Shown: in pieces, positions 1 to 64,000 of the stretch | Layout of the letters: every line of letters starts with the position of its first letter | Position numbering within the stretch: position 1 is the stretch's first letter | Origin: Neptunomonas concharum | GTDB taxonomy: Bacteria > Pseudomonadota > Gammaproteobacteria > Pseudomonadales > Balneatricaceae | Assembly: GCF_008630635.1 (NCBI RefSeq) | Contig: NZ_CP043869.1 | Span: 1-64,000 of the forward strand | Length of the DNA stretch: 64,000 nt | Direction of reading: 5' to 3' | Made by a program: the position numbers and the translations under genes | Notes under the pieces: model-generated | The model's input: only the letters and a program-made list of their open reading frames with translations | Databases searched by the model: none | Told to the model about the DNA's origin: nothing

Positions 1-1554
1 ATGTCGGGTGAATTGTGGGAGCGTTGCATGACTAGTTTGCAAAGCGAATTCCCCGCCCAGCAATACAATACATGGGTGCGTCCTTTGCGTGCAGAAGACA
101 GTGCGGGCTCTGTGCTGGTTCTGGTTGCGCCTAACCGTTTTGTACGAGATTGGGTCAACGACAAGTTCCTCTCGCGTATCCGCCAAGTCGTCTGCGATGT
201 GTCGGGCGACATCAGTATGGATGTGCGCATTGAAGTGAACGTCGCCTCCAACACGATGATGAACCGCAGAATGCCACCTGCACCCCCGTCTCCACGCCCT
301 ATTGCTCCACCGCCACCGCCCACCACTTATGCTGAGCCTGCGGCCTATTCTGCGCCCACATCCAACCAAGCATTTGAGCCTATTTCTGAAGATGCCCGCC
401 AAGCGCGCGTTTCAATTGAAGTCATGCCTCAAGCACAGCCAGTTGAGCGCTATCAGACGCCGCAACTTGAACTGGATGTCGGTACTATCGAGCAGGAGCG
501 CAAAAATATTGATGTAGAGGGTGGCGTAAGACATCAATCCAATTTGAACCAAGCCTTTACATTCGAGTCATTTGTACAGGGTAAGTCGAACCAGCTTGCT
601 TTGGCTGCAGCCCAGCAAGTAGCCGATAACCCCGGCGGCGCTTACAACCCGCTTTTTATATATGGCGGTGTTGGTTTAGGTAAAACCCACTTAATGCATG
701 CTGTGGGTATGGAGATGCTTCGGCATAACCCGAATGCGCGGATTGTTTACCTGCATTCTGAACGCTTTGTGGCAGATATGGTAAAGGCGCTGCAACTAAA
801 CGCGATTAATGACTTCAAACGTTATTATCGCTCGGTTGATGCTTTGCTGATTGATGATATTCAATTTTTTGCGGGCAAAGAGCGCTCCCAAGAGGAGTTC
901 TTTCACACCTTTAATGCATTACTAGAAGGTGGCCAGCAGATGATATTAACCAGTGATCGCTATCCTAAAGAGATCAATGGTGTTGAAGAGCGGCTGAAGT
1001 CTCGCTTTGGATGGGGTTTGACGGTTGCTGTTGAGCCACCCGAGCTTGAAACCCGTGTCGCGATTGTTATGAAAAAAGCAGAAGAAGCTAAGATTATCCT
1101 GCCGGATGACGCCGCTTTCTTCTTGGCGCAGAAGATTCGCTCGAACGTGCGAGAGCTGGAAGGCGCTTTAAAACGGGTTATCGCTAACGCCCACTTTACC
1201 GGTAGTGCAATTACTACGCCTTTCATTAAAGAATCACTGAAAGACTTGCTGGCATTACAGGATAAACAAGTTAGTATTGACAATATTCAGCGTGTGGTCG
1301 CGGAGTATTATAAAATTAAGATATCTGATCTGCTATCCAAGCGTCGTAGCCGTTCAGTTGCGCGACCTAGACAGGTAGCGATGAGTATTGCTAAAGAGTT
1401 GACCAATCACAGCTTACCTGAGATTGGCAATGCGTTTGGTGGTAGAGATCATACGACTGTTTTGCATGCTTGCCGTAAAATAAAAGAGCTGCGAGAAACA
1501 GATACGGATATCCGTGAGGATTATCAGAACCTGCTGCGTCATCTGACGGCGTAG
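1..1554 (+). CDS. dnaA: Chromosomal replication initiator protein DnaA
   Basis: DnaA binds the origin, opens the AT-rich region and loads the DnaB helicase in the cytoplasm. The 517-residue product shows all four domains: an N-terminal interaction domain (about 1-85), a proline-rich variable linker (about 86-180), the AAA+ domain with Walker A GGVGLGKT at 222-229 and Walker B LLIDDIQF near 282-289, and the C-terminal DNA-binding domain with the signature [15 protein letters not shown] near 480. The window begins exactly at its ATG, so its promoter and the likely origin lie to the left, outside. The dnaN start follows 27 bp after the stop, so the two are probably cotranscribed. Identification is certain. 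Confidence 0.98.
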
Positions 1555-1581
1555 TATCGGATCGAACTAAGGTAGGTAGCC

Positions 1582-2685
1582 ATGAGATTCGTCATATCAC
1601 GTGAAGCACTGATTAAACCGCTACAGCTGGTAGCGGGCGTGGTCGAGCGTCGTCAGACACTCCCAGTGTTGTCCAATATACTGCTGGTTGCTGAAGACCA
1701 TCAGTTATCGATGACAGGAACTGACTTGGAAGTTGAGTTGGTTGGCCGAGTGACGTTGGAAGAGCCCGCAGAACCGGGTTCGGTAACCGTTCCTGCGCGT
1801 AAGCTGATGGATATCTGTAAGTCCCTTCCGGATGATGCAGTGATCGAGTTAACGCTCAAAGATCAGAAGATGGTCATCAAAGCAGGCCGTAGTCGCTTTA
1901 GCTTATCTACTCTACCGGCGGCGGAGTTCCCGAATGTAGAAGATAGCCCGCAAACGTTTGATCTGACACTCTCTCAGGGGCAACTGCGTTACCTGATTGA
2001 TCAGACAGGTTTCTCCATGGCGCAACAGGATGTCCGTTACTACCTAAACGGCATGTTGCTAGAGATCGCTGATGGTGCGCTACGCACCGTTGCTACCGAT
2101 GGTCACCGTTTGGCTACCAGCGTCGCACCTGTAGAGACAGCGCAAACAACACCGCACCAGATCATTGTACCGCGTAAAGGTATTTTAGAGCTGGCGCGCT
2201 TACTACAGCACGGCGAAGAGCCTCTGAAGTTGGTGATCGGCGCTAACCATATTCGTGCTCATGTCGGTGACTTTATCTTTACCTCTAAGTTGGTTGACGG
2301 CAAGTTCCCGGACTATCAGCGCGTAATCCCGCGTAATGGCGACAAAATCGTGCTAGGTGACCGTCAAGAACTGCGCAAAGTGTTCAGCCGTATTGCGATT
2401 CTTTCTAACGAAAAATATCGCGGTGTGCGTTTGTCCCTGACGAGTGGTTACTTGCAGGTGATGGCAAACAACCCTGAGCAAGAAGAAGCAGAAGAAACAG
2501 TAGCGATTGATTATCAAGGCGATGCTTTAGAGATCGGCTTTAATGTCAATTATCTGCTGGATGCGTTGTCTATTCTTAACTCAGACATCGTCCGCTTTAC
2601 CTTGTCTGACTCCAACAGCAGTGCGCTGATTGAGGGTTATGACGAAGAAGGCAACCTTTACGTTGTTATGCCGATGCGTATGTAA
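1582..2685 (+). CDS. dnaN: DNA polymerase III beta subunit (sliding clamp)
   Basis: DnaN forms the ring-shaped dimer that tethers DNA polymerase III to DNA. The 367-residue length and three-fold clamp architecture match the family; the N-terminal MRFVISREALIKPLQLV and the C-terminal VVMPMRM are typical of gammaproteobacterial clamps. AAGGTAGGT just upstream is a good ribosome binding site for the ATG at 1582. It sits between dnaA and recF in the standard origin order. A hairpin follows its stop codon before recF. Confidence 0.98.
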   Translation: MRFVISREALIKPLQLVAGVVERRQTLPVLSNILLVAEDHQLSMTGTDLEVELVGRVTLEEPAEPGSVTVPARKLMDICKSLPDDAVIELTLKDQKMVIKAGRSRFSLSTLPAAEFPNVEDSPQTFDLTLSQGQLRYLIDQTGFSMAQQDVRYYLNGMLLEIADGALRTVATDGHRLATSVAPVETAQTTPHQIIVPRKGILELARLLQHGEEPLKLVIGANHIRAHVGDFIFTSKLVDGKFPDYQRVIPRNGDKIVLGDRQELRKVFSRIAILSNEKYRGVRLSLTSGYLQVMANNPEQEEAEETVAIDYQGDALEIGFNVNYLLDALSILNSDIVRFTLSDSNSSALIEGYDEEGNLYVVMPMRM

Positions 2686-2695
2686 CGGAGTGATA

Positions 2696-2721
2696 AGGTG
2701 TGGAGCTAAGGCTCTACACCT
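2696..2721 (+). other. Intercistronic hairpin between dnaN and recF
   Basis: Arms AGGTGTGGAGC (2696-2706) and GCTCTACACCT (2711-2721) pair over 11 bp with one G-U wobble around a 4-nt loop. No T-tract follows, so it is not a classical terminator. It ends 8 nt before the recF ATG, where no clear ribosome binding site is visible, so it may tune recF expression or mRNA stability; that role is inferred. Confidence 0.6.
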
Positions 2722-2729
2722 AGTCCTAT

Positions 2730-6256
<3,527 letters not shown>

Positions 6257-6289
6257 TGTGTCATTTCTTGTATGAAATGACATAAGAAT

Positions 6290-6317
6290 AAAAAAGCAGC
6301 TGAAAGGCTGCTTTTTT
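6290..6317 (+). terminator. Rho-independent terminator after gyrB
   Basis: AAAAAAGCAGC (6290-6300) pairs with GCTGCTTTTTT (6307-6317) around TGAAAG. The T-run on one side and A-run on the other let it work in both directions. A second perfect 7-bp inverted repeat, TCATTTC / GAAATGA, lies just before it at 6261-6280. Confidence 0.9.
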
Positions 6318-6464
6318 GTTTCTTGGCGCTCTAAGAGTAATAACACTCAAACCTCTTTTCATTATCTAGCTGCCCTGTTCCCGTTGTAAAGCCATGGTGC
6401 TTACCCTATATTGCTTTGGAGAGTTTTAAGCTCTCTCATTGTTATCTTAAACAGGGAAGTCGTT

Positions 6465-8267
6465 ATGCTAAGAAAATCTTCGCCCACAAAGTCCATTATG
6501 CTCTTGGCGTCTGTATCAGCTCTTCTTGTAGGATGCGGTGGGGGTTCTTCAAGTAGTCAGGGCTCTGTCGCTCCAGTGCCTTTGATAGGTGTTTTTTTGG
6601 ACAGTCCGGTTGAGGGTTTAAGGTATATAACTAAATCTCATCAGGGCATTACTAATAGTAAGGGTGAGTTTAGTTATCTCGAAGGTGAACAGGTTTCCTT
6701 CTATATTGGCTCGAGCTTCTTGGGTTCAACTGTGGGAGCTACGCAGGTTACACCTTTTGATTTACAGGATGCCGAACCTATTACAGACCCATCTGAGCTA
6801 ATGGACGCTCTTCAGGGTGGCCCTTCACCATTTACCAGAGCAATCAATATATTGAGACTGCTCCAGTCTGTTGATGATGACCAAAAACCTGAAAATGGTA
6901 TTCGAATCTCAGATTACGCTATTAGAGCACTTATTAATCATGTGCCGGACTATTCACTTTCAATAGATAAATTTAGTCAATCCAGCGCAGTTAAGGGCGT
7001 ATTTGATTATTTGAACACTAATCAAAATAACGCCGAGTATATAGATCTTTTTTCTGCGTATAGTACAGTTTCGCACGTGTATCGATCTTTAGGTATCGAT
7101 AAGCTCGTTTTTAAACGCGGGAATGTCGCAAGCCGCCCTTTACTAATTAAAACAGACACTAACGCTGATGGTGTAGCGGATAGCGTTGTATCTTTTCAGT
7201 ATGATCAGTATGGGAACTTGATAAGAGAGGCCTACGATCATAATGATGATGGTATCGATGAAGTAGTCTTTACATGGAAATATTTTCCTTCAGGCAATGT
7301 CAAATATAGGAAGGTCGAAGACCACTCTCTTACTTCTGAAATCCATTTCTCTAACCCTAACTGGAGCTCTTTTTGGAAGATGGCAGATGTGGCTGAGCGG
7401 CAAGATCATCCCGAATCCATGCTAACAATCCAGTCTGACGGTCTTGTGAGAAGAGCTGAATATGATGCAGGAAGGGATGGCGTTCTTGATGCTATATCAA
7501 TTGAAACACTCGATGAGTTCGGCAACGTTATTCGATCAGAATATGATGGGAATGCTAGTGGGCGTGCAGGTTCAGTTTTATTAAGTTCTTACGACGACTT
7601 GGGTAGGCTTGTTTCCTGGTCAGAGTATGATCATAACAATTTGATGTTGTCCTCAGTTCGCATTGTATATGACGACATTAATAGAACAGAAACTGAACAT
7701 AGGTATAGTCTATATACAGCTGGTTACGGAGACATCAGAAAAACTTATTATGATGAGTTAGGAAGAATCACTAGATATGATATTCAACCAATTAAGGCTA
7801 TTAGCGGAAGTCGTGAAGAATATTCATATGATGAGGATGGCAATTTGGTAAGTACTCTTCATTACGGAGGTACGGCTGAATATCACCCTTTGTATATTAC
7901 AGAGTCGTACACATACGAGGCTGGGCTTTTAAGAAATTATAAAAAGGATAATCATTATGCTCTTTCTGTTTCAACGAAAACCTACGATTACTCCGAAGCT
8001 GGTCTAATCACATCGGCTTCTAAAGATGATGATGCTGATGGAATCGCAGAGTATCAAAGTCACTACCTGTATGACGAGTTTGGAAATGTCAGTTTGTACC
8101 AAGGCGATTACCAAGCAGATGGTATAGTTGACTACAAGATGAGTATTTCATGGGAGCCTACGCTTACTCCTTATAATGGCCCTGCTTTCCATTGTAATTG
8201 GGAAGTCGGAAGGGATTTAGTAGAGCTTTATACTATGCCAGCCAGAAGCTGCCGTTATAAACCTTAG
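6465..8267 (+). CDS. YD-repeat-like lipoprotein of unknown function
   Basis: I cannot assign a function. The ATG at 6465 is preceded by AGGGAAG and opens a lipoprotein signal ending in the lipobox LLVGC (Cys near 24), followed by a Gly/Ser linker, so the protein is probably a membrane-anchored lipoprotein. A longer frame from a TTG at 6411 has no such support. Residues about 35-90 (SPVEGLRY..GITNSKGEFSY) resemble the short beta modules found near the N-terminus of many secreted gammaproteobacterial lipoproteins. From about 210 to 580 there are irregular repeats of the kind YDEFGNV / YDQYGNLIREAYD, often followed by DxNxDG, which resemble YD/RHS repeats and calcium-binding loops. It is about 600 residues, transcribed alone, and more AT-rich than its neighbours. 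Confidence 0.75.
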   Translation: MLRKSSPTKSIMLLASVSALLVGCGGGSSSSQGSVAPVPLIGVFLDSPVEGLRYITKSHQGITNSKGEFSYLEGEQVSFYIGSSFLGSTVGATQVTPFDLQDAEPITDPSELMDALQGGPSPFTRAINILRLLQSVDDDQKPENGIRISDYAIRALINHVPDYSLSIDKFSQSSAVKGVFDYLNTNQNNAEYIDLFSAYSTVSHVYRSLGIDKLVFKRGNVASRPLLIKTDTNADGVADSVVSFQYDQYGNLIREAYDHNDDGIDEVVFTWKYFPSGNVKYRKVEDHSLTSEIHFSNPNWSSFWKMADVAERQDHPESMLTIQSDGLVRRAEYDAGRDGVLDAISIETLDEFGNVIRSEYDGNASGRAGSVLLSSYDDLGRLVSWSEYDHNNLMLSSVRIVYDDINRTETEHRYSLYTAGYGDIRKTYYDELGRITRYDIQPIKAISGSREEYSYDEDGNLVSTLHYGGTAEYHPLYITESYTYEAGLLRNYKKDNHYALSVSTKTYDYSEAGLITSASKDDDADGIAEYQSHYLYDEFGNVSLYQGDYQADGIVDYKMSISWEPTLTPYNGPAFHCNWEVGRDLVELYTMPARSCRYKP

Positions 8268-8465
8268 AGCACCACAATTAGCTATTTATCTTTTTACCAA
8301 TACTGGTGAGGCCTATGGTTTAGCTATTACCCTCCCTTATAGTTTGCTGAACAAACAGGCTCCTCGATCAATAGCCTAATAGCCTGCATACATATCCAAC
8401 GTCTCGTGATTGAGGTTGTAGAGCGCCGCATACGCAACACTCTACGGTCACTCGAAGCGTTTTGA

Positions 8466-8813
8466 CTACAGCCCTTGAGCTTGGTACTGCTCAACGGCTT
8501 GCATCGCTTCAATGCCATATACTACCGAAGGTCCACCGCCCATTAAAATTGATACAGATACGGTTTCTGCTATCTCCTCTTTTGTTGCTCCCGCTTGCAT
8601 TGCATCATGTACGTGAAAAGCGATGCAGCCATCACATCTAACGGTAACGGCTATACCGAGGGCGATTAGCTCTTTTGTCTTACAGTCAAGTGCTCTAGGT
8701 GTTCGGCTTGCTTTATGTAACAATCCAAACCCTTCCATCGCTTCTGGAATAGCGAGGCCTAGCTTATCCATCCAAGTACATAGCTCTTTGAATTGCGCAG
8801 GGAAGTCCTTCAT
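8466..8813 (-). CDS. Carboxymuconolactone decarboxylase family protein (AhpD-like)
   Basis: The 115-residue product is a single all-helical CMD domain. It carries CDGCIAFH, the CxxCxxxH arrangement of the AhpD-like branch, in which the cysteines act in peroxide or thiol redox chemistry rather than decarboxylation. The C-terminal MGGGPSVVYGIEAMQAVEQY is typical of small stand-alone members. It is divergent from the iadA gene and seems monocistronic. The precise substrate cannot be read from sequence. Confidence 0.85.
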   Translation of the reverse strand: MKDFPAQFKELCTWMDKLGLAIPEAMEGFGLLHKASRTPRALDCKTKELIALGIAVTVRCDGCIAFHVHDAMQAGATKEEIAETVSVSILMGGGPSVVYGIEAMQAVEQYQAQGL

Positions 8814-8963
8814 ACATTACTCCGTATCAATTTATTTAGTTAGTACTGGATATCACATATTCTTTACCGATTATGTAAAGTTTTATGACATGATTTAATT
8901 GTCCCTGCTCATGTTTATTAAGCATACTGACAATAAGCGGTTCCGTTCAGTACGAGGTTATCT

Positions 8964-10172
8964 ATGTCCCCTACTTTCACGTTACTCAAAAACGCTAATC
9001 TTTTTGCGCCTCAAGCTCTAGGTGTCGTGGATATTCTGCTGGCCGGTGAGCAGGTAGCTGCCATTGAGCCTGCCCTGTCGATTACGGGGTTGCCGGGCCT
9101 GGTTACGCTGGATTTGGCAGGGCAAACGGTGGTGCCTGGGTTGGTGGATGGACATGTGCATTTGATTGGCGGCGGTGGTGAAGGAGGTTTTGCTACCCGT
9201 ACTCCAGAGGTTACCATGAGTAAACTGACAACCGCTGGTGTGACGACGGTAGCGGGATTGTTGGGTACGGATTGTGTAACCCGCCACAATGCCACGTTGT
9301 ATGCCAAAACGAAAGGCTTAAACGCTGAAGGCATTACTGCTGTTATGTTTACCGGTGGTTATACCGTTCCCAGCCGCACGATTACGCAGTCGATCCAAGA
9401 TGATATTGTATTTTTGGACACGGTGGTTGGGCTGAAGTTGGCAATTTCTGATCATCGCTCCTCTTGCCCTTCGCTGGATGAGCTGGCGCGTATGGTATCG
9501 GATGCGCGAGTTGCGGGCATGGTGGGTAAAAAGTGTGGTCGCGTGGTGGTGCATTTAGGGGGTGCTACTGAGGGGCTTGCACCGTTAAAAGCTCTGCTTG
9601 AGATGACGGATATCCCCATTAGTCAGTTTATCCCAACGCATATCAACCGTAAGGCCTTTTTGTTTGAGCAGGCCTTGGAGTGGGCCCAGCAAGGAGGTTT
9701 TATTGACATTACCTCGGGGATTAATCCGGACATTGGCGCTAAGGGGGCGATTAAACCTAGTTCGGCTTTTGTGCGATGTTTGCGTGCAGGGCTCGATCTT
9801 AAGCGAGTATGTATCAGCTCTGATGGTAACGGTTCACTGCCGCTGTTTGATGATCAGGGTACTATGATCGGTTTAGGCGTATCGGGGTTTAGCTCATTAC
9901 TGGAGACGTTACGTGAACTGGTCCTGCACGAAGGTATTGCCCTGTCCGATGCGCTAATGCCTTTCACTCAAGCACCCGCCTATGCATTGGGTCTGGATCA
10001 TTGCAAAGGTCGGATTGCAGTAGGTATGAGTGCTGACTTGTTGGTGTTGGATGATAATCTTATGTTAAAGCATACCTTTGCCCGTGGTCGGTGTATGGTG
10101 CGCGATGGTGAGGCGATCGTAAGAGGTACGTTTGAGGCTCAGGTGTCCTTCACTACAGCTGATAGTCAATGA
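8964..10172 (+). CDS. iadA: Isoaspartyl (beta-aspartyl) dipeptidase
   Basis: IadA hydrolyses beta-aspartyl dipeptides left after degradation of isoaspartate-damaged proteins. The 402-residue product is an amidohydrolase-fold enzyme with the first metal motif HVHLIGGGGEGG near 65-76, the substrate-loop TPEVTMSKLTTAGVTTVAGLLGTD, later metal-binding HLGG and PTHINR segments, and the catalytic-Asp region SSDGNGSLPLFD. Its length is slightly above the E. coli enzyme (about 390). GAGG precedes the ATG. Its last 20 bp overlap, on opposite strands, the 3' end of the barrel-protein gene. Confidence 0.92.
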   Translation: MSPTFTLLKNANLFAPQALGVVDILLAGEQVAAIEPALSITGLPGLVTLDLAGQTVVPGLVDGHVHLIGGGGEGGFATRTPEVTMSKLTTAGVTTVAGLLGTDCVTRHNATLYAKTKGLNAEGITAVMFTGGYTVPSRTITQSIQDDIVFLDTVVGLKLAISDHRSSCPSLDELARMVSDARVAGMVGKKCGRVVVHLGGATEGLAPLKALLEMTDIPISQFIPTHINRKAFLFEQALEWAQQGGFIDITSGINPDIGAKGAIKPSSAFVRCLRAGLDLKRVCISSDGNGSLPLFDDQGTMIGLGVSGFSSLLETLRELVLHEGIALSDALMPFTQAPAYALGLDHCKGRIAVGMSADLLVLDDNLMLKHTFARGRCMVRDGEAIVRGTFEAQVSFTTADSQ

Positions 10173-11154
10173 TCAAACCAAAAGCACGCTGGCTGCTCTT
10201 GTCCTCAAATAATGTGCTGATCCCTAGGGTAAATGAGAGATTGTTCGTTAGGTGGGTTTGGTAGGCAAGTTCAATTAACCGTTCTCTAATAACGGGTGTA
10301 TTATCATTACTAGGTGCCCGATATCCCAAACCTAATGAAAAATTATGCCGGCCAACGGTTTTAACCAAGCCAAGTAGAGTACTGATTGAGTCAACAGGAT
10401 AGCCTCTGTTGTTCTGAAACACACCTACCTCGGCTTGTAAGCGTAAGTCGTTAAAAGATCCAACATAAGCCCCCATGAGCAGATCGCTGTTAAGTACGGC
10501 GTCAAGGTCGCTTGCCAGATGGGTGTAATTGATGCTCCATTGATGATTTTGGTTAGCAACTCCTGATAAATTTATATTAACTGAAGATGGCGAATCGGTA
10601 TTACCCAAGTCTGACTGCCATCTTGGGCCGTGGCGTTTTCTATTCAAATCAAAATGTAATGTATCCCAAGGGGAATTCTTAAAGAGTGAAGCCTCTAGTT
10701 TGGCTTGTCCAAAGTTATACCCTAGGGAGATAGCTAGTTGGTTGATTTGTGAGTGTTCTTGAAGAAAATCGGCACTGTATATAGATGATGGTAAAGCCGC
10801 AGGGTAGCCGAAAAAGATAGGCTGGATACCTATGTTCCAGTAGATGCTATCTTTTTCGCCATACACTCTTATATCTGAGAAATTGATCTCAGGTTCGGCA
10901 TAGAGCCTTTCTATCCCAGAGGCATTCTGTTTAGAGGGGGCAAGTTGCCAGCTGATCCTTAAGTTGGACTTGTTACTCAAGCCTATCTCATGACTGGCTA
11001 ACAGGGTTGGATTAGCCACGAGAGTATCGGTTTGGGCATCAATTCGTTCATAGCCAAACTCTATGCTGTAGTGGCTTTCAACTGCTATCGCTGGATAGGA
11101 TGGGGATAAAGCTAGCACTATCAGGAGCGGATAGTGCAATCTGTGCTTTAGCAT
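10153..11154 (-). CDS. Predicted outer-membrane beta-barrel protein, third gene of the repeat/caspase-like set
   Basis: No family is recognised with certainty. The 333-residue product starts with a signal peptide (cleavage likely after SYPAIA, residue 24). The rest is made of alternating polar and hydrophobic strands ending in aromatic residues, such as HEIGLSNKSNLRISWQLAP and LAISLGYNFGQAKLEASL, with a strand-like C-terminus GLIIDYQL, as in porin-like barrels. It starts 11 bp after the caspase-like gene stops and is read in the same direction, so the two are probably cotranscribed. It could be a conduit or surface anchor for the neighbouring secreted proteins; that is inference. Its stop overlaps iadA by 20 bp. 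Confidence 0.7.
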   Translation of the reverse strand: MLKHRLHYPLLIVLALSPSYPAIAVESHYSIEFGYERIDAQTDTLVANPTLLASHEIGLSNKSNLRISWQLAPSKQNASGIERLYAEPEINFSDIRVYGEKDSIYWNIGIQPIFFGYPAALPSSIYSADFLQEHSQINQLAISLGYNFGQAKLEASLFKNSPWDTLHFDLNRKRHGPRWQSDLGNTDSPSSVNINLSGVANQNHQWSINYTHLASDLDAVLNSDLLMGAYVGSFNDLRLQAEVGVFQNNRGYPVDSISTLLGLVKTVGRHNFSLGLGYRAPSNDNTPVIRERLIELAYQTHLTNNLSFTLGISTLFEDKSSQRAFGLIIDYQL

Positions 11155-11165
11155 TTACAGCGCCT

Positions 11166-12059
11166 TTATGACTCGTCAGGTATGACGACCCAATCTTCTA
11201 GTAGCGCAGTCGGGTCATAGTAGTAAGGCTGTTGTAAGCAGATAGCATTAAGGTCTGCCTTCCATTTCTTATACGTTTCCCTCACCTCGGGGACGTTGCA
11301 TCTGGCTCGTTGTGTTCTATGGGTTGCTGAAGCGGCGAGATCAATCGAATAAGCTAAATCCCTATATGCGGATAGAGCGAGTGATTTGGTTAGCATCTCT
11401 GTAAAAAGAGGATAATCGAAACTATGGTTAAAATTGGCAAACTGGTCTTTTTGCGCTGAGAACACGACAGCTATGCGTTTGTCATTTGCATAGGGGTTGT
11501 ATCTAAAGTCATCGTAAGAGGCACCCGTTTCGCAAGAATCAAAAAAGACAGCGATTTCATTAGCTGGCATATTTTCAAGAATTAAATCTCTAAATGCTTT
11601 TACGAGCATATATTGTTTATTATCAACTGCTGTTTTAAGGTCGGGCTCTTTTTCTGTCCAGAAAGCGATACCTTCGTCAGCGATATCGTAACCGTTATAC
11701 TTTCCTTGTAGATGTCCTCCGTGAGCGTTTACATAAACCAAAAGTCTGTCATTAGGCGTAAGCTGTGTTTTTACGTTGTTTATCCCATCGACAACCTTCT
11801 GATAGGTGGCGTCTTCGTTAAGGAATACATGCTGTTGCTCTAACGGTATCATCAGAGATTCTTTGAGGCTGTCCTGTACCAGCTTAGTGGTCTTAGCACA
11901 TGATTCCGCCATTAAAGAAGTTGTTTCTTTGTCGCCGCCATCTTTCCAGGGCGGGCAAACGGCAATGATTACTGCGTGACTCTTGGCGTATGCTTGCCCT
12001 GCTATTATAAGCAGGGCCAATGTGGTTATTTTGAGGGTGTTTTTTAAAGAAAAGAACAT
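11166..12059 (-). CDS. Secreted caspase-fold cysteine peptidase (C14 family)
   Basis: The 297-residue product has a signal peptide (AYA cleavage near 25) and then one caspase p20-like domain. The conserved dyad is visible: His113 in VYVNAHGGH and Cys176 in FFDSCETGA, each at the end of a hydrophobic strand, as in bacterial metacaspase-like C14 peptidases. No second effector or repeat domain is present. Such domains in defence systems are cytoplasmic; this one is exported. It lies 56 bp after a secreted repeat-protein gene and 11 bp before a barrel-protein gene on the same strand, suggesting processing or quality control of a surface protein. Peptidase activity is inferred from the intact dyad. 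Confidence 0.82.
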   Translation of the reverse strand: MFFSLKNTLKITTLALLIIAGQAYAKSHAVIIAVCPPWKDGGDKETTSLMAESCAKTTKLVQDSLKESLMIPLEQQHVFLNEDATYQKVVDGINNVKTQLTPNDRLLVYVNAHGGHLQGKYNGYDIADEGIAFWTEKEPDLKTAVDNKQYMLVKAFRDLILENMPANEIAVFFDSCETGASYDDFRYNPYANDKRIAVVFSAQKDQFANFNHSFDYPLFTEMLTKSLALSAYRDLAYSIDLAASATHRTQRARCNVPEVRETYKKWKADLNAICLQQPYYYDPTALLEDWVVIPDES

Positions 12060-12115
12060 CGTAGCCTCCGTGACAAAATGCCGGTAACGAATGTCAGCTT
12101 ACCGGCAATCCTGAT

Positions 12116-12688
12116 TTATTTCTTAGCCGCTTCTTGTTTTGGAGGCGTTGGGACTTTTCCTCCAGCTTTCTCGCAAGACTCAACAGATGATGCTATTAAG
12201 TGCTCTTCGCCAAAGCCGCAATAAACCGCGCTGTGTTGTGGTTGTTGTGGCTGCATCCCGATAAAGCCGCCATTGCCTCCAATGTTATAGAGTGGTGGCA
12301 TAAATGGGGAGAAGCCGATAAAACCGCCATTTCCGCCAATATTAAAGAAAGGTGGTGGCATCATTCCTGGGTGACCCATACCAATAAATCCGCCATTACC
12401 TCCGATATTAAAGAAAGGTGGTGGCATCATTCCTGGATGGCCCATACCAATAAAACCACCGTTACCTCCGATATTAAAGAACGGTGGCGGCATCATTCCC
12501 GGGTGACCCATGCCGATAAATCCGCCGTTTCCACCGATATTGAAGGTTGGAGGATACGGCCCCATGCCGATAAACCCACCGTTTCCACCAATATTAAGGA
12601 AAGGGGATGCAAAATTACTTGCTTGTGCGGTTGGAATGGAAAGAAGAACAGAAAGACCAAGTGCTTTGATAAGAGATTGCTTGTACAT
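12116..12688 (-). CDS. Secreted NIGGNGGFIG-repeat protein
   Basis: This family is not one I recognise. The ATG at 12688 has AAAGGATAGG upstream and opens a clear signal peptide ending AQA near residue 23; a longer frame to 12727 is less likely. The mature part consists of six copies of NIGGNGGFIG separated by Met/Pro/Phe-rich spacers. The three middle units are 22 residues each with the same spacer, MGHPGMMPPPFF. From the signal peptide to SCEK near the C-terminus there is no Lys, Arg or Asp. The C-terminal 40 residues differ: two cysteines (YCGFG, ESCEK) could form a disulfide, then a Lys-rich tail. It leads a likely operon with the caspase-like and barrel genes. A structural, adhesive or amyloid-like role is possible but unproven. 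Confidence 0.8.
   Translation of the reverse strand: MYKQSLIKALGLSVLLSIPTAQASNFASPFLNIGGNGGFIGMGPYPPTFNIGGNGGFIGMGHPGMMPPPFFNIGGNGGFIGMGHPGMMPPPFFNIGGNGGFIGMGHPGMMPPPFFNIGGNGGFIGFSPFMPPLYNIGGNGGFIGMQPQQPQHSAVYCGFGEEHLIASSVESCEKAGGKVPTPPKQEAAKK
12256..12599. repeat. Tandem DNA repeat encoding six NIGGNGGFIG units
   Basis: Six related copies encode the ten-residue core; the three central ones form a 66-bp period nearly identical at DNA level. Such arrays often change copy number by slippage or recombination. No CRISPR is involved, because the repeats are contiguous and stay in one reading frame. Confidence 0.85.
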
Positions 12689-12875
12689 TTTGCCTATCCT
12701 TTGCGTTAGTGTTTTTATTTGAATCAAAGGCGCTTAATAATTGTACAATTGTTAAGCGTAGATTCAGTGTAGACGCAAAACTGAGTTATTCCTCTTTTTT
12801 GTTATTTTATTTTATGCTACTAAAGTCTTGCTTTACGCTTTGTTTGTTGGCTAGAGATATGCATTTAATAATGAT

Positions 12876-12891
12876 TGTTTCACGTGAAACA
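12876..12891. promoter_or_regulatory. parS centromere-like site 1
   Basis: The perfect 16-bp palindrome TGTTTCACGTGAAACA is the canonical ParB-binding parS sequence. It lies in the intergenic region upstream of the repeat-protein gene, about 12.9 kb from dnaA, fitting the usual clustering of parS near the origin. Confidence 0.93.
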
Positions 12892-12983
12892 TTACCCGCC
12901 TACGTTGATGGCGCCATATCTAGAAGCCAGTTTGCCGACTCTGTATTTTAATCGCTCTTCTCAATGAAGATGCAGCTCTGCTA

Positions 12984-14177
12984 TTACCGCGTAATAGACC
13001 ATAAGCGCTTTTCCCTGTTTGTAAGTACGTTGACATTGATGGTTTTAGACCGACCTGTGCTGGGCAAGGTATTGCATAAGCGAGGCGCGATGATCGGCGT
13101 ATTGTCGCGCTTTATGACTTTACTTACAAAGGGGGATGTCATTCCGCGTAATACTGCGCTGTAGTTAGGTAAAAAGCGTATCTCCGTACCAATGGGTAAG
13201 GATTTTCTGCCACAGTCAATGATGAGGTGATCACTGCTAGCTCCGATGATTTTAATACCTGTTGGTGAGGTCAGTCCTGTGGGGTCAACATCTTGCTGAC
13301 CAATAGCTAGGATTGCTTGTGCTATGCTGCCTTTGTCAATGTCCGATGATTTGGCCATGCCGAAGGCAGTCTGGGCTATCTCCCCCCAAGGGAGGGATGG
13401 CTTAATCTTTGATTCAATGACTTCTGCAATGAGTGTAATAGCATCAGTATGTAGGCTCTCTATTGGTTGTCGATACAATGCCTCCCGACCAAAGAGTATC
13501 GATTCGCCTAAGCGTAAATTATTGATGCGACCAAGGTCGGCGCCACTCAAGGCCCAGTTTATATTAGCTGAGTTACCGCCAGAAATTATTTCGAGTGATA
13601 TGCCAAAGGTATGCTCGATATCATTGGCTAGCGATGAAAGTTCGGCCATGTTGTCTGCAGAGGGGGATACACCGTTGTGGCAAGCTAGATTTGCACCGAT
13701 ACCCTTCAGCTTGACGCCCGGAAGTGCCAGCACCTGTCTGACGGTATTCTCCAAATCAGCGGGCATGATCCCCTCTCGAAGATCCCCTAATTCAATCATC
13801 AATACGATACCATGACACTTTCGGGCTGTGACGGCTGCATCAGAGAGTTTATGAATGACCTCAAGCTCACTATTTAAACTAATATCAGCATATCGAACGG
13901 TACGACTTGCATCGCTCATCATTGGGGAGCGAATAAGCATCAATGGTACCTGAATGCCCGCATGACTCATCGCTTCGATATTCTCAATGCGAGAGTCCCC
14001 AATCATGGTAGCTCCGGCCTGCAGCATTGTGAGGGCTATCTCAGGTGAGCCCAGGCTCACTTTAGTAATCCCTGTTATGGATATACCCACTTCGGATAGC
14101 CTGCTAACGAGGGACTCAGTGTTTTGTTTTATTTTGGTAAGGTCTATCTCAAGCCTTGGCGTATTCATAGCGGGCAA
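12984..14177 (-). CDS. Alanine/ornithine-racemase-family PLP-dependent enzyme
   Basis: The 397-residue product has the fold-type III PLP barrel of the alanine racemase N-terminal family. The segment GITKVSLGSPEIALTMLQAG holds the probable PLP-lysine, followed by DSRIENIEAM, which is characteristic of the alanine/ornithine racemase branch; ELGDLREGI and SGGNSANI fit the phosphate-binding side. The gene overlaps the upstream DUF1611 gene by 13 bp, so they are translationally coupled. Together with the divergent SLC13 permease and LysR regulator, the set suggests import and stereochemical conversion of an amino acid or its acyl derivative. Substrate is not evident; D-glutamate or a basic D-amino acid are possibilities. 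Confidence 0.85.
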   Translation of the reverse strand: MPAMNTPRLEIDLTKIKQNTESLVSRLSEVGISITGITKVSLGSPEIALTMLQAGATMIGDSRIENIEAMSHAGIQVPLMLIRSPMMSDASRTVRYADISLNSELEVIHKLSDAAVTARKCHGIVLMIELGDLREGIMPADLENTVRQVLALPGVKLKGIGANLACHNGVSPSADNMAELSSLANDIEHTFGISLEIISGGNSANINWALSGADLGRINNLRLGESILFGREALYRQPIESLHTDAITLIAEVIESKIKPSLPWGEIAQTAFGMAKSSDIDKGSIAQAILAIGQQDVDPTGLTSPTGIKIIGASSDHLIIDCGRKSLPIGTEIRFLPNYSAVLRGMTSPFVSKVIKRDNTPIIAPRLCNTLPSTGRSKTINVNVLTNREKRLWSITR

Positions 14178-15400
14178 ATGGTTTGCTTTTCACTGAGTTC
14201 AGGAAACGCTTTAAAAACCATGTCGACTAAGTGTTTGGGTGAGCATGAGAGTGCATCGATAGAGGGGATACCGAGTTTCCTTTCATACGTTGTGGCAGCC
14301 GTGCAAGTTTCTTCATTGGTCATGTTCTCGTGATTGAGCGTTAAGCCAATCACTGTGGTATCGGAAAACGTTTGTATTAAATTGATCTCCGACTCTGGGC
14401 TAGGCATTGGCATCAAATCAAAATCGCAGCGGGCTATTCGTTTAGGCGCGTGTTGCAGTATTACTCCATTAGGGCAGCTCCCGCGGAGAATGAAGGAAGT
14501 AGTCGAATAGGCCGGATGGCTAAGGGCTCCCTGTCCTTCGATTAAAATCACATCAGGTTTTTCTGTCTGAAAAGCCTCAAGGATAATTGCTTCTAGCTCG
14601 CCTGCACAAAACTGTGAAGGAACCGCATCCAGGGCAATACCATATCGTGCGCCTTGAATTAGGCTGGTTTGGCCCGTACCGATTAGCACAACATTTAGGC
14701 CAACGTGTCTGAGTGCTCGTGCCAAAATGGTAGCTGTTGTTCGTTTGCCGATTGCACAGTCAGTACCTAAAATGGCAATTCGTGGGCAAGTCACTTCTTT
14801 TATTCTACCGCTGAATATGTGCAATTCTTTCTTGGCTTTGGGGCGCCGTATATCAAGAATGTTTACATTGTGAGTTATGCAGGCAGCTGCAAATTGAGCA
14901 TCATCATTAAGGAATTCATGTAAGCCATTTACAATGTTCATTCCAAGGCTCATAGCGTTAAGTAACAGGGCTCGCTCGTTTGAGGAAAGCATGCCGCTTG
15001 AAGGTGCTATCCCATAAATAAAGAACGCTGGCACGGCAGCTGTGTGTGAGAGGGCTGTGGCAAGATCTTTATGAATAGGTATCGAGTTGGCTTTACCATC
15101 TAGCACAACGCCAGCATCTTGCCCTGCTTTCTGGCTGTCGATTACCGATAGTATTTCATATTTCTCTGAGTGTCTGACTAAGCCATTGGCTGTTTTACCG
15201 TCTATGCCGCCGAAATGTCCTTCGCAATAAAGGACAGCGCTTGCCAAATGTTTGGTTGGATGGTGTTGTTTTAATGGGTATAAAGTTAGCTGTGTAGACG
15301 TGTGTGTTGCCAGATCTGATTGAGCGCTTTGCTGTGGATTGGGTGGCCCTTGGGGCGAATAAAATCGAGCTTGCGTAGGTAGTGGTGGAATAATAGACAT
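14165..15400 (-). CDS. DUF1611 family protein (DgcN-like N-acyltransferase candidate)
   Basis: The ATG at 15400, with GAGG nine bases upstream, gives 411 residues; a longer frame to 15514 runs into the structured leader. After a variable N-terminal stretch of about 50 residues, the DUF1611 core shows VLYCEGHFGGIDGKTANGL, a Rossmann-like segment, and a P-loop GTDCAIGKRTT followed by VLIEGQGALSHPAYS. As I recall, a DUF1611 protein named DgcN in marine bacteria acetylates D-glutamate, and an enolase-superfamily racemase (DgcA) then inverts the product. Here the partner, overlapping by 13 bp, is instead a PLP racemase-like enzyme, so the same chemistry cannot be assumed. Confidence 0.82.
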   Translation of the reverse strand: MSIIPPLPTQARFYSPQGPPNPQQSAQSDLATHTSTQLTLYPLKQHHPTKHLASAVLYCEGHFGGIDGKTANGLVRHSEKYEILSVIDSQKAGQDAGVVLDGKANSIPIHKDLATALSHTAAVPAFFIYGIAPSSGMLSSNERALLLNAMSLGMNIVNGLHEFLNDDAQFAAACITHNVNILDIRRPKAKKELHIFSGRIKEVTCPRIAILGTDCAIGKRTTATILARALRHVGLNVVLIGTGQTSLIQGARYGIALDAVPSQFCAGELEAIILEAFQTEKPDVILIEGQGALSHPAYSTTSFILRGSCPNGVILQHAPKRIARCDFDLMPMPSPESEINLIQTFSDTTVIGLTLNHENMTNEETCTAATTYERKLGIPSIDALSCSPKHLVDMVFKAFPELSEKQTICPL

Positions 15401-15645
15401 GGTAATACCTCGGACTGATTTATGCTCAGGGAGGCGACACATTGAACCAACACTAATCGTTGGACGGCAATAAGAGGTCCCCACTAAGCGGTGGGGTGCT
15501 CTATACCCTACCACAGTTAGCCTATAGATGTTGGCTATTCCCCCTCAGGTTTTCTGAGGGCCTCCCTTTAGATAAACAATTGGATAGTTTTTTAGGGCAA
15601 TGAAAAAATTATGGCCTCTATCAATCTGAAACGAGGCTATACGGT
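15401..15645. promoter_or_regulatory. Divergent promoter region with several hairpins
   Basis: This 245-bp region separates DUF1611 (minus) from the SLC13 permease (plus) and probably holds the LysR operator. Visible inverted repeats are CCCTCAG-GTTTT-CTGAGGG (15542-15560), CCCCAC / GTGGGG around 15479-15496, CCAAC / GTTGG around 15447-15463 and GGTGGGGT / ACCCTACC around 15490-15512. The last three lie in what would be the 5' leader of the DUF1611 transcript and compete for pairing, as in a regulatory RNA. No known riboswitch class is recognised. Confidence 0.5.
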
Positions 15646-17070
15646 ATGTCAGATACAGGGGTTCTTAATAGAGCCGAAATAGGAGAAGCACCTAAGCAAC
15701 GCCGCGAGTACCCTTGGAAGCTTGTGGGTGTGATCTCTGCAACCCTGCTTGTGGGAGTGCTTAGCTGGCTATTTCTGTCACCTACAATGGCAATTACTGC
15801 TGCCTTAGCGGTCTTTTGTATTGGGTTGTGGTCTACAGCTGCATTGCCTGAGTACTGGCCTGCCCTGGCTTTTTTTCTAATAGCTTCTGTGCTGTCTGTT
15901 GCGCCTGAGCAAGTTGTTTTTTCAGGGTTTGAGTCTTCGGCTTTTTGGTTGCTATTTAGCGGCATCGTCTTAGGGGCCTCGATCTCGTATACTGGCCTCG
16001 GTCGACGCTCGGCGATTTTTCTATCGAAGATGTTGGGTGATCAATATGTGAGTGTGCTGTCTGGGATTGTGTGTTTTGGTGTTGGCTTAGCTTTTATTAT
16101 GCCCTCAGCCATGGGGCGTGTAGCGTTGTTAATCCCTATAACTTTAGCGCTTGCTGATCAGATGGGTTATGAACCAGGGCGTAATGGTCGTGCGGGAATG
16201 CTGACGGCTGCGGCGTTTGGTACTTGTTTGCCGGCATTTTCAATATTGCCTGCTAATGGTCCAAATATGATTCTGGCCGGTATGGCTGAAGGTTTATACG
16301 GTATGCATCTGCCCTATTGGGATTATCTACTATTACACTTTCCTGTTCTGGGGTTACTTAAATCTGTTTTTTTAGTCTTGCTGATCCTGTGGGTTTTTCC
16401 TGATCGGGCGCCTATCGTGCGTTCGGTTCCCCTCAAGTCTGAACCGATGAATGGCAGTGAACGACGATTAACGACGCTGCTGGCGGTCTGCTTACTTTTT
16501 TGGTTTACAGATAGCGTCCACCATATTTCTCCGGGTTGGATAGGCTTGGCTGCTGCGCTCTTCTGCTTGTGGCCAGGTGCTGGGCTGACGTCTAAAAACT
16601 GTTTGAATGAAGATATTAAATATGGCCCCCTCTTCTTTGTTGCCGCTATTATGGGGCTAGGAGCCGTGATTTCGGACACGGGTCTAGGGGGTGTGGTTGT
16701 TGATGGTTTGAGTAATCGTGCGGGCTTTTCTCCTGATACGCCTTACTGGAATATAGCGGCCTTAACACTAATCTCGACATTGGTTGGTGCCGTAACAAAC
16801 TTACCGGGAGTGCCTGCTATCATGACTCCGATAGCAAGCGACCTGGCTGCTTTTACCGGGCTTTCTTTGTCGGCTGTGCTCATGACTCAGGTGTTAGCAT
16901 TTTCGAGCGTTTTATTGCCTTTTCAGGCGCCCCCTTTGGTTGCAGCCATTCAGCTAGGGAACTTGCCTGTAGGCAAAGTTACAAAGTTGTGTCTCATGAT
17001 GTTTGTAGTGTCGATTTTTGTATTAATTCCCTTGGATCTGTTGTGGTGGATGATCCTTGGTATTCTGTAA
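15646..17070 (+). CDS. SLC13-family (DASS) sodium-coupled anion permease
   Basis: The 474-residue product is an inner-membrane transporter with about 12 hydrophobic segments in two inverted halves. The helix-break motifs typical of the divalent-anion:sodium symporter fold are seen at IMPSAMGRVALLIPI in the first half and TNLPGVPAIMTPIA in the second. Substrates of the family are dicarboxylates, sulfate or related anions; here an acidic amino acid or its N-acyl form would fit the neighbouring enzymes, as an inference. GAGG precedes the ATG. A LysR gene follows 28 bp later on the same strand. Confidence 0.87.
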   Translation: MSDTGVLNRAEIGEAPKQRREYPWKLVGVISATLLVGVLSWLFLSPTMAITAALAVFCIGLWSTAALPEYWPALAFFLIASVLSVAPEQVVFSGFESSAFWLLFSGIVLGASISYTGLGRRSAIFLSKMLGDQYVSVLSGIVCFGVGLAFIMPSAMGRVALLIPITLALADQMGYEPGRNGRAGMLTAAAFGTCLPAFSILPANGPNMILAGMAEGLYGMHLPYWDYLLLHFPVLGLLKSVFLVLLILWVFPDRAPIVRSVPLKSEPMNGSERRLTTLLAVCLLFWFTDSVHHISPGWIGLAAALFCLWPGAGLTSKNCLNEDIKYGPLFFVAAIMGLGAVISDTGLGGVVVDGLSNRAGFSPDTPYWNIAALTLISTLVGAVTNLPGVPAIMTPIASDLAAFTGLSLSAVLMTQVLAFSSVLLPFQAPPLVAAIQLGNLPVGKVTKLCLMMFVVSIFVLIPLDLLWWMILGIL

Positions 17071-17098
17071 TGGTAAGGGTAAGTCTTGAGGCAAGTGT

Positions 17099-17980
17099 AT
17101 GGATATTCATCAGCTTAAAACCTTTGTGACGGTAGCCCGCGAAGGGAGTATTACGCGAGCATCGGATCTACTTTTTTTGAGTCAGCCAGCTGTAAGTGCC
17201 CACATAAAGGCAATGGAAGATACATTAGGCATCCTTCTATTTGATCGCACTCCAAAGGGTATGGTGCTTACTCATGGAGGGCATCGGTTGTTGGTTAAAG
17301 CAGAGGATGTGTTGTGCTCCCATCAGCAGTTTCTTTCTGAAGCTACTCAGATCAAAGGGATATTATCTGGGAAACTGCGCTTAGGCGTTGGAGGGCATGC
17401 TAGTTCCGAAGCGCTGGGTAGATTGCTGTGTTCCTTATCTGAGGAATATCCAGAAGTAGAAGTTGTGCTTAAGCATAGCTCTTCTCTTGATATTGTCAGT
17501 GGGATAAAAGCCGGAAACCTTGACGCTGGCTTTTATAATGAAGCAGGCCAACCGAGTGGAGCGTTGTCTTTTATTGAGATCAATCGTTTTGCTTTGTACT
17601 TAGCAGCACCAATAGAAATGATAGATCCTGCTCTCCCCCTGAATTGGGATCGTTTGGCAGATCTTCCGTGGATCTGCCCTGCTTCAAGCACCTGTTGTGG
17701 GCAAGCTGCTGAGGCTTTGTTTCAGGCTCATGGTATAAGGCCTAAACGAATAATCAGTATTGATAGTGAGGCTGTGACTCGTACGCTGATTGCTGGTGGT
17801 GTTGGTGTGGGCCTTTTGCATGAGTCAGTAGCTCGGGAGGCTAAAGCAAAAGGTGATGTTGAGCTAATCTGTGAAACAGATAACCCGGTTAGGGTACTGT
17901 TTGCTTGTTTATCAGGGCGTACTGAGGAGCGTCTATTGTGCGAAGTAAACTCGATTGTTTCACGTGAAACATCGATTTAA
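17099..17980 (+). CDS. LysR-type transcriptional regulator
   Basis: The 293-residue product has the N-terminal winged helix-turn-helix (MDIHQLKTFVTVAREGSITRAS.. to SQPAVSAHIKAMED, residues 1-60) and a periplasmic-binding-protein-like effector domain (about 90-290). GAGGCAAGTGT precedes the ATG. It follows the SLC13 permease closely and probably controls both that gene and the divergent DUF1611-racemase pair through the hairpin-rich region at 15.4-15.6 kb. A parS palindrome is embedded in its last codons. Confidence 0.9.
   Translation: MDIHQLKTFVTVAREGSITRASDLLFLSQPAVSAHIKAMEDTLGILLFDRTPKGMVLTHGGHRLLVKAEDVLCSHQQFLSEATQIKGILSGKLRLGVGGHASSEALGRLLCSLSEEYPEVEVVLKHSSSLDIVSGIKAGNLDAGFYNEAGQPSGALSFIEINRFALYLAAPIEMIDPALPLNWDRLADLPWICPASSTCCGQAAEALFQAHGIRPKRIISIDSEAVTRTLIAGGVGVGLLHESVAREAKAKGDVELICETDNPVRVLFACLSGRTEERLLCEVNSIVSRETSI
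17956..17971. promoter_or_regulatory. parS centromere-like site 2
   Basis: TGTTTCACGTGAAACA, identical to site 1, lies in the final codons of the LysR gene, encoding part of its C-terminus. Location inside a reading frame is common for parS. Confidence 0.93.
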
Positions 17981-17986
17981 CCAAAT

Positions 17987-18014
17987 AAAAAAACCAGCCG
18001 AGGCTGGTTTTTTT
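17987..18014. terminator. Bidirectional terminator between LysR gene and glyS
   Basis: AAACCAGCC (17991-17999) pairs with GGCTGGTTT (18002-18010); the flanks add a run of A on the left and T on the right, so the hairpin serves the convergent LysR and glyS transcripts. Confidence 0.88.
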
Positions 18015-18037
18015 AGGTCTTTAATCAGCTGAGAAGT

Positions 18038-20089
18038 CTAGTTATTCAATAAAGAGATATCAGCAACTTGTAAGAAGAGTGCCCTCAAGTTTGCAAGCAA
18101 GCAAATCCTGTTCGCGCGCACAGCCTCATCATCTGCCATAACCATTACGCCATCAAAGAATTGATCCACTTCCGTTTGGAGTGATGCAAGTTTTTCGAGT
18201 GCGCTCTGATACTCTCCCGCTGCAAACAAGGGTGCCAGTTCAGTAGTGAGATTCTTTACGGAGATCGCCAACTTGATTTCAGCGGCTTCGCTCAACAGCG
18301 ACTCATCGACCTCTGCCTGCTCGTTGCCGCCGTTCTTGGCAAGTATATTGGATACGCGCTTGTTTGCGGCAGTTAGTGAAACCGCTTGGGGCATCTGCAC
18401 AAAGGCATTGACGGCATTCACGCGCTGATCGAAGTCTAATGGCTTGGTTGGGCGAATTGCATGAACCGCTAAATAGCTGTCTATGGCAATGCCTTTGTCT
18501 TCATACCATGCACGGAAGCGCTCTAGCATAAAATCCGTCACTTGATCGGCTACTGTGTCGGCTGCTGGTAGATTGTTGTGCAGGCTAGCGGCTTTGCTAA
18601 TCAGTGCTTTGAGATCAAGATTTAGGCCGCGTTCCACGATAATGCGTAATACGCCGAGGGATGCACGTCGCAGTGCAAATGGGTCTTTAGAGCCGGTTGG
18701 CGGTTGGTTAATACCAAACAGCCCTGTCAGGGTGTCTAGGCGGTCAGCGATGGCAACGGCAATGCCTGCGTTAGTCTGAGGGAGTTCGTCGCCCGCAAAT
18801 TTAGGGAGGTACTGTTCATTGATAGCTTGCGCTACTTCCGTATCTTCGCCGTCATGGATGGCGTAGTGGTAGCCCATTAGCCCTTGCAGATCGGTGAACT
18901 CGTAAACCATGTCACTTAACAGATCTGCTTTTGCTAGGTACCCGGCGCGCATGGCCTTGGCGGTATCTTGGCTAAGTTGCTCAGCAATGTAGCCTGCCAG
19001 AGCAGATATGCGTTCCGTTTTATCGAACAGCGTGCCTAGCTGGTTTTGGAATACGATACTTTTTAGATTATCAACGCGGGATTCAAGCGTCCGCTTCTTG
19101 TCAGTTTCAAAAAAGAAGGCAGCATCTGCTAAGCGAGGGCGAATAACCTTTTCGTTACCTTCGATAACCTGCTGTGGATCTTTGGATTCAATATTGGCCA
19201 GCGTGATAAAATAAGGCATGAGCTTGCCTTCGGAATCGACCGCATGGAAATACTTTTGATTCTCTTTCATTGAAAGAATCAGTGCTTCTGCTGGAACATC
19301 CAGAAAACGCTCCTCAAAACGTCCTGTTAGTGCAACAGGCCATTCATTCAAGGCGGTTACTTCATCCAGCAGATCAGGATCAATTTCTGTAGTCCCGCCG
19401 ATCGTTTCTCCGGCAGCGATAATTTGTTGCTGAATTTTATCGCGTCGTGCTGCAAAGTCGGCAATAACATAGCCGGGGTTTAGCAGCTTAGCTTCATACT
19501 CTGACGCGGCCATGAGTTCAATATCATGGTTATAGTGGAAGCGATGCCCACGTGTTTTCCTACCAGAAGTCAGGCCTAGAATTGTGGCTGGAATGACTTC
19601 ATCACCAAATAAGATCACCAACCACTTAGTCGGCCTTACAAACTCAACTCGGCTCGAACCCCAGCGCATACGCTTAGGGATGGGTAAACTGTTGAGTGAA
19701 TCTTGAATCAGTGCTGGCAATAATTGTGCTGTTGCCTGGCCTTTTTCTGTAGAGCGGTAGAGGTAATAATCGCCCTTCTCGGTTGCCAAAATTTGAAGCT
19801 CATCCGTTGTTACACCACAAGAGCGTGCGAAACCTTCGATAGCAGGTTGTGGTGCTTTGCATGATGGTCCGCGCTTTTCAACGTCGGTATCTGGCTGCTG
19901 TGTTTGAAGGCCTTGGATGCGAATCGCTAAACGTCGAGGCGCAGCGTAGCTGGTCACTTCGCCATGGTTTATTCCGGCCGCTTTAAGGCCGTCTTTAACC
20001 CCTTTTGTAAACGCTTCAGAGAGTGACTTTAGTGCCTTAGGTGGTAGTTCTTCCGTTCCTAGCTCAACCAGGAAATCACGTGTACTCAT
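18038..20089 (-). CDS. glyS: Glycine--tRNA ligase beta subunit
   Basis: GlyS pairs with GlyQ as the alpha2-beta2 glycyl-tRNA synthetase and contributes tRNA recognition and an anticodon-binding-like C-terminal domain. The 683-residue length matches the family (about 690), starting STRDFLVELGTEELPPKAL. The glyQ stop and glyS start overlap by one base (TAATG), indicating coupled translation. The convergent terminator at 18.0 kb lies 24 bp after its stop. Confidence 0.97.
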   Translation of the reverse strand: MSTRDFLVELGTEELPPKALKSLSEAFTKGVKDGLKAAGINHGEVTSYAAPRRLAIRIQGLQTQQPDTDVEKRGPSCKAPQPAIEGFARSCGVTTDELQILATEKGDYYLYRSTEKGQATAQLLPALIQDSLNSLPIPKRMRWGSSRVEFVRPTKWLVILFGDEVIPATILGLTSGRKTRGHRFHYNHDIELMAASEYEAKLLNPGYVIADFAARRDKIQQQIIAAGETIGGTTEIDPDLLDEVTALNEWPVALTGRFEERFLDVPAEALILSMKENQKYFHAVDSEGKLMPYFITLANIESKDPQQVIEGNEKVIRPRLADAAFFFETDKKRTLESRVDNLKSIVFQNQLGTLFDKTERISALAGYIAEQLSQDTAKAMRAGYLAKADLLSDMVYEFTDLQGLMGYHYAIHDGEDTEVAQAINEQYLPKFAGDELPQTNAGIAVAIADRLDTLTGLFGINQPPTGSKDPFALRRASLGVLRIIVERGLNLDLKALISKAASLHNNLPAADTVADQVTDFMLERFRAWYEDKGIAIDSYLAVHAIRPTKPLDFDQRVNAVNAFVQMPQAVSLTAANKRVSNILAKNGGNEQAEVDESLLSEAAEIKLAISVKNLTTELAPLFAAGEYQSALEKLASLQTEVDQFFDGVMVMADDEAVRANRICLLANLRALFLQVADISLLNN

Positions 20090-21054
20090 TATTTATCCTC
20101 CTGGTTGGCAGCCAGTACTTCATTTCTGATCGCTTCAGGCGCGAGTGGGAAGCCTAAATTTTTACGAGCATCAAAGTAGCTTTTGGCAACTTCGCGTGCC
20201 AAGGTGCGAACGCGTAAGATAAAACGCTGTCGTTCGGTAACTGAAATGGCGTGGCGCGCATCTAATAAGTTAAACGTATGAGATGCTTTTAAGACCATTT
20301 CATAGGCCGGTAATGGCAGGTTAGCTTCGAGGAGCTTTGTGCACTCTGCTTCATAGTGATCGAAGTTGTCGAACAGCTTAGGCACATCCGCTTGTTCAAA
20401 GTTATAAGCAGACATCTCAACTTCATTTTGATGGAACACATCGCCATAGGTCACGATGCTTCCATCAGGGTTTTTGGCCCAAATAAGATCGTAGACGCTA
20501 TCCATGTTTTGCAGGTACATAGCGATACGTTCAAGACCGTAGGTGATCTCGCCTGTGACGGGATAGCACTCTAAGCCGCCGGCTTGTTGGAAGTAAGTAA
20601 ACTGGGTCACTTCCATGCCGTTTAGCCATACCTCCCAACCCAGACCCCATGCGCCTAGTGTTGGAGATTCCCAGTTGTCCTCAACAAAGCGAACATCATG
20701 CACATTTAGGTCTACACCTAGATGCTGCAAAGATTCGAGATAGAGTTCCTGAATATTATCAGGGGATGGCTTCATGACTACTTGGAACTGATAGTAGTGC
20801 TGCAGGCGGTTTGGGTTTTCCCCGTAGCGGCCATCTGTAGGACGGCGGCTAGGCTGTACATAAGCAGAACGCCACGTCTCTGGGCCTATCGCACGCAGGA
20901 ATGTAGCTGGGTGGAATGTGCCAGCCCCTACTTCCATATCGAGTGGTTGAACAATTACACAGCCATGTTTAGCCCAGTAAGATTGCAATGCCAGGATTAA
21001 GCCCTGAAACGTACTAGCGTCTGGGTTCGTATTGTCAGTCACGGAAACCACCAT
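20089..21054 (-). CDS. glyQ: Glycine--tRNA ligase alpha subunit
   Basis: GlyQ carries the class II catalytic core of the tetrameric glycyl-tRNA synthetase. [32 protein letters not shown] and the downstream [17 protein letters not shown] are diagnostic. The ATG at 21054 has only a weak ribosome binding site; a GTG four codons downstream (about 21042) preceded by GGTGG is an alternative. The -10-like TATAAT upstream is on the correct strand. Confidence 0.97.
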
Positions 21055-21085
21055 TTCTGAAATAGATAAGAAAAATTAGCGCTAA

Positions 21086-21093
21086 ATTATACA
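21086..21093 (-). promoter_or_regulatory. Extended -10 element for glyQS
   Basis: On the minus strand TGTATAAT is a perfect extended -10 hexamer about 32 bp before the glyQ ATG. No convincing -35 at 17 bp is seen, which an extended -10 can compensate for. Confidence 0.5.
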
Positions 21094-21188
21094 CGATTGA
21101 CTTGGCAAATCCTTTCTGGGGCTGTTGATATCCGCCGAAATAGTTAGATATTTTGCTGTGTTTTCTTTATGAATAAACATTTTGGCGC

Positions 21189-21209
21189 AAAACGCTATAA
21201 TGGCGTTTT
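21189..21209 (+). promoter_or_regulatory. -10 box enclosed in an inverted repeat, upstream of acyltransferase
   Basis: TATAAT at 21196-21201 lies between the arms AAAACGC (21189-21195) and GCGTTTT (21203-21209), 25 bp before the ATG at 21226. The position suits a promoter with an overlapping repressor site. Confidence 0.5.
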
Positions 21210-21225
21210 ATTTCAGGGCGGTTGA

Positions 21226-22122
21226 ATGAAGAAGTTTAAGGCGGTTGTCGCGATCTTTGTGCTGGGCTTGTTGTCGCTGTTGCCTCTACGGTGGGCGCAG
21301 GCGGTTGGACGTTGGATCGGCCGCCGTGCCAGTGCTAATCCGCAAGGGGAGTTGTGCCGTGTAACCCAAATTAACCTTGAGGCCTGCTTCCCCGACATGT
21401 CCGATGGAGAACGCCAGCAGCTGGCGAAAGAAAGTCTCTTACAGACCGGTATGTCTATATCAGAAATGGGGATGTCTTGGTTATGGTCCCCCTCGCGTAC
21501 TCTCAAAAAAGTTACGCAAGTTAACAATGAGCGGCTTATCAATGAGGCAGTTGCGCTCGGAAAGGGCTGTATTCTGATCGCTCCTCATTTGGGTAACTGG
21601 GAAGTGCTGAACCTATACCTATCCGCTAAATACCCTTTCACGGCTATGTATAAACCACCAAAGCTTAAGATGCTGGATGATCTGATCAAAAAAATGCGAG
21701 CGCGTTTAGGTACTCGCATGGCACCAGCCGATGCATCAGGTGTGCGTATGGTGATGAAGGCACTGAAGCGGGGTGAGATGGTTGGTATCCTACCGGATCA
21801 GGAACCCGAATCTGGAGGGACTTTTTCCACCTTTTATGGTCAGGATATCTATTCTATGAAGCTGCTTGCACAGTTGGTAAAACAAACCGGTGCCCGGGTT
21901 GTCTGCGGTTTTGCTGAGCGATTGGAAAACGGTAAAGGGTTTGAAATTCATTTTTTAGAAGCGGACGAGTCCATTTACGATAGGGATTTACAGACGGCAG
22001 TTAATGGGATGAATCGTTCAGTAATGGACTGTGTCGACCGGAAACCGACACAGTACCAATGGGAGTACAAGCTCTTTGATCACCGACCTGAAGGCCAACC
22101 CAGTCTGTATAGAAAGCGCTAA
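21226..22122 (+). CDS. LpxL/HtrB-family lipid A acyltransferase
   Basis: The product transfers a fatty acyl chain to a lipid A precursor at the cytoplasmic face of the inner membrane. The 298-residue length fits LpxL-type enzymes. An N-terminal membrane anchor (about 7-25) precedes the catalytic HLGNWE (HX4E motif, near 124) and ILPDQEPESGGTF. Whether it is LpxL- or LpxM-like in chain specificity is not decided by sequence reading. It is convergent with trkH; the two stop codons are adjacent within a shared palindrome. Confidence 0.9.
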   Translation: MKKFKAVVAIFVLGLLSLLPLRWAQAVGRWIGRRASANPQGELCRVTQINLEACFPDMSDGERQQLAKESLLQTGMSISEMGMSWLWSPSRTLKKVTQVNNERLINEAVALGKGCILIAPHLGNWEVLNLYLSAKYPFTAMYKPPKLKMLDDLIKKMRARLGTRMAPADASGVRMVMKALKRGEMVGILPDQEPESGGTFSTFYGQDIYSMKLLAQLVKQTGARVVCGFAERLENGKGFEIHFLEADESIYDRDLQTAVNGMNRSVMDCVDRKPTQYQWEYKLFDHRPEGQPSLYRKR

Positions 22123-22131
22123 CTAGCGCTT
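22114..22131. other. Palindrome holding both convergent stop codons
   Basis: AAGCGCTA-AC-TAGCGCTT is a perfect 8-bp inverted repeat. It contains the TAA of the acyltransferase and the stop of trkH, which abut with no intergenic base. There is no T-tract, so it may only block converging transcripts weakly. Confidence 0.6.
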
Positions 22132-23571
22132 CCAAAATGCGGGTGTGAAGAGTACCAGAAAGGTAAATACCTCTAGGCGGCCAAGCAGCATGGCAAAACA
22201 CAATATCCACTTGGCGGTATCATTCAGGTCTCCATAATGAGCAGCAACATCGCCTAACCCCGGGCCGAGGTTGTTGAGTGTCGCGCCAACGGCAGACCAT
22301 GCTGTAACCTGATCTAAGCCCGTTCCTAGCAGCGTAATAAGCATCACGATAAAGACGATCAGGTAGACTGAGAAAAAGCCCCATACGGCTTCGAGCACCT
22401 TATCAGAGATGGGTTTATTACCCAGCTTCACAGGAATGACGGCATTAGGGTGTACTAAGCGTTGTATCTCTCGATAACCCTGTTTAAGGATTAAAAGAAT
22501 ACGAATCACCTTCATCCCACCACCTGTTGACCCTGCACAACCACCGGCAAATGCGGCTACAAACAGCATGAATGGCAGCATGACTGGCCAGTGAGCAAAG
22601 TCGGCTGTTGCAAAGCCCGTCGTTGTCGCAATAGATACCACCATAAACACCGACTTTCGCAACGCTTCTAATGGCACATAGGTAGCGGTAATGATCAAAG
22701 AGAAAAAAGTAATTAAGATCACAAACCCTAGTATGCCTAAATAGAACTTGAATTCAGGATCCTGAAAGTAATGGAGCAGAGTTTTCTGTCGCCATGCGAA
22801 AAAGTGCAAGCCAAAGTTGACGGCTGAAATCACCATAAAGAACGTGCAGATCGCTTCTATGGTAGGGCTGTCATAGTATCCTATGCTGGCATCATGGGTA
22901 GAAAAACCACCAATGGCGACTGTAGAGAAGCTATGACCAATCGCATCAAATGCGCTCATGCCGGCTAACCAATACCCTAGCGCGCACAAGATTGTTAGTG
23001 ATAGATAAATATACCAAAGGGCTTTGGCCGTTTCTGTAATCCTAGGCGTCAGTTTGCTGTCTTTCACAGGGCCAGGCGTTTCGGCGCGGTAAAGCTGCAT
23101 CCCTCCGATGCCTAGCATTGGCAATATAGCGACGGCTAAAACGATAATTCCCATCCCGCCTAGCCATTGTAATTGTTGTCGGTAAAACAGGATGGACTCA
23201 GGCAAATAATCTATGCCTGTCATGACTGTGGCCCCCGTTGTGGTAAGTCCTGAGAGGGACTCAAATACCGCATCAACAACTGTAAGATGGGGGTTGTGGG
23301 AAATAATTAGAGGTATGGCACCAAACAGCCCCAGAACCACCCAGAATAACACGGTGATTAAGAAGCCATCTCGTGTACGTAAATCTTGCCGTACTCTATA
23401 GACGGGTAACCAGATCAAAAAGCCGGTTACCAGCGTAATAGCAAACCCGCCTACAAAGGCGTAGTCATGACCATCATCATAGATCAAAGAAACTGCCACA
23501 GGAGGCAGCATAGTGATGCTGAAGATCATCAATAGGATGCCAAGAATTCGCAGTATGACGCGGTAATGCAT
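22123..23571 (-). CDS. trkH: Trk potassium uptake system membrane subunit TrkH
   Basis: TrkH is the potassium-translocating channel-like subunit. The 482-residue protein has four M1-P-M2-type repeats; selectivity-filter glycines are seen in SLSGLTTTGATV, STVAIGGFST, STTTGFATADF and GATLNNLGPGL. TrkA is encoded 17 bp upstream on the same strand, and the two make the classical Trk system. The order rsmB-trkA-trkH is standard in gammaproteobacteria. Confidence 0.96.
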   Translation of the reverse strand: MHYRVILRILGILLMIFSITMLPPVAVSLIYDDGHDYAFVGGFAITLVTGFLIWLPVYRVRQDLRTRDGFLITVLFWVVLGLFGAIPLIISHNPHLTVVDAVFESLSGLTTTGATVMTGIDYLPESILFYRQQLQWLGGMGIIVLAVAILPMLGIGGMQLYRAETPGPVKDSKLTPRITETAKALWYIYLSLTILCALGYWLAGMSAFDAIGHSFSTVAIGGFSTHDASIGYYDSPTIEAICTFFMVISAVNFGLHFFAWRQKTLLHYFQDPEFKFYLGILGFVILITFFSLIITATYVPLEALRKSVFMVVSIATTTGFATADFAHWPVMLPFMLFVAAFAGGCAGSTGGGMKVIRILLILKQGYREIQRLVHPNAVIPVKLGNKPISDKVLEAVWGFFSVYLIVFIVMLITLLGTGLDQVTAWSAVGATLNNLGPGLGDVAAHYGDLNDTAKWILCFAMLLGRLEVFTFLVLFTPAFWKR

Positions 23572-23588
23572 AGTCTTGCTTCTCTAAA

Positions 23589-24965
23589 TTAGAAAAATGC
23601 CAAACCCACTTGGAAAAGGCGCTCTACTTCGCCTATGCGTCGCTTGTCCACCAAGAATAGAATCACATGGTCGCCATTTTCGACAACCACGTCATCATGG
23701 GCGATAAGTACTTCATCATTGCGCACAATAGCACCTATGGTTGTTCCTGGTGGCAAGTCAATATCTTCAAGGGCTCTGCCTACTACTTTTGAGCTGCGCT
23801 TGTCGCCATGAGCAACGGCCTCTAGCGCTTCTGCTGCCCCTCTACGTAATGAATGAACAGCTGCGACATCACCGCGGCGAACATGAGTCAACAAGGCACC
23901 TATAGTGGTTTGCTGCGGTGAAATGGCGATATCAATAACACCACCTTGCACAAGGTCAACGTAGGCAGGGTTGTTAATCAGCGTCATTACGGTACGTGCG
24001 CCTAAGCGTTTGGCGAGCATCGATGCCATGATATTGGCTTCGTCATCATTGGTCAGTGCACAGAACACATCGGTATCTTCAATATTTTCTTCGAGCAATA
24101 GCTCTTTATCGGAAGCGCTGCCATTGAGCACGATGCTGTTATTCAACTGTCGTGCTAGTGTGTTGCAACGTTTGATCGAACGCTCAATGATCTTAACCTG
24201 AAAGCTGCCCTCTATGTTGCTAGCCAAGCGTGCTCCGATATTCCCTCCCCCTGCAATAATGATGCGCTTGTAAGGGTTGTCCAAACGTCTCAATTCGCTC
24301 ATCACGGCTCGTATATCTTTTTTGGCAGCGATAAAAAACACCTCATCATCCGCTTCGATGGTGGTGTTACCCTGCGGAATAATTGCTTTGCCTTGTCGAA
24401 ATATGGCTGCAACGCGTGTGTCTATTGAGGGCATATGAGTGCGCAAGTAAGCGATCTCTCGACCCACTAACGGCCCTCCATAGTAAGCCTTAACGGCAAC
24501 GAGCTGCGCTTTACCTTCGGCGAAGTCGAGTACTTGTAATGCTCCGGGGTGTTGAATTAGTCGCTTGATATGACGAGTTACCAGCTCTTCCGGGCTGATG
24601 AGTACGTCGATAGGCAGTGCATCTTTATTGAAAAGCCTTCTGTCCTGCTGCAGATAGTCATGCTCCCTTACACGAGCAATCTTCGTGGGTATGTTAAACA
24701 GAGCTTGTCCTACTTGGCAGGCTACCATATTGACTTCATCGCTGTTTGTAACGGCTATGAGCATATCAGCATCCTGGGCGCCGGCTTGTTCAAGTGCGCC
24801 AGGGTATGAAGCCTTGCCTTCCACGGTACGAATATCTAGCCGATCCTGCAGCTCTCGCAGGCGATTATTGTCCATATCAACAATCGTAATATCGTTGGCT
24901 TCATTGGCTAGATTCTCGGCTAAGGTTCCGCCAACTTGACCTGCGCCTAGAATGATGATTTTCAT
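23589..24965 (-). CDS. trkA: Trk system regulatory subunit TrkA
   Basis: TrkA is the cytoplasmic NAD(H)/ATP-binding gating ring. Its 458 residues form two RCK_N-RCK_C pairs: [19 protein letters not shown] at the start and [18 protein letters not shown] near 233, each a Rossmann GxGxxG motif. It sits between rsmB (18 bp upstream) and trkH (17 bp downstream) in one transcript. Confidence 0.96.
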
Positions 24966-24983
24966 GTAGTGCCGCTCTTTTTA

Positions 24984-26276
24984 TTAAGCTTTGGTTAGTA
25001 GCGCATAGTAGAAGCCATCGTGCCCGTTTTGTTGTGGGAACATTTGCCTTCCATACTTTCTTTCCATACCCCATGAGGCATCGATGACTTGGTGCTGTGC
25101 GTCATTATGAGCTTTTAAGAAGCGCTCAATCAGTCGCTCATTCTCTTGCGAAAATATTGAACAGGTCGCGTATAAAAGTGTGCCACCCGGCTTTAGCATA
25201 GGCCACAGATTGCTCAAGATGTTCCATTGAATGGTTGCCAGAGCATGGATGTCTTCCCCTTTTCTAAGCAGTTTGATATCCGGGTTTCTGCGAATAACTC
25301 CCGTTGCACTGCAAGGGGCATCGACGAGTATTTTGTCGTAGAGTTCGCCATCCCACCAATTTGACTCGGATGCATCTGCGATGACCAGGTTGGCTGTAAC
25401 CTGAAGACGTTCCAGATTTTCTTGAATTCTTACTGCCCTGCTTGCTTCTATCTCAATAGCATCAAGCTGTATTTCGGAGTTTATCTCAAATAGATGGCAG
25501 AGCTTTCCACCCGGTGCGGCGCACGCGTCCAGCACTCTTTCGCTGGGCTGTGTTTTTAGTAGGTATCCGCTGAGTTGTGCGGCTTCATCCTGCACACTGA
25601 CAAAGCCTTCTTGGAAATGAGGTAATAAGTAAACATCGACAGGATGCTCTAAAACAATGCCGCTATCCGTTATTGTTGAGGGGTGGCCTTCTATGTCTAC
25701 AGCGCGGAGAAAATCTAAATATGTTTCACGTGAAACTTTTGAAAGGTTTACTCGCAATGTCATGGGCGCTTGGCAGTTGTTTTCCTTAAGAATCGTTTCC
25801 CAGTTTTCTGGCCAGTTATGGCGTAGCTTCTGAATAAACCAGTCTGGGTGGTTAAAAACAATCTCTGGTAAGTCTTGCAAGCTATGCAGAACGTCATCTT
25901 TTTCGCGAGCAAAACGTCGTAATATGGCATTAAGCAGACCTGAGGCGCGGCTCTTGTCGATTTGATGGCAAGCTTCTACCGTTTCGCTGATGGCCGCATG
26001 TGCAGGTATGCGCATCTCTAGAAGTTGGTATAAGCCTACCAGCAGAAGGGCGTATACGTCCTTATCGGCTTGACGCATGGGTTTGTCGAGCAGGTGGTGT
26101 GAAATCGCTTCTAGCTTCGGATAGTTTCGGCAAACGCCATAGCAGAGCTGTTGCACGAGCGCGCGATCTTTCTCTTCGCAGCGGTTTAGCGCGCCTTGTA
26201 GAGTGTAATTTAATGATCCTTTGCCTTGCAGTAAAGGGGTGATGGCAAGCGCTGCTAAGCCGCGAACATTTATCAT
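24984..26276 (-). CDS. rsmB: 16S rRNA (cytosine(967)-C(5))-methyltransferase RsmB
   Basis: RsmB methylates C967 of 16S rRNA. The 430-residue protein has the N-terminal NusB-like RNA-binding domain (about 1-140) and the SAM-dependent methyltransferase domain with DACAAPGGKLCH (motif I), VDAPCSATGVIRRNPD (motif IV, first catalytic Cys) and ATCSIFSQEN (motif VI, second Cys). Its ATG overlaps the fmt stop by 4 bp. A parS site lies within its coding sequence at about 25.73 kb. Confidence 0.96.
   Translation of the reverse strand: MINVRGLAALAITPLLQGKGSLNYTLQGALNRCEEKDRALVQQLCYGVCRNYPKLEAISHHLLDKPMRQADKDVYALLLVGLYQLLEMRIPAHAAISETVEACHQIDKSRASGLLNAILRRFAREKDDVLHSLQDLPEIVFNHPDWFIQKLRHNWPENWETILKENNCQAPMTLRVNLSKVSRETYLDFLRAVDIEGHPSTITDSGIVLEHPVDVYLLPHFQEGFVSVQDEAAQLSGYLLKTQPSERVLDACAAPGGKLCHLFEINSEIQLDAIEIEASRAVRIQENLERLQVTANLVIADASESNWWDGELYDKILVDAPCSATGVIRRNPDIKLLRKGEDIHALATIQWNILSNLWPMLKPGGTLLYATCSIFSQENERLIERFLKAHNDAQHQVIDASWGMERKYGRQMFPQQNGHDGFYYALLTKA
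25722..25737. promoter_or_regulatory. parS centromere-like site 3
   Basis: TGTTTCACGTGAAACT matches canonical parS at 15 of 16 positions and lies within rsmB. Confidence 0.88.
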
Positions 26277-27223
26277 GAGCCTAATTTAGTTCCTACAGAG
26301 AAGAGTTCTTTTTTTGCATTGAGTATATCTTTGACTGCTAATGCCTTACCGCCGGACAGTTGAATTTTATCAAGTGCGAGTACGGTGTTCTCACCACAGG
26401 CGATGAGAATTTGAGTTTTTGTGATCTCTATCACACTTCCAGCAGGGGCCGAGTCGTGAAAGCTGTTTACTACTGTTGCGCTATGAACTCGAATAGTACT
26501 GTCACCAAGTAGGGTAAAGGCTATTGGCCAAGGAGATAACCCGCGGATTTTACGGTGTATGGTGATGGCATCTTGGCTCCAGTCGATATCTCCTTCCTGC
26601 TTCTCTAGCTTATGTGCATAACAGGCTTGTGAGTCATCTTGCTTCTCGGGTTCGATTTGCTGTGCACTCATAAGCGACAGGGTTTTGAGTAAGGCTTTCG
26701 CACCCAAAGGCGCAAGGCGGTCGTGTAGTTCGCCGCTGGTATCATGGGGGTGAATTGGGCAGCTCAATTTGTAAAGCATATCTCCAGTATCTAGCCCTAC
26801 ATCCATCTGCATAATAGTTACGCCGGTTTCTTTGTCCCCGGCAAGTAGCGAGCGGTGTATGGGCGCAGCGCCTCTCCAACGCGGCAGTAATGACGCGTGT
26901 ACATTGATACAGCCCAAGGCAGGGATTTCTAGCACGGCTTTGGGTAGCAAAAGGCCATAAGCTACCACGATCATGATGTCAGCATTTAGAGACGCCAACT
27001 CTTGCTGGGCGTCTTCATTCTTAAGAGACTGCGGCTGTAACACAGGGATGTCGTGTTGCAATGCTAATGCCTTAACGGGGCTCGCAGTTAACTTTCTGCC
27101 GCGCCCTGCAGGACGATCGGGTTGCGTATATACAGCAATGATTTCATGTTCGCTTTCGATGAGAGCAGCAAGGCTGCTGGCTGCAAACTCGGGTGTTCCA
27201 GCAAAGACGACTTTTAATGACAT
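26273..27223 (-). CDS. fmt: Methionyl-tRNA formyltransferase
   Basis: Fmt formylates the initiator Met-tRNA using 10-formyl-THF. The 316-residue product carries the N-terminal transferase fold with INVHASLLPRWRGAAPI (catalytic Asn/His of the family) and GVTIMQMDVGLDTGDML, then the C-terminal OB-like domain. It lies after def and overlaps rsmB by 4 bp. The region to def contains a hairpin with a T-rich tail. Confidence 0.97.
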   Translation of the reverse strand: MSLKVVFAGTPEFAASSLAALIESEHEIIAVYTQPDRPAGRGRKLTASPVKALALQHDIPVLQPQSLKNEDAQQELASLNADIMIVVAYGLLLPKAVLEIPALGCINVHASLLPRWRGAAPIHRSLLAGDKETGVTIMQMDVGLDTGDMLYKLSCPIHPHDTSGELHDRLAPLGAKALLKTLSLMSAQQIEPEKQDDSQACYAHKLEKQEGDIDWSQDAITIHRKIRGLSPWPIAFTLLGDSTIRVHSATVVNSFHDSAPAGSVIEITKTQILIACGENTVLALDKIQLSGGKALAVKDILNAKKELFSVGTKLGS

Positions 27224-27245
27224 AAGTTATGTGTCCACAAACAAA

Positions 27246-27272
27246 AACAGGCTTGCTGTAAGCAAACCTGTT
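27246..27272 (-). terminator. Hairpin with T-rich tail between def and fmt
   Basis: On the minus strand AACAGGTTTGC pairs with GCAAGCCTGTT with one mismatch, followed by TTTGTTTG. It looks like a leaky terminator or attenuator that could lower fmt relative to def. Confidence 0.6.
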
Positions 27273-27291
27273 GGGAGAAGTTATTCGCTAA

Positions 27292-27804
27292 TCAATTAGC
27301 CTTTTCTAGCTTGTGCTTTTTTTCAAGCTTACTTCTTATTCGATCGCGTTTTAGTCGCGATAAGTAATCTACGAAGAGCTTGCCGTTAAGATGGTCAATC
27401 TCGTGCTGGATACAGACGGCTAATAAATCATGAGCATCAAACTCTATAGGATTGCCTTCTTGGTCCAACGATTTGACTCGAATATGGTTAGGGCGGCGTA
27501 CTTCTTCATAATAGCCGGGTACAGATAAGCAGCCTTCTTGCATCTCTTCAAGGGCTTCATCAATCACTTCAAAAGAGGGGTTGATAAGCACGAGCGGTTC
27601 ATTATTATCTTCTGAGATGTCGATCGTGATAATCTGACGGTGGATATTCACTTGAGTGGCTGCGAGCCCAATGCCTGGCGCATCGTACATGGTTTCGAAC
27701 ATATCTTTGATGATTTGGCGTACTTCATCATCTACTTGTTCAACAGGTTCGGCGATGGTTCTCAATCGCGGATCAGGAAATTCTAAAATTGGTAACAAAG
27801 CCAT
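27292..27804 (-). CDS. def: Peptide deformylase
   Basis: Def removes the N-terminal formyl group from nascent proteins with a ferrous ion. All three motifs are present in the 170-residue product: GIGLAATQV (motif 1), EGCLSVPG (motif 2, metal Cys) and QHEIDHLNG (motif 3, HExxH). It is divergent from the LysM gene, as in many gammaproteobacteria. Confidence 0.97.
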
Positions 27805-27964
27805 AAGTAATATTCTTCAGATTATAAGTTAGAGACAGCATAAACGGCGCAAAACTGTACACAAGCTATTATACTGATATAGCGTTGTGATGCATTTGTC
27901 GTTTAACATTGTGTCTATTATACGCACAATGGTGCAAACCGGGGATTTGGCAAGGGATTTGATA

Positions 27965-29005
27965 ATGAAAAAACTGTTGAGTGTGTGTCTGACTACCTGT
28001 GTGCTGGTGTTTTCATCTGCATCAGTTCAGGCAAAAGGTGATCAGATACAACTGAGAGACGGTCACCCTGAGGAATACGTCGTTGTTAAGGGAGATACGT
28101 TGTGGGATATCTCAGGGCGTTTCCTAAAGAAACCATGGCGCTGGCCTGAAATTTGGGATGTGAACAAACAGATTGATGACCCTCACTGGATCTATCCGGG
28201 CGATGTGCTCTATTTGACTTGGGTTGATGGTAAGCCGAAGCTAAGAAAAAAAGGTAACGACCGTCTGCAGCCTAGGGCGCGTGTATCGAAAATTGAGAGT
28301 GCCATCCCCGCGATACCGTTAAAGGATCTTCATTCGTTCTTGAGTGATAATGCAGTGCTTGATGATGAGTTGCTGAAGACCACACCTTATGTCGTCGGTG
28401 GCCGTAACGAGCGGATCATAGCCGGTGCGGGTGATCGCATCTATGCCCGTGGAGAGCTGGATACTTCTGTTAAAACACAAAATATCTATCGACCTGCTAA
28501 AGAGTATGTCGATAAAGATACGGGTGAGTTGCTCGGCTATGAGATGCATAAAGTCGCTGAAACTCGGGTTATCAGTACCAAAGAAGATGTGATCAGTCTA
28601 GATGTGCTCAAGACTCGTGAAGAGGTCCGCGTGTTGGACCGTGTACTACCTTCGCCAGAAGGGCGTGTACAGTCTGTCTTTAACCCTGCTCCGGCTCCTG
28701 AGTTTTCAGAAGGCTATATTATGTCGGTGTTACGGGGTGTGAATAAAATTGGTCGTTTCGATGCGGTTGCAATTAACCAAGGTTACCGTGAAGGGGTACA
28801 GGCTGGTCATGTCTACAAAATCTTTAAACGGGGCGAGTCCCTTAAAGACCCGATAACCAAGGAAACGATTGAACTGCCATCTGAAGAAGCGGGTACTTTA
28901 ATGGTTTTTAAGGCTTACGAGAGAGTCAGTTATGGCCTAGTTATGACAGCAACCAATGTCATGTCGGTAGGCGATAAAGTCCGCTCTCCGGATGCTCAGG
29001 AGTGA
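27965..29005 (+). CDS. LysM-domain periplasmic protein
   Basis: The ATG at 27965 preceded by AAGGGA opens a typical signal peptide (ending SVQAKG, residues 1-23); the longer frame from 27887 is unlikely. A LysM domain (YVVVKGDTLWDISGRFLKKPWRWPEIW, about 39-90) binds peptidoglycan, and the remaining 250 residues form the conserved domain of this def/dprA-linked family, whose function is unknown. It is followed 11 bp later by dprA. Confidence 0.9.
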   Translation: MKKLLSVCLTTCVLVFSSASVQAKGDQIQLRDGHPEEYVVVKGDTLWDISGRFLKKPWRWPEIWDVNKQIDDPHWIYPGDVLYLTWVDGKPKLRKKGNDRLQPRARVSKIESAIPAIPLKDLHSFLSDNAVLDDELLKTTPYVVGGRNERIIAGAGDRIYARGELDTSVKTQNIYRPAKEYVDKDTGELLGYEMHKVAETRVISTKEDVISLDVLKTREEVRVLDRVLPSPEGRVQSVFNPAPAPEFSEGYIMSVLRGVNKIGRFDAVAINQGYREGVQAGHVYKIFKRGESLKDPITKETIELPSEEAGTLMVFKAYERVSYGLVMTATNVMSVGDKVRSPDAQE

Positions 29006-29016
29006 GTTAATAACCT

Positions 29017-30069
29017 ATGCAAAGTGATCCAAAGGACTGGATCGCGTTAAGCCTCTTACCCGGTGTTGGTACTGTCACATTGGGTAAGTTGTACTATGCA
29101 GGCAGGAATCCTGCGCAGCTCTTAGCGCACTTTCCAGAAACATTAAAGCCGGAGCAGCGTGCTCTACTTATTGCTTATCAAAACCGCCAAGGTAAGCTTT
29201 ATGAGCAGGTTTGCAATACGCTTGAGGAGTTGGCAAGTTTAGGTGCCCAGATACTGCTCCCCGCCTCTCCTGACTACCCTCCTCTTTTAAAAGAAGCTCA
29301 CGATCACCCGATCTTGTTGTTTGCTAAAGGCAATCTCCAAGCCTTGCAGCTACCTATCGTTGCTATTGTGGGGAGCCGTAAGGCAAGCACGGCTGGGCTT
29401 CGACATGCTTATCAATTTTCTAAAGCGCTATCGGCGTCAGGGTGTGTGGTGGCAAGTGGTTTGGCGCTGGGTATTGATGGGGCTGCTCATCAAGCGGCTG
29501 TTGACCTTCAAAAACCAACAGTGGCGGTTATGGGAACGGGAAGTGATCAAGTCTACCCTTCTCGGCATCGGCCACTCGCTGAGTCTATCCTCGAACATCA
29601 AGGCGTGCTCTTGACTGAACTGCTGCCAGGAAGTGGACCGCTCGCACCGCATTTCCCGCGTAGAAACCGTATTATCAGTGGGTTATCCGCTGGCGTGCTG
29701 GTGGTAGAAGCGGCTTTAAAAAGTGGCTCCTTGATCACCGCCAGACAAGCACTCAACCAAGATCGTGAAGTATTTGCACTTCCTGGTGCTATTGATCATC
29801 CGGGGAGTCGTGGCAGTAATGCACTAATTCGTGAAGGTGCAACGCTGGTGCAAACGGCTGATGAAATGATATCTGAGCTATCTTCCCTATTAGGCGTGTG
29901 GGGAGCAGAACGTAGCGAACCACAAGAAAATAATCAAAATTTTAATTTGATAGACCGGTATCCAATATTGGAATTCATTGAATTTACCAGCACCTCGCTT
30001 GAGGAGGTCTTCCTCAATAGCGGGATCCCCATGGCGGAGTTACAAAGCCACTGGTTGAGCTTGAGCTAG
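29017..30069 (+). CDS. dprA: DNA processing protein DprA, 3' end frameshifted
   Basis: DprA binds incoming single-stranded DNA and loads RecA in natural transformation. The 350-residue reading frame contains the Rossmann-like core with VGSRKAS, SGLALGIDGAAH and FPRRNRIISGLSAGVLVVEAALKSGSL. The C-terminal winged-helix domain begins (YPILEFIEFTSTSLEEVFL..GIPMAEL) but then ends as QSHWLSLS. In the frame entered at about 30051 the DNA encodes LVELELAGLVEMSANGYQRIR and a stop at 30116, exactly the expected end of the domain. A one-base loss in a CACCTG context near 30051 restores it. This is either a real mutation or a base error; the core is otherwise intact. Confidence 0.93.
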   Translation: MQSDPKDWIALSLLPGVGTVTLGKLYYAGRNPAQLLAHFPETLKPEQRALLIAYQNRQGKLYEQVCNTLEELASLGAQILLPASPDYPPLLKEAHDHPILLFAKGNLQALQLPIVAIVGSRKASTAGLRHAYQFSKALSASGCVVASGLALGIDGAAHQAAVDLQKPTVAVMGTGSDQVYPSRHRPLAESILEHQGVLLTELLPGSGPLAPHFPRRNRIISGLSAGVLVVEAALKSGSLITARQALNQDREVFALPGAIDHPGSRGSNALIREGATLVQTADEMISELSSLLGVWGAERSEPQENNQNFNLIDRYPILEFIEFTSTSLEEVFLNSGIPMAELQSHWLSLS

Positions 30070-30116
30070 CAGGGCTGGTCGAAATGTCGGCAAACGGATA
30101 CCAAAGGATACGCTAA
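30051..30116 (+). pseudogene. dprA: Displaced C-terminal end of dprA in another frame
   Basis: These 22 codons, stop included, read LVELELAGLVEMSANGYQRIR, the canonical third helix and wing of the DprA C-terminal domain. They are out of frame with the present reading frame by one base. No gene start belongs to this segment, so it is best seen as the detached end of dprA. Confidence 0.82.
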
Positions 30117-30183
30117 GGGAGAGTTGCAACTCGCTACTTAAACAGGTAGCTTTTGCGACTTTCCTAAGTGTAGATATTTACAG

Positions 30184-30741
30184 ATGAACCAATGGCATTT
30201 TTCCCAAGCCGCTCGGGTACTGCATCAGGGTGGTGTTATTGCTTATCCGACCGAAGCCGTTTGGGGCGTCGGATGTGATCCATTCAATGAAGCCGCGGTC
30301 ATGCGTTTGTTGGCATTAAAAAAGCGCCCAGTAGAGAAAGGTGTAATTTTAGTCGCTTCATCGGTTGAGCAAATCGCCCCCCTTTTTGACCCATTGAGCG
30401 ATCAGGAAAAAACACGGTTGCTCGATTCATGGCCCGGGCCAAACACGTGGCTACTACCCGACCCAAATAGCCTTATTCCCTCTTGGGTCAAAGGTAAGCA
30501 TGATAGTATAGCGGTGCGTATTAGTGCTCATCCAGGGGTTTCGGCTTTGTGTGATGCCTTTGGTGGGATGTTAGTGTCCACTTCTGCAAATCCTGCGGGA
30601 GCTCAACCAGCAAAGACTTTATTGAGAGTGAGTGTTTACTTCGGCTCTAAGTTGGATTATTTAGTGCCAGGTTCGCTGGGTGATCAAAGCCGACCGACGC
30701 AAATTAGAGATCTTCGTGATCAGCGCATTGTACGCGCATAA
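30184..30741 (+). CDS. tsaC: L-threonylcarbamoyladenylate synthase TsaC
   Basis: TsaC makes threonylcarbamoyl-AMP, the first intermediate of tRNA t6A. The 185-residue single-domain YrdC-type protein shows GGVIAYPTEAVWGVGCDP, KRPVEKGVILVAS and STSANPAGAQPAKT. Its length is that of the short TsaC form, without the Sua5 C-terminal domain. It precedes hemF and aroE, the usual cluster. Confidence 0.95.
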   Translation: MNQWHFSQAARVLHQGGVIAYPTEAVWGVGCDPFNEAAVMRLLALKKRPVEKGVILVASSVEQIAPLFDPLSDQEKTRLLDSWPGPNTWLLPDPNSLIPSWVKGKHDSIAVRISAHPGVSALCDAFGGMLVSTSANPAGAQPAKTLLRVSVYFGSKLDYLVPGSLGDQSRPTQIRDLRDQRIVRA

Positions 30742-30755
30742 TTACTTATTTTTAG

Positions 30756-31685
<930 letters not shown>

Positions 31686-32513
31686 ATGACTGATCGATAC
31701 GCTGTTTTTGGCAACCCCATTAGCCACTCTAAATCCCCAGCGATCCATCAGGCATTTGCTCAAGCGTGCCAGCAAGATATGCGTTATGAGGCGATATGTG
31801 CCCCGCTGGATGACTTCAAAGGTGCGGTTGAAGCGTTTATTCTTCAGGGAGGTAAAGGCCTGAATGTCACTGTGCCCTTCAAAGAAGAGGCATGGCTGCT
31901 GGCTAACGTGCGCTCCCCCAGAGCTGAACTCGCAGGCGCTATTAACACCCTTTATCTTAACGATGCGCAGCAGTTATGTGGTGATAATACGGATGGTATC
32001 GGCTTGGTCAGAGATATCTGCATCAATCACCATTACAGCATTAGCAAAAAGCGAGTGCTGGTACTGGGTGCAGGAGGAGCTGTTCGCGGTGTTTTACAGC
32101 CCATCTTAGAACAATCCCCCAGCGAAGTTGTGATCGCTAATCGAACGGTATCTAAAGCGGATGCTTTAGTCACTCTGTTTGATACATTAGGTGATGTGCG
32201 TGCCAGTGCCTTTGAGGCGCTGGAGGGAGAGTTTGATCTGATCATTAATGGGACAGCCGCAAGCCTGCAGGGAGAATTGCCCCCGCTTCCCTCTGGATTA
32301 GTCGTTGGTAACACGTGGTGTTACGACATGATGTATGGTGCAGGTATAACGCCCTTTAATCAGTGGGCCAAAACGCAAGGTGCAGCACAGCAGCTGGATG
32401 GTTTAGGTATGTTGGTTGAACAAGCGGCAGAAGCCTTTTCTATATGGCGTGGCGTAAGGCCTGCTACGGATGCTGTGATTCGTACAATACGCAATCAACT
32501 GTTAACTGCTTGA
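31686..32513 (+). CDS. aroE: Shikimate 5-dehydrogenase
   Basis: AroE reduces 3-dehydroshikimate with NADPH. The 275-residue product has the substrate motif [15 protein letters not shown], the catalytic Lys segment [10 protein letters not shown], the cofactor motif [12 protein letters not shown] and NRTVSKA. It starts at the base following the hemF stop, so translation is coupled. A 10-bp inverted repeat, not a classical terminator, follows. Confidence 0.96.
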
Positions 32514-32569
32514 TTTATCAAGCGTTCAAAGAAAAGAATTCGGATTGATTTCTTGCATACTGACCAGTC

Positions 32570-32594
32570 AGGGTTTATAACCAATATAAACCCT
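32570..32594 (+). other. Perfect 10-bp inverted repeat upstream of Lon-like gene
   Basis: AGGGTTTATA (32570-32579) and TATAAACCCT (32585-32594) flank ACCAA, ending 17 bp before the start codon. There is no T-tract. It could be an operator or an mRNA hairpin controlling the protease gene. Confidence 0.6.
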
Positions 32595-32611
32595 CGGCTC
32601 AGGATGCCCCT

Positions 32612-34957
32612 ATGGAAAAGCTAAAACCACTCTCCTGCGAAGCCCTCTACAAAGTCTGTGATACCAACCTTTTACCCTTTAGAACCACGGAAACACTCGA
32701 AAGTTTTAGTGGGTTCTTTGGTCAGGAAAGGGCGATAGAAGCGATGGGTTTTGGTGTGGGGATGCGCCGCCCTGGGTACAACTTATTTGTGATGGGTAAC
32801 CCCCACACAGGTCGATTCTCTTTTGCGATGGAAAATATTAAGGGTATCGCCAAGAAAGAGAAAAAGCCTTCTGATTGGTGTTATTTAAACAATTTGCAGG
32901 ATAATCGCTACCCTATAGCGGTTGAGTTGCTGGCGGGTAAAGCAACACAGCTTCGAAGAGATAATAAGCGCATGGTGGAAACCATCATGACGGAGCTACC
33001 TGCCGCATTTGAGAACCCTTCCTATCAGCGCAAGAAAAGCAAGATCGAGCGGGACTTTAACCGCCACTATGATCAGGCTATTGATGGTGTGGAGCGTCGT
33101 GCCAGAGAGCATAGTATTGCACTCTATCGCGATGCTGGCAGCGTCGGATTCACGCCTGTGGCAGAAGGCCAAGCGATGGATGAAGCGATGTTCTCGCAAC
33201 TGCCCGAAGACGTACGTGATGCCTTCACGCGCAATATCGCGGACCTTGAGGACTTCCTTAACGACAGTCTGACGGAGATGCCCCAGTGGCGCAGAGAAGC
33301 GGCAGAGCGTATGAAAGTACTGGACCGTGAAACGGCACGCCAGACCATCTCCCCGTTAGTTCAGTCGGTAAAGGACAAGTACTCCAGTATTAGTGGCCTT
33401 CCGGAATATTTTAACCAGCTAGAAAGTTATATTGTTAAAAATAGCGCTGAGTTGATATCAGATGAGCGCCAAACGCTTCTGGACCAATTTGGTATCAATT
33501 TGCTTGTGGATAATAGCAAGACGAAAGGTGCCCCCGTTATTTTCGAAGCTCACCCCAGCTATGACAACCTGTTTGGTCGGGTTGAGTACAACAGCGATAT
33601 GGGCGCGATGGTCACCAATTACCAAATGATTCGTTCTGGTGCGCTCCATCGAGCAAATGGAGGCTATTTAATTTTAGAAGCGGAAAAACTCCTAGAGCAG
33701 CCCTTTGTTTATAGTGCATTGAAACGCGCCCTCAAAGCTCATGAAGTGCGTATAGAGAACCCCATCAGCGAACTCTCGGGAGTCAGTACGATCACACTCA
33801 GCCCTACGCCGATTCGCTTACAAGTGAAGGTGGTGTTGATTGGAGGGCGGGATACTTATTACCTGTTGCAAGAGCTTGATCAGGACTTTGAGAAGATGTT
33901 TCGTGTGGTTGTAGACTTTGATGAGGATGTGGAGCGAACGCCCTCTTCGATTCGTAACTATGCGCGATTAATGAAAACACTGGCGGATGAAGAGCACCTT
34001 GCGCCGTTAACTCGAGAAGCGGTAGCCCGTTTAGTGGAGCAAAGCTCACGTTTATCCGGTGATCAGGAGTTGCTCTCTACACACATTGGAGAATTGGTGG
34101 ATCTGCTCTGTGAGGCCGATTATAAGCGTAAAGGAACGGGCGACGACTTGATTAGTGCTCGTCATGTAGAGCTTGCGCTGGAGGCACAGGAAAAACGTAC
34201 TGGCCGCTTAGCCCAAAAGATTCTTGATGGGATTCTTAACGAGACTGTTTTAATTAACTCAGAAGGCAAAGCGGTTGGTAAAAGTAATGGCCTGACGGTG
34301 TTACAGGTAGGCGATGTGTCCTTTGGTACACCGGCTCGTATTACCGCAACCGTCCACCCGGGCAGTCGCGGAATTATTGATATTGAACGCGAAGCCCAGT
34401 TAGGGCAGTCGATCCACTCTAAAGGTGTACTGATTCTCTCCGGATATTTAGGGCACCAGTACGCACAGGACTTTCCGTTGACGCTGTCTGCAAGTATCGC
34501 CTTGGAGCAATCTTATGGTTATGTGGATGGCGATAGTGCCTCTTTAGCGGAGATTTGTACATTAATCTCTGCTCTGACACATATTCCTATTTATCAACAG
34601 TATGCGCTGACCGGTTCCATCAACCAATATGGTGAAGTGCAAGCGATCGGTGGTGTTAACGAGAAAATCGAAGGCTTCTTCAAGCTCTGTGACACCCGTG
34701 GGCTGACAGGAAATCAGGGTGTTATTATTCCTAAAGCCAATGTGCGAAACCTGATGCTCAAAAAAGAGGTGGTTAATGCAGTGGATGGAGGGTTATTCAG
34801 TATCTATGCGGTTGCCACTGTGGATGAATGTCTGGAGATTTTAATGGGCCGATCAGCCGGTAAGCGCAAGGAAAATGGCAGCTTCACCCAGCGTAGCATC
34901 AACCATCAAGTTGTAAAAAGGTTAAAAGAGTTACATACGGCTGTATCAGGAAAGTAG
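32612..34957 (+). CDS. Lon-like ATP-dependent serine protease (LonC/YcbZ type)
   Basis: This is a cytoplasmic Lon-family protein without the canonical Lon N-terminal domain. A nucleotide-binding segment MGNPHTGRFS near 70 stands where Walker A is expected but with GR in place of GK; GGYLILEAEKLL resembles Walker B. The C-terminal S16 protease domain is intact: Ser642 in DGDSASLAE and Lys685 in GVNEKIEGFF, 43 residues apart as in E. coli Lon. The 781-residue length is usual for this branch. It is transcribed alone behind an inverted repeat. Its substrates are unknown. Confidence 0.9.
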   Translation: MEKLKPLSCEALYKVCDTNLLPFRTTETLESFSGFFGQERAIEAMGFGVGMRRPGYNLFVMGNPHTGRFSFAMENIKGIAKKEKKPSDWCYLNNLQDNRYPIAVELLAGKATQLRRDNKRMVETIMTELPAAFENPSYQRKKSKIERDFNRHYDQAIDGVERRAREHSIALYRDAGSVGFTPVAEGQAMDEAMFSQLPEDVRDAFTRNIADLEDFLNDSLTEMPQWRREAAERMKVLDRETARQTISPLVQSVKDKYSSISGLPEYFNQLESYIVKNSAELISDERQTLLDQFGINLLVDNSKTKGAPVIFEAHPSYDNLFGRVEYNSDMGAMVTNYQMIRSGALHRANGGYLILEAEKLLEQPFVYSALKRALKAHEVRIENPISELSGVSTITLSPTPIRLQVKVVLIGGRDTYYLLQELDQDFEKMFRVVVDFDEDVERTPSSIRNYARLMKTLADEEHLAPLTREAVARLVEQSSRLSGDQELLSTHIGELVDLLCEADYKRKGTGDDLISARHVELALEAQEKRTGRLAQKILDGILNETVLINSEGKAVGKSNGLTVLQVGDVSFGTPARITATVHPGSRGIIDIEREAQLGQSIHSKGVLILSGYLGHQYAQDFPLTLSASIALEQSYGYVDGDSASLAEICTLISALTHIPIYQQYALTGSINQYGEVQAIGGVNEKIEGFFKLCDTRGLTGNQGVIIPKANVRNLMLKKEVVNAVDGGLFSIYAVATVDECLEILMGRSAGKRKENGSFTQRSINHQVVKRLKELHTAVSGK

Positions 34958-34960
34958 CAG

Positions 34961-34985
34961 ACACGCCGGTATTTAACCGGCGTGT
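34961..34985. terminator. Convergent terminator between Lon-like and cytochrome c genes
   Basis: ACACGCCGGT and ACCGGCGTGT form a perfect 10-bp stem around ATTTA, between convergent stop codons. A T-rich run, offset by a few bases, follows on the plus side. Confidence 0.75.
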
Positions 34986-34998
34986 AAGTACTTACTTT

Positions 34999-35379
34999 TT
35001 ATTTCAAAGACTTCAAAAAGCTAATTAAGTAGTCCTGTTCTGCCCGGTCGTTAATTGATACATGACGCATTCGGGTTTCAGGTACCAGAGCCTCATTATC
35101 GGCAATCCATTTACGTAGATTTTCTTCATTCCATGTGAGCCCTGATTCTTGCATCGCTTTTGAATAGGAGAAGCGTGGCACGGACGCCGCTGGTCGGCCT
35201 ACTACGCCTACTAAGCTTGGGCCAAATGCATTTTTGCTCGGATCTAGCGTATGGCAGGCGGTGCAGTGGTGGTTGAAAATTTGACGGCCCGCTTCAATCA
35301 TGCCGCCCTCCTCTGCCTGTGCGGCAATCGGAGTGATGAGGACGCTACAAACAGCAGCGGCTCGTAATACATTTTTCAT
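34999..35379 (-). CDS. Small c-type cytochrome (class I)
   Basis: The ATG at 35379, with GGAGATACCCC before it, gives a 126-residue protein with a signal peptide (ending IAAQA near 22); a longer frame has no leader character. One haem site CTACH (near 41) and the distal ligand region ending in RMRHV mark a periplasmic class I cytochrome c of the c550/c552 type, an electron carrier. It seems monocistronic. Confidence 0.9.
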   Translation of the reverse strand: MKNVLRAAAVCSVLITPIAAQAEEGGMIEAGRQIFNHHCTACHTLDPSKNAFGPSLVGVVGRPAASVPRFSYSKAMQESGLTWNEENLRKWIADNEALVPETRMRHVSINDRAEQDYLISFLKSLK

Positions 35380-35518
35380 GGGGTATCTCCCTGTTAATAC
35401 ACAGTTAAACCAGTATATTGAGTAAGGAAATAGGCAGGCTCTTGTACAAAGGCAGCGGTTTACTAATACCAAAGTGCTTTTTTAAGAGGTGGTTGAACCA
35501 TGTCAAATAAATCTATCG

Positions 35519-36865
35519 CTAATGGGCATCAAATTGTAGCTCGTCTGTGACACTGAGTAGGGCTTCGAAGCAACGTCGATCAATTTGTGTATCAAGGTGC
35601 TCACGCATCATATCCAGCGCTTGAGGGACAGGAATCGGGCCTCGGTAAGGTCTGGCTGCGGTAATCGCATCGAAAATATCGGCTGTTGTGATGATGCGGG
35701 TTTCCAAAGAGATCTCTTCCTCTTTCAAACCTAAGGGATATCCTCGCCCATCCATTCTTTCATGATGGGCTTGGGCTATATCGGCAAGCTCCTTGAATGC
35801 GGTAATGCGCGAGAGTATTTCACCGGTAAACTTTGCATGTAGTTTGACCGTATCAAACTCCTCGTCTGTTAGTTTATCGGGCTTATCCAGAATACTGTTA
35901 CTAATGCCCAGCTTGCCGACATCATGAAGTAGTGCACCGCGCTTTAACCAGCGGCGTTTTGCTGCATTAAGGCCAAGCTTTTCGGCAATCAAGTCTGTAA
36001 TAAGTGCCACCCGTTCACTGTGGCCGGCAGTATAAGGGCTTTTGGAGTCAACTACTTGGCCAAAAGCGGCTGCTATTTCATCGATATAGTCCTCATCAAG
36101 CTCGATGCTTTGATGGGCTGGCTCAAGATCAATGACTTGTTGTGGAAGTGTTGGGCAGCTGAGGGTCTTCCAAAAAGGCTCGTTGGCTATGTTCAATAGG
36201 GCGTCTACCAGTTCCGGTTGAAACCAACTGCCCTTGCGCTTTTCCAGCTCCGCTAAGCAGGCTTCTCGTCCTGTACCTGTGAAAAATACATCAACAACTT
36301 GGGATATAAGGGCAATTCGGGCATATAGCGGAATCGAATCTGCTGTTAGGCCGTAGGGTTTGCCGCCGCCATTCCAGTGTTCATCCAGCGCTCGAATACC
36401 CTCCGCTACTGGCTCGCTGAAACGCAGCTGTCGAGCGATATCAGCACCCCGTTCACAGCGGGTTTGCATGAGCTCCTGTGCCCAGGTTTCTCCGTGACGT
36501 ACCACTGATAAGATTTGTCGGAAACGTTCTGCTAATCCTGTTTGTACTCCCGTGTGTTGGAGTACAAAGTTCAGTACTTGGGAGAGACTGCCATCTACGC
36601 GTTTATAGTCATGCTTAAAAGAGAGATCGTCAGTGGCATAAAGCTGGCAAATACGAGCCGCGTTGCTACTACACCCTAAATCCTTCAGTAAGATTGTGTA
36701 ATAAAGCTCCCATTGTTGTTGGTTGTTTAGGCCTATGGATTTGGCTATTTGCAAGCCTATCCAGCAAGCGCGTATACAATGCCCAGGAGGCTGGCCCTCT
36801 GTCATATCCAGTGCATGACTTAATGCTCCAATCAGCTCTGACATTTTCATGGACCGGTACGGCAT
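35519..36865 (-). CDS. HD-GYP protein with a degenerate N-terminal second copy
   Basis: The C-terminal domain (about 275-440) is an intact HD-GYP phosphodiesterase: HSERV, LLHDVGKLG (HD at 314-315), then HHERMDGRGYP near 367-377, so it can be expected to hydrolyse cyclic di-GMP. Residues about 20-225 look like a second, decayed HD-GYP: GHCIRACWIGLQIA, LLKDLG at 59-64 where HD is now KD, and DEHWNGGGKPYG at 161-172 in place of HHExxDGxGYP, followed by IPLYARIALISQVVDVF. The degenerate half may be a regulatory or dimerisation unit. GAGGG precedes the ATG. Confidence 0.9.
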   Translation of the reverse strand: MPYRSMKMSELIGALSHALDMTEGQPPGHCIRACWIGLQIAKSIGLNNQQQWELYYTILLKDLGCSSNAARICQLYATDDLSFKHDYKRVDGSLSQVLNFVLQHTGVQTGLAERFRQILSVVRHGETWAQELMQTRCERGADIARQLRFSEPVAEGIRALDEHWNGGGKPYGLTADSIPLYARIALISQVVDVFFTGTGREACLAELEKRKGSWFQPELVDALLNIANEPFWKTLSCPTLPQQVIDLEPAHQSIELDEDYIDEIAAAFGQVVDSKSPYTAGHSERVALITDLIAEKLGLNAAKRRWLKRGALLHDVGKLGISNSILDKPDKLTDEEFDTVKLHAKFTGEILSRITAFKELADIAQAHHERMDGRGYPLGLKEEEISLETRIITTADIFDAITAARPYRGPIPVPQALDMMREHLDTQIDRRCFEALLSVTDELQFDAH

Positions 36866-37215
36866 TGTTCAACATCCCTCACTTTTGAATCTGTCATCAG
36901 TATAGAAAGGATTTTCAGGGTTGCTTGAATTGCGCCAGAAATTGTTGAAATTGCGCCATTCACGGTTTTTTTTGCAGAAATCTCTGAATAACTAGACTAA
37001 AGTTTGATGTGCCTCTTGCTGGGGCATACCATACTGATTAAATCCTGCATCCAAAAAATAATAACCATGTATAGATGCTGTACGTTTCGACCCTCCTGTT
37101 TTATGGCATACCCTTGTGCCAAGGCTTTCTGCGGCCAGTCGATCCCCGTTGTGCACCTATCTGTTATTCCCAATTACGCTAACTTGATACCCAACTTGTA
37201 GTGGAGCCAGCCCCT
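36866..37215. promoter_or_regulatory. Divergent intergenic region with a tandem direct repeat
   Basis: This 350-bp stretch separates the HD-GYP gene from the NAD-GDH gene. It holds two copies of AATTGCGCCA, at 36928-36937 and 36949-36958, spaced by exactly 21 bp (two helical turns), the spacing expected for a dimeric or tandemly bound regulator. The remainder shows no convincing gene; a 65-codon frame to the GDH start has no ribosome binding site. Confidence 0.5.
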
Positions 37216-40200
37216 ATGGACAGTGAAATTGCGACCAAGAAAAATAATAAAACGCTACTTAAGCTCAAGGAATTGTTTAACCGACGCCTCGAAGAGGATC
37301 AGGCGCAGCCGATCACTCAATTTTCAGATCTATTCTTTACTTATGCGCCAGAGGATGAAGTGGCATTACGCCCGATGGAAGCTCTGTATGGAGCGACACT
37401 ATCGACGTGGTCGTTTTTACAATCTTTTGATGGGCTTTCCTCTAAGATTCAAGTGTTTAACCCTGACTTAGAACAACACGGCTGGCATAGCAATCACACG
37501 GTTATCCAGATTCTCTCCCCTGATACGCCCTTTATAGTCGATTCGATTCGCATGGAGCTAAACCGCCAGGCTATCGGTATCCATGTTATCCAGAATGTTG
37601 TGTTAAATGTGATGCGCGATGGTAAAGCGTTTCAGTCACTATCTGAGTCGAACGAGGGGGCTGATGAGTCCGTCGTTTACTTAGAGGTGGACCGGCACGC
37701 TGAACCTGATCTGCTAAAACGGTTACATGCCGAGTTATCCACAGCCATGACCGCTGTATCTGTGTCGGTCAAGGATTTTTCGACAATGAAGGCGCGTGCT
37801 GCTGAGTGTGCTGAGTCGCTGGGTCAACGGGGGTATCAAGAGGAGCAAGCCTTCACGCAGTGGCTGATGGATGATCACTTCACTTTTTTAGGTAGCGATC
37901 AACTTGCCTATAGTGGAGAGGAGATCAATGTCGTTGAGGGTAGCAAACTCGGTGTAATGACACTGCCAAGTGTTGTTAACTTAGCAGCCGCTGAGATGAC
38001 GGATCAACCACTGTTGTTAACTCGTCATGGTGAGCGTTCTCGGGTGCACCGCCCTGCGTATCTTGATCTGATTATAATCGGGCGATTCGACGACTCAGGC
38101 CAGTGTATCGGCGCAACGCGTTTGGTAGGGCTTTATACTTCGCCCGTTTATAACGAGCGTCCTCGACGTATTCCTATGATCAGTCAAAAAGTGGATCGCA
38201 TTTTGGCAAGGTCTGGCTTCAACCCCAGTGGCCACAGTGGTAAGTCTTTGGCTCAGGTGTTGATTGATCTGCCCAGAGATGAGCTGTTTCTGGCATCCGA
38301 AGATGAACTCTTTAATACAGCAACCCGTATTTTTTACCTGCAAGAGCGTCGTAAAGCGTGCTTGTTGCTACGTAAAGACAAAAGCGGCCAGTTTATCTCT
38401 TGTTTGTACTATGTGCCGAGAGATCAATTTAGTACAGCGTTACGTTTGAATATCCAAGGCTTGCTGGTTAGAGCGTTTAAAGCACACGATATTGAGTTCA
38501 CGAACTGGTTTAGTGAGTCTATTCTGGCGCGTACGCACTTTGTGATGCGGGTGGCGCCAGGGCAGGCTGATCCTGATCTGGAGCAGTTGGAGGCTGAGGT
38601 CCAGGAACTATCGCGTTCATGGAATGATGAGCTACATCATGCGCTGGTGGATGCGTGTGGTGAGGAGTTAGGAACCACACGCAGTAATCTGTATCGTGAA
38701 TCCTTCCCTGCGGCTTATCGTGAGCACTTCACAACGCTACATGCCGTGCACGATATTGAAAAAATGGAAGGCTTGGCGACTACCCCGCTGACTATGAGTT
38801 TCTACCGCCTGCTGGAGCAATCCAGTTCGGTGTTGCGCTTTAAGCTTTTTACTGCAGAAGTTCCCCTGATCCTTTCGGATGTTATTCCTGTACTGGAGAA
38901 TTTGGGCCTGCGTGTTGTCGGTGAGCACCCTTACACTGTGTATTGCCATAATGGCACTGTTTATTGGATACATGATTTTTCTTTGTCTCATCGTGGCGGA
39001 TCTGAGCCTTTAGATCTGGATGAGGTCAAAGAGATCTTCCAGCAGGCGTTTGCAGCAATCTGGCAAGGACATGCTGATAATGATGAGTTTAACCGCTTAG
39101 TTTTGAGTGCTAGCCTGAATTGGCGTGAAGTTGCTATGCTGCGTGCCTATGCCCGTTATAATCAGCAAATTCGTTTTGGCTTTAGTCAGGCCTATATTGC
39201 AGAAACGCTCGTGCGCCACACTCAAATCGCTAAGCTACTGGTGGCACTGTTTCGTGCGCGGTTTGAGCCAGGTCGCCAAACCAGCAGCAAGGTTCAGGCA
39301 CTGGCGGACCGAATCGAAAACAGCATCCTCGATGCGTTAGATAAGGTAGACAACCTAAATGATGATAAAATTCTTAGACGCTATCTAGAGCTTATTAAAG
39401 CAACCTTACGTACTAACTTCTTTCAAAATGATGCTGAGGGTAAGGCGAAGTCTTATACCTCCTTCAAGCTTAATCCTCATCTGATTAGTGACATTCCTAA
39501 ACCAAGACCGATGTTTGAAGTGTTTGTCTACTCACCTCGAGTCGAGGGTGTGCACCTTCGTGGTGGCAAGGTAGCCCGTGGCGGCCTGCGTTGGTCGGAT
39601 CGATTGGAAGATTACCGCACCGAAGTGCTGGGGCTAGTAAAAGCACAACAGGTGAAGAATGCGGTTATTGTGCCAGTGGGCGCTAAAGGTGGATTTGTCG
39701 CAAAATGCCTCCCGGTTGATGGTAGCCGTGACGAAGTGATGGCCGAAGGTATCGAAAGTTACCGCATATTCATCAAAGGCTTGCTTGATCTGGCGGATAA
39801 CCTTAAAGGTGGACAAGTAATCCCACCCAAGAATGTAGTGCGTTTAGATGCGGATGACCCTTATCTTGTCGTTGCCGCCGATAAAGGAACCGCGACATTT
39901 TCGGATATCGCTAACGAAATTGCCGAATCTTATGGTTTTTGGTTAGGGGATGCCTTCGCATCTGGGGGGAGCCAGGGGTATGACCATAAAGGTATGGGGA
40001 TTACCGCGAAAGGTGCTTGGGAGTCGGTGAAACTGCACTTCCGTGAAAAAGGCATTAACACACAAACGGATCCCTTCAGCGTTATTGGTATCGGTGATAT
40101 GGCCGGTGATGTATTCGGTAATGGGATGCTGCTCTCGGATAAAATTCGTTTGGTAGCCGCCTTTAACCATATGCACATTTTTATTGACCCTAACCCGGAT

Positions 40201-41979
40201 GAGGCCGCCAGTTTTGTTGAGCGTCAGCGCATGTTTGCTCTACCCCGTTCCAGCTGGGAAGATTATAACCGTGAATTGATTTCCAAGGGCGGTGGGATAT
40301 TCTTGCGTGCCGCAAAATCGATTCAAATCACCCCAGAGATGAAGCAGTGCTTTGGTATCGTTGAGGATAAGCTTTCGCCGAATGAACTGATCTCTGCGTT
40401 ACTTAAAGCCCCGGTAGATCTGCTTTGGAATGGTGGTATAGGAACCTATGTCAAAGCCAGCCATGAAACCCACGCCGATGTGGGTGATAAAGCTAATGAT
40501 GGCCTACGAGTGAACGGTAAAGAGCTGCGCTGCAAAGTGGTTGGTGAAGGTGGCAATTTGGGGCTAACTCAGCTGGGTCGTATCGAATATTGCCAAAATG
40601 GTGGCGCATGTAATACGGACTTTATCGACAATGCCGGTGGCGTTGATTGCTCCGACCACGAAGTGAATATCAAGATCCTGTTGAATGAACGTATTGCCGA
40701 AGGTGATCTAACCGTTAAGCAACGTAACCTGCTGCTACGTGAGATGACCGATACCGTCTCGGTTCAAGTGCTGAAAAGTAATGACCGACAAGCCAGAGCG
40801 CTCAGTTTGGCTTTGGGCCATGCGAAGAAATCGCAGGACGAGTATGTACGTCTGATGCACCGCTTAGAGAGTGAGGGGCGTTTGGATCGCCCACTGGAGT
40901 TCTTACCTGATGATGAAGCGCTTGAGCTACGCCAGCAAGTGGGGCAAGGGCTGACCCGGCCTGAGCTATCGGTGTTGATCTCTTACACTAAAGCGGAGCT
41001 AAAAGAACTCCTGACCCATACATGGATCACGGAAGACCCTTATGTCAAAAATGAGATTAAAGAAGCGTTCCCTGAACAGCTGGTTGCACGTTTTCCTGAA
41101 GCGGTGCAGGACCACCAGCTGAAGAAAGAGATTATCGCAACCCAGGTCGCCAATGCGATGGTGAACCATATGGGTATCACCTTTACCAACCGCATGATGG
41201 AAACCACAGGGCAAAGTGCCGATCAGGTAGCCGTGGCTTACCTTGTGGCACGGGATGTTTTCCAGCTTCGGGAGATTTGGGGCCAAATCGAAGCCTTGGA
41301 TAATATCGTACCTGCAGCTCTGCAACATCGCATGATGGTGGATCTATTGCGACTGATGCGACGTGCCAGTTATTGGTTCCTGCGCAATGTTTGTAGCCGT
41401 GGATGTTTCTCGGTTCAGGAGGTGATTGATCGCTTCAAGCCAGCGGTCAGCGAAGTCAGTGGTGCTATCTCGACCTTACTGACGGGGGATCTAAAAACCC
41501 GTTGGTTGGCTCAGCAGCAAGATCTTATTGATGCTGGTATTGATGCCGAGCTAGCGTCGCGTATCGCTTGTGCCGAGCGCCTCTACGCGGCTCTGGCTAT
41601 TAGTGAAGTCGCGGTTGAGGCCAATACCTCCTTGATGAATGCCGCCGAAGTTGATTTCTCGTTAGGGGAGCGCCTGCAACTGGATTGGGTTAGCGAGAAA
41701 ATTCGCCAGATTGAACCGCAAAATCATTGGCAGCTGCTGGCCCGTGAAGGGTTCAATGAAGATCTGAATACGCAACAAAGCCATTTAACTCTGTCGGTTC
41801 TGGCCAGTGACAATGAACTGTCGGGTCAGGAGCTGGTTAATAGCTGGTTGAGTAAAAATGGCGAGGGCTTGAAGCGTTGGGAGCGCGTGCTCGATGATCT
41901 GAAGTCCACCAGCCAGGCCGACAGTGCGACCTTTACTGTAGTAATTAGAGAACTAACAGAGCTGTCTAAAAACCTGTAA
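37216..41979 (+). CDS. gdhB: NAD-specific glutamate dehydrogenase, large (about 180 kDa) type
   Basis: This enzyme deaminates glutamate to 2-oxoglutarate with NAD in catabolism. ATG 37216 has GGAG nine bases upstream and is preferred to GTG 37201, giving 1587 residues, the size typical of this family. The N-terminal 700 residues hold ACT-like regulatory domains; the catalytic core includes VEGVHLRGGKVARGGLRWSDR, KNAVIVPVGAKGGF (catalytic Lys region), GSQGYDHKGMGITAKGAWE, then the NAD domain with GIGDMAGDVFGNGML and VVGEGGNLGLTQLGR. It is transcribed alone and ends in a strong terminator. Confidence 0.96.
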   Translation: MDSEIATKKNNKTLLKLKELFNRRLEEDQAQPITQFSDLFFTYAPEDEVALRPMEALYGATLSTWSFLQSFDGLSSKIQVFNPDLEQHGWHSNHTVIQILSPDTPFIVDSIRMELNRQAIGIHVIQNVVLNVMRDGKAFQSLSESNEGADESVVYLEVDRHAEPDLLKRLHAELSTAMTAVSVSVKDFSTMKARAAECAESLGQRGYQEEQAFTQWLMDDHFTFLGSDQLAYSGEEINVVEGSKLGVMTLPSVVNLAAAEMTDQPLLLTRHGERSRVHRPAYLDLIIIGRFDDSGQCIGATRLVGLYTSPVYNERPRRIPMISQKVDRILARSGFNPSGHSGKSLAQVLIDLPRDELFLASEDELFNTATRIFYLQERRKACLLLRKDKSGQFISCLYYVPRDQFSTALRLNIQGLLVRAFKAHDIEFTNWFSESILARTHFVMRVAPGQADPDLEQLEAEVQELSRSWNDELHHALVDACGEELGTTRSNLYRESFPAAYREHFTTLHAVHDIEKMEGLATTPLTMSFYRLLEQSSSVLRFKLFTAEVPLILSDVIPVLENLGLRVVGEHPYTVYCHNGTVYWIHDFSLSHRGGSEPLDLDEVKEIFQQAFAAIWQGHADNDEFNRLVLSASLNWREVAMLRAYARYNQQIRFGFSQAYIAETLVRHTQIAKLLVALFRARFEPGRQTSSKVQALADRIENSILDALDKVDNLNDDKILRRYLELIKATLRTNFFQNDAEGKAKSYTSFKLNPHLISDIPKPRPMFEVFVYSPRVEGVHLRGGKVARGGLRWSDRLEDYRTEVLGLVKAQQVKNAVIVPVGAKGGFVAKCLPVDGSRDEVMAEGIESYRIFIKGLLDLADNLKGGQVIPPKNVVRLDADDPYLVVAADKGTATFSDIANEIAESYGFWLGDAFASGGSQGYDHKGMGITAKGAWESVKLHFREKGINTQTDPFSVIGIGDMAGDVFGNGMLLSDKIRLVAAFNHMHIFIDPNPDEAASFVERQRMFALPRSSWEDYNRELISKGGGIFLRAAKSIQITPEMKQCFGIVEDKLSPNELISALLKAPVDLLWNGGIGTYVKASHETHADVGDKANDGLRVNGKELRCKVVGEGGNLGLTQLGRIEYCQNGGACNTDFIDNAGGVDCSDHEVNIKILLNERIAEGDLTVKQRNLLLREMTDTVSVQVLKSNDRQARALSLALGHAKKSQDEYVRLMHRLESEGRLDRPLEFLPDDEALELRQQVGQGLTRPELSVLISYTKAELKELLTHTWITEDPYVKNEIKEAFPEQLVARFPEAVQDHQLKKEIIATQVANAMVNHMGITFTNRMMETTGQSADQVAVAYLVARDVFQLREIWGQIEALDNIVPAALQHRMMVDLLRLMRRASYWFLRNVCSRGCFSVQEVIDRFKPAVSEVSGAISTLLTGDLKTRWLAQQQDLIDAGIDAELASRIACAERLYAALAISEVAVEANTSLMNAAEVDFSLGERLQLDWVSEKIRQIEPQNHWQLLAREGFNEDLNTQQSHLTLSVLASDNELSGQELVNSWLSKNGEGLKRWERVLDDLKSTSQADSATFTVVIRELTELSKNL

Positions 41980-42003
41980 TAGCGAATGACGTTTGTACGT
42001 TTC

Positions 42004-42028
42004 GGGGCTCATTATGAGCCCCTTTTTT
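42004..42028 (+). terminator. Rho-independent terminator after gdhB
   Basis: GGGGCTCA-TTA-TGAGCCCC followed by six T: perfect 8-bp stem with a T-tract. Confidence 0.95.
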
Positions 42029-42141
42029 ATGTTTCAGATTAGGTATGTGAAAACAGTAACCATCAGTACCTAACCCAAATAGCCTCATGGTTTTTTTTCG
42101 GACCTAAACCTAGAAATCGATTAAGTGAATGTGGCTCAAAC

Positions 42142-42211
42142 GATAAACAAGAGTGGCTGATAGTCGCCTGATTCTTGTGCTAAGGTTTATCTTATTCGCC
42201 CAAAGATAAAC
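42142..42211 (+). promoter_or_regulatory. Repeated GATAAAC elements upstream of DUF2971 gene
   Basis: GTTTATCTT (42185-42193) and AAGATAAAC (42203-42211) form a perfect 9-bp inverted repeat ending 10 bp before the ATG. A third copy of GATAAAC lies at 42142-42148. The arrangement suggests an operator or a translational hairpin. Confidence 0.45.
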
Positions 42212-42221
42212 GGTAAGCGAC

Positions 42222-43097
42222 ATGATTCAAGAGATAACCCGAAAACTGTATTCTGATACCCCCAACGAGACCATCTACCACTACACCACGTTTTCTGGAT
42301 TGTTGGGTATTGTGGAGCGAGGAGCACTGTGGGCAAGTGATATCCGCTATATGAATGACTCCGCCGAACTTAACCATATGGTGGCCTTGATTCGAGAAGA
42401 GGTTGGAGAACGCATTGAGCTTGGCCACCCTAATCCCAAGCTATTAACTCAATTTCAGGATTGGATTGCTCGGCGTGTCACCAATGGACATATGCTGTTT
42501 GCCGGCTCGTTTCGTGCAAACGGCAATCTTTTGAGTCAATGGCGAGGTTATAGTGAACTAGGCAAGGGAGTTAGTATTGGCTTTGACCCCAGACATATAC
42601 TGACCTGCGCTCGCGCCCAAGGGTTTATGGTGGGTAAATGCATCTATGATCACACACAGCAGCGTAGCTTGATTCACCAGATCGTCGACTTTGTAGAAGA
42701 TTTGGCAGCTCGCTCTTGCGGTACACATGGTTGTCGTGATGATCGGATTTTTGCCGAAGTATTTGAGCAAATAGAAAGTGACCTGCTGCGTATTGCCGCT
42801 ATTCTGAAGCACCCCTCTTTTCAGGAGGAAGAGGAATGGCGAATTGTCTCACCTGTGATCACCGATTTTAAAGATGCTGCGGTGCATTATCGGGAGGGTA
42901 CCTCTATGCTAGTGCCCTACTTTGAGTTCTCTTTGGTCACACCTAAAGAGACTGTTCCAAAGCTGCAACACATTTTCCTAGGGCCTACCCCGAATATTAG
43001 CTTGTCGATGAACTCGCTGTCGATGTACCTTGCAAAAGCAGGGATCTCCCCTCGACGAGGTATCACCTATTGCCAGATCCCTTACCGGCAACGCTAA
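42222..43097 (+). CDS. DUF2971 domain protein
   Basis: The 291-residue cytoplasmic protein belongs to the DUF2971 family. Diagnostic pieces are IYHYTTFSGLLGIVERGALWASDIRYMNDSAE near the N-terminus, SFRANGNLLSQWRGYSELGKGVSIGF near 90, and a C-terminal EEEEWRIVSPV. The family has no established biochemical activity that I know; the YHYT start and the Gln-Trp-Arg block recall ADP-ribosyltransferase-like folds, a weak resemblance only. The MFS transporter follows 18 bp later, so the pair may be cotranscribed. Some DUF2971 genes lie in defence or toxin contexts; nothing else here points to that. Confidence 0.85.
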   Translation: MIQEITRKLYSDTPNETIYHYTTFSGLLGIVERGALWASDIRYMNDSAELNHMVALIREEVGERIELGHPNPKLLTQFQDWIARRVTNGHMLFAGSFRANGNLLSQWRGYSELGKGVSIGFDPRHILTCARAQGFMVGKCIYDHTQQRSLIHQIVDFVEDLAARSCGTHGCRDDRIFAEVFEQIESDLLRIAAILKHPSFQEEEEWRIVSPVITDFKDAAVHYREGTSMLVPYFEFSLVTPKETVPKLQHIFLGPTPNISLSMNSLSMYLAKAGISPRRGITYCQIPYRQR

Positions 43098-43115
43098 ATC
43101 CGTTATATCGAGGTC

Positions 43116-44333
43116 ATGTTGAGTCTATCTAAAATACATCCGTGGTGGATTGTGTTCGCTGCGGCATCCATTCTTGCCTACAGTATGGGTGTGCGCTTGG
43201 CGTTGGGACTGTTAGTACCTGATATTAGTCAGGGGCTTGGGGTGTCTGTGGCGGAGATATCGTTAGGCTTTGCTATTCAGAACTTGTTATGGGGAGCGGT
43301 CTCTCCGGTTGCTGGCATGATGGCAGAACTCTACGGTACAGCCAAAGTGCTGTTGGCGGGTGCTCTGCTGTATGCTGCGGGTCTGGTGGCTGCTGCGGTT
43401 GCTCAAAGCGGTTGGCTCTTTTTTGTTGGTAATGCCTTACTGATAGGCGTTGGTGTGGGGGCAACAACTTTTCCCATTGTGCTGGCGGCTGTTGGCAAGC
43501 GCTTTCCTGCCCATCAGCGTACATTAGCGCTAGGCATTGCCAGCGCTGGCGGATCGCTAGGTCAATTCCTGTATGCCCTTTTACTAGGAAGCTACGCACC
43601 GGGTAATGGTTGGGCCGATACTTTTATGTTGTTTGCGGCGACCACGGTGCTGATATTAGCGATGATCTTCCTTCTGAAGGATGATAAAGCGGTGACGGCA
43701 TCGGTCAATGAGCCCCGGCAATCCATTTTTGATTGGCAGGCCATAGGAGAGGCGTTTCGATTAAGAGAATATCAGCTGCTGAATATCGGCTTCTTTGTGT
43801 GTGGGTTCCATATCGCGTTTATTTCGGTGCATATGTCGGGGTTCGTGGCGTTTTGCGGTTTGATGCCTGCGGTGGCTTCTGACTCCTTGGCCTTGATCGG
43901 GCTGATGAATATTTTTGGCGTGATTCTGATTGGTTGGGCAGGTGATCGCTGGCATAAACCTTGGCTGCTGGTGTTGATCTACTGGTTACGCGCCTGTTTG
44001 ATCATGATGTTGCTGGTGTTACCGAAAACAGAGTCGCTTCTATATATCTTCTCTGGGTTAATGGGCATGCTCTGGCTATCGACCGTTCCGCTCACCAGTG
44101 GTGCGGTTGCACAGTTGTTTGGCACGAAAAATTTAGCCTCTTTATTTGGTATTGTGATGTTCAGCCACCAGATTGGGGCTTTCTTTGGTAGCTGGTGGGC
44201 GGGGCTTACCTTTGAGTGGTATGGCTCCTATGATGTGGCCTTGATGGTAAGTGCGGCACTAGGGTTACTCGCTGCCGCCGTGCATCTACCCATGACGCCA
44301 CAACGCATGAACGCTGTCAGTGTTTCTGGATAG
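43116..44333 (+). CDS. MFS transporter
   Basis: The 405-residue product has about 12 membrane helices in two halves typical of the major facilitator superfamily. ISQGLGVSVAEISLGFAIQNLLWGAVSPVAGMMAE is helix 2 with the loop motif, and the second half contains GWAGDRWHKPW, a version of the G-D-R motif. It resembles oxalate/formate-antiporter-like and cyanate-permease-like members. Substrate unknown. CGAGG precedes the ATG. Convergent with the EF-hand-like gene. Confidence 0.9.
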   Translation: MLSLSKIHPWWIVFAAASILAYSMGVRLALGLLVPDISQGLGVSVAEISLGFAIQNLLWGAVSPVAGMMAELYGTAKVLLAGALLYAAGLVAAAVAQSGWLFFVGNALLIGVGVGATTFPIVLAAVGKRFPAHQRTLALGIASAGGSLGQFLYALLLGSYAPGNGWADTFMLFAATTVLILAMIFLLKDDKAVTASVNEPRQSIFDWQAIGEAFRLREYQLLNIGFFVCGFHIAFISVHMSGFVAFCGLMPAVASDSLALIGLMNIFGVILIGWAGDRWHKPWLLVLIYWLRACLIMMLLVLPKTESLLYIFSGLMGMLWLSTVPLTSGAVAQLFGTKNLASLFGIVMFSHQIGAFFGSWWAGLTFEWYGSYDVALMVSAALGLLAAAVHLPMTPQRMNAVSVSG

Positions 44334-44345
44334 TTTATAAATTTG

Positions 44346-45482
44346 TTAAACCACTAGGTCTATTTGTTGAAGGGTGCCAGCGGTGCCCTCTTCGCTGAGA
44401 AAGACACCCGTGCTGCGTAGCTTTCCGGCGAGATCATTTGTCGTACCCGCTTGAATATCCCACGGCGTTTCAATTGAGCCTAGATACAATGCCCCTACGC
44501 CTTTTTCCTTGAGGGTAAACATGTGGTCTGTACCGTCTGCAGCTTGTACTAAAATGGTTAGCTGGTCGAAAATAGCATCGTTTTCATCGATAAAGCCATT
44601 TTGATCGTCATCATAGGCTTGTAGATCTTGAAAACCATTACCGGAAACTGCGCCAAATAGCTCGGCGCCATTATCTATCACGCCGTTGCTATCTTTATCT
44701 AATGCGAGATAGCCACTGGTTTCTTTGAGTCGATATAAGGTTTCCTCTGATCCATCCACATCGATATCAAACTGCCAAGTCTTGTCTTGTAGTTGTGCTG
44801 ACTCCCCAGCAAAATTGACCACCAATGGGTCCTGGAGAGCAGCGCCTAAACGAATGCGTAATTCGCGTGATTGGCTGGCTTCCCTGCTAAGATTGAGCTG
44901 TAACCCGATATCTAATGTTCGCCCATCGGTTGTGGTGACTTTTCCAGAGGCAGAAAATGATTGCTGTGTCTGTGTGATTAAGGTTTCTCGATAGGTGTAA
45001 TCTAAACCAAAGGCTAACCCCGGTGATTCTGGGATATTAATGGATAAATTATCTGTTTGGGCTGAGCTATTTTCCTGAGGCTGAGGCGTTGTAGATTCAC
45101 TGCTTTGATTGACCATCGCAACATTCAGACTACGGCCCATGACCTTTTCAAACAGGGTCTTGATCACATCCAGCTTAAGTTGATCCTCTGGAGTCAGTTC
45201 TAGTAGTTTAGGCCCTGCTTCTTGCGTTGCCGATGCTCTGAGTTGTTGTAGAGATATTTTTCCTATCTGCTCATAAGCGAGTACTCTGCGTGGGTCTTCG
45301 TAGGTGTTTGTCTCAGCGGTTTCCTTGGATGAGCTTTCCCAGTGCACGCCATTTACTAGGGAGGCTTCATTAAAGGCATCCCCTTCCTGAACAAATCCAG
45401 CTGTCAGTTGCTCCTCTACGCGTCTCTCTGACGACTGATGCGTTTGGGCGCTGAAAGTAATCTCCGCTGCTTCGACTTTCAT
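44346..45482 (-). CDS. EF-hand-like calcium-binding protein, function unknown
   Basis: ATG 45482 with AGAGG upstream gives 378 residues; no signal peptide is seen. The N-terminal half is low complexity and Gln/Ser-rich, with a conserved-looking strand block LAFGLDYTYRETLITQTQ. Near 260-310 two adjacent loops DKDSNGVIDNGAELFG and DDDQNGFIDENDAIFD match the DxDxNG calcium pattern, followed by KEKGVGALYLGSIETPW. This end is common in proteins that accompany RTX-type secreted proteins and flagellar-linked hypothetical proteins of marine gammaproteobacteria. It is divergent from the Lrp regulator. Confidence 0.75.
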   Translation of the reverse strand: MKVEAAEITFSAQTHQSSERRVEEQLTAGFVQEGDAFNEASLVNGVHWESSSKETAETNTYEDPRRVLAYEQIGKISLQQLRASATQEAGPKLLELTPEDQLKLDVIKTLFEKVMGRSLNVAMVNQSSESTTPQPQENSSAQTDNLSINIPESPGLAFGLDYTYRETLITQTQQSFSASGKVTTTDGRTLDIGLQLNLSREASQSRELRIRLGAALQDPLVVNFAGESAQLQDKTWQFDIDVDGSEETLYRLKETSGYLALDKDSNGVIDNGAELFGAVSGNGFQDLQAYDDDQNGFIDENDAIFDQLTILVQAADGTDHMFTLKEKGVGALYLGSIETPWDIQAGTTNDLAGKLRSTGVFLSEEGTAGTLQQIDLVV

Positions 45483-45637
45483 ACAAACCTCTGAGTGTCG
45501 TATCACTTAATTTATCGACACGTTTGTACAAAAAATAAGCGGATATTTTTTCATATTAACGCGCCATTAAGATGAATAGGCAGGCTGATAACGTTCCGCT
45601 AAACTGGTGGCTCATTTATCAAAGAAGTGTTGCGGCC

Positions 45638-46096
45638 ATGCTGGATAATACCAATCGTCGAATTCTCAAAGCGCTTCAGGAAGATGCGCGCATATCCTAC
45701 GCCGAGTTAGGCAAGCAAGTGCACCTGTCAGCGCCAGCTGTGGCGGAGAGGATGAGAAAGATGGAGCGAGATGGCATCATCACGGGTTATCGACTATCGG
45801 TGGATCTGGATAAAGTGGGGTTGCCGATACTGGCGATCGTACAGTGTAAAGTGTTCCCTGCCATGGAGCGAAAGTTTAAAGATTTGCTTCTGACTATCCC
45901 TGACTTGATTGAGTGCTACAACACCACCGGCGAACAGGCCTTTGTGATCAAAATCGCAACCCAGTCGATGGCACGATTAGATGAAATACTCGAAACCTTC
46001 GGAGATATGTGCGATACCAACACCATGATGGTGCTCTCGACGCCGGTATATCGCACACTCCCCGATACCTTTTTCCAACAACCTGACTCCCAGTAG
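45638..46096 (+). CDS. Lrp/AsnC family transcriptional regulator
   Basis: ATG 45638 gives 152 residues, the normal Lrp length, and starts with MLDNTNRRILKALQEDARISYAELGKQ, the AsnC-type helix-turn-helix; an in-frame ATG 22 codons upstream adds sequence foreign to the family. The C-terminal RAM effector domain follows (about 70-145; IECYNTTGEQAFVIKIATQS). It is convergent with the EamA transporter, leaving 16 bp. Amino-acid-responsive control of that or of the divergent EF-hand-like gene is possible. Confidence 0.9.
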   Translation: MLDNTNRRILKALQEDARISYAELGKQVHLSAPAVAERMRKMERDGIITGYRLSVDLDKVGLPILAIVQCKVFPAMERKFKDLLLTIPDLIECYNTTGEQAFVIKIATQSMARLDEILETFGDMCDTNTMMVLSTPVYRTLPDTFFQQPDSQ

Positions 46097-46112
46097 GCGA
46101 TGGATGGCTTGC

Positions 46113-47006
46113 TTAGATGGTAACTTGCTCTTCAGAAACTTTACGTTTGCGGTCGGGCCATTGGCTGATCAACATACCGCAGAGCATTAGTGCGCAGCCT
46201 GTCAGTTGGTTTGATGTGAGTTGTTCATTGAGTAACAGCCAGCCTCCGATCACCGCAAATACGGCTTCTGTGGATAAAATTAAGGCCGTAACGCTCGGCT
46301 CAACTTTGCGTTGGGCGATAATCTGTAGTGTAAATGCGATACCGCTGGAAGCAACACCGGCATATAACAGAGGCAATAGTGCCGCTTCAAATTGGGCTAG
46401 TGCCGGGGTTTCGAACGTAACTGCGGCTAGGCTGGCCAATACAGCGGCAACAATAAACTGCCAGATGGAGAGGCTGATGGCATCAACCTTACGAGATAAC
46501 CAGCCTAAAATGAGTACATGAGCCGTCCAAAAAAACGCGCCTACCAGCTCTAACGCATCCCCTTTATTGATCTTAAGCTCATCTGATACCGATAGCGCGA
46601 AAAGACCTGCCAGTGCCAGAGCAACGCCACACCATGTCTTGATGTTTGTCGCATGGCCGAGCATGATGCCCGCAATAGGTACCAGTACGATATACATGCC
46701 GGTTATGAAACCAGCATTGCCTGCCGTGGTGTACTGTAGGCCGATCTGCTGAAAGCTAAAGCCGCCAAACATCACGCTGCCTGCCAAGAGGCCTCCGATC
46801 CATAACTCTTTGCCATGGGGAACATGCTGTTTCTTAAAGTAGAACCACAACGGCAAAAGGGACAGGGCCCCTAACAGAAAACGGGCGGCATTAAAGCTAT
46901 GGGGCCCTAAATGCTCCATGCCGTTGGTTTGAGCAACGAAAGCGAAGCCCCAAATAGCGGCGACGCACACTAATAGTAAGTGTGAAGGTTTGAGTACATT
47001 GAACAT
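46113..47006 (-). CDS. EamA-family (DMT) permease
   Basis: The 297-residue product has ten hydrophobic segments in two EamA repeats; HLLLVCVAAIWGFAFV and GPHSFNAARFLLGAL in the first, WLSRKVDAISLSIWQF..ASSGIAFTLQIIAQRKVEPSVTALILSTEAVFA in the second. Drug/metabolite transporters of this class often export amino acids or their analogues. The adjacent Lrp-type regulator fits amino-acid export, as inference. Confidence 0.9.
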   Translation of the reverse strand: MFNVLKPSHLLLVCVAAIWGFAFVAQTNGMEHLGPHSFNAARFLLGALSLLPLWFYFKKQHVPHGKELWIGGLLAGSVMFGGFSFQQIGLQYTTAGNAGFITGMYIVLVPIAGIMLGHATNIKTWCGVALALAGLFALSVSDELKINKGDALELVGAFFWTAHVLILGWLSRKVDAISLSIWQFIVAAVLASLAAVTFETPALAQFEAALLPLLYAGVASSGIAFTLQIIAQRKVEPSVTALILSTEAVFAVIGGWLLLNEQLTSNQLTGCALMLCGMLISQWPDRKRKVSEEQVTI

Positions 47007-47084
47007 GCGGTTTTATCCAAACAATAGGTGTTTTCAATAGGGCTATTGTAGGAAGAAACTGACTCACGAATACAGCGGGAAACT

Positions 47085-47143
47085 AACGAAAGAAAAGCAT
47101 AAAGGTTAAAAAATAAAGCTTAATAGGGAGCTTTTCTTTCGTT
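47085..47143. repeat. Perfect 14-bp inverted repeat with a 31-bp spacer
   Basis: AACGAAAGAAAAGC (47085-47098) and GCTTTTCTTTCGTT (47130-47143) are perfect reverse complements. They lie between the stop of the dihydroorotate-dehydrogenase-like gene and the start of the EamA gene, both on the minus strand. The T-rich right side of the minus transcript is not next to the stem, so it is not a standard terminator. Confidence 0.8.
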
Positions 47144-47150
47144 TCGTAAG

Positions 47151-48152
47151 TTATGGTTGCCAGTTATCCAAAACATCCAAATAGTTAGCACGCTCATAAG
47201 CAGCGGGGTCTTGGGAGTGCTTGTAAGAAACGCTCCCCCTGAGCTGCTCCAGTGACTCGTACTCATTTGCTTCAAGCCAGCGTGTCACATCATCCGTTAT
47301 CGACGCTATAACCGGTGTGCCGTGTTTCAGCAAAACACTGCACACTTGAGTGGTATTCGCCCCTGCTAATGATGCTTTAATCACATCAGTCGCTGTGTGC
47401 ACACCACCGGTAACAGCAATATCAATAGCCACTTGGTGCTTGAGAATAGCAGTCCAGCGAATCCGCTCAGCTAGTTCCGCAGATGTGGATAATTGAATTT
47501 GGCTGTCCACATCTAAGGTTTCTAGGTTGATGCTTGGTTGATAAAAGCGATTGAACAGCACTACGGCATCGGCACCGGCCATTTTGATCTTCTCGATCAT
47601 ATGGATAGGGCTACTGAATTGGGAGGACAGCTTTACAGCAATGGGGATATCAACACGTTCGCGTACCGTGCGCACGATATCGGTATAGCGCTTTTCTACC
47701 TGCTCGGAGGTTTCGTTGAGATTGGCGGCAACATAGTAAATATTCAACTCAAGTGCATCAGCACCGGCTTGCTGCATATTGCTAGCGTGCTCCTCCCAGC
47801 CTTCGGGAGACACGCCATTCAAGCTGGCAATAATGGGCACTGACAGCTGTGCTTTCATTGCCATCAAGGTTTCAAGATAGCGATCTTCGGTTGTTTTCAT
47901 CTTCTCTAAGATGGGAGGAGGCAAGTATCCATCCGCCTCGAAGTGCCCGATATCTTGATCATGTAAAATCTGATGTATCAGCTCATTGTCTCGCTGGCAA
48001 TGTTCTTCAAATAGGCTGCGCATCACAATCGCGCCTATGCCGGCATCTTCAAGTTGTTTTGCACTCTGTACACCAGCGGTGAGTGGCGAAGCCGATGCCA
48101 CCAAAGGAGAGCTCAGCGTCATACCTAGATAGTGGCTCAGTAGGCGATTCAT
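47151..48152 (-). CDS. Dihydroorotate-dehydrogenase-like flavoprotein
   Basis: The 333-residue TIM-barrel protein resembles class 1 dihydroorotate dehydrogenases: MNRLLSHYLGMTLSSPLVASASPLT at the start, MQQAGADALELNIYYV, PIAVKLSSQF and DIAVTGGVHTATDVIKASLAGANTTQV towards the FMN phosphate site. Its ATG overlaps the stop of the pyruvate:ferredoxin oxidoreductase gene by 4 bp, a pairing known in many bacteria, so it probably supports that enzyme or a linked redox step rather than pyrimidine synthesis. True substrate is unknown. Confidence 0.88.
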   Translation of the reverse strand: MNRLLSHYLGMTLSSPLVASASPLTAGVQSAKQLEDAGIGAIVMRSLFEEHCQRDNELIHQILHDQDIGHFEADGYLPPPILEKMKTTEDRYLETLMAMKAQLSVPIIASLNGVSPEGWEEHASNMQQAGADALELNIYYVAANLNETSEQVEKRYTDIVRTVRERVDIPIAVKLSSQFSSPIHMIEKIKMAGADAVVLFNRFYQPSINLETLDVDSQIQLSTSAELAERIRWTAILKHQVAIDIAVTGGVHTATDVIKASLAGANTTQVCSVLLKHGTPVIASITDDVTRWLEANEYESLEQLRGSVSYKHSQDPAAYERANYLDVLDNWQP

Positions 48153-51100
48153 GATGGCTTCTCCTCTTTTGAATTTAGGATTGGGTCGGCCTCTTCTGGA
48201 ATGGGCGCGGCGGTATAATCCATATTGGCCAGTTGTTCATAACGCTTATAACGCTCGCTGACCTCATGTTGAGCTTGATCAAGAAAGGCTTTGGCCTCTT
48301 CTGGATGGCTGCGATAGAGCATACTGAATCGTGACTCTAACAGTACAAACTTCGCATAAGGAATAGAGGGTGCTTTAGAGTCGAGTTTTAGCGGGTTCTC
48401 CCCTTGTGTGGCTCGTCTTGGATCAAAACGGAATAACGGCCAGTGGCCGCTATCCACGGCCAGCTTTTGATGCAGATGGTTATCTTGCATCTCGTAACCA
48501 TGGGCAATGCAGGGTGAGTAAGCGATTATTAACGATGGACCATCATAGGACTCAGCCTCAAGGAATGTGCGCAAGGTTTGCACATCTTTGGCGGCGTAGG
48601 CGACGTGAGCAACATACACATGTCCGTAGTCCATAGCGATGCGAGCCAGATCTTTTTTACCTACGGATTTACCAGCAGCTGAGAATTTAGCCACTGCACC
48701 TAGTGGCGTCGCTTTCGAGGTTTGCCCACCGGTATTGGAATAGACCTCGGTATCGAGCACAAGAATATTCACATTGCGGCCGGATGCCAGCACATGATCC
48801 AAACCACCATAGCCAATATCATATGCCCAACCGTCGCCGCCAATAATCCACACGCTCTTACGACAGAGTTTATTGGCGACGTGGGTTAGTTCTTCAGCTT
48901 CTGGGGAATGAAGGGATGCCAGCGCTTTCTTGAGTTCGTCAACACGTTCGCGTTGCGCATAAATACCCGCCTCGTCCTGTTCATCAGCATTGAGAATCGC
49001 ATCAACCAGTGTTGGTTCTAGGTGCTCTTTCAATTGTGTGAGTAGTTCGCGTGCGTACTCCGTCTGTTTATCCACCGCCGCGCGCATACCTAACCCGAAC
49101 TCGGCGTTATCCTCAAACAGTGAATTGTTCCATGCGGGGCCACGACCATCCGCATTGGTCGTCCAAGGTGTTGTGGGTAAGTTACCGCCATAGATGGAGG
49201 AGCACCCCGTTGCGTTGGCGACCAACATACGATCGCCAAAAAGTTGGCTAGCCAAGCGGATGTATGAGGTTTCACCACAGCCGGAACAGGCGCCGCTGAA
49301 CTCAAACAGTGGCTGCATCAGCATCGCGCCTTTTAACGTGTCACTTTTTACACCTAAGCGATCAAATTCAGGAAGGTGTTCAAAAAAGGCCCAATTAGCT
49401 TTCTCTTGCGCCAACGTTTGCTCTTTTGGCACCATATTCAACGCTTTACGGCTAACGTTGCTCTTATCTTTGATGGGACAGATATCGACGCACAAGGTAC
49501 AACCGGTGCAGTCCTCAGGGGATATCTGATAAGTCATCAACGTGCCATCAGGAAAATCTTTCGCGCCTTTGATTGGCACCGCTTTAAAACCGTCAGGCGC
49601 CCCTTCTAAGTAGTCAGGGGAGAAGGCTTTGGAGCGAATCACACTGTGGGGGCAGACGAAAACGCACTTACCACAGTGAGTACAGAGATCCTCTTCCCAA
49701 CGAGGTAATTGATGAGCAAGGTCACGTTTCTCATAACGCGCCGTGCCGGTTGGCCAGGTGCCGTCGTTGGGTACTTGGCTGACGGGCACACGATCTCCAT
49801 GCCCGGCGATTAGCTCGGCGGTCAGGGTTTTGACAAAGTCACTAGCGCGTTCTGTATGGATCGCTCGCATAGGGATACGGCTGCTGACCTGTGCTGGAAC
49901 CGCCAAGGCATATAACTGAGCCAATGTGCTATCGATCGCTTTGATGTTCAGGTCGACAATGCGTTTACTATGGTGACCGTAAGTTTTATGTACAGCCGCT
50001 TTTATCTGCTCGATCGCTTCATCTTGTGGAAGGATGCCTGATATAGCAAAAAAACAGGTCTGCATGATGGTATTGATGCGTTTGCCAAGGCCTGCTGCCT
50101 GAGCCACTTTGTAGGCATCAATGACGTAGACTTTGAGCTGCTTGTCGATAATGGTTTGCTGCACCGATGTTGGAAGTGTTTCCCATGCCTCATCGACGCT
50201 AGCGGTGGTATTAATGAGGAACACTGCTTGTTGAGCGGCCTTTTCCAGCATCGGGTATTGGCTTAAAAAACCGGGTTGGTGGCAACCTATGAAGTTAGCG
50301 CGATTGTCCTGGATCTCGTAAGCGGAGTGAATCGGCTCGGCACCGAACCTGAGGTGAGAAACGGTAATTGCACCGGATTTTTTAGAGTCGTAAACAAAGT
50401 GCCCCTGAGCATAGAATCCGTCTTGCTCACCGATAATCTTAATACTGTTCTTATTGGCGCTCACCGTACCGTCGGCACCTAATCCATAGAAGACGGCCTG
50501 AAAATTACTCTCATAGGCATCCGTTGTGAAGCTTGAGTCATAGTCCAAACTGGTGTGAGTGACATCATCCTCAATGCCTACCGTGAACTGATTCTTGCTT
50601 TGTGCTTTATCCAATTCGTCTAAGACCGCCTTAACCATAGCCGGTGTAAACTCTTTTGAAGACAAACCAAAGCGTCCACCAATCAGCGTTTCTATGCCGC
50701 TAGCAGCGTGAGACGTGCCTGCCAGTAAGCGCTGTAAAAGGGCGGTGGATATGTCTTTATACAAAGGCTCGCCATCGGCACCGGGCTCTTTGGTTCTATC
50801 CAGTACTGCGATCTTGCGAACGGTTATGGGTAATGCGGCAAGTAGTCGCTCGGCATCTAACGGACGGAATAGGCGAACTTTTAAGGCGCCGGTTTTTTCG
50901 CCCTGTTGGTTGAGATACTCCACGGTTTCTTGCGCGGTTTCTGCACCTGATCCCATTAAAATCACGACCCTTTCTGCGTCGGGAGCCCCTATGTACTCAT
51001 AGAGGTGATATTGTCGGCCCGTTACGTTCGCAAAACGATCCATTGACGCTTGCACTACATCTGCAAAGGCGTTGTAAAACGGATTTGAAGCTTCTCTGGA

Positions 51101-51781
51101 CTGGAAAAAAAGATCAGGGTTTTGCGAGGTGCCACGAACCACCGGATGCTCAGGTGATAAGGCGCGGTCTCGACAGGCGCGTACTTCATCCTGATCAATC
51201 AGCGCTTTGAGCATGTCAGGGGTGACCATCTCTACCTTACTAACTTCATGGCTGGTACGGAAACCATCAAAAAAGTGCAGCACTGGAACCCGGCCTTTCA
51301 GCGTTGCCATCTCGGCAATGGTGGCCATATCCATGACCTCCTGCACCGAGGAGGAGGCTAACATCGCAAACCCCGTAGAGCGCGCCGCCATCACGTCGCT
51401 GTGGTCACAGAAAATAGAGAGTGCGTGGGTTGCCACAGAGCGAGCTGCAATATGGAAAACGGTAGGTGTTAGTTCCCCTGCTATCTTGAACATATTCGGA
51501 ATTTTGAGGAGCAGCCCTTGGGATGCCGTAAAGGTGCAAGTTTTCGCTCCCGCCTGTAGTGCACCATGCACTGCGCCTGCCGCCCCACCCTCGCTTTGCA
51601 GTTCGATAACATCGGGCACGGTGCCCCACAGGTTTTTGCGTCCGGCAGCACTCCACGCATCGCTCAGTTCTCCCATAGGGGATGCGGGAGTAATGGGGTA
51701 AATCGCAATCACATCATTTAGCTGGTGAGCAATATAAGCGGCGGCTTCGTTGCCATCCATCATACGGTACTGGGGTTGCAT
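48149..51781 (-). CDS. nifJ: Pyruvate:ferredoxin (flavodoxin) oxidoreductase
   Basis: This thiamine diphosphate and iron-sulfur enzyme oxidises pyruvate to acetyl-CoA and CO2 while reducing ferredoxin or flavodoxin. ATG 51781, with GAGAGGG upstream, gives 1210 residues; the usual single-chain size is about 1170-1200. Domains in order: ThDP-binding pyrimidine domain (PITPASPMGELSDAW), gamma-type domain, ferredoxin domain with CTHCGKCVFVCP and CTGCTLCVDICP, and the C-terminal ThDP domain with CSGCGETSYIRL and GGDGWAYDIGYGGLDHVL. An FNR-like TTGA-N6-TCAA and a separate palindrome precede it. Confidence 0.95.
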   Translation of the reverse strand: MQPQYRMMDGNEAAAYIAHQLNDVIAIYPITPASPMGELSDAWSAAGRKNLWGTVPDVIELQSEGGAAGAVHGALQAGAKTCTFTASQGLLLKIPNMFKIAGELTPTVFHIAARSVATHALSIFCDHSDVMAARSTGFAMLASSSVQEVMDMATIAEMATLKGRVPVLHFFDGFRTSHEVSKVEMVTPDMLKALIDQDEVRACRDRALSPEHPVVRGTSQNPDLFFQSREASNPFYNAFADVVQASMDRFANVTGRQYHLYEYIGAPDAERVVILMGSGAETAQETVEYLNQQGEKTGALKVRLFRPLDAERLLAALPITVRKIAVLDRTKEPGADGEPLYKDISTALLQRLLAGTSHAASGIETLIGGRFGLSSKEFTPAMVKAVLDELDKAQSKNQFTVGIEDDVTHTSLDYDSSFTTDAYESNFQAVFYGLGADGTVSANKNSIKIIGEQDGFYAQGHFVYDSKKSGAITVSHLRFGAEPIHSAYEIQDNRANFIGCHQPGFLSQYPMLEKAAQQAVFLINTTASVDEAWETLPTSVQQTIIDKQLKVYVIDAYKVAQAAGLGKRINTIMQTCFFAISGILPQDEAIEQIKAAVHKTYGHHSKRIVDLNIKAIDSTLAQLYALAVPAQVSSRIPMRAIHTERASDFVKTLTAELIAGHGDRVPVSQVPNDGTWPTGTARYEKRDLAHQLPRWEEDLCTHCGKCVFVCPHSVIRSKAFSPDYLEGAPDGFKAVPIKGAKDFPDGTLMTYQISPEDCTGCTLCVDICPIKDKSNVSRKALNMVPKEQTLAQEKANWAFFEHLPEFDRLGVKSDTLKGAMLMQPLFEFSGACSGCGETSYIRLASQLFGDRMLVANATGCSSIYGGNLPTTPWTTNADGRGPAWNNSLFEDNAEFGLGMRAAVDKQTEYARELLTQLKEHLEPTLVDAILNADEQDEAGIYAQRERVDELKKALASLHSPEAEELTHVANKLCRKSVWIIGGDGWAYDIGYGGLDHVLASGRNVNILVLDTEVYSNTGGQTSKATPLGAVAKFSAAGKSVGKKDLARIAMDYGHVYVAHVAYAAKDVQTLRTFLEAESYDGPSLIIAYSPCIAHGYEMQDNHLHQKLAVDSGHWPLFRFDPRRATQGENPLKLDSKAPSIPYAKFVLLESRFSMLYRSHPEEAKAFLDQAQHEVSERYKRYEQLANMDYTAAPIPEEADPILNSKEEKPS

Positions 51782-51838
51782 GACGATCCCTCTCATCATT
51801 GAATGCATAAAAGAAGGATAGACCTTTTAACGGGGTAT

Positions 51839-51875
51839 ATCAGGTAAACCTGATGTGAGTTTGAGGCAGGTCAAA
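51839..51875 (-). promoter_or_regulatory. Candidate operators upstream of nifJ
   Basis: ATCAGGTAAACCTGAT (51839-51854) is a perfect 16-bp palindrome with a 2-bp centre. Next to it TTTGAGGCAGGTCAAA (51860-51875) has arms TTTGA and TCAAA, matching the TTGA-N6-TCAA core of FNR/Anr boxes though lacking the inner T and A. Both are 58-95 bp before the ATG. Confidence 0.5.
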
Positions 51876-51901
51876 TAGGCTAAATGCAATGAAAAGGAAA
51901 T

Positions 51902-51921
51902 AAAAAAGCAGCTTTCGCTGC
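51902..51921 (-). terminator. Rho-independent terminator of the hvf operon
   Basis: On the minus strand GCAGC-GAAA-GCTGC is followed by TTTTTT, about 60 bp after the DoxX stop. A second hairpin built on AATCC / GGATT at 51930-51957 lies between. Confidence 0.85.
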
Positions 51922-51982
51922 CTTTGGGCTAATCCAGTCGCTGGAGGAAACCGGATTAAATTGTGGTTTTTATCACGAGGTT

Positions 51983-52597
51983 CTACGCATCCTTCGAGAG
52001 CCCCGTTGCCTTCGCTAGCCAGTAGTCAACGCTGAAGTAACGACCAGCCCCAGTAAAGAAAAGACTCAACAGCATCACAAAATACGTAGCTGCGAATTCG
52101 ATACCGTTATTTAGGATTACAAAGGATCCACGCCCTGTCAACCAATCATAGTTGCCATTTTCCTGAAGAATCTCACGACCGCGCTCTAAACGCTCGACCG
52201 ATTCGAGTACACGATCATTCGCTAACCAGCTGCTCGCATCAGCGATAGCTAGCCAGCCATTTTCCCAGTGTACGGTGAGCGCAGCGACCAGCATCGTGAC
52301 CATCAATGGAATACTGATCCAACGTACGGCTAAACCTGCGATAAGCAAAATTCCCCCGAAAAACTCAGTACCGGCGGCCAATGCGGCCATCACTTCTGGC
52401 ATTGGCAGGCCTAGCCCCCAATCGGGGTTACCAAACCATGCGGCGGTTGATTCAAAGTGGGCAAGCTTGTTGTAACCTGCTTGTATAAACACAGGAGCCA
52501 AGTAGAGGCGTAGCAATAAGGGGGCTATGCCATCGGCAACCCGAATGCGCTCCAGTATGTCGTGGGCGTAGCGGTAAAGTTCGATCAGTTTACTCAT
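51983..52597 (-). CDS. DoxX family membrane protein of the hvf operon
   Basis: The 204-residue protein has four hydrophobic segments of the DoxX family (PLLLRLYLAPVFIQAGYNKL; FFGGILLIAGLAVRWISIPLMV). In hvf/bufferin operons a DoxX protein is the usual last gene; it may serve electron supply or membrane handling of the peptide product, which is unproven. AAGGATAACACC precedes the ATG, 18 bp after the DUF2063 gene. The terminator at 51.9 kb ends the operon. Confidence 0.88.
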   Translation of the reverse strand: MSKLIELYRYAHDILERIRVADGIAPLLLRLYLAPVFIQAGYNKLAHFESTAAWFGNPDWGLGLPMPEVMAALAAGTEFFGGILLIAGLAVRWISIPLMVTMLVAALTVHWENGWLAIADASSWLANDRVLESVERLERGREILQENGNYDWLTGRGSFVILNNGIEFAATYFVMLLSLFFTGAGRYFSVDYWLAKATGLSKDA

Positions 52598-52615
52598 GGT
52601 GTTATCCTTTTTATT

Positions 52616-53386
52616 TTAACGGGCACCTAACAAGATGCCTGCCTCATAGAACTGTTGAAGAATTTGATAGCCGGCATCGACGATAGGGGTCGGGTCGTTA
52701 TGCCCCATCTCTTGAGAAATCTGTGTTAAAGCATCTCGGCCCGTGAGGCTTTCATTCTGGTCCAGCAAATAGAGCAGTCGCGCGGTGAGCGCATTGAGTG
52801 CCATAAATTGAACCTGATCATGGCGGTCACGATAAACCATCATCCATGTCGGTTGCTCTGGAGCCTCTGTTGGTTGAAACTCAGTTCCAATCTGGTGCAC
52901 CGGATAGCGATAGCTCAGCGACCAAGCCACGGGTGACTGTACTGGGTGTTGATCAAGAAGGTCGTTGCTATAGACATTGGACTCATTGAATGGGTCGGCT
53001 TCGGCAACATCCAAGGCCAGTTCAACCCATTCGTAGTGCATGAGTTCCTTAAGGAAGTCGGGCTGGTCGATTGTTGGCTCGCGTAACTCCGAAATAAATG
53101 TCAGAAACTCTGCACTGATTTGGTGGAAATAGGGGCTTTCGCAACGGTATTCGATCAAGAAATCACGTACCGCTTGCTGCCACCAGGCTTCTCCCATAAT
53201 GGACTTGGCCATTGGAAAAGCGGTTGCCGCGAAACCTTCCACGTTATTAAAGAATAGTTCCCGGTAGATCTTCATGCGGCGATCTTCAATCCCCGCAATG
53301 ATTGGCGTTTCTGGATCCCGAATATGGCCTGCAAACTGCATTTGCAGGGCTTTGAAATCAGTCGGTGCGTTAAGCTGTGATGACAT
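52616..53386 (-). CDS. hvfC: DUF2063 partner protein HvfC
   Basis: HvfC-type proteins recruit the precursor peptide to the multinuclear iron enzyme. The 256-residue protein has the DUF2063 N-terminal domain (LQMQFAGHIRDPETP..RMKIYRELFFNNVEGFAATAFP..WWQQAVRDFLIEYRCESPYF, about 12-100) and the C-terminal RRE-like half (MMVYRDRHDQVQFMALNALTARLLYLLDQ). It overlaps the MNIO gene by 17 bp. Cytoplasmic. Confidence 0.9.
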   Translation of the reverse strand: MSSQLNAPTDFKALQMQFAGHIRDPETPIIAGIEDRRMKIYRELFFNNVEGFAATAFPMAKSIMGEAWWQQAVRDFLIEYRCESPYFHQISAEFLTFISELREPTIDQPDFLKELMHYEWVELALDVAEADPFNESNVYSNDLLDQHPVQSPVAWSLSYRYPVHQIGTEFQPTEAPEQPTWMMVYRDRHDQVQFMALNALTARLLYLLDQNESLTGRDALTQISQEMGHNDPTPIVDAGYQILQQFYEAGILLGAR

Positions 53387-54233
53387 GATTCACCCCCGCG
53401 GTTTTTACGGCAGGTTTGGCGGACGCTTGCATGTGCCGAATTTTATGCACCTCACCCATCAGTTCAGCCATTGGGGGGATATTAAAATCGCGCTCCAGCA
53501 AGGTAGGAATAGCACCAAACTGTTGGTAGGCCTGTTCGAGCAATTGCCATACTGGGTCGATAACGTCGGCGCCGTGGGTATCGACAATCAGGTCATCAGC
53601 CTCATCATAATGACCTGCAACGTGAATGTAGCGAATACGTTCACCCGGGATTGCAGTCAAAAACTCTGCGGGATCAAAGCCGTGATTAATACTGTTGACG
53701 TAGATGTTATTAACGTCCAGCAGCAGATCGCAATCCGCTTCCTGCAATACGGCCAAAAGGAAATCCAGTTCGGTCATCTCATGGCTTGGCATGGCATAAA
53801 AAGAAACATTCTCAATCGCTAGGGGGCGCTCTAGACGGTCGCTGACTTCACGAATACGCTGGGCAACATAGCGAACGGCTTCTTCTGTGAAAGGGATGGG
53901 CATCAGGTCGTATAAATGACCATCATCCGAGCAATAGCTGAGATGCTCGGTATAAGTATCAATTTGATGGATATCCAAAAACTGTTTTAAGTCAGTTAAA
54001 AATTGCGTGTCTAACGGTTTTGGTCCACCCACGGAGAGAGAGAGTCCGTGTGTTACAAAGCGATATTGTTCGGTAAGTGCTTTAAACTGACGGCTTAAAC
54101 GCCCACCCATTCTCATCCAGTTCTCAGGAGCAACCTCAAGGAAATCGACACCTTGGGGGCCTGTTGGAGGGAGATCTTTCAGCATACAGCGACGTAAACC
54201 CAGTCCTGTGCCCTGAAGTGGTTGTGACATCAT
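53370..54233 (-). CDS. hvfB: MNIO / DUF692 multinuclear iron oxidative enzyme HvfB
   Basis: MNIO enzymes of this type convert cysteines in EGKCG motifs into oxazolone/thioamide pairs that bind copper. The 287-residue TIM-barrel protein has the family's ligands: EVAPENW, THGLSLSVG, TEHLSYC, IENVSFYAMPSHEMTELDF, LLDVNNIYVNSINHGFD, IHVAGHYDEAD, DTHGADV and LERDFNIP. AAAGAGGCGG precedes the ATG. It follows the precursor gene after an intercistronic hairpin. Confidence 0.93.
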   Translation of the reverse strand: MMSQPLQGTGLGLRRCMLKDLPPTGPQGVDFLEVAPENWMRMGGRLSRQFKALTEQYRFVTHGLSLSVGGPKPLDTQFLTDLKQFLDIHQIDTYTEHLSYCSDDGHLYDLMPIPFTEEAVRYVAQRIREVSDRLERPLAIENVSFYAMPSHEMTELDFLLAVLQEADCDLLLDVNNIYVNSINHGFDPAEFLTAIPGERIRYIHVAGHYDEADDLIVDTHGADVIDPVWQLLEQAYQQFGAIPTLLERDFNIPPMAELMGEVHKIRHMQASAKPAVKTAGVNHVITA

Positions 54234-54254
54234 AAATACCGCCTCTTTAATAAT

Positions 54255-54274
54255 ACGGGCTCCTAAGAGCCCGT
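54255..54274 (-). other. Hairpin between precursor and MNIO genes
   Basis: ACGGGCTC-CTAA-GAGCCCGT is a perfect 8-bp stem with ATTATTAAAG after it on the minus strand. It sits before the hvfB ribosome binding site and could let the precursor be made in excess of its enzymes by partial termination or mRNA protection. Confidence 0.65.
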
Positions 54275-54314
54275 GTGTGCTTACAGTGAGAAAGCAATCG
54301 CTGTTAGTTGCGAA

Positions 54315-54722
54315 TTAGCCTTTGCGCTTTTCGCCACCGCATTTACCTTCACCGCACTTACCTTCTTTTTCAGATTTTTTCTCGCCGCCGCACTTACCTT
54401 CGCCGCACTTGCCTTCTTTCTCGGCTTTTTTGTCGCCGCCGCACTTACCTTCGCCGCACTTGCCTTCTTTCTCAGCTTTTTTGTCGCCGCCGCATTTACC
54501 TTCGCCGCACTTGCCCTCTTTCTCAGCTTTTTTCTCGCCACCGCACTTACCTTCACCACACTTGCCTTCTTTGGCTTTGTGGCTGTCAGCCAGTTGCTCA
54601 TACCCAGCGCTTAACTGCTGAGCTGCAAATGGGTTTTCAGCGGCCATTACTGCAGGTGCCGCTGCACCTAGAAGAAAAGCAGTACCAACAGAAGCTACGA
54701 TAGGTTTGATTGTCTTGTTCAT
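54315..54722 (-). CDS. hvfA: HvfA-type precursor with ten EGKCG motifs
   Basis: This is the RiPP precursor of a copper-binding oxazolone/thioamide peptide (bufferin/HvfA family). ATG 54722, with AAAAGGTGACTC before it, opens a Sec signal (ending AVMAAENP near 27), giving 135 residues. A GTG three codons upstream is less likely. After a short leader (FAAQQLSAGYEQLADSHK) come five 17-residue units, each with EGKCGEGKCGG and then a Lys/Glu spacer, making ten EGKCG motifs and ten cysteines, the sites the MNIO modifies. The exported product would act in the periplasm in copper buffering. Confidence 0.92.
   Translation of the reverse strand: MNKTIKPIVASVGTAFLLGAAAPAVMAAENPFAAQQLSAGYEQLADSHKAKEGKCGEGKCGGEKKAEKEGKCGEGKCGGDKKAEKEGKCGEGKCGGDKKAEKEGKCGEGKCGGEKKSEKEGKCGEGKCGGEKRKG
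54320..54573. repeat. Five 51-bp tandem repeats encoding EGKCGEGKCGG units
   Basis: The five units are nearly identical in DNA, differing in a few third positions and one Asp/Glu change. Copy-number variation between strains would alter how many copper sites the product carries. Confidence 0.88.
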
Positions 54723-54785
54723 ATGAGTCACCTTTTAAAGTCGGGTTACATTATTAATGTTTTAATAAATTATTTAGCTTTGATT

Positions 54786-54911
54786 ATTTAGTCGTCGCTG
54801 GAAGTGGTTCCTTACACTTGTTTTCAAATTTTTTTCAAATTCACCCAAAAAGCACAGCAAACACCTTTTCTTACTGATTTAGTCGCTGTTTGGTTTAGAT
54901 TCCTTACACTT
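54786..54911 (-). promoter_or_regulatory. Two tandem ECF-sigma-like promoter elements upstream of hvfA
   Basis: On the minus strand the pattern AAGTGTAAGGAA-N13/14-CGACTAAAT occurs twice: at 54786-54819 (spacer 13) and 54877-54911 (spacer 14). The separation and the strict conservation of both boxes with divergent spacers match an ECF-type promoter: a GTAAGGAA -35 and a CGACTA -10. The proximal copy would give a leader of roughly 55 nt before the hvfA ATG. The remaining bases to 55015 show nothing else. Confidence 0.6.
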
Positions 54912-55015
54912 TTTTTGAAAAAATTAAGCGTAGCTTTTAATCACAGCTCGATTAGGAGTGGTTTTATGGGGAAATGGTTCCCTTCTCTGTGTTAGACGAA
55001 GGGAGGTTGGATAAA

Positions 55016-56119
55016 CTAGAGGCGAGTTAAATGGTTATCCCACCAAAAGGGTGACCGGCTTAATACGTCAGTGACTAATTGGCCATTACGCACCGAACAA
55101 CGGTAGGCTTTTCCGCGGCCAGTACTGATCGTGAAGCGCCCAGCGACGCTAGTCGCAGCTAGTCCGCAGGCGTCTTTTAAACGAACGGTGCCAAGGAATT
55201 GTTGTTCACGCATATCCCAAAACATCACCTGATTGCCTCGTGGGGCAGAAACAGCGGCATAACGACCTGACTGATCAAAGCAACAACTGCCACAATACTG
55301 CTTTAACTGGCTTCTGATATGCTCTGGCAAAGGCAGCGTGCGAATCGCTTCTCCACGACGATGGTGTGCGACCAAAGGAACATCATCCGCTAAGTGCCCC
55401 TGATATTGCATGGCAATGACGACCTCCCCATCGGCTGAAAGGTCAATATGGCGAATACTGCATTGATGATAAATGTTGGGTAGTTCTGCTTTTTCTAATA
55501 AATGCCCGGAGCTGACCGAGAGGTAAACCAGTGAAGGTCGCATCGTTGCTAGGTTAACTTTGGTACGCCCTTGGGTTTGAATGCCGCCATTAGCAATAAT
55601 CAGCTGTTGCTGATCGTCAGAGAGGCGAAATTCATGGGGGCCAATCCCTTGAGTCGAATAGGACTCGACGATTGCAAAAGGAGGGGTAAGTTCACGGATG
55701 ACGATCCTGCCGTTTGCCTGCGTTGGGTGGTGCTCTGTGGTTAGCAGGTGGCGGCCATCCGCAGAGATCTGTGCATGACCATAAAGGTGATAACCCGGTT
55801 GAGTGGTGATATGGGCTACCTGCTGATGGGTTTGGTAATCAACGATGTCGATAGAGGTCCCGGGCCTTCGGGCTATGGCTATTAGCCAAGGCTGGTGGGG
55901 GTGATTGATGACTTGGTGCGCACGCTCAGACAGAGGATACTCAAGCGATACTTGGCCGTCTGCTGTGAGTGTGTTCAGAAAATAGCGCCCATCCGCCCCC
56001 TTGCTAGCAGAGGCTAACAGGTTAGCCTCTGTGCTATTAGAGCTTGCCAGTGCTTGTTGGCAAAGCCAAGGCGCCGTGGCCAAGAAGCTGAGAAAGTGTC
56101 GACGATTAATCCCCGTCAC
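55016..56119 (-). CDS. DUF1513 domain protein, Tat-exported
   Basis: The 367-residue product begins at a GTG with GINRRHFLSFLATAPWL, a twin-arginine signal, so it is exported folded to the periplasm. The rest is a seven-bladed-propeller-like DUF1513 domain (ANGRIVIRELTPPFAIVE; GPHEFRLSDDQQQLIIANGG). It overlaps the second imelysin gene by 14 bp and is the last gene of an iron-linked operon. Function unknown. Confidence 0.88.
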   Translation of the reverse strand: MTGINRRHFLSFLATAPWLCQQALASSNSTEANLLASASKGADGRYFLNTLTADGQVSLEYPLSERAHQVINHPHQPWLIAIARRPGTSIDIVDYQTHQQVAHITTQPGYHLYGHAQISADGRHLLTTEHHPTQANGRIVIRELTPPFAIVESYSTQGIGPHEFRLSDDQQQLIIANGGIQTQGRTKVNLATMRPSLVYLSVSSGHLLEKAELPNIYHQCSIRHIDLSADGEVVIAMQYQGHLADDVPLVAHHRRGEAIRTLPLPEHIRSQLKQYCGSCCFDQSGRYAAVSAPRGNQVMFWDMREQQFLGTVRLKDACGLAATSVAGRFTISTGRGKAYRCSVRNGQLVTDVLSRSPFWWDNHLTRL

Positions 56120-57176
56120 GACTATTGAATCCTAGCTGTATGTTTAGTAATGCCATCGCTTGTTCAAGATCGACATGTAAATGCTTCAGATCGGATGCCA
56201 CCCCTATGAGTTGCGCGCGTTGATTGTCAGATACGAGGGTGTTTTCTACCTCCGGTATGTGCTGTAACTTATTTAAGAGCGCACTAAATTGCCGGTCAAT
56301 CGACTCCGCTAACGTGGCATCCTCAATGGCTAATAGCGCTTTTGTGCTGCTACCTTGTGTTCCGCTATAAAGGTGTTGCAAGGTGCTCAAATTAATACTG
56401 AGATTGGCGATAGAGCGCTTACTACGCCAGGATTCGCTACGTTTCCAGTTGGTTTTGCTGGGCTTATCCCCCAGTGGGCGAAGGATTTTACTATCCCTGA
56501 TCACCTCAATGGGCTCCACCAGCGATTTCATCAATTCAGTCGCTGCCTCATCGGCTGACTCGTAGAGGTCATTATTGCCAGCGTCTTTTATCGCTTGGGA
56601 TTCAGCTTGCCAATCTGACAGCGTCCCCTCGCTGAGCTGATGAATATTGGCTGCAATTGCAGAAGCTAGGCGGCAAGGCTTTGATGCGGGTTGTAACGGG
56701 GTAATCATATCAAATAGCACTCTTTCTAGTGCAGGAAACCCTTTTAAACTGATACTGGCTTGGCGAAAGAAACTTTCATTAAATGCAGTATCAGATCCTG
56801 ATAGCACCGCTCTTAATTGTCGTGCGCCCGTATTCTTTTTGTCCGGCCAATACTGCAAACTGTGGTTGCGCATGAGCAGTGTGACAGGTCCAAATTGGAT
56901 ATGTTGGATAGTTTGCCATTGAGAAAAAGCATCGATAAACGCGCTTTGGGCCGCATCGATGGTTTGCTGCTGGCTGCAATATCCCTCGACGGTTTGGGCT
57001 AAGTGCGCGCTGGATTTGGCAAGTGCTTCATAGCGGGGCAGGATATGCTGTTCGACGACGGCGTTGTTCAGTTTGTGCCAATCTTGCTCGGATGGTGCAG
57101 CATGCAGCGTACCTATTGAGAGGGTGATCAGAATAAATACCAGCAATACCGGGATAAGAGAGCCTTGACGGATCAT
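56106..57176 (-). CDS. Imelysin family protein, second copy
   Basis: The 356-residue product has a signal peptide (ending SIGTLHA, about 27) and an imelysin-type helical domain. The motif region reads GFPALERVLFD where the first copy has GYHAIEFLLWG, so the His of GxHxxE is replaced by Pro. Such degenerate imelysins are common as the partner copy. It starts one base within the DHOR stop (TAATG) and overlaps the DUF1513 gene, so translation is coupled. Periplasmic; likely iron-linked. Confidence 0.88.
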   Translation of the reverse strand: MIRQGSLIPVLLVFILITLSIGTLHAAPSEQDWHKLNNAVVEQHILPRYEALAKSSAHLAQTVEGYCSQQQTIDAAQSAFIDAFSQWQTIQHIQFGPVTLLMRNHSLQYWPDKKNTGARQLRAVLSGSDTAFNESFFRQASISLKGFPALERVLFDMITPLQPASKPCRLASAIAANIHQLSEGTLSDWQAESQAIKDAGNNDLYESADEAATELMKSLVEPIEVIRDSKILRPLGDKPSKTNWKRSESWRSKRSIANLSINLSTLQHLYSGTQGSSTKALLAIEDATLAESIDRQFSALLNKLQHIPEVENTLVSDNQRAQLIGVASDLKHLHVDLEQAMALLNIQLGFNSRDGD

Positions 57177-58534
57177 TAAAGTGACTCCAAAAATTGGATC
57201 AGTTGTTGTCGTTGTGCTTTTGAAAGCTGCCTATACGCACGAGTGCTCTGTTCAGCTTCACCACCATGCCAGAGAATCGCTTCCTGAAGGGTGCGAGCGC
57301 GGCCATCATGTAAAAAAAACCGATGATCATTGATCATACCGGCCAGCCCGATTCCCCACAAAGGGGCTGTGCGCCATTCACGACCGTTGGCCCCTTGCTC
57401 TGGGCGATGATCTGCCAGGCCTTCCCCCAAATCATGTAGCAGTAGATCGGTATATGGTTGAATGCTAATGGCTTTGCGCTGTGCTTTGTCTGTCGTAAAC
57501 GAAAAATTTGGTGTGTGACAATTTTGGCATCCTAGCTGGCTAAATAGTGCTTCACCTTGATCGATATTTGCTTTTTGTACATCAGGAATACGCCGCTTAG
57601 GCACAGCCAAATGCTGTGTATAGGTGGTAATTAAAGCCACCATCTGGCCCGATGCCTCGGCGTTGTCCATATGGGCACTATTACCGTTGGGCAGCTGACG
57701 GCAGCGTGCTTGTAAAGGGGTACAATCGCCATACCCAGAAGTAAACATGGGCGAAGAGATGCCGATATCGGTGAATAGTGCGATGCTGTTTTGTTGTAAC
57801 AGAGTGGGCTGTCCGGCTTTCCAGCCAAATCGTCCTAAACGTTTCTCGCCCGTTTTAAAATCTACAACCTCGTTAATGCGTCCTGATATGCCATCGTTAT
57901 TTGTATCCTCAGGGTCAGCGCGAGCAATGATCTGCTCCTCAGGGATCTTCTCCAGTAACCCCAAACCTATCACGGCAGGTGCGATACGTGCTGATAGCTG
58001 AGTATCGGGATGCAGAGGGCCATAATTAAGTTGCGTGAGCGTGATGTTAGGCTTTCTTAATGTCACTACTTCGCCATCATCAAGTGTCACTGTGACTGGC
58101 GTATAGGCAAGCTGGATCACACCTTCTGCAAGAACCCCTTGTACTGCGCGAGTTTGAAATTGGCTGCCGTAGTTAGGTTCGGGCGCTTGTGAGGGTAGGC
58201 CTAGGCGAACCAGCATAGATGCAGCAACATCGGCAGGATTATTCGCTTCGGTTGGTCTCCCCCGGCCATTTTTGGGATGGCACTGCAGACAGGAGCGGGC
58301 ATTATAAAGGGGGCCCAAGCCGTCGCTGGCGGTGGTAGATGAGGGTGATGATACCCATAGTTTTTCAAACAGACTTTTACCCAGCACAAAGTCCATTTTC
58401 TGCTCGGTTGTTAAAAAACTATCGGGTTGTGAAAAAGTACTGCCTATTACCGTTAACGGCAAAGCTGCCACCAGTAAAGCGATAAGCATAGGTAAACCGT
58501 GCCGCTTGGCAGCACGGTTTTTGAAGCAAACCAT
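57176..58534 (-). CDS. Di-haem oxidoreductase (COG3488, DHOR)
   Basis: ATG 58534 gives 452 residues with a signal segment (LPMLIALLVAALPLTVIGS). The protein has two c-type haem motifs, CLQCH near 78 and CQNCH near 337, typical of the putative thiol oxidoreductase family COG3488, plus a C-terminal APLWGIGL..HDGRARTLQEAILWHGGEAE. Located between two imelysins in the conserved iron-responsive operon. Periplasmic; physiological substrate not known. Confidence 0.9.
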   Translation of the reverse strand: MVCFKNRAAKRHGLPMLIALLVAALPLTVIGSTFSQPDSFLTTEQKMDFVLGKSLFEKLWVSSPSSTTASDGLGPLYNARSCLQCHPKNGRGRPTEANNPADVAASMLVRLGLPSQAPEPNYGSQFQTRAVQGVLAEGVIQLAYTPVTVTLDDGEVVTLRKPNITLTQLNYGPLHPDTQLSARIAPAVIGLGLLEKIPEEQIIARADPEDTNNDGISGRINEVVDFKTGEKRLGRFGWKAGQPTLLQQNSIALFTDIGISSPMFTSGYGDCTPLQARCRQLPNGNSAHMDNAEASGQMVALITTYTQHLAVPKRRIPDVQKANIDQGEALFSQLGCQNCHTPNFSFTTDKAQRKAISIQPYTDLLLHDLGEGLADHRPEQGANGREWRTAPLWGIGLAGMINDHRFFLHDGRARTLQEAILWHGGEAEQSTRAYRQLSKAQRQQLIQFLESL

Positions 58535-58540
58535 CAAATA

Positions 58541-59812
58541 TTAACCCTGTGTGACGGCCGCTGGGTTGTCTAAGCTATCCGAGCCTTCTAGCTCGATAGC
58601 GTCTAACTCAAGCACATCGATTGCTTTTTCAATTGAACGGGTCTGCGTAGTTAGGGCGTCAACTACGTTTTGTACCAGTGCGTTCCCTGTTTTGTTCCCA
58701 CTACCAATCAGTACATCGAAGGTATTACCCTGCTCTGCTTGATCCATTAAGGCTTGCATTGCAGTTTCTGTGTTGTTGAGCTCAGCACGGAACTGCTTGT
58801 CCAACGCGGGATCTTTTTTGCGCACTAGCTCTGATAAAGAGGCTCCTTTCAATTGGCTGCCATCAATGCGGCTGTACTCACCTAAATAGACATTTTTGAT
58901 CCCTTTAGCATCATAAAAGTGTGATGCATGGGTATTATCTGAGAAGCAATCATGTTCCTCTTCTGGGTCATGCAGCATTAAGCCTAATTTGATGCGTTCA
59001 CCGGCAAGTTCGCCATAAGACAGGCTTCCCATACCCGTCAATATCGTAGCCAGTGCGCCTTTTTCGCCTTTGTCAGCGAGGGCTTGACGTGCAGCGCCAT
59101 CTGCTTTCCAGTTGTTTACCATCTCCTCCAAGTCCTGAATAAGTAGATCCGCAGCCGCACTTAGGTAGGCTCGGCGACGGTCACAGTTACCACCGGTACA
59201 CTGCGTCAGGCTAAAATCGGTGTAAGGGCGGTTACCTGCTCCGGGCTTGGTTCCATTAAGGTCTTGACCCCATAGGAGAAACTCAATTGCGTGATAACCT
59301 GTGGCAACATTGGTTTCTACTTCATCGGCTTCATGCAGCGCATCAGCAAGCAGTGCAGGAGTGATCTCCTTTAAATCGAGTTTTTTATTGCCTAATGTCA
59401 GCGAGGTAGATGCGATAACATTGGCTGTATATAGAGGGTTTTCTTCTGACTCAGCACCGTAGCTTTGGCCATCCACATAATCGATTAACCCTTCATCTAG
59501 CGGCCAAGCATTTACGCGCCCTTCCCAGTCATCAACAATCGCATTGCCAAAACGGAAAGCCTCGGATTGTTGGTAAGGTACACGAGCAGCGATCCATGCT
59601 TGGCGAGCGTTATTGAGCGTTGCCGTTGATGGGTTGTTAAGAAGGTCGGTGACTTTTTTTCTGAGTGTAATCGCGGTGGTTAATGAATCACCGTAGGTTG
59701 CCTCTGCAATATCCGCATAAGTATTAACAATAGCAGATGGCGTACCCGCCAATGTAGGTAGTGAGAGGCTACAAAGGGATGCAGCCAAGACAAAAGAGGA
59801 GATTTTTTTCAT
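58541..59812 (-). CDS. Imelysin family protein with intact GxHxxE motif
   Basis: ATG 59812, with GGGATAAATCCT before it, opens a signal peptide (SLPTLAGTP, near 22), giving 423 residues; the longer frame runs back into a Fur-like box. The imelysin motif GYHAIEFLLWGQDL (near 150) has the GxHxxE residues, as in the IcmP/ICMP insulin-cleaving membrane protein family. DGSQLKGASLSELV and the C-terminal helices follow. It heads the iron-linked operon and is divergent from the cytochrome-c peroxidase. Confidence 0.92.
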   Translation of the reverse strand: MKKISSFVLAASLCSLSLPTLAGTPSAIVNTYADIAEATYGDSLTTAITLRKKVTDLLNNPSTATLNNARQAWIAARVPYQQSEAFRFGNAIVDDWEGRVNAWPLDEGLIDYVDGQSYGAESEENPLYTANVIASTSLTLGNKKLDLKEITPALLADALHEADEVETNVATGYHAIEFLLWGQDLNGTKPGAGNRPYTDFSLTQCTGGNCDRRRAYLSAAADLLIQDLEEMVNNWKADGAARQALADKGEKGALATILTGMGSLSYGELAGERIKLGLMLHDPEEEHDCFSDNTHASHFYDAKGIKNVYLGEYSRIDGSQLKGASLSELVRKKDPALDKQFRAELNNTETAMQALMDQAEQGNTFDVLIGSGNKTGNALVQNVVDALTTQTRSIEKAIDVLELDAIELEGSDSLDNPAAVTQG

Positions 59813-59854
59813 AGGATTTATCCCGTTTCCGTGAATTGATTTTATGTTAATATA

Positions 59855-59875
59855 AATAATAAGCGTTCTCATTTC
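59855..59875 (-). promoter_or_regulatory. Fur-box-like site between imelysin operon and peroxidase
   Basis: On the minus strand GAAATGAGAACGCTTATTATT resembles the Fur consensus GATAATGATAATCATTATC in its central AATGAGAA and TTATTA parts. It lies 43-63 bp before the imelysin ATG and about 100 bp before the divergent peroxidase. The match is read by eye. Confidence 0.55.
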
Positions 59876-59976
59876 AATTATTGGTTAGATTTGTTTTTAT
59901 TGATCAGTGTCAAATAATCGAGAAATGAGTCGTTTTACTATGATGATCCTGTTGATTGCTCAGTGTTGGAGAAAAA

Positions 59977-61164
59977 ATGTCACGCCAGAAACGAATCGGT
60001 AAGATGAATCTATATAAGGTTGTTGGTCTCATCTTAGTGGGGTCTGTGGCCTCAACAACGGCTGTTCTAGCAACAGAAATGGATGAAAAATCACGTGCGG
60101 CAACCAAAGTCTTGCTTGGGCAACAGCTGTTTTTTGATGTCAATCTATCAAAAAATCGCACACAGTCTTGCGCAACATGCCATGCGCCGGATAAAGGTTT
60201 TGTGGACCATCGTGGCACGGGTGTGAAGGCAGCCGTCTCTTTAGGGGACGATGGCCACTCCTTAGGTGATCGTAACGCTCCAACCGCAGGGTATGCGGCC
60301 TATTCACCGCCTTTTTACCAAGATCAGCAGGGGCGTTATATCGGAGGTCAGTTTTGGGATGGCCGTGCCAGTACCTTAGCCGAACAAGCGGCGGGCCCAC
60401 CCTTGAATCCTGTAGAAATGGGGATGCCAAGCAAAGCGGCGGTGTTGGCGCGTTTGTTGGAAAACAGCTTATATCCCTCTCTGTTTGAAAAGATCTACGG
60501 TGAGCAAGTGCTTACTGATGCTGATCGTGCTTATGCCGCGATGAGTGATGCTATTGCTAGCTTTGAGTCCACAGGTTTTTTTGCCCCCTTCGACTCAAAG
60601 TACGATCGCTATCTTAAAGGGGAGTATGAGTTAACCCCACAAGAAGAGCTGGGGCGTACCCTTTTCTTCTCTCAGCAGTTCACCAATTGCAATCAATGCC
60701 ATCAACTAAGGCCTTCGCCAGTCAGTAAGGATGAGACCTTTACGAACTACCAGTTCCATAATATAGGTGTGCCTGAGAATATCCAGCTAAGAGCCCTAAA
60801 CGGTACGAAAACCCGCGATGAAGGATTGTTTGCACACCCTGATGTCTCAGACCCTGATCAAAAAGGAAAATTTAAAACCCCCTCGCTCAGAAATGTAGCC
60901 GTAACAGGCCCTTATATGCACAACGGCGTTTTTAGGGATCTGCGAACGGTGGTGCTCTTTTATAACAAGTACAATAGCCGCAGTGAAAAGCGTCAGATTA
61001 ACCCAGAGACCCACATGCGCTGGGCTGAACCCGAAGTGCCTGAGAACCTATCTCTTAAAGAGCTAGAGTCAGGCCCTGCATTAACGGATAAGCGGGTTGA
61101 TGCGCTGGTTGCTTTTATGAAGACCTTAACTGATAAAAAATATGAGCATTTGCTAAAAGAGTAA
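59977..61164 (+). CDS. Di-haem cytochrome-c peroxidase (MauG/CcpA-like)
   Basis: ATG 59977 with GGAG five bases upstream is preferred to TTG 59956, giving 395 residues. A signal peptide (VVGLILVGSVASTTAVLATE) is followed by haem motifs CATCH and CNQCH, about 180 residues apart as in bacterial di-haem peroxidases, and the FKTPSLRNVAVTGPYMHNG segment of the family. It removes periplasmic hydrogen peroxide or acts as a MauG-like oxidase. Divergent from the imelysin operon, possibly under the same iron control. Confidence 0.93.
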   Translation: MSRQKRIGKMNLYKVVGLILVGSVASTTAVLATEMDEKSRAATKVLLGQQLFFDVNLSKNRTQSCATCHAPDKGFVDHRGTGVKAAVSLGDDGHSLGDRNAPTAGYAAYSPPFYQDQQGRYIGGQFWDGRASTLAEQAAGPPLNPVEMGMPSKAAVLARLLENSLYPSLFEKIYGEQVLTDADRAYAAMSDAIASFESTGFFAPFDSKYDRYLKGEYELTPQEELGRTLFFSQQFTNCNQCHQLRPSPVSKDETFTNYQFHNIGVPENIQLRALNGTKTRDEGLFAHPDVSDPDQKGKFKTPSLRNVAVTGPYMHNGVFRDLRTVVLFYNKYNSRSEKRQINPETHMRWAEPEVPENLSLKELESGPALTDKRVDALVAFMKTLTDKKYEHLLKE

Positions 61165-61247
61165 ATCAGGAAGCTCTACGGTATTCGCGCTAGAACCCAC
61201 TCACTCAAGAGAAGCGCTGCTATAACCACCTCTTAAGCCTTAAGACG

Positions 61248-61263
61248 GGAGGCGCAAGCCTCC
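61248..61263 (+). other. GC-rich hairpin with GCAA loop
   Basis: GGAGGC-GCAA-GCCTCC, 84 bp after the peroxidase stop. There is no T-run; it may be a 3' stabiliser or factor-dependent terminator. The rest of the 253-bp gap is AT-rich and shows no gene; it probably holds the promoter and leader of the RRM gene. Confidence 0.45.
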
Positions 61264-61417
61264 TGTGATTTCTCAACAAACCCCAGTCCATGCCTTCACG
61301 TACTTTTTTGTGTATTGCCTCCCCTACTCATCTAGATTTTTGAGCACTATTTTGCAGTTATTTTCTGCTTGGCCGTGTATTGTATCTCTATACAAAAACA
61401 CAACGGTTTGAATCAAC

Positions 61418-61666
61418 ATGAAACTACTCGTACGTAACCTTGATCGCTCGGTCAGCGAAGCCGAATTAAAATCCCTATTCCAAGAATTTGGTGCCGTTCA
61501 GTCCTGCAATCTGGTGATGGATAAAGTCACCGGTGAATCAAAAGGGTTTGGCTTTGTCGAGATGCCAAAAGTGGGCGAAGCCAAAGCGGCCATTAAAAAT
61601 TTAAACTACAAAATGGTTGGTGAATCCAAAGTGCGGGTTAAAAAAGCCGCAGATAAAGACGCTTAA
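61418..61666 (+). CDS. Small RRM RNA-binding protein
   Basis: The 82-residue protein is a single RRM: RNP2 LLVRNL near residue 2-7, RNP1 KGFGFVEM near 42-50, then the short tail KVRVKKAADKDA. Such one-domain RRM proteins occur in many marine gammaproteobacteria, often cold-regulated, probably as RNA chaperones; the role here is inferred. The DUF1499 gene follows 16 bp later. Confidence 0.93.
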   Translation: MKLLVRNLDRSVSEAELKSLFQEFGAVQSCNLVMDKVTGESKGFGFVEMPKVGEAKAAIKNLNYKMVGESKVRVKKAADKDA

Positions 61667-61682
61667 ATACATAGGTCGCAAC

Positions 61683-62153
61683 ATGAAAGCCATATTGGTG
61701 GCGATAACCGCCTTGATTCTATTAAGCGTGGCAGCGTTAACTGTATTGGGCATAATGTCCCAGTCAGGTAACCCTGTGGGGATACTGGATGGCCGATTAG
61801 CCCCCTGCCCTGACAAACCCAACTGTGTCAGTAGCGAAGGCCCGACCGACACCAGTCACTTTACATCCCCCATCTTGCTTACTGAGCCCGCAGCCCCTAG
61901 CACGATGCAATTAATGAGATCGGTACTCATTGATCTAAAAGGTGAAGTCCAAATAGAAAGTGATACCTATATTGCTGCTTCTTTTACCTCCCCTCTCTTT
62001 GGCTTTGTGGATGATGTAGAGATACGGTTTGAACCGACCCACAATCGTATCCATATCCGTTCAGCCTCTCGCGTGGGGTATGGCGATTTAGGTGCAAACC
62101 AACAAAGGGTGGAGATGATCAAGAAAGGATTTAGCGAACATATTCAGCAGTAG
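61683..62153 (+). CDS. DUF1499 domain protein
   Basis: ATG 61683 gives 156 residues with one N-terminal membrane segment (AILVAITALILLSVAALTVL). The DUF1499 core is recognised by LAPCPDKPNCVSSEGPTD and FGFVDDVEIRFEPTHNRIHIRSASRVGYGDLGANQQRVEMI. The longer frame from 61617 overlaps the RRM gene and lacks a ribosome binding site. Function unknown. Confidence 0.9.
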   Translation: MKAILVAITALILLSVAALTVLGIMSQSGNPVGILDGRLAPCPDKPNCVSSEGPTDTSHFTSPILLTEPAAPSTMQLMRSVLIDLKGEVQIESDTYIAASFTSPLFGFVDDVEIRFEPTHNRIHIRSASRVGYGDLGANQQRVEMIKKGFSEHIQQ

Positions 62154-62194
62154 CGTTTGCTGGTAGTGCGGCCTCTGTGTTCCGTATGTTAAGT

Positions 62195-62213
62195 TACTCC
62201 TTATTAAGGAGTA
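62195..62213. promoter_or_regulatory. 19-bp palindrome upstream of LysE gene
   Basis: TACTCCTTA-T-TAAGGAGTA is a perfect 9-bp inverted repeat with a single central base, 32 bp before the LysE ATG. It suits a repressor operator. Confidence 0.55.
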
Positions 62214-62244
62214 CATCGGCCCTTCATGGAAAAGGAAATATTGA

Positions 62245-62862
62245 ATGATATCTTTAGAGTTTTTGCTGACTTCTCTTGTTGTCGTGTTGATTCCGGGCAC
62301 AGGAGTTTTATATACAGTAGCTACTGGGCTACTTGCAGGAAAGCGTGCTAGTTTTTTTGCAGCACTTGGCTGCACTTTAGGTATTATTCCGGCTTTAGCC
62401 GCCAGTGCTTTAGGTCTTGCTGCTATTTTTCACACCAGCGCAGTAGCATTTCAGCTTGTAAAATATATCGGTGCTGCCTATCTGCTTTACTTGGCTTGGC
62501 AAATGTGGCGTACCTCTTCCCCACTTTCTATAACCTCACAGCAACCGAATAGAAGCTATACAGGGTTTATTGCTAAGGGATTCCTGATTAATATCCTAAA
62601 TCCTAAGTTGTCCGTTTTCTTTTTGGCTTTTCTCCCTCAGTTCATACCGCATACATCAGAAAATGTATTGGGTAGCATGCTAATGCATGGTTCTATATTT
62701 ATGTTAATGACGTTTGCCGTTTTTATTGTATATGGCTTTTTATCCAGCACCTTTAGCGTATTCATTGTAAAGTCAGAAAGAGCCAGCATTTACATGCAAA
62801 AATTTTTCTCCGTAAGCTTTGCTTCGCTAGGGCTTAAGCTGGCTCTGAGTGAGCGGGTATAA
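62245..62862 (+). CDS. LysE family exporter (RhtB-like)
   Basis: The 205-residue protein has six hydrophobic segments and the family signature LLTSLVVVLIPGTGVLYTVATGLLAGKRA at the start (a variant of the PGP motif region), then AAYLLYLAWQMWR and KGFLINILNPKLSVFFLAFLPQF. LysE/RhtB proteins export amino acids such as homoserine or threonine. AAAAGGAAA precedes the ATG. No linked regulator is intact; a decayed LysR lies just downstream. Confidence 0.92.
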   Translation: MISLEFLLTSLVVVLIPGTGVLYTVATGLLAGKRASFFAALGCTLGIIPALAASALGLAAIFHTSAVAFQLVKYIGAAYLLYLAWQMWRTSSPLSITSQQPNRSYTGFIAKGFLINILNPKLSVFFLAFLPQFIPHTSENVLGSMLMHGSIFMLMTFAVFIVYGFLSSTFSVFIVKSERASIYMQKFFSVSFASLGLKLALSERV

Positions 62863-62953
62863 AGATCAGTAAACTTACTCCGAGATCAAGTTTGATCTAA
62901 ATTTAGGAGCAAGCCGCGAGAATAGAGCATCTTAAGAGAGCGAGTTCGCATAT

Positions 62954-63240
62954 TTAGGCATTAGCTATCAAAAAATAATGCTTAACGAGTTGGTAAAAGC
63001 GTTCAATATACGCAGGTTTGCCACTTTGGTAGCGGTGTAAAAAGTAGAAATGCCGGGGGCGACCGTGATAATTAGGAAGCAGGTGCACTAAGTGACCGCG
63101 ACTAATTTCTTGCTAGAGGTGCCGTACAGGTGCTACATGGAGAGCGACTTTTTGCTAATAAATCGGTAATCGAATTCCCTTCTGAAAAGCAGGCGTTGGA
63201 TAGTCGGTATCAGTTGGTGGCTGGGGTATGAATATTGGTG
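62954..63240 (-). pseudogene. Remnant of a LysR regulator, C-terminal part
   Basis: Read on the minus strand in one frame, this 378-bp gene-free stretch encodes DYPTPAFQKGIRLPIY, a stop, QKVALHVAPVRHL, a stop, then QEISRGHLVHLLPNYHGRP and RHFYFLHRYQSGKPAYIERF, ending KHYFLIANA and TAA at 62954. The blocks line up with the end of a LysR effector domain (AGRLVxLLPDYxxPxxPIYxLYP). Two in-frame stops and absence of the helix-turn-helix half mark it as decayed. It abuts the SDR gene, which may have arrived with the deletion. The rest (62863-62953) shows only AGATCA / TGATCT. Confidence 0.65.
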
Positions 63241-63951
63241 TCACCATTCAATTTCGCTGCCATCAAAACTCAAAAATTGTCCGGTATCGCGGGGCTGGGT
63301 ATTTTTAATAATCTTGAGTAGCGATTCGGCAGTTGTCTGGGGTGTGTGCAGCTGGTTTTTGGGTAAGCTTTTTTGAAATGGTTTGGACAGAGCGGTGTCA
63401 GTAGTACCAGGGTGAAACAGGAGTACGCAGCATTTTGGTAACTTTATGCGCCATTCAATGCTGATGGTTTTGATCGCCATATTGAGTGCGGCTTTGGATG
63501 TCCGATAACTCAACCAGCCGCCAATATGGTTGTCTTTGATGCTGCCTACTCTGGCAGAGCAAGCGATAAAGAAGCTGTTATCCGTTGCTTTAAGTGCGGC
63601 TTCAAAGTGTTTTGCCAACAAAATACTGGGTAAGGTATTTAGGCGAATATTCAGGTCAAATAGGCTCGTATCAAACTGTTTAAGTGACTTTTCAGGTCTG
63701 TGGTGTTGTGAATGCAAAAAACCTACGGCGTTGACGAGCATATCCACCTTAGGGATTTGTTGAGCAAAAGCTGAGATTGCGTTCTCATCAGTGATATCCA
63801 GCTGATGCCAATGAAGGCTGGGATGTGCAAGCTTGGGCCGATTATTATGATAGGTGGTTATGAGCGTAGCATCAGGATAGCTTTCGAGGCAGGCTTGGGC
63901 GATCGCCAAACCGATACCGCCTGATGCCCCAATGATAACGATGCTCTTCAT
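63241..63951 (-). CDS. Short-chain dehydrogenase/reductase, C-factor-like
   Basis: The 236-residue product is a classical-fold SDR with IIGASGGIGLAIAQ (cofactor motif, about 6-19), LDITDENA, NAVG, and the catalytic YRTSKAALN (YxxxK, near 154). The overall pattern resembles the C-factor (CsgA-like) SDRs. NADP specificity is suggested by the Tyr-His-Asn after the second strand. It starts four bases inside the stop of an upstream gene running off the window. Confidence 0.9.
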   Translation of the reverse strand: MKSIVIIGASGGIGLAIAQACLESYPDATLITTYHNNRPKLAHPSLHWHQLDITDENAISAFAQQIPKVDMLVNAVGFLHSQHHRPEKSLKQFDTSLFDLNIRLNTLPSILLAKHFEAALKATDNSFFIACSARVGSIKDNHIGGWLSYRTSKAALNMAIKTISIEWRIKLPKCCVLLFHPGTTDTALSKPFQKSLPKNQLHTPQTTAESLLKIIKNTQPRDTGQFLSFDGSEIEW

Positions 63952-64000
63952 GAGAGTTTCTGAGCCTTGAACTCCTGAATTTGCTTATGAATCTGCTCCG
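63948..64000 (-). CDS. 3' end of a gene running off the window
   Basis: On the minus strand the last 53 bases read EQIHKQIQEFKAQKLS and TGA in a single frame. The TGA overlaps the SDR ATG (ATGA), the usual sign of an operon. Too short to identify. Confidence 0.45.
   Translation of the reverse strand, partial: EQIHKQIQEFKAQKLS

Follow-up and report, generated by a model that had tools for sequence, protein, structure and literature searches.

A possible envelope module of a repeat protein, a predicted exported caspase-fold protease and a likely outer-membrane barrel in Neptunomonas concharum

Described protease-barrel partners and the Neptunomonas locus

Caspase-like proteins of bacteria are mostly discussed in connection with cell death and defence. 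PorU is an exported clan CD enzyme of the C25 peptidase type, and PorV is a FadL-like barrel. Two described systems offer parallels to the locus analysed here, the Fap system being the nearer one. In it, FapD is described as a cysteine protease located in the periplasm, the active-site Cys of which is required for export of FapC through FapF, and FapF as a 12-stranded, autotransporter-like barrel (PMC5557850); homologs of fapD and fapF are stated to be colocalised in five additional phyla (PMC6173800). The second parallel is the pair of PorU, acting as a sortase, and PorV, acting as an outer-membrane shuttle, as these sources present them (PMC8545088, PMC5562754).

The window, by which we mean the whole 64,000-nucleotide stretch that was analysed (positions 1 to 64,000 of NZ_CP043869.1), carries three consecutive genes on the minus strand, separated by 56 nt (repeat gene to caspase gene) and 11 nt (caspase gene to barrel gene). 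This arrangement had been described in a sequence-only reading of the window and was confirmed from the ORF coordinates. The features are as follows.

12731..12758, strandless: near-perfect, operator-like 28-nt palindrome CGCTTAATAATTGTACAATTGTTAAGCG, with its end 42 nt before the ATG of the repeat gene
12116..12688, minus strand: repeat-protein gene, 190 aa from the ATG in the ORF list, which also holds a longer TTG form from 12727
12257..12595, minus strand: six 30-nt motifs in an array, with three 66-nt units that have the same protein sequence; variation silent only
12060..12115, minus strand: 56 nt separating the repeat gene from the caspase gene, containing a perfect 9-bp hairpin, with GGAGG ahead of the ATG of the caspase gene
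11166..12059, minus strand: gene for a predicted caspase-fold (clan CD) protease of 297 aa with His113/Cys176, exported by rule
10153..11154, minus strand: gene for a likely outer-membrane beta-barrel of 333 aa, with a signal peptide by rule and the C-terminus RAFGLIIDYQL

We take the trio to lie in the 11.8-kb interval between gyrB and glyS, close to dnaA, dnaN and recF. The 3' end of the barrel gene overlaps the converging amidohydrolase gene (8964-10172) by 20 nt. When the stretch behind gyrB was compared in seven congeners, its content was unlike that of the window in all seven; glyS was reached in three of the stretches, at a distance of 4.7 to 9.1 kb from gyrB, and in one stretch (L082) the symporter and the LysR gene of the window had relatives (61% and 59%). 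The interval is thus a variable region in which genes have probably come or gone by transfer, and unrelated genes may gather there. The trio genes were absent from all seven congeners, both in the gyrB stretches and in whole-genome searches, which gave no convincing match of the repeat, caspase or barrel protein outside the genome itself. Taken as a set of three, the arrangement was found in this one genome, and the link between its members is positional.

Two elements of the locus could serve in its control. When the 295-nt intergenic stretch was shuffled, 1/2000 shuffles gave a palindrome as good as that upstream of the repeat gene. The 22-nt core of this palindrome has a single occurrence in the genome; among the seven congeners one, G006, matches it at 3 mismatches, and the reversed control pattern finds a match there as well. 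No sigma-70 site ahead of the repeat gene emerged from a consensus scan, the promoter-like sites of the region were not above shuffles, and an Rfam search of positions 6000-18100 returned no family. The 9-bp hairpin was equalled in 2/2000 shuffles, the whole 81-nt stretch folding no better than shuffles (z -0.19). It is possible that this hairpin acts as an attenuator, and with the hairpin between them the repeat and caspase genes may be co-transcribed in part only. One regulated transcript that would yield more repeat protein than protease is plausible from the sequence.

The repeat protein and its array

The six-repeat protein of the earlier reading was substantiated. It comprises a signal peptide (MYKQSLIKALGLSVLLSIPTAQA by the rule described below), six exact copies of NIGGNGGFIG that fall in residues 32-144, and a C-terminal tail; three of the motifs sit in identical 22-aa units (NIGGNGGFIGMGHPGMMPPPFF). 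Pairwise comparison of the six copies gives 85 base differences, all of them in third positions and silent, variation being present at 9/10 third codon positions and at 0/20 first or second positions, and an equal number of changes placed at random gave an all-silent outcome in 0/20000 trials. The translations of the three antisense frames differ between copies. Because the variation is silent only, the motif has had time to drift and is held by selection at the protein level. That the repeats are a product of chance or a DNA-level repeat is ruled out by the third-position-only variation together with the differing antisense translations.

The composition of the array bears on what a protease could do to it. 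Its 113 residues include 37 Gly, 18 Pro, 15 Phe and 12 Asn. Asp, Glu, Lys and Arg are absent from it, which rules out cutting of the caspase or metacaspase type within the array. The mature protein has neither Asp nor Arg, and its Glu and Lys all lie within the last 30 residues (the tail lysines being Lys174, 178, 184, 189 and 190), in the same C-terminal tail as its two Cys. The protease-controlled display of a repetitive polymer that had been suggested for this locus must therefore act on the tail, on the barrel or by way of Asn or Gly specificity; the array may be open to Asn- or Gly-specific cutting of the legumain kind.

Searches for relatives of the repeat protein returned its own genome. 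This was the one match among 57 related genomes and the one genome with the exact motif among 398 of the phylum, and among 244 genomes of the order two matched, the second by chance as judged by eye. A looser motif, sought across 84,980 species with a single genome per species, gave 51 stretches, none of which encodes a comparable repeat protein by translation or has a caspase or barrel relative by tblastn. One of the 51 (L065) contains three pattern copies in 35-aa frames. No family in Pfam, NCBIfam, PADLOC or PHROGs matched the repeat protein, nor did any PDB sequence, phage or plasmid, and viral contigs searched with the motif, the caspase profile and the barrel held no relatives. Neither a match to the repeat protein nor the motif GGNGGF was present at any of 21 loci (nine caspase loci, five plasmid loci and the seven congener stretches).

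A predicted exported caspase-fold protease and a likely barrel

His113 and Cys176 of the 297-aa protein are invariant across an alignment of 11 sequences, so that the caspase-type dyad recognised earlier stands, and this His-Cys dyad follows fold strands 3 and 4, as is characteristic of clan CD. AlphaFold gave a low-confidence model (pLDDT 46.6) which, taken with the alignment, indicates a caspase fold. The protein scores below the Pfam gathering threshold of Peptidase_C14 (PF00656) and has no Pfam family at E 1, while 10/10 aligned relatives match PF00656. By sequence comparison it is a diverged member of the fold, outside PF00656 by score. One alternative is that the enzyme would be a ligase (transpeptidase) anchoring the repeat protein at the surface by its charged two-cysteine tail, like PorU/PorV or the eukaryotic GPI transamidase; we regard this as very unlikely, and because the model is weak the order of its matches means little.

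Further searches with the caspase gave one row against PDB sequences (E 0.96). In profile searches of the PDB the rows for metacaspase, MALT1 and GSU0716 concern the caspase part, and the Sel1 rows come from the Sel1 parts of the profile. A scan of genome contigs with six 8-residue caspase words, which reaches close relatives only, gave 17 stretches and no relative, and the window caspase had no match in phages and one in plasmids (Sulfurimonas). Two candidates were set aside: L009, in which the match (residues 182-256) contains a stop and the adjacent ORFs are not caspase-like, and L099, a GC-rich frame matched by chance as judged by eye.

Export was predicted by a home-made rule (charged start, hydrophobic core and AxA-like site), which also lets through some inner-membrane proteins (MFS, EamA). 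All three trio proteins pass, and signal peptides on all three products are borne out to the extent of this simple rule, which 13/51 ORFs of the window pass overall. Nine of the ten best caspase relatives pass as well, in a version of the rule that admits lipoproteins too, and we take export to be the norm for the branch to which the window protein belongs. In a survey of 671 prokaryotic metacaspases published in 2012, 98 are placed in the membrane class, mostly with an N-terminal helix that could be a signal peptide, and a further 30 are listed as extracellular (PMC3501461). On these figures and those for the relatives, the premise of the sequence-only reading that export makes a bacterial caspase unusual is not supported.

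A role in defence or cell death, as in cytoplasmic bacterial systems, appears highly improbable for this enzyme. It does match NF047832, the EACC1-type defence caspase family, at 25.3 bits and the PADLOC caspase model at 16.6 bits, and a Skermanella plasmid carries a remote caspase in a defence-like setting, with an EAD1 gene and GTPase-associated genes as neighbours. Yet both matches are weak or far below the family cut-off (140 bits for NF047832), the protein has a signal peptide by rule, and its two neighbours have no defence-family match in PADLOC.

The 333-aa protein is likely to be an outer-membrane beta-barrel, as judged from its sequence. No Pfam or NCBIfam family matched above cut-off, the sub-threshold matches being LbtU porin (13.8 bits) and OMP_myx_plus (13.7 bits), and its AlphaFold model (pLDDT 33.7) is useless. 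Amphipathic alternation exceeded that of shuffles with z 3.2 and 3.5, against values of at most 1.7 for 11 other window proteins. When it was applied to six barrels proven by Pfam, three exceeded 1.7 (L092, L093 and L100) and both of L094 and that of L098 did not; a positive value speaks for a barrel, but the sensitivity of the measure is low. The barrel-like character proposed for the third protein is thus favoured by the alternation and the signal-peptide rule and, with no family above cut-off and half of the true barrels passing, is to be called likely only. The same crude measure places the first of the amphipathic segments at residue 25, immediately after the signal peptide. Relatives of the barrel were sought in 57 related genomes (own genome only), in 390 genomes of the order (two weak matches, L090 and L091, with no barrel-like ORF by eye), in plasmids (none) and in the PDB (two rows at E 1 or worse).

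Caspase-barrel neighbours in relatives and comparison with known systems

Because the trio has no second copy, the neighbours of caspase relatives were read at nine caspase loci in eight genomes of the order. At five of the nine loci, which span three families of the order, the same-strand gene directly downstream of the exported caspase encodes an outer-membrane barrel.

L093: barrel of PF03797 (autotransporter beta-domain), 2.2e-31
L094: barrel of PF03797, 1.8e-36, with a second PF03797 barrel (1e-31) on the other side of the caspase
L098: barrel of PF03797, 1.6e-32
L100: barrel of PF03797, 1.5e-32; the longest reading overlaps
L092 (genome G192): caspase of 348 aa, PF13505 barrel of 251 aa (7.2e-11) after a gap of 23 nt, and DUF4384

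The gaps between caspase and barrel genes in four of the five are 23, 43, 57 and 60 nt. No barrel is next door at the remaining four loci of the order (L095, L096, L097 and L101, an OmpA/VWA gene standing in its stead at L097) or at the Sulfurimonas locus (L021). The adjacency that was to be sought across genomes is therefore seen for caspase and barrel in about half of the distant relatives and for the repeat protein in none, and the idea of an exported caspase tied to a barrel as a system gains from the five loci and loses by the other four. The PF03797 barrels of the paired loci are mutually related, so that the five loci amount to about two independent pairings, or three with the window. 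The window barrel does not align with them (hhalign probability 0.1%), and the PF13505 barrel has no visible relation to them and no significant match to that of the window; pairing may thus have arisen more than once. Plasmids were searched with the caspases of L098 and L092 (456 and 29 records), and none of the four regions opened, a non-random choice, held a caspase-barrel pair. A Pseudoalteromonas region (unannotated) has no nearby barrel-like ORF and a caspase without a signal peptide by eye; in a Parasedimentitalea region an OmpA-family gene adjoins the caspase on the opposite strand; and an Azospirillum lipoferum plasmid (L102, 3405-8714) encodes a TPS-caspase fusion, a single protein of 1769 aa with a TPS domain and PF00656. 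In the operon account of the 2012 survey, OmpA domains are reported in 14/217 metacaspase operons and cell-surface functions in 16 (PMC3501461). We found no report of an exported caspase paired with a barrel in the open-access PMC literature, and the recurring pair is a more general and more interesting result than the trio. If true, it would point to an envelope job for caspases with possible export signals and be a further, independent protease-barrel route for handling secreted proteins.

We propose, with a probability of roughly 0.35, that the three genes form one envelope module in which the protease and the barrel handle the repeat protein in a FapD/FapF-like way. The caspase-fold protease would be exported to the periplasm and act with the barrel encoded alongside, which would pass or hold the secreted glycine-rich repeat protein; the protease would release, mature or gate this protein by a cut outside the array, in its charged two-cysteine tail or in the barrel itself. 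The working would be that of FapD/FapF with a caspase-fold enzyme instead of a C39 enzyme. By analogy the repeat protein is likely to be the client of the caspase-barrel pair, and this role, like co-transcription, the barrel fold and all functional steps of the module, is what we infer. The module is favoured by the common strand and short gaps, by the export rule that all three proteins pass, by the exported caspase followed by a barrel at five of nine loci, by the selection on the repeat protein and by a repeat-protease-barrel order that parallels the Fap genes. Against it, the trio has been seen once, the repeat protein is without a relative and tied to the pair by position, the barrel neighbour is missing at four of nine loci and at L021 and the pair from the four plasmid regions, and the window barrel, of unproven fold, has no sequence relation to the others; the variable gyrB-glyS interval, the hairpin behind the repeat gene and an array devoid of residues for caspase-type cutting also count against it.

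Another possibility, tenable though tentative, is that caspase and barrel are a functional pair, perhaps serving in envelope stress or in quality control of barrels, with the repeat protein as a surface protein specific to this lineage that has no connection with the pair and lies upstream by chance. Only caspase and barrel recur in relatives, at loci with no repeat-protein match, and the hairpin parts the repeat gene from the caspase gene, which would fit such a separation; the single strand, the short 56-nt gap, the common export and the position of the sole operator-like palindrome upstream of the repeat gene argue for keeping the three together. It is unlikely that the cluster is due to chance throughout, with three unrelated exported proteins in a variable region beside the replication origin: the different gyrB-glyS content of every congener, the lack of the trio in a second genome and the four relatives' loci without a barrel would agree with this, but adjacency at 5/9 loci is well above the background of 0/10 barrel-family members in a crude and small control, namely the remaining window proteins that are exported or in a membrane, and the caspase gene is separated from the barrel gene by 11 nt. 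A wider form of the module proposal, which we consider quite unlikely, is that caspase-fold enzyme and barrel make up an undescribed export or surface-anchoring pair found in three or more families of the order, convergent with FapD/FapF and PorU/PorV, and here handling a private repeat protein and maybe joining its tail to the surface.

Compared with known systems, the trio shares with PorU/PorV an exported clan CD enzyme with a likely outer-membrane partner; the window protein differs in having no Pfam match at E 1, and no sequence relation is thus seen in Pfam, though a distant one may exist. The Azospirillum TPS-caspase also ties a caspase domain to outer-membrane export, but within one fused protein. 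In L093, L094, L098 and L100 a gene for an outer-membrane barrel comes after that of an exported PF00656 protein; these loci differ in the Sel1 repeats fused to the caspase, in FHA/kinase genes nearby in some, in the barrel family and in having no glycine-rich repeat gene. At L092 a plain exported caspase precedes a barrel, again with no repeat protein. The Fap system differs in that FapD belongs to C39, whereas the trio protease has a caspase-type dyad and fold, and in that FapF has a long N-terminal coiled coil and linker, whereas the trio barrel seems to start behind its signal peptide. The FapC repeat is unlike that of the trio, and the Pfam matches of the trio's neighbours suggest no other fap genes. 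Since its protease has a different fold and nothing points to an N-terminal domain like that of FapF, the trio is not a Fap system; what it has in common with one is the order of repeat protein, protease and barrel, as in fapC-fapD-(fapE)-fapF, with co-transcription here presumed from order and spacing.

Genes and parS-like sites around the trio

The genes surrounding the trio (repeat protein, caspase-fold protease and likely outer-membrane barrel) form what we take to be a set for D-amino-acid or dipeptide use, and the amidohydrolase among them had no match in any of the seven congeners compared. A protein with an RHS repeat, assigned by Pfam, is encoded by DNA of low GC content (41%); it carries an export signal by rule and appeared lipoprotein-like by eye. 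The sequence TGTTTCACGTGAAACA, presumably parS, the site of ParB, occurs in the window as two exact copies and one with a single mismatch, against an expected 0.01. Of these copies, one falls between the repeat and racemase genes and another adjoins glyS; two congener stretches behind gyrB (L081 and L087) likewise have an exact copy next to glyS.

Features of the window
6471-8267, RHS-repeat protein (PF05593)
8466-17980, trio surroundings: CMD-family gene, amidohydrolase, Ala_racemase_N gene, DUF1611 gene, anion symporter, LysR regulator
12876-12891; 17956-17971; 25722-25737, TGTTTCACGTGAAACA, exact or one-mismatch

The gyrB end in a congener

The final 48 codons of gyrB occur twice in congener genome G007: the second copy (L083:3093-3236) lies approximately 3 kb behind the gene, with 81% identity as compared with 96% for the first copy. 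This extra copy points to an insertion or a duplication at that end of the gene.

Caspase-domain proteins elsewhere

A plasmid of Azospirillum lipoferum 4B encodes a fusion with an N-terminal TPS secretion domain and a C-terminal caspase domain (PF00656).

L102:3405-8714, TPS-caspase fusion, 1769 aa

Exported Sel1-caspases were found at six loci of relatives (L093, L094, L095, L098, L100 and L101). Close to them in several loci are an autotransporter barrel, an alpha/beta-hydrolase-like lipoprotein (scoring below Pfam cut-offs), an FHA-domain gene or a Ser/Thr kinase gene, the FHA and kinase genes being assigned by Pfam in L098 and L094 and by eye in other loci. These loci look like an envelope cluster that has been little described so far.
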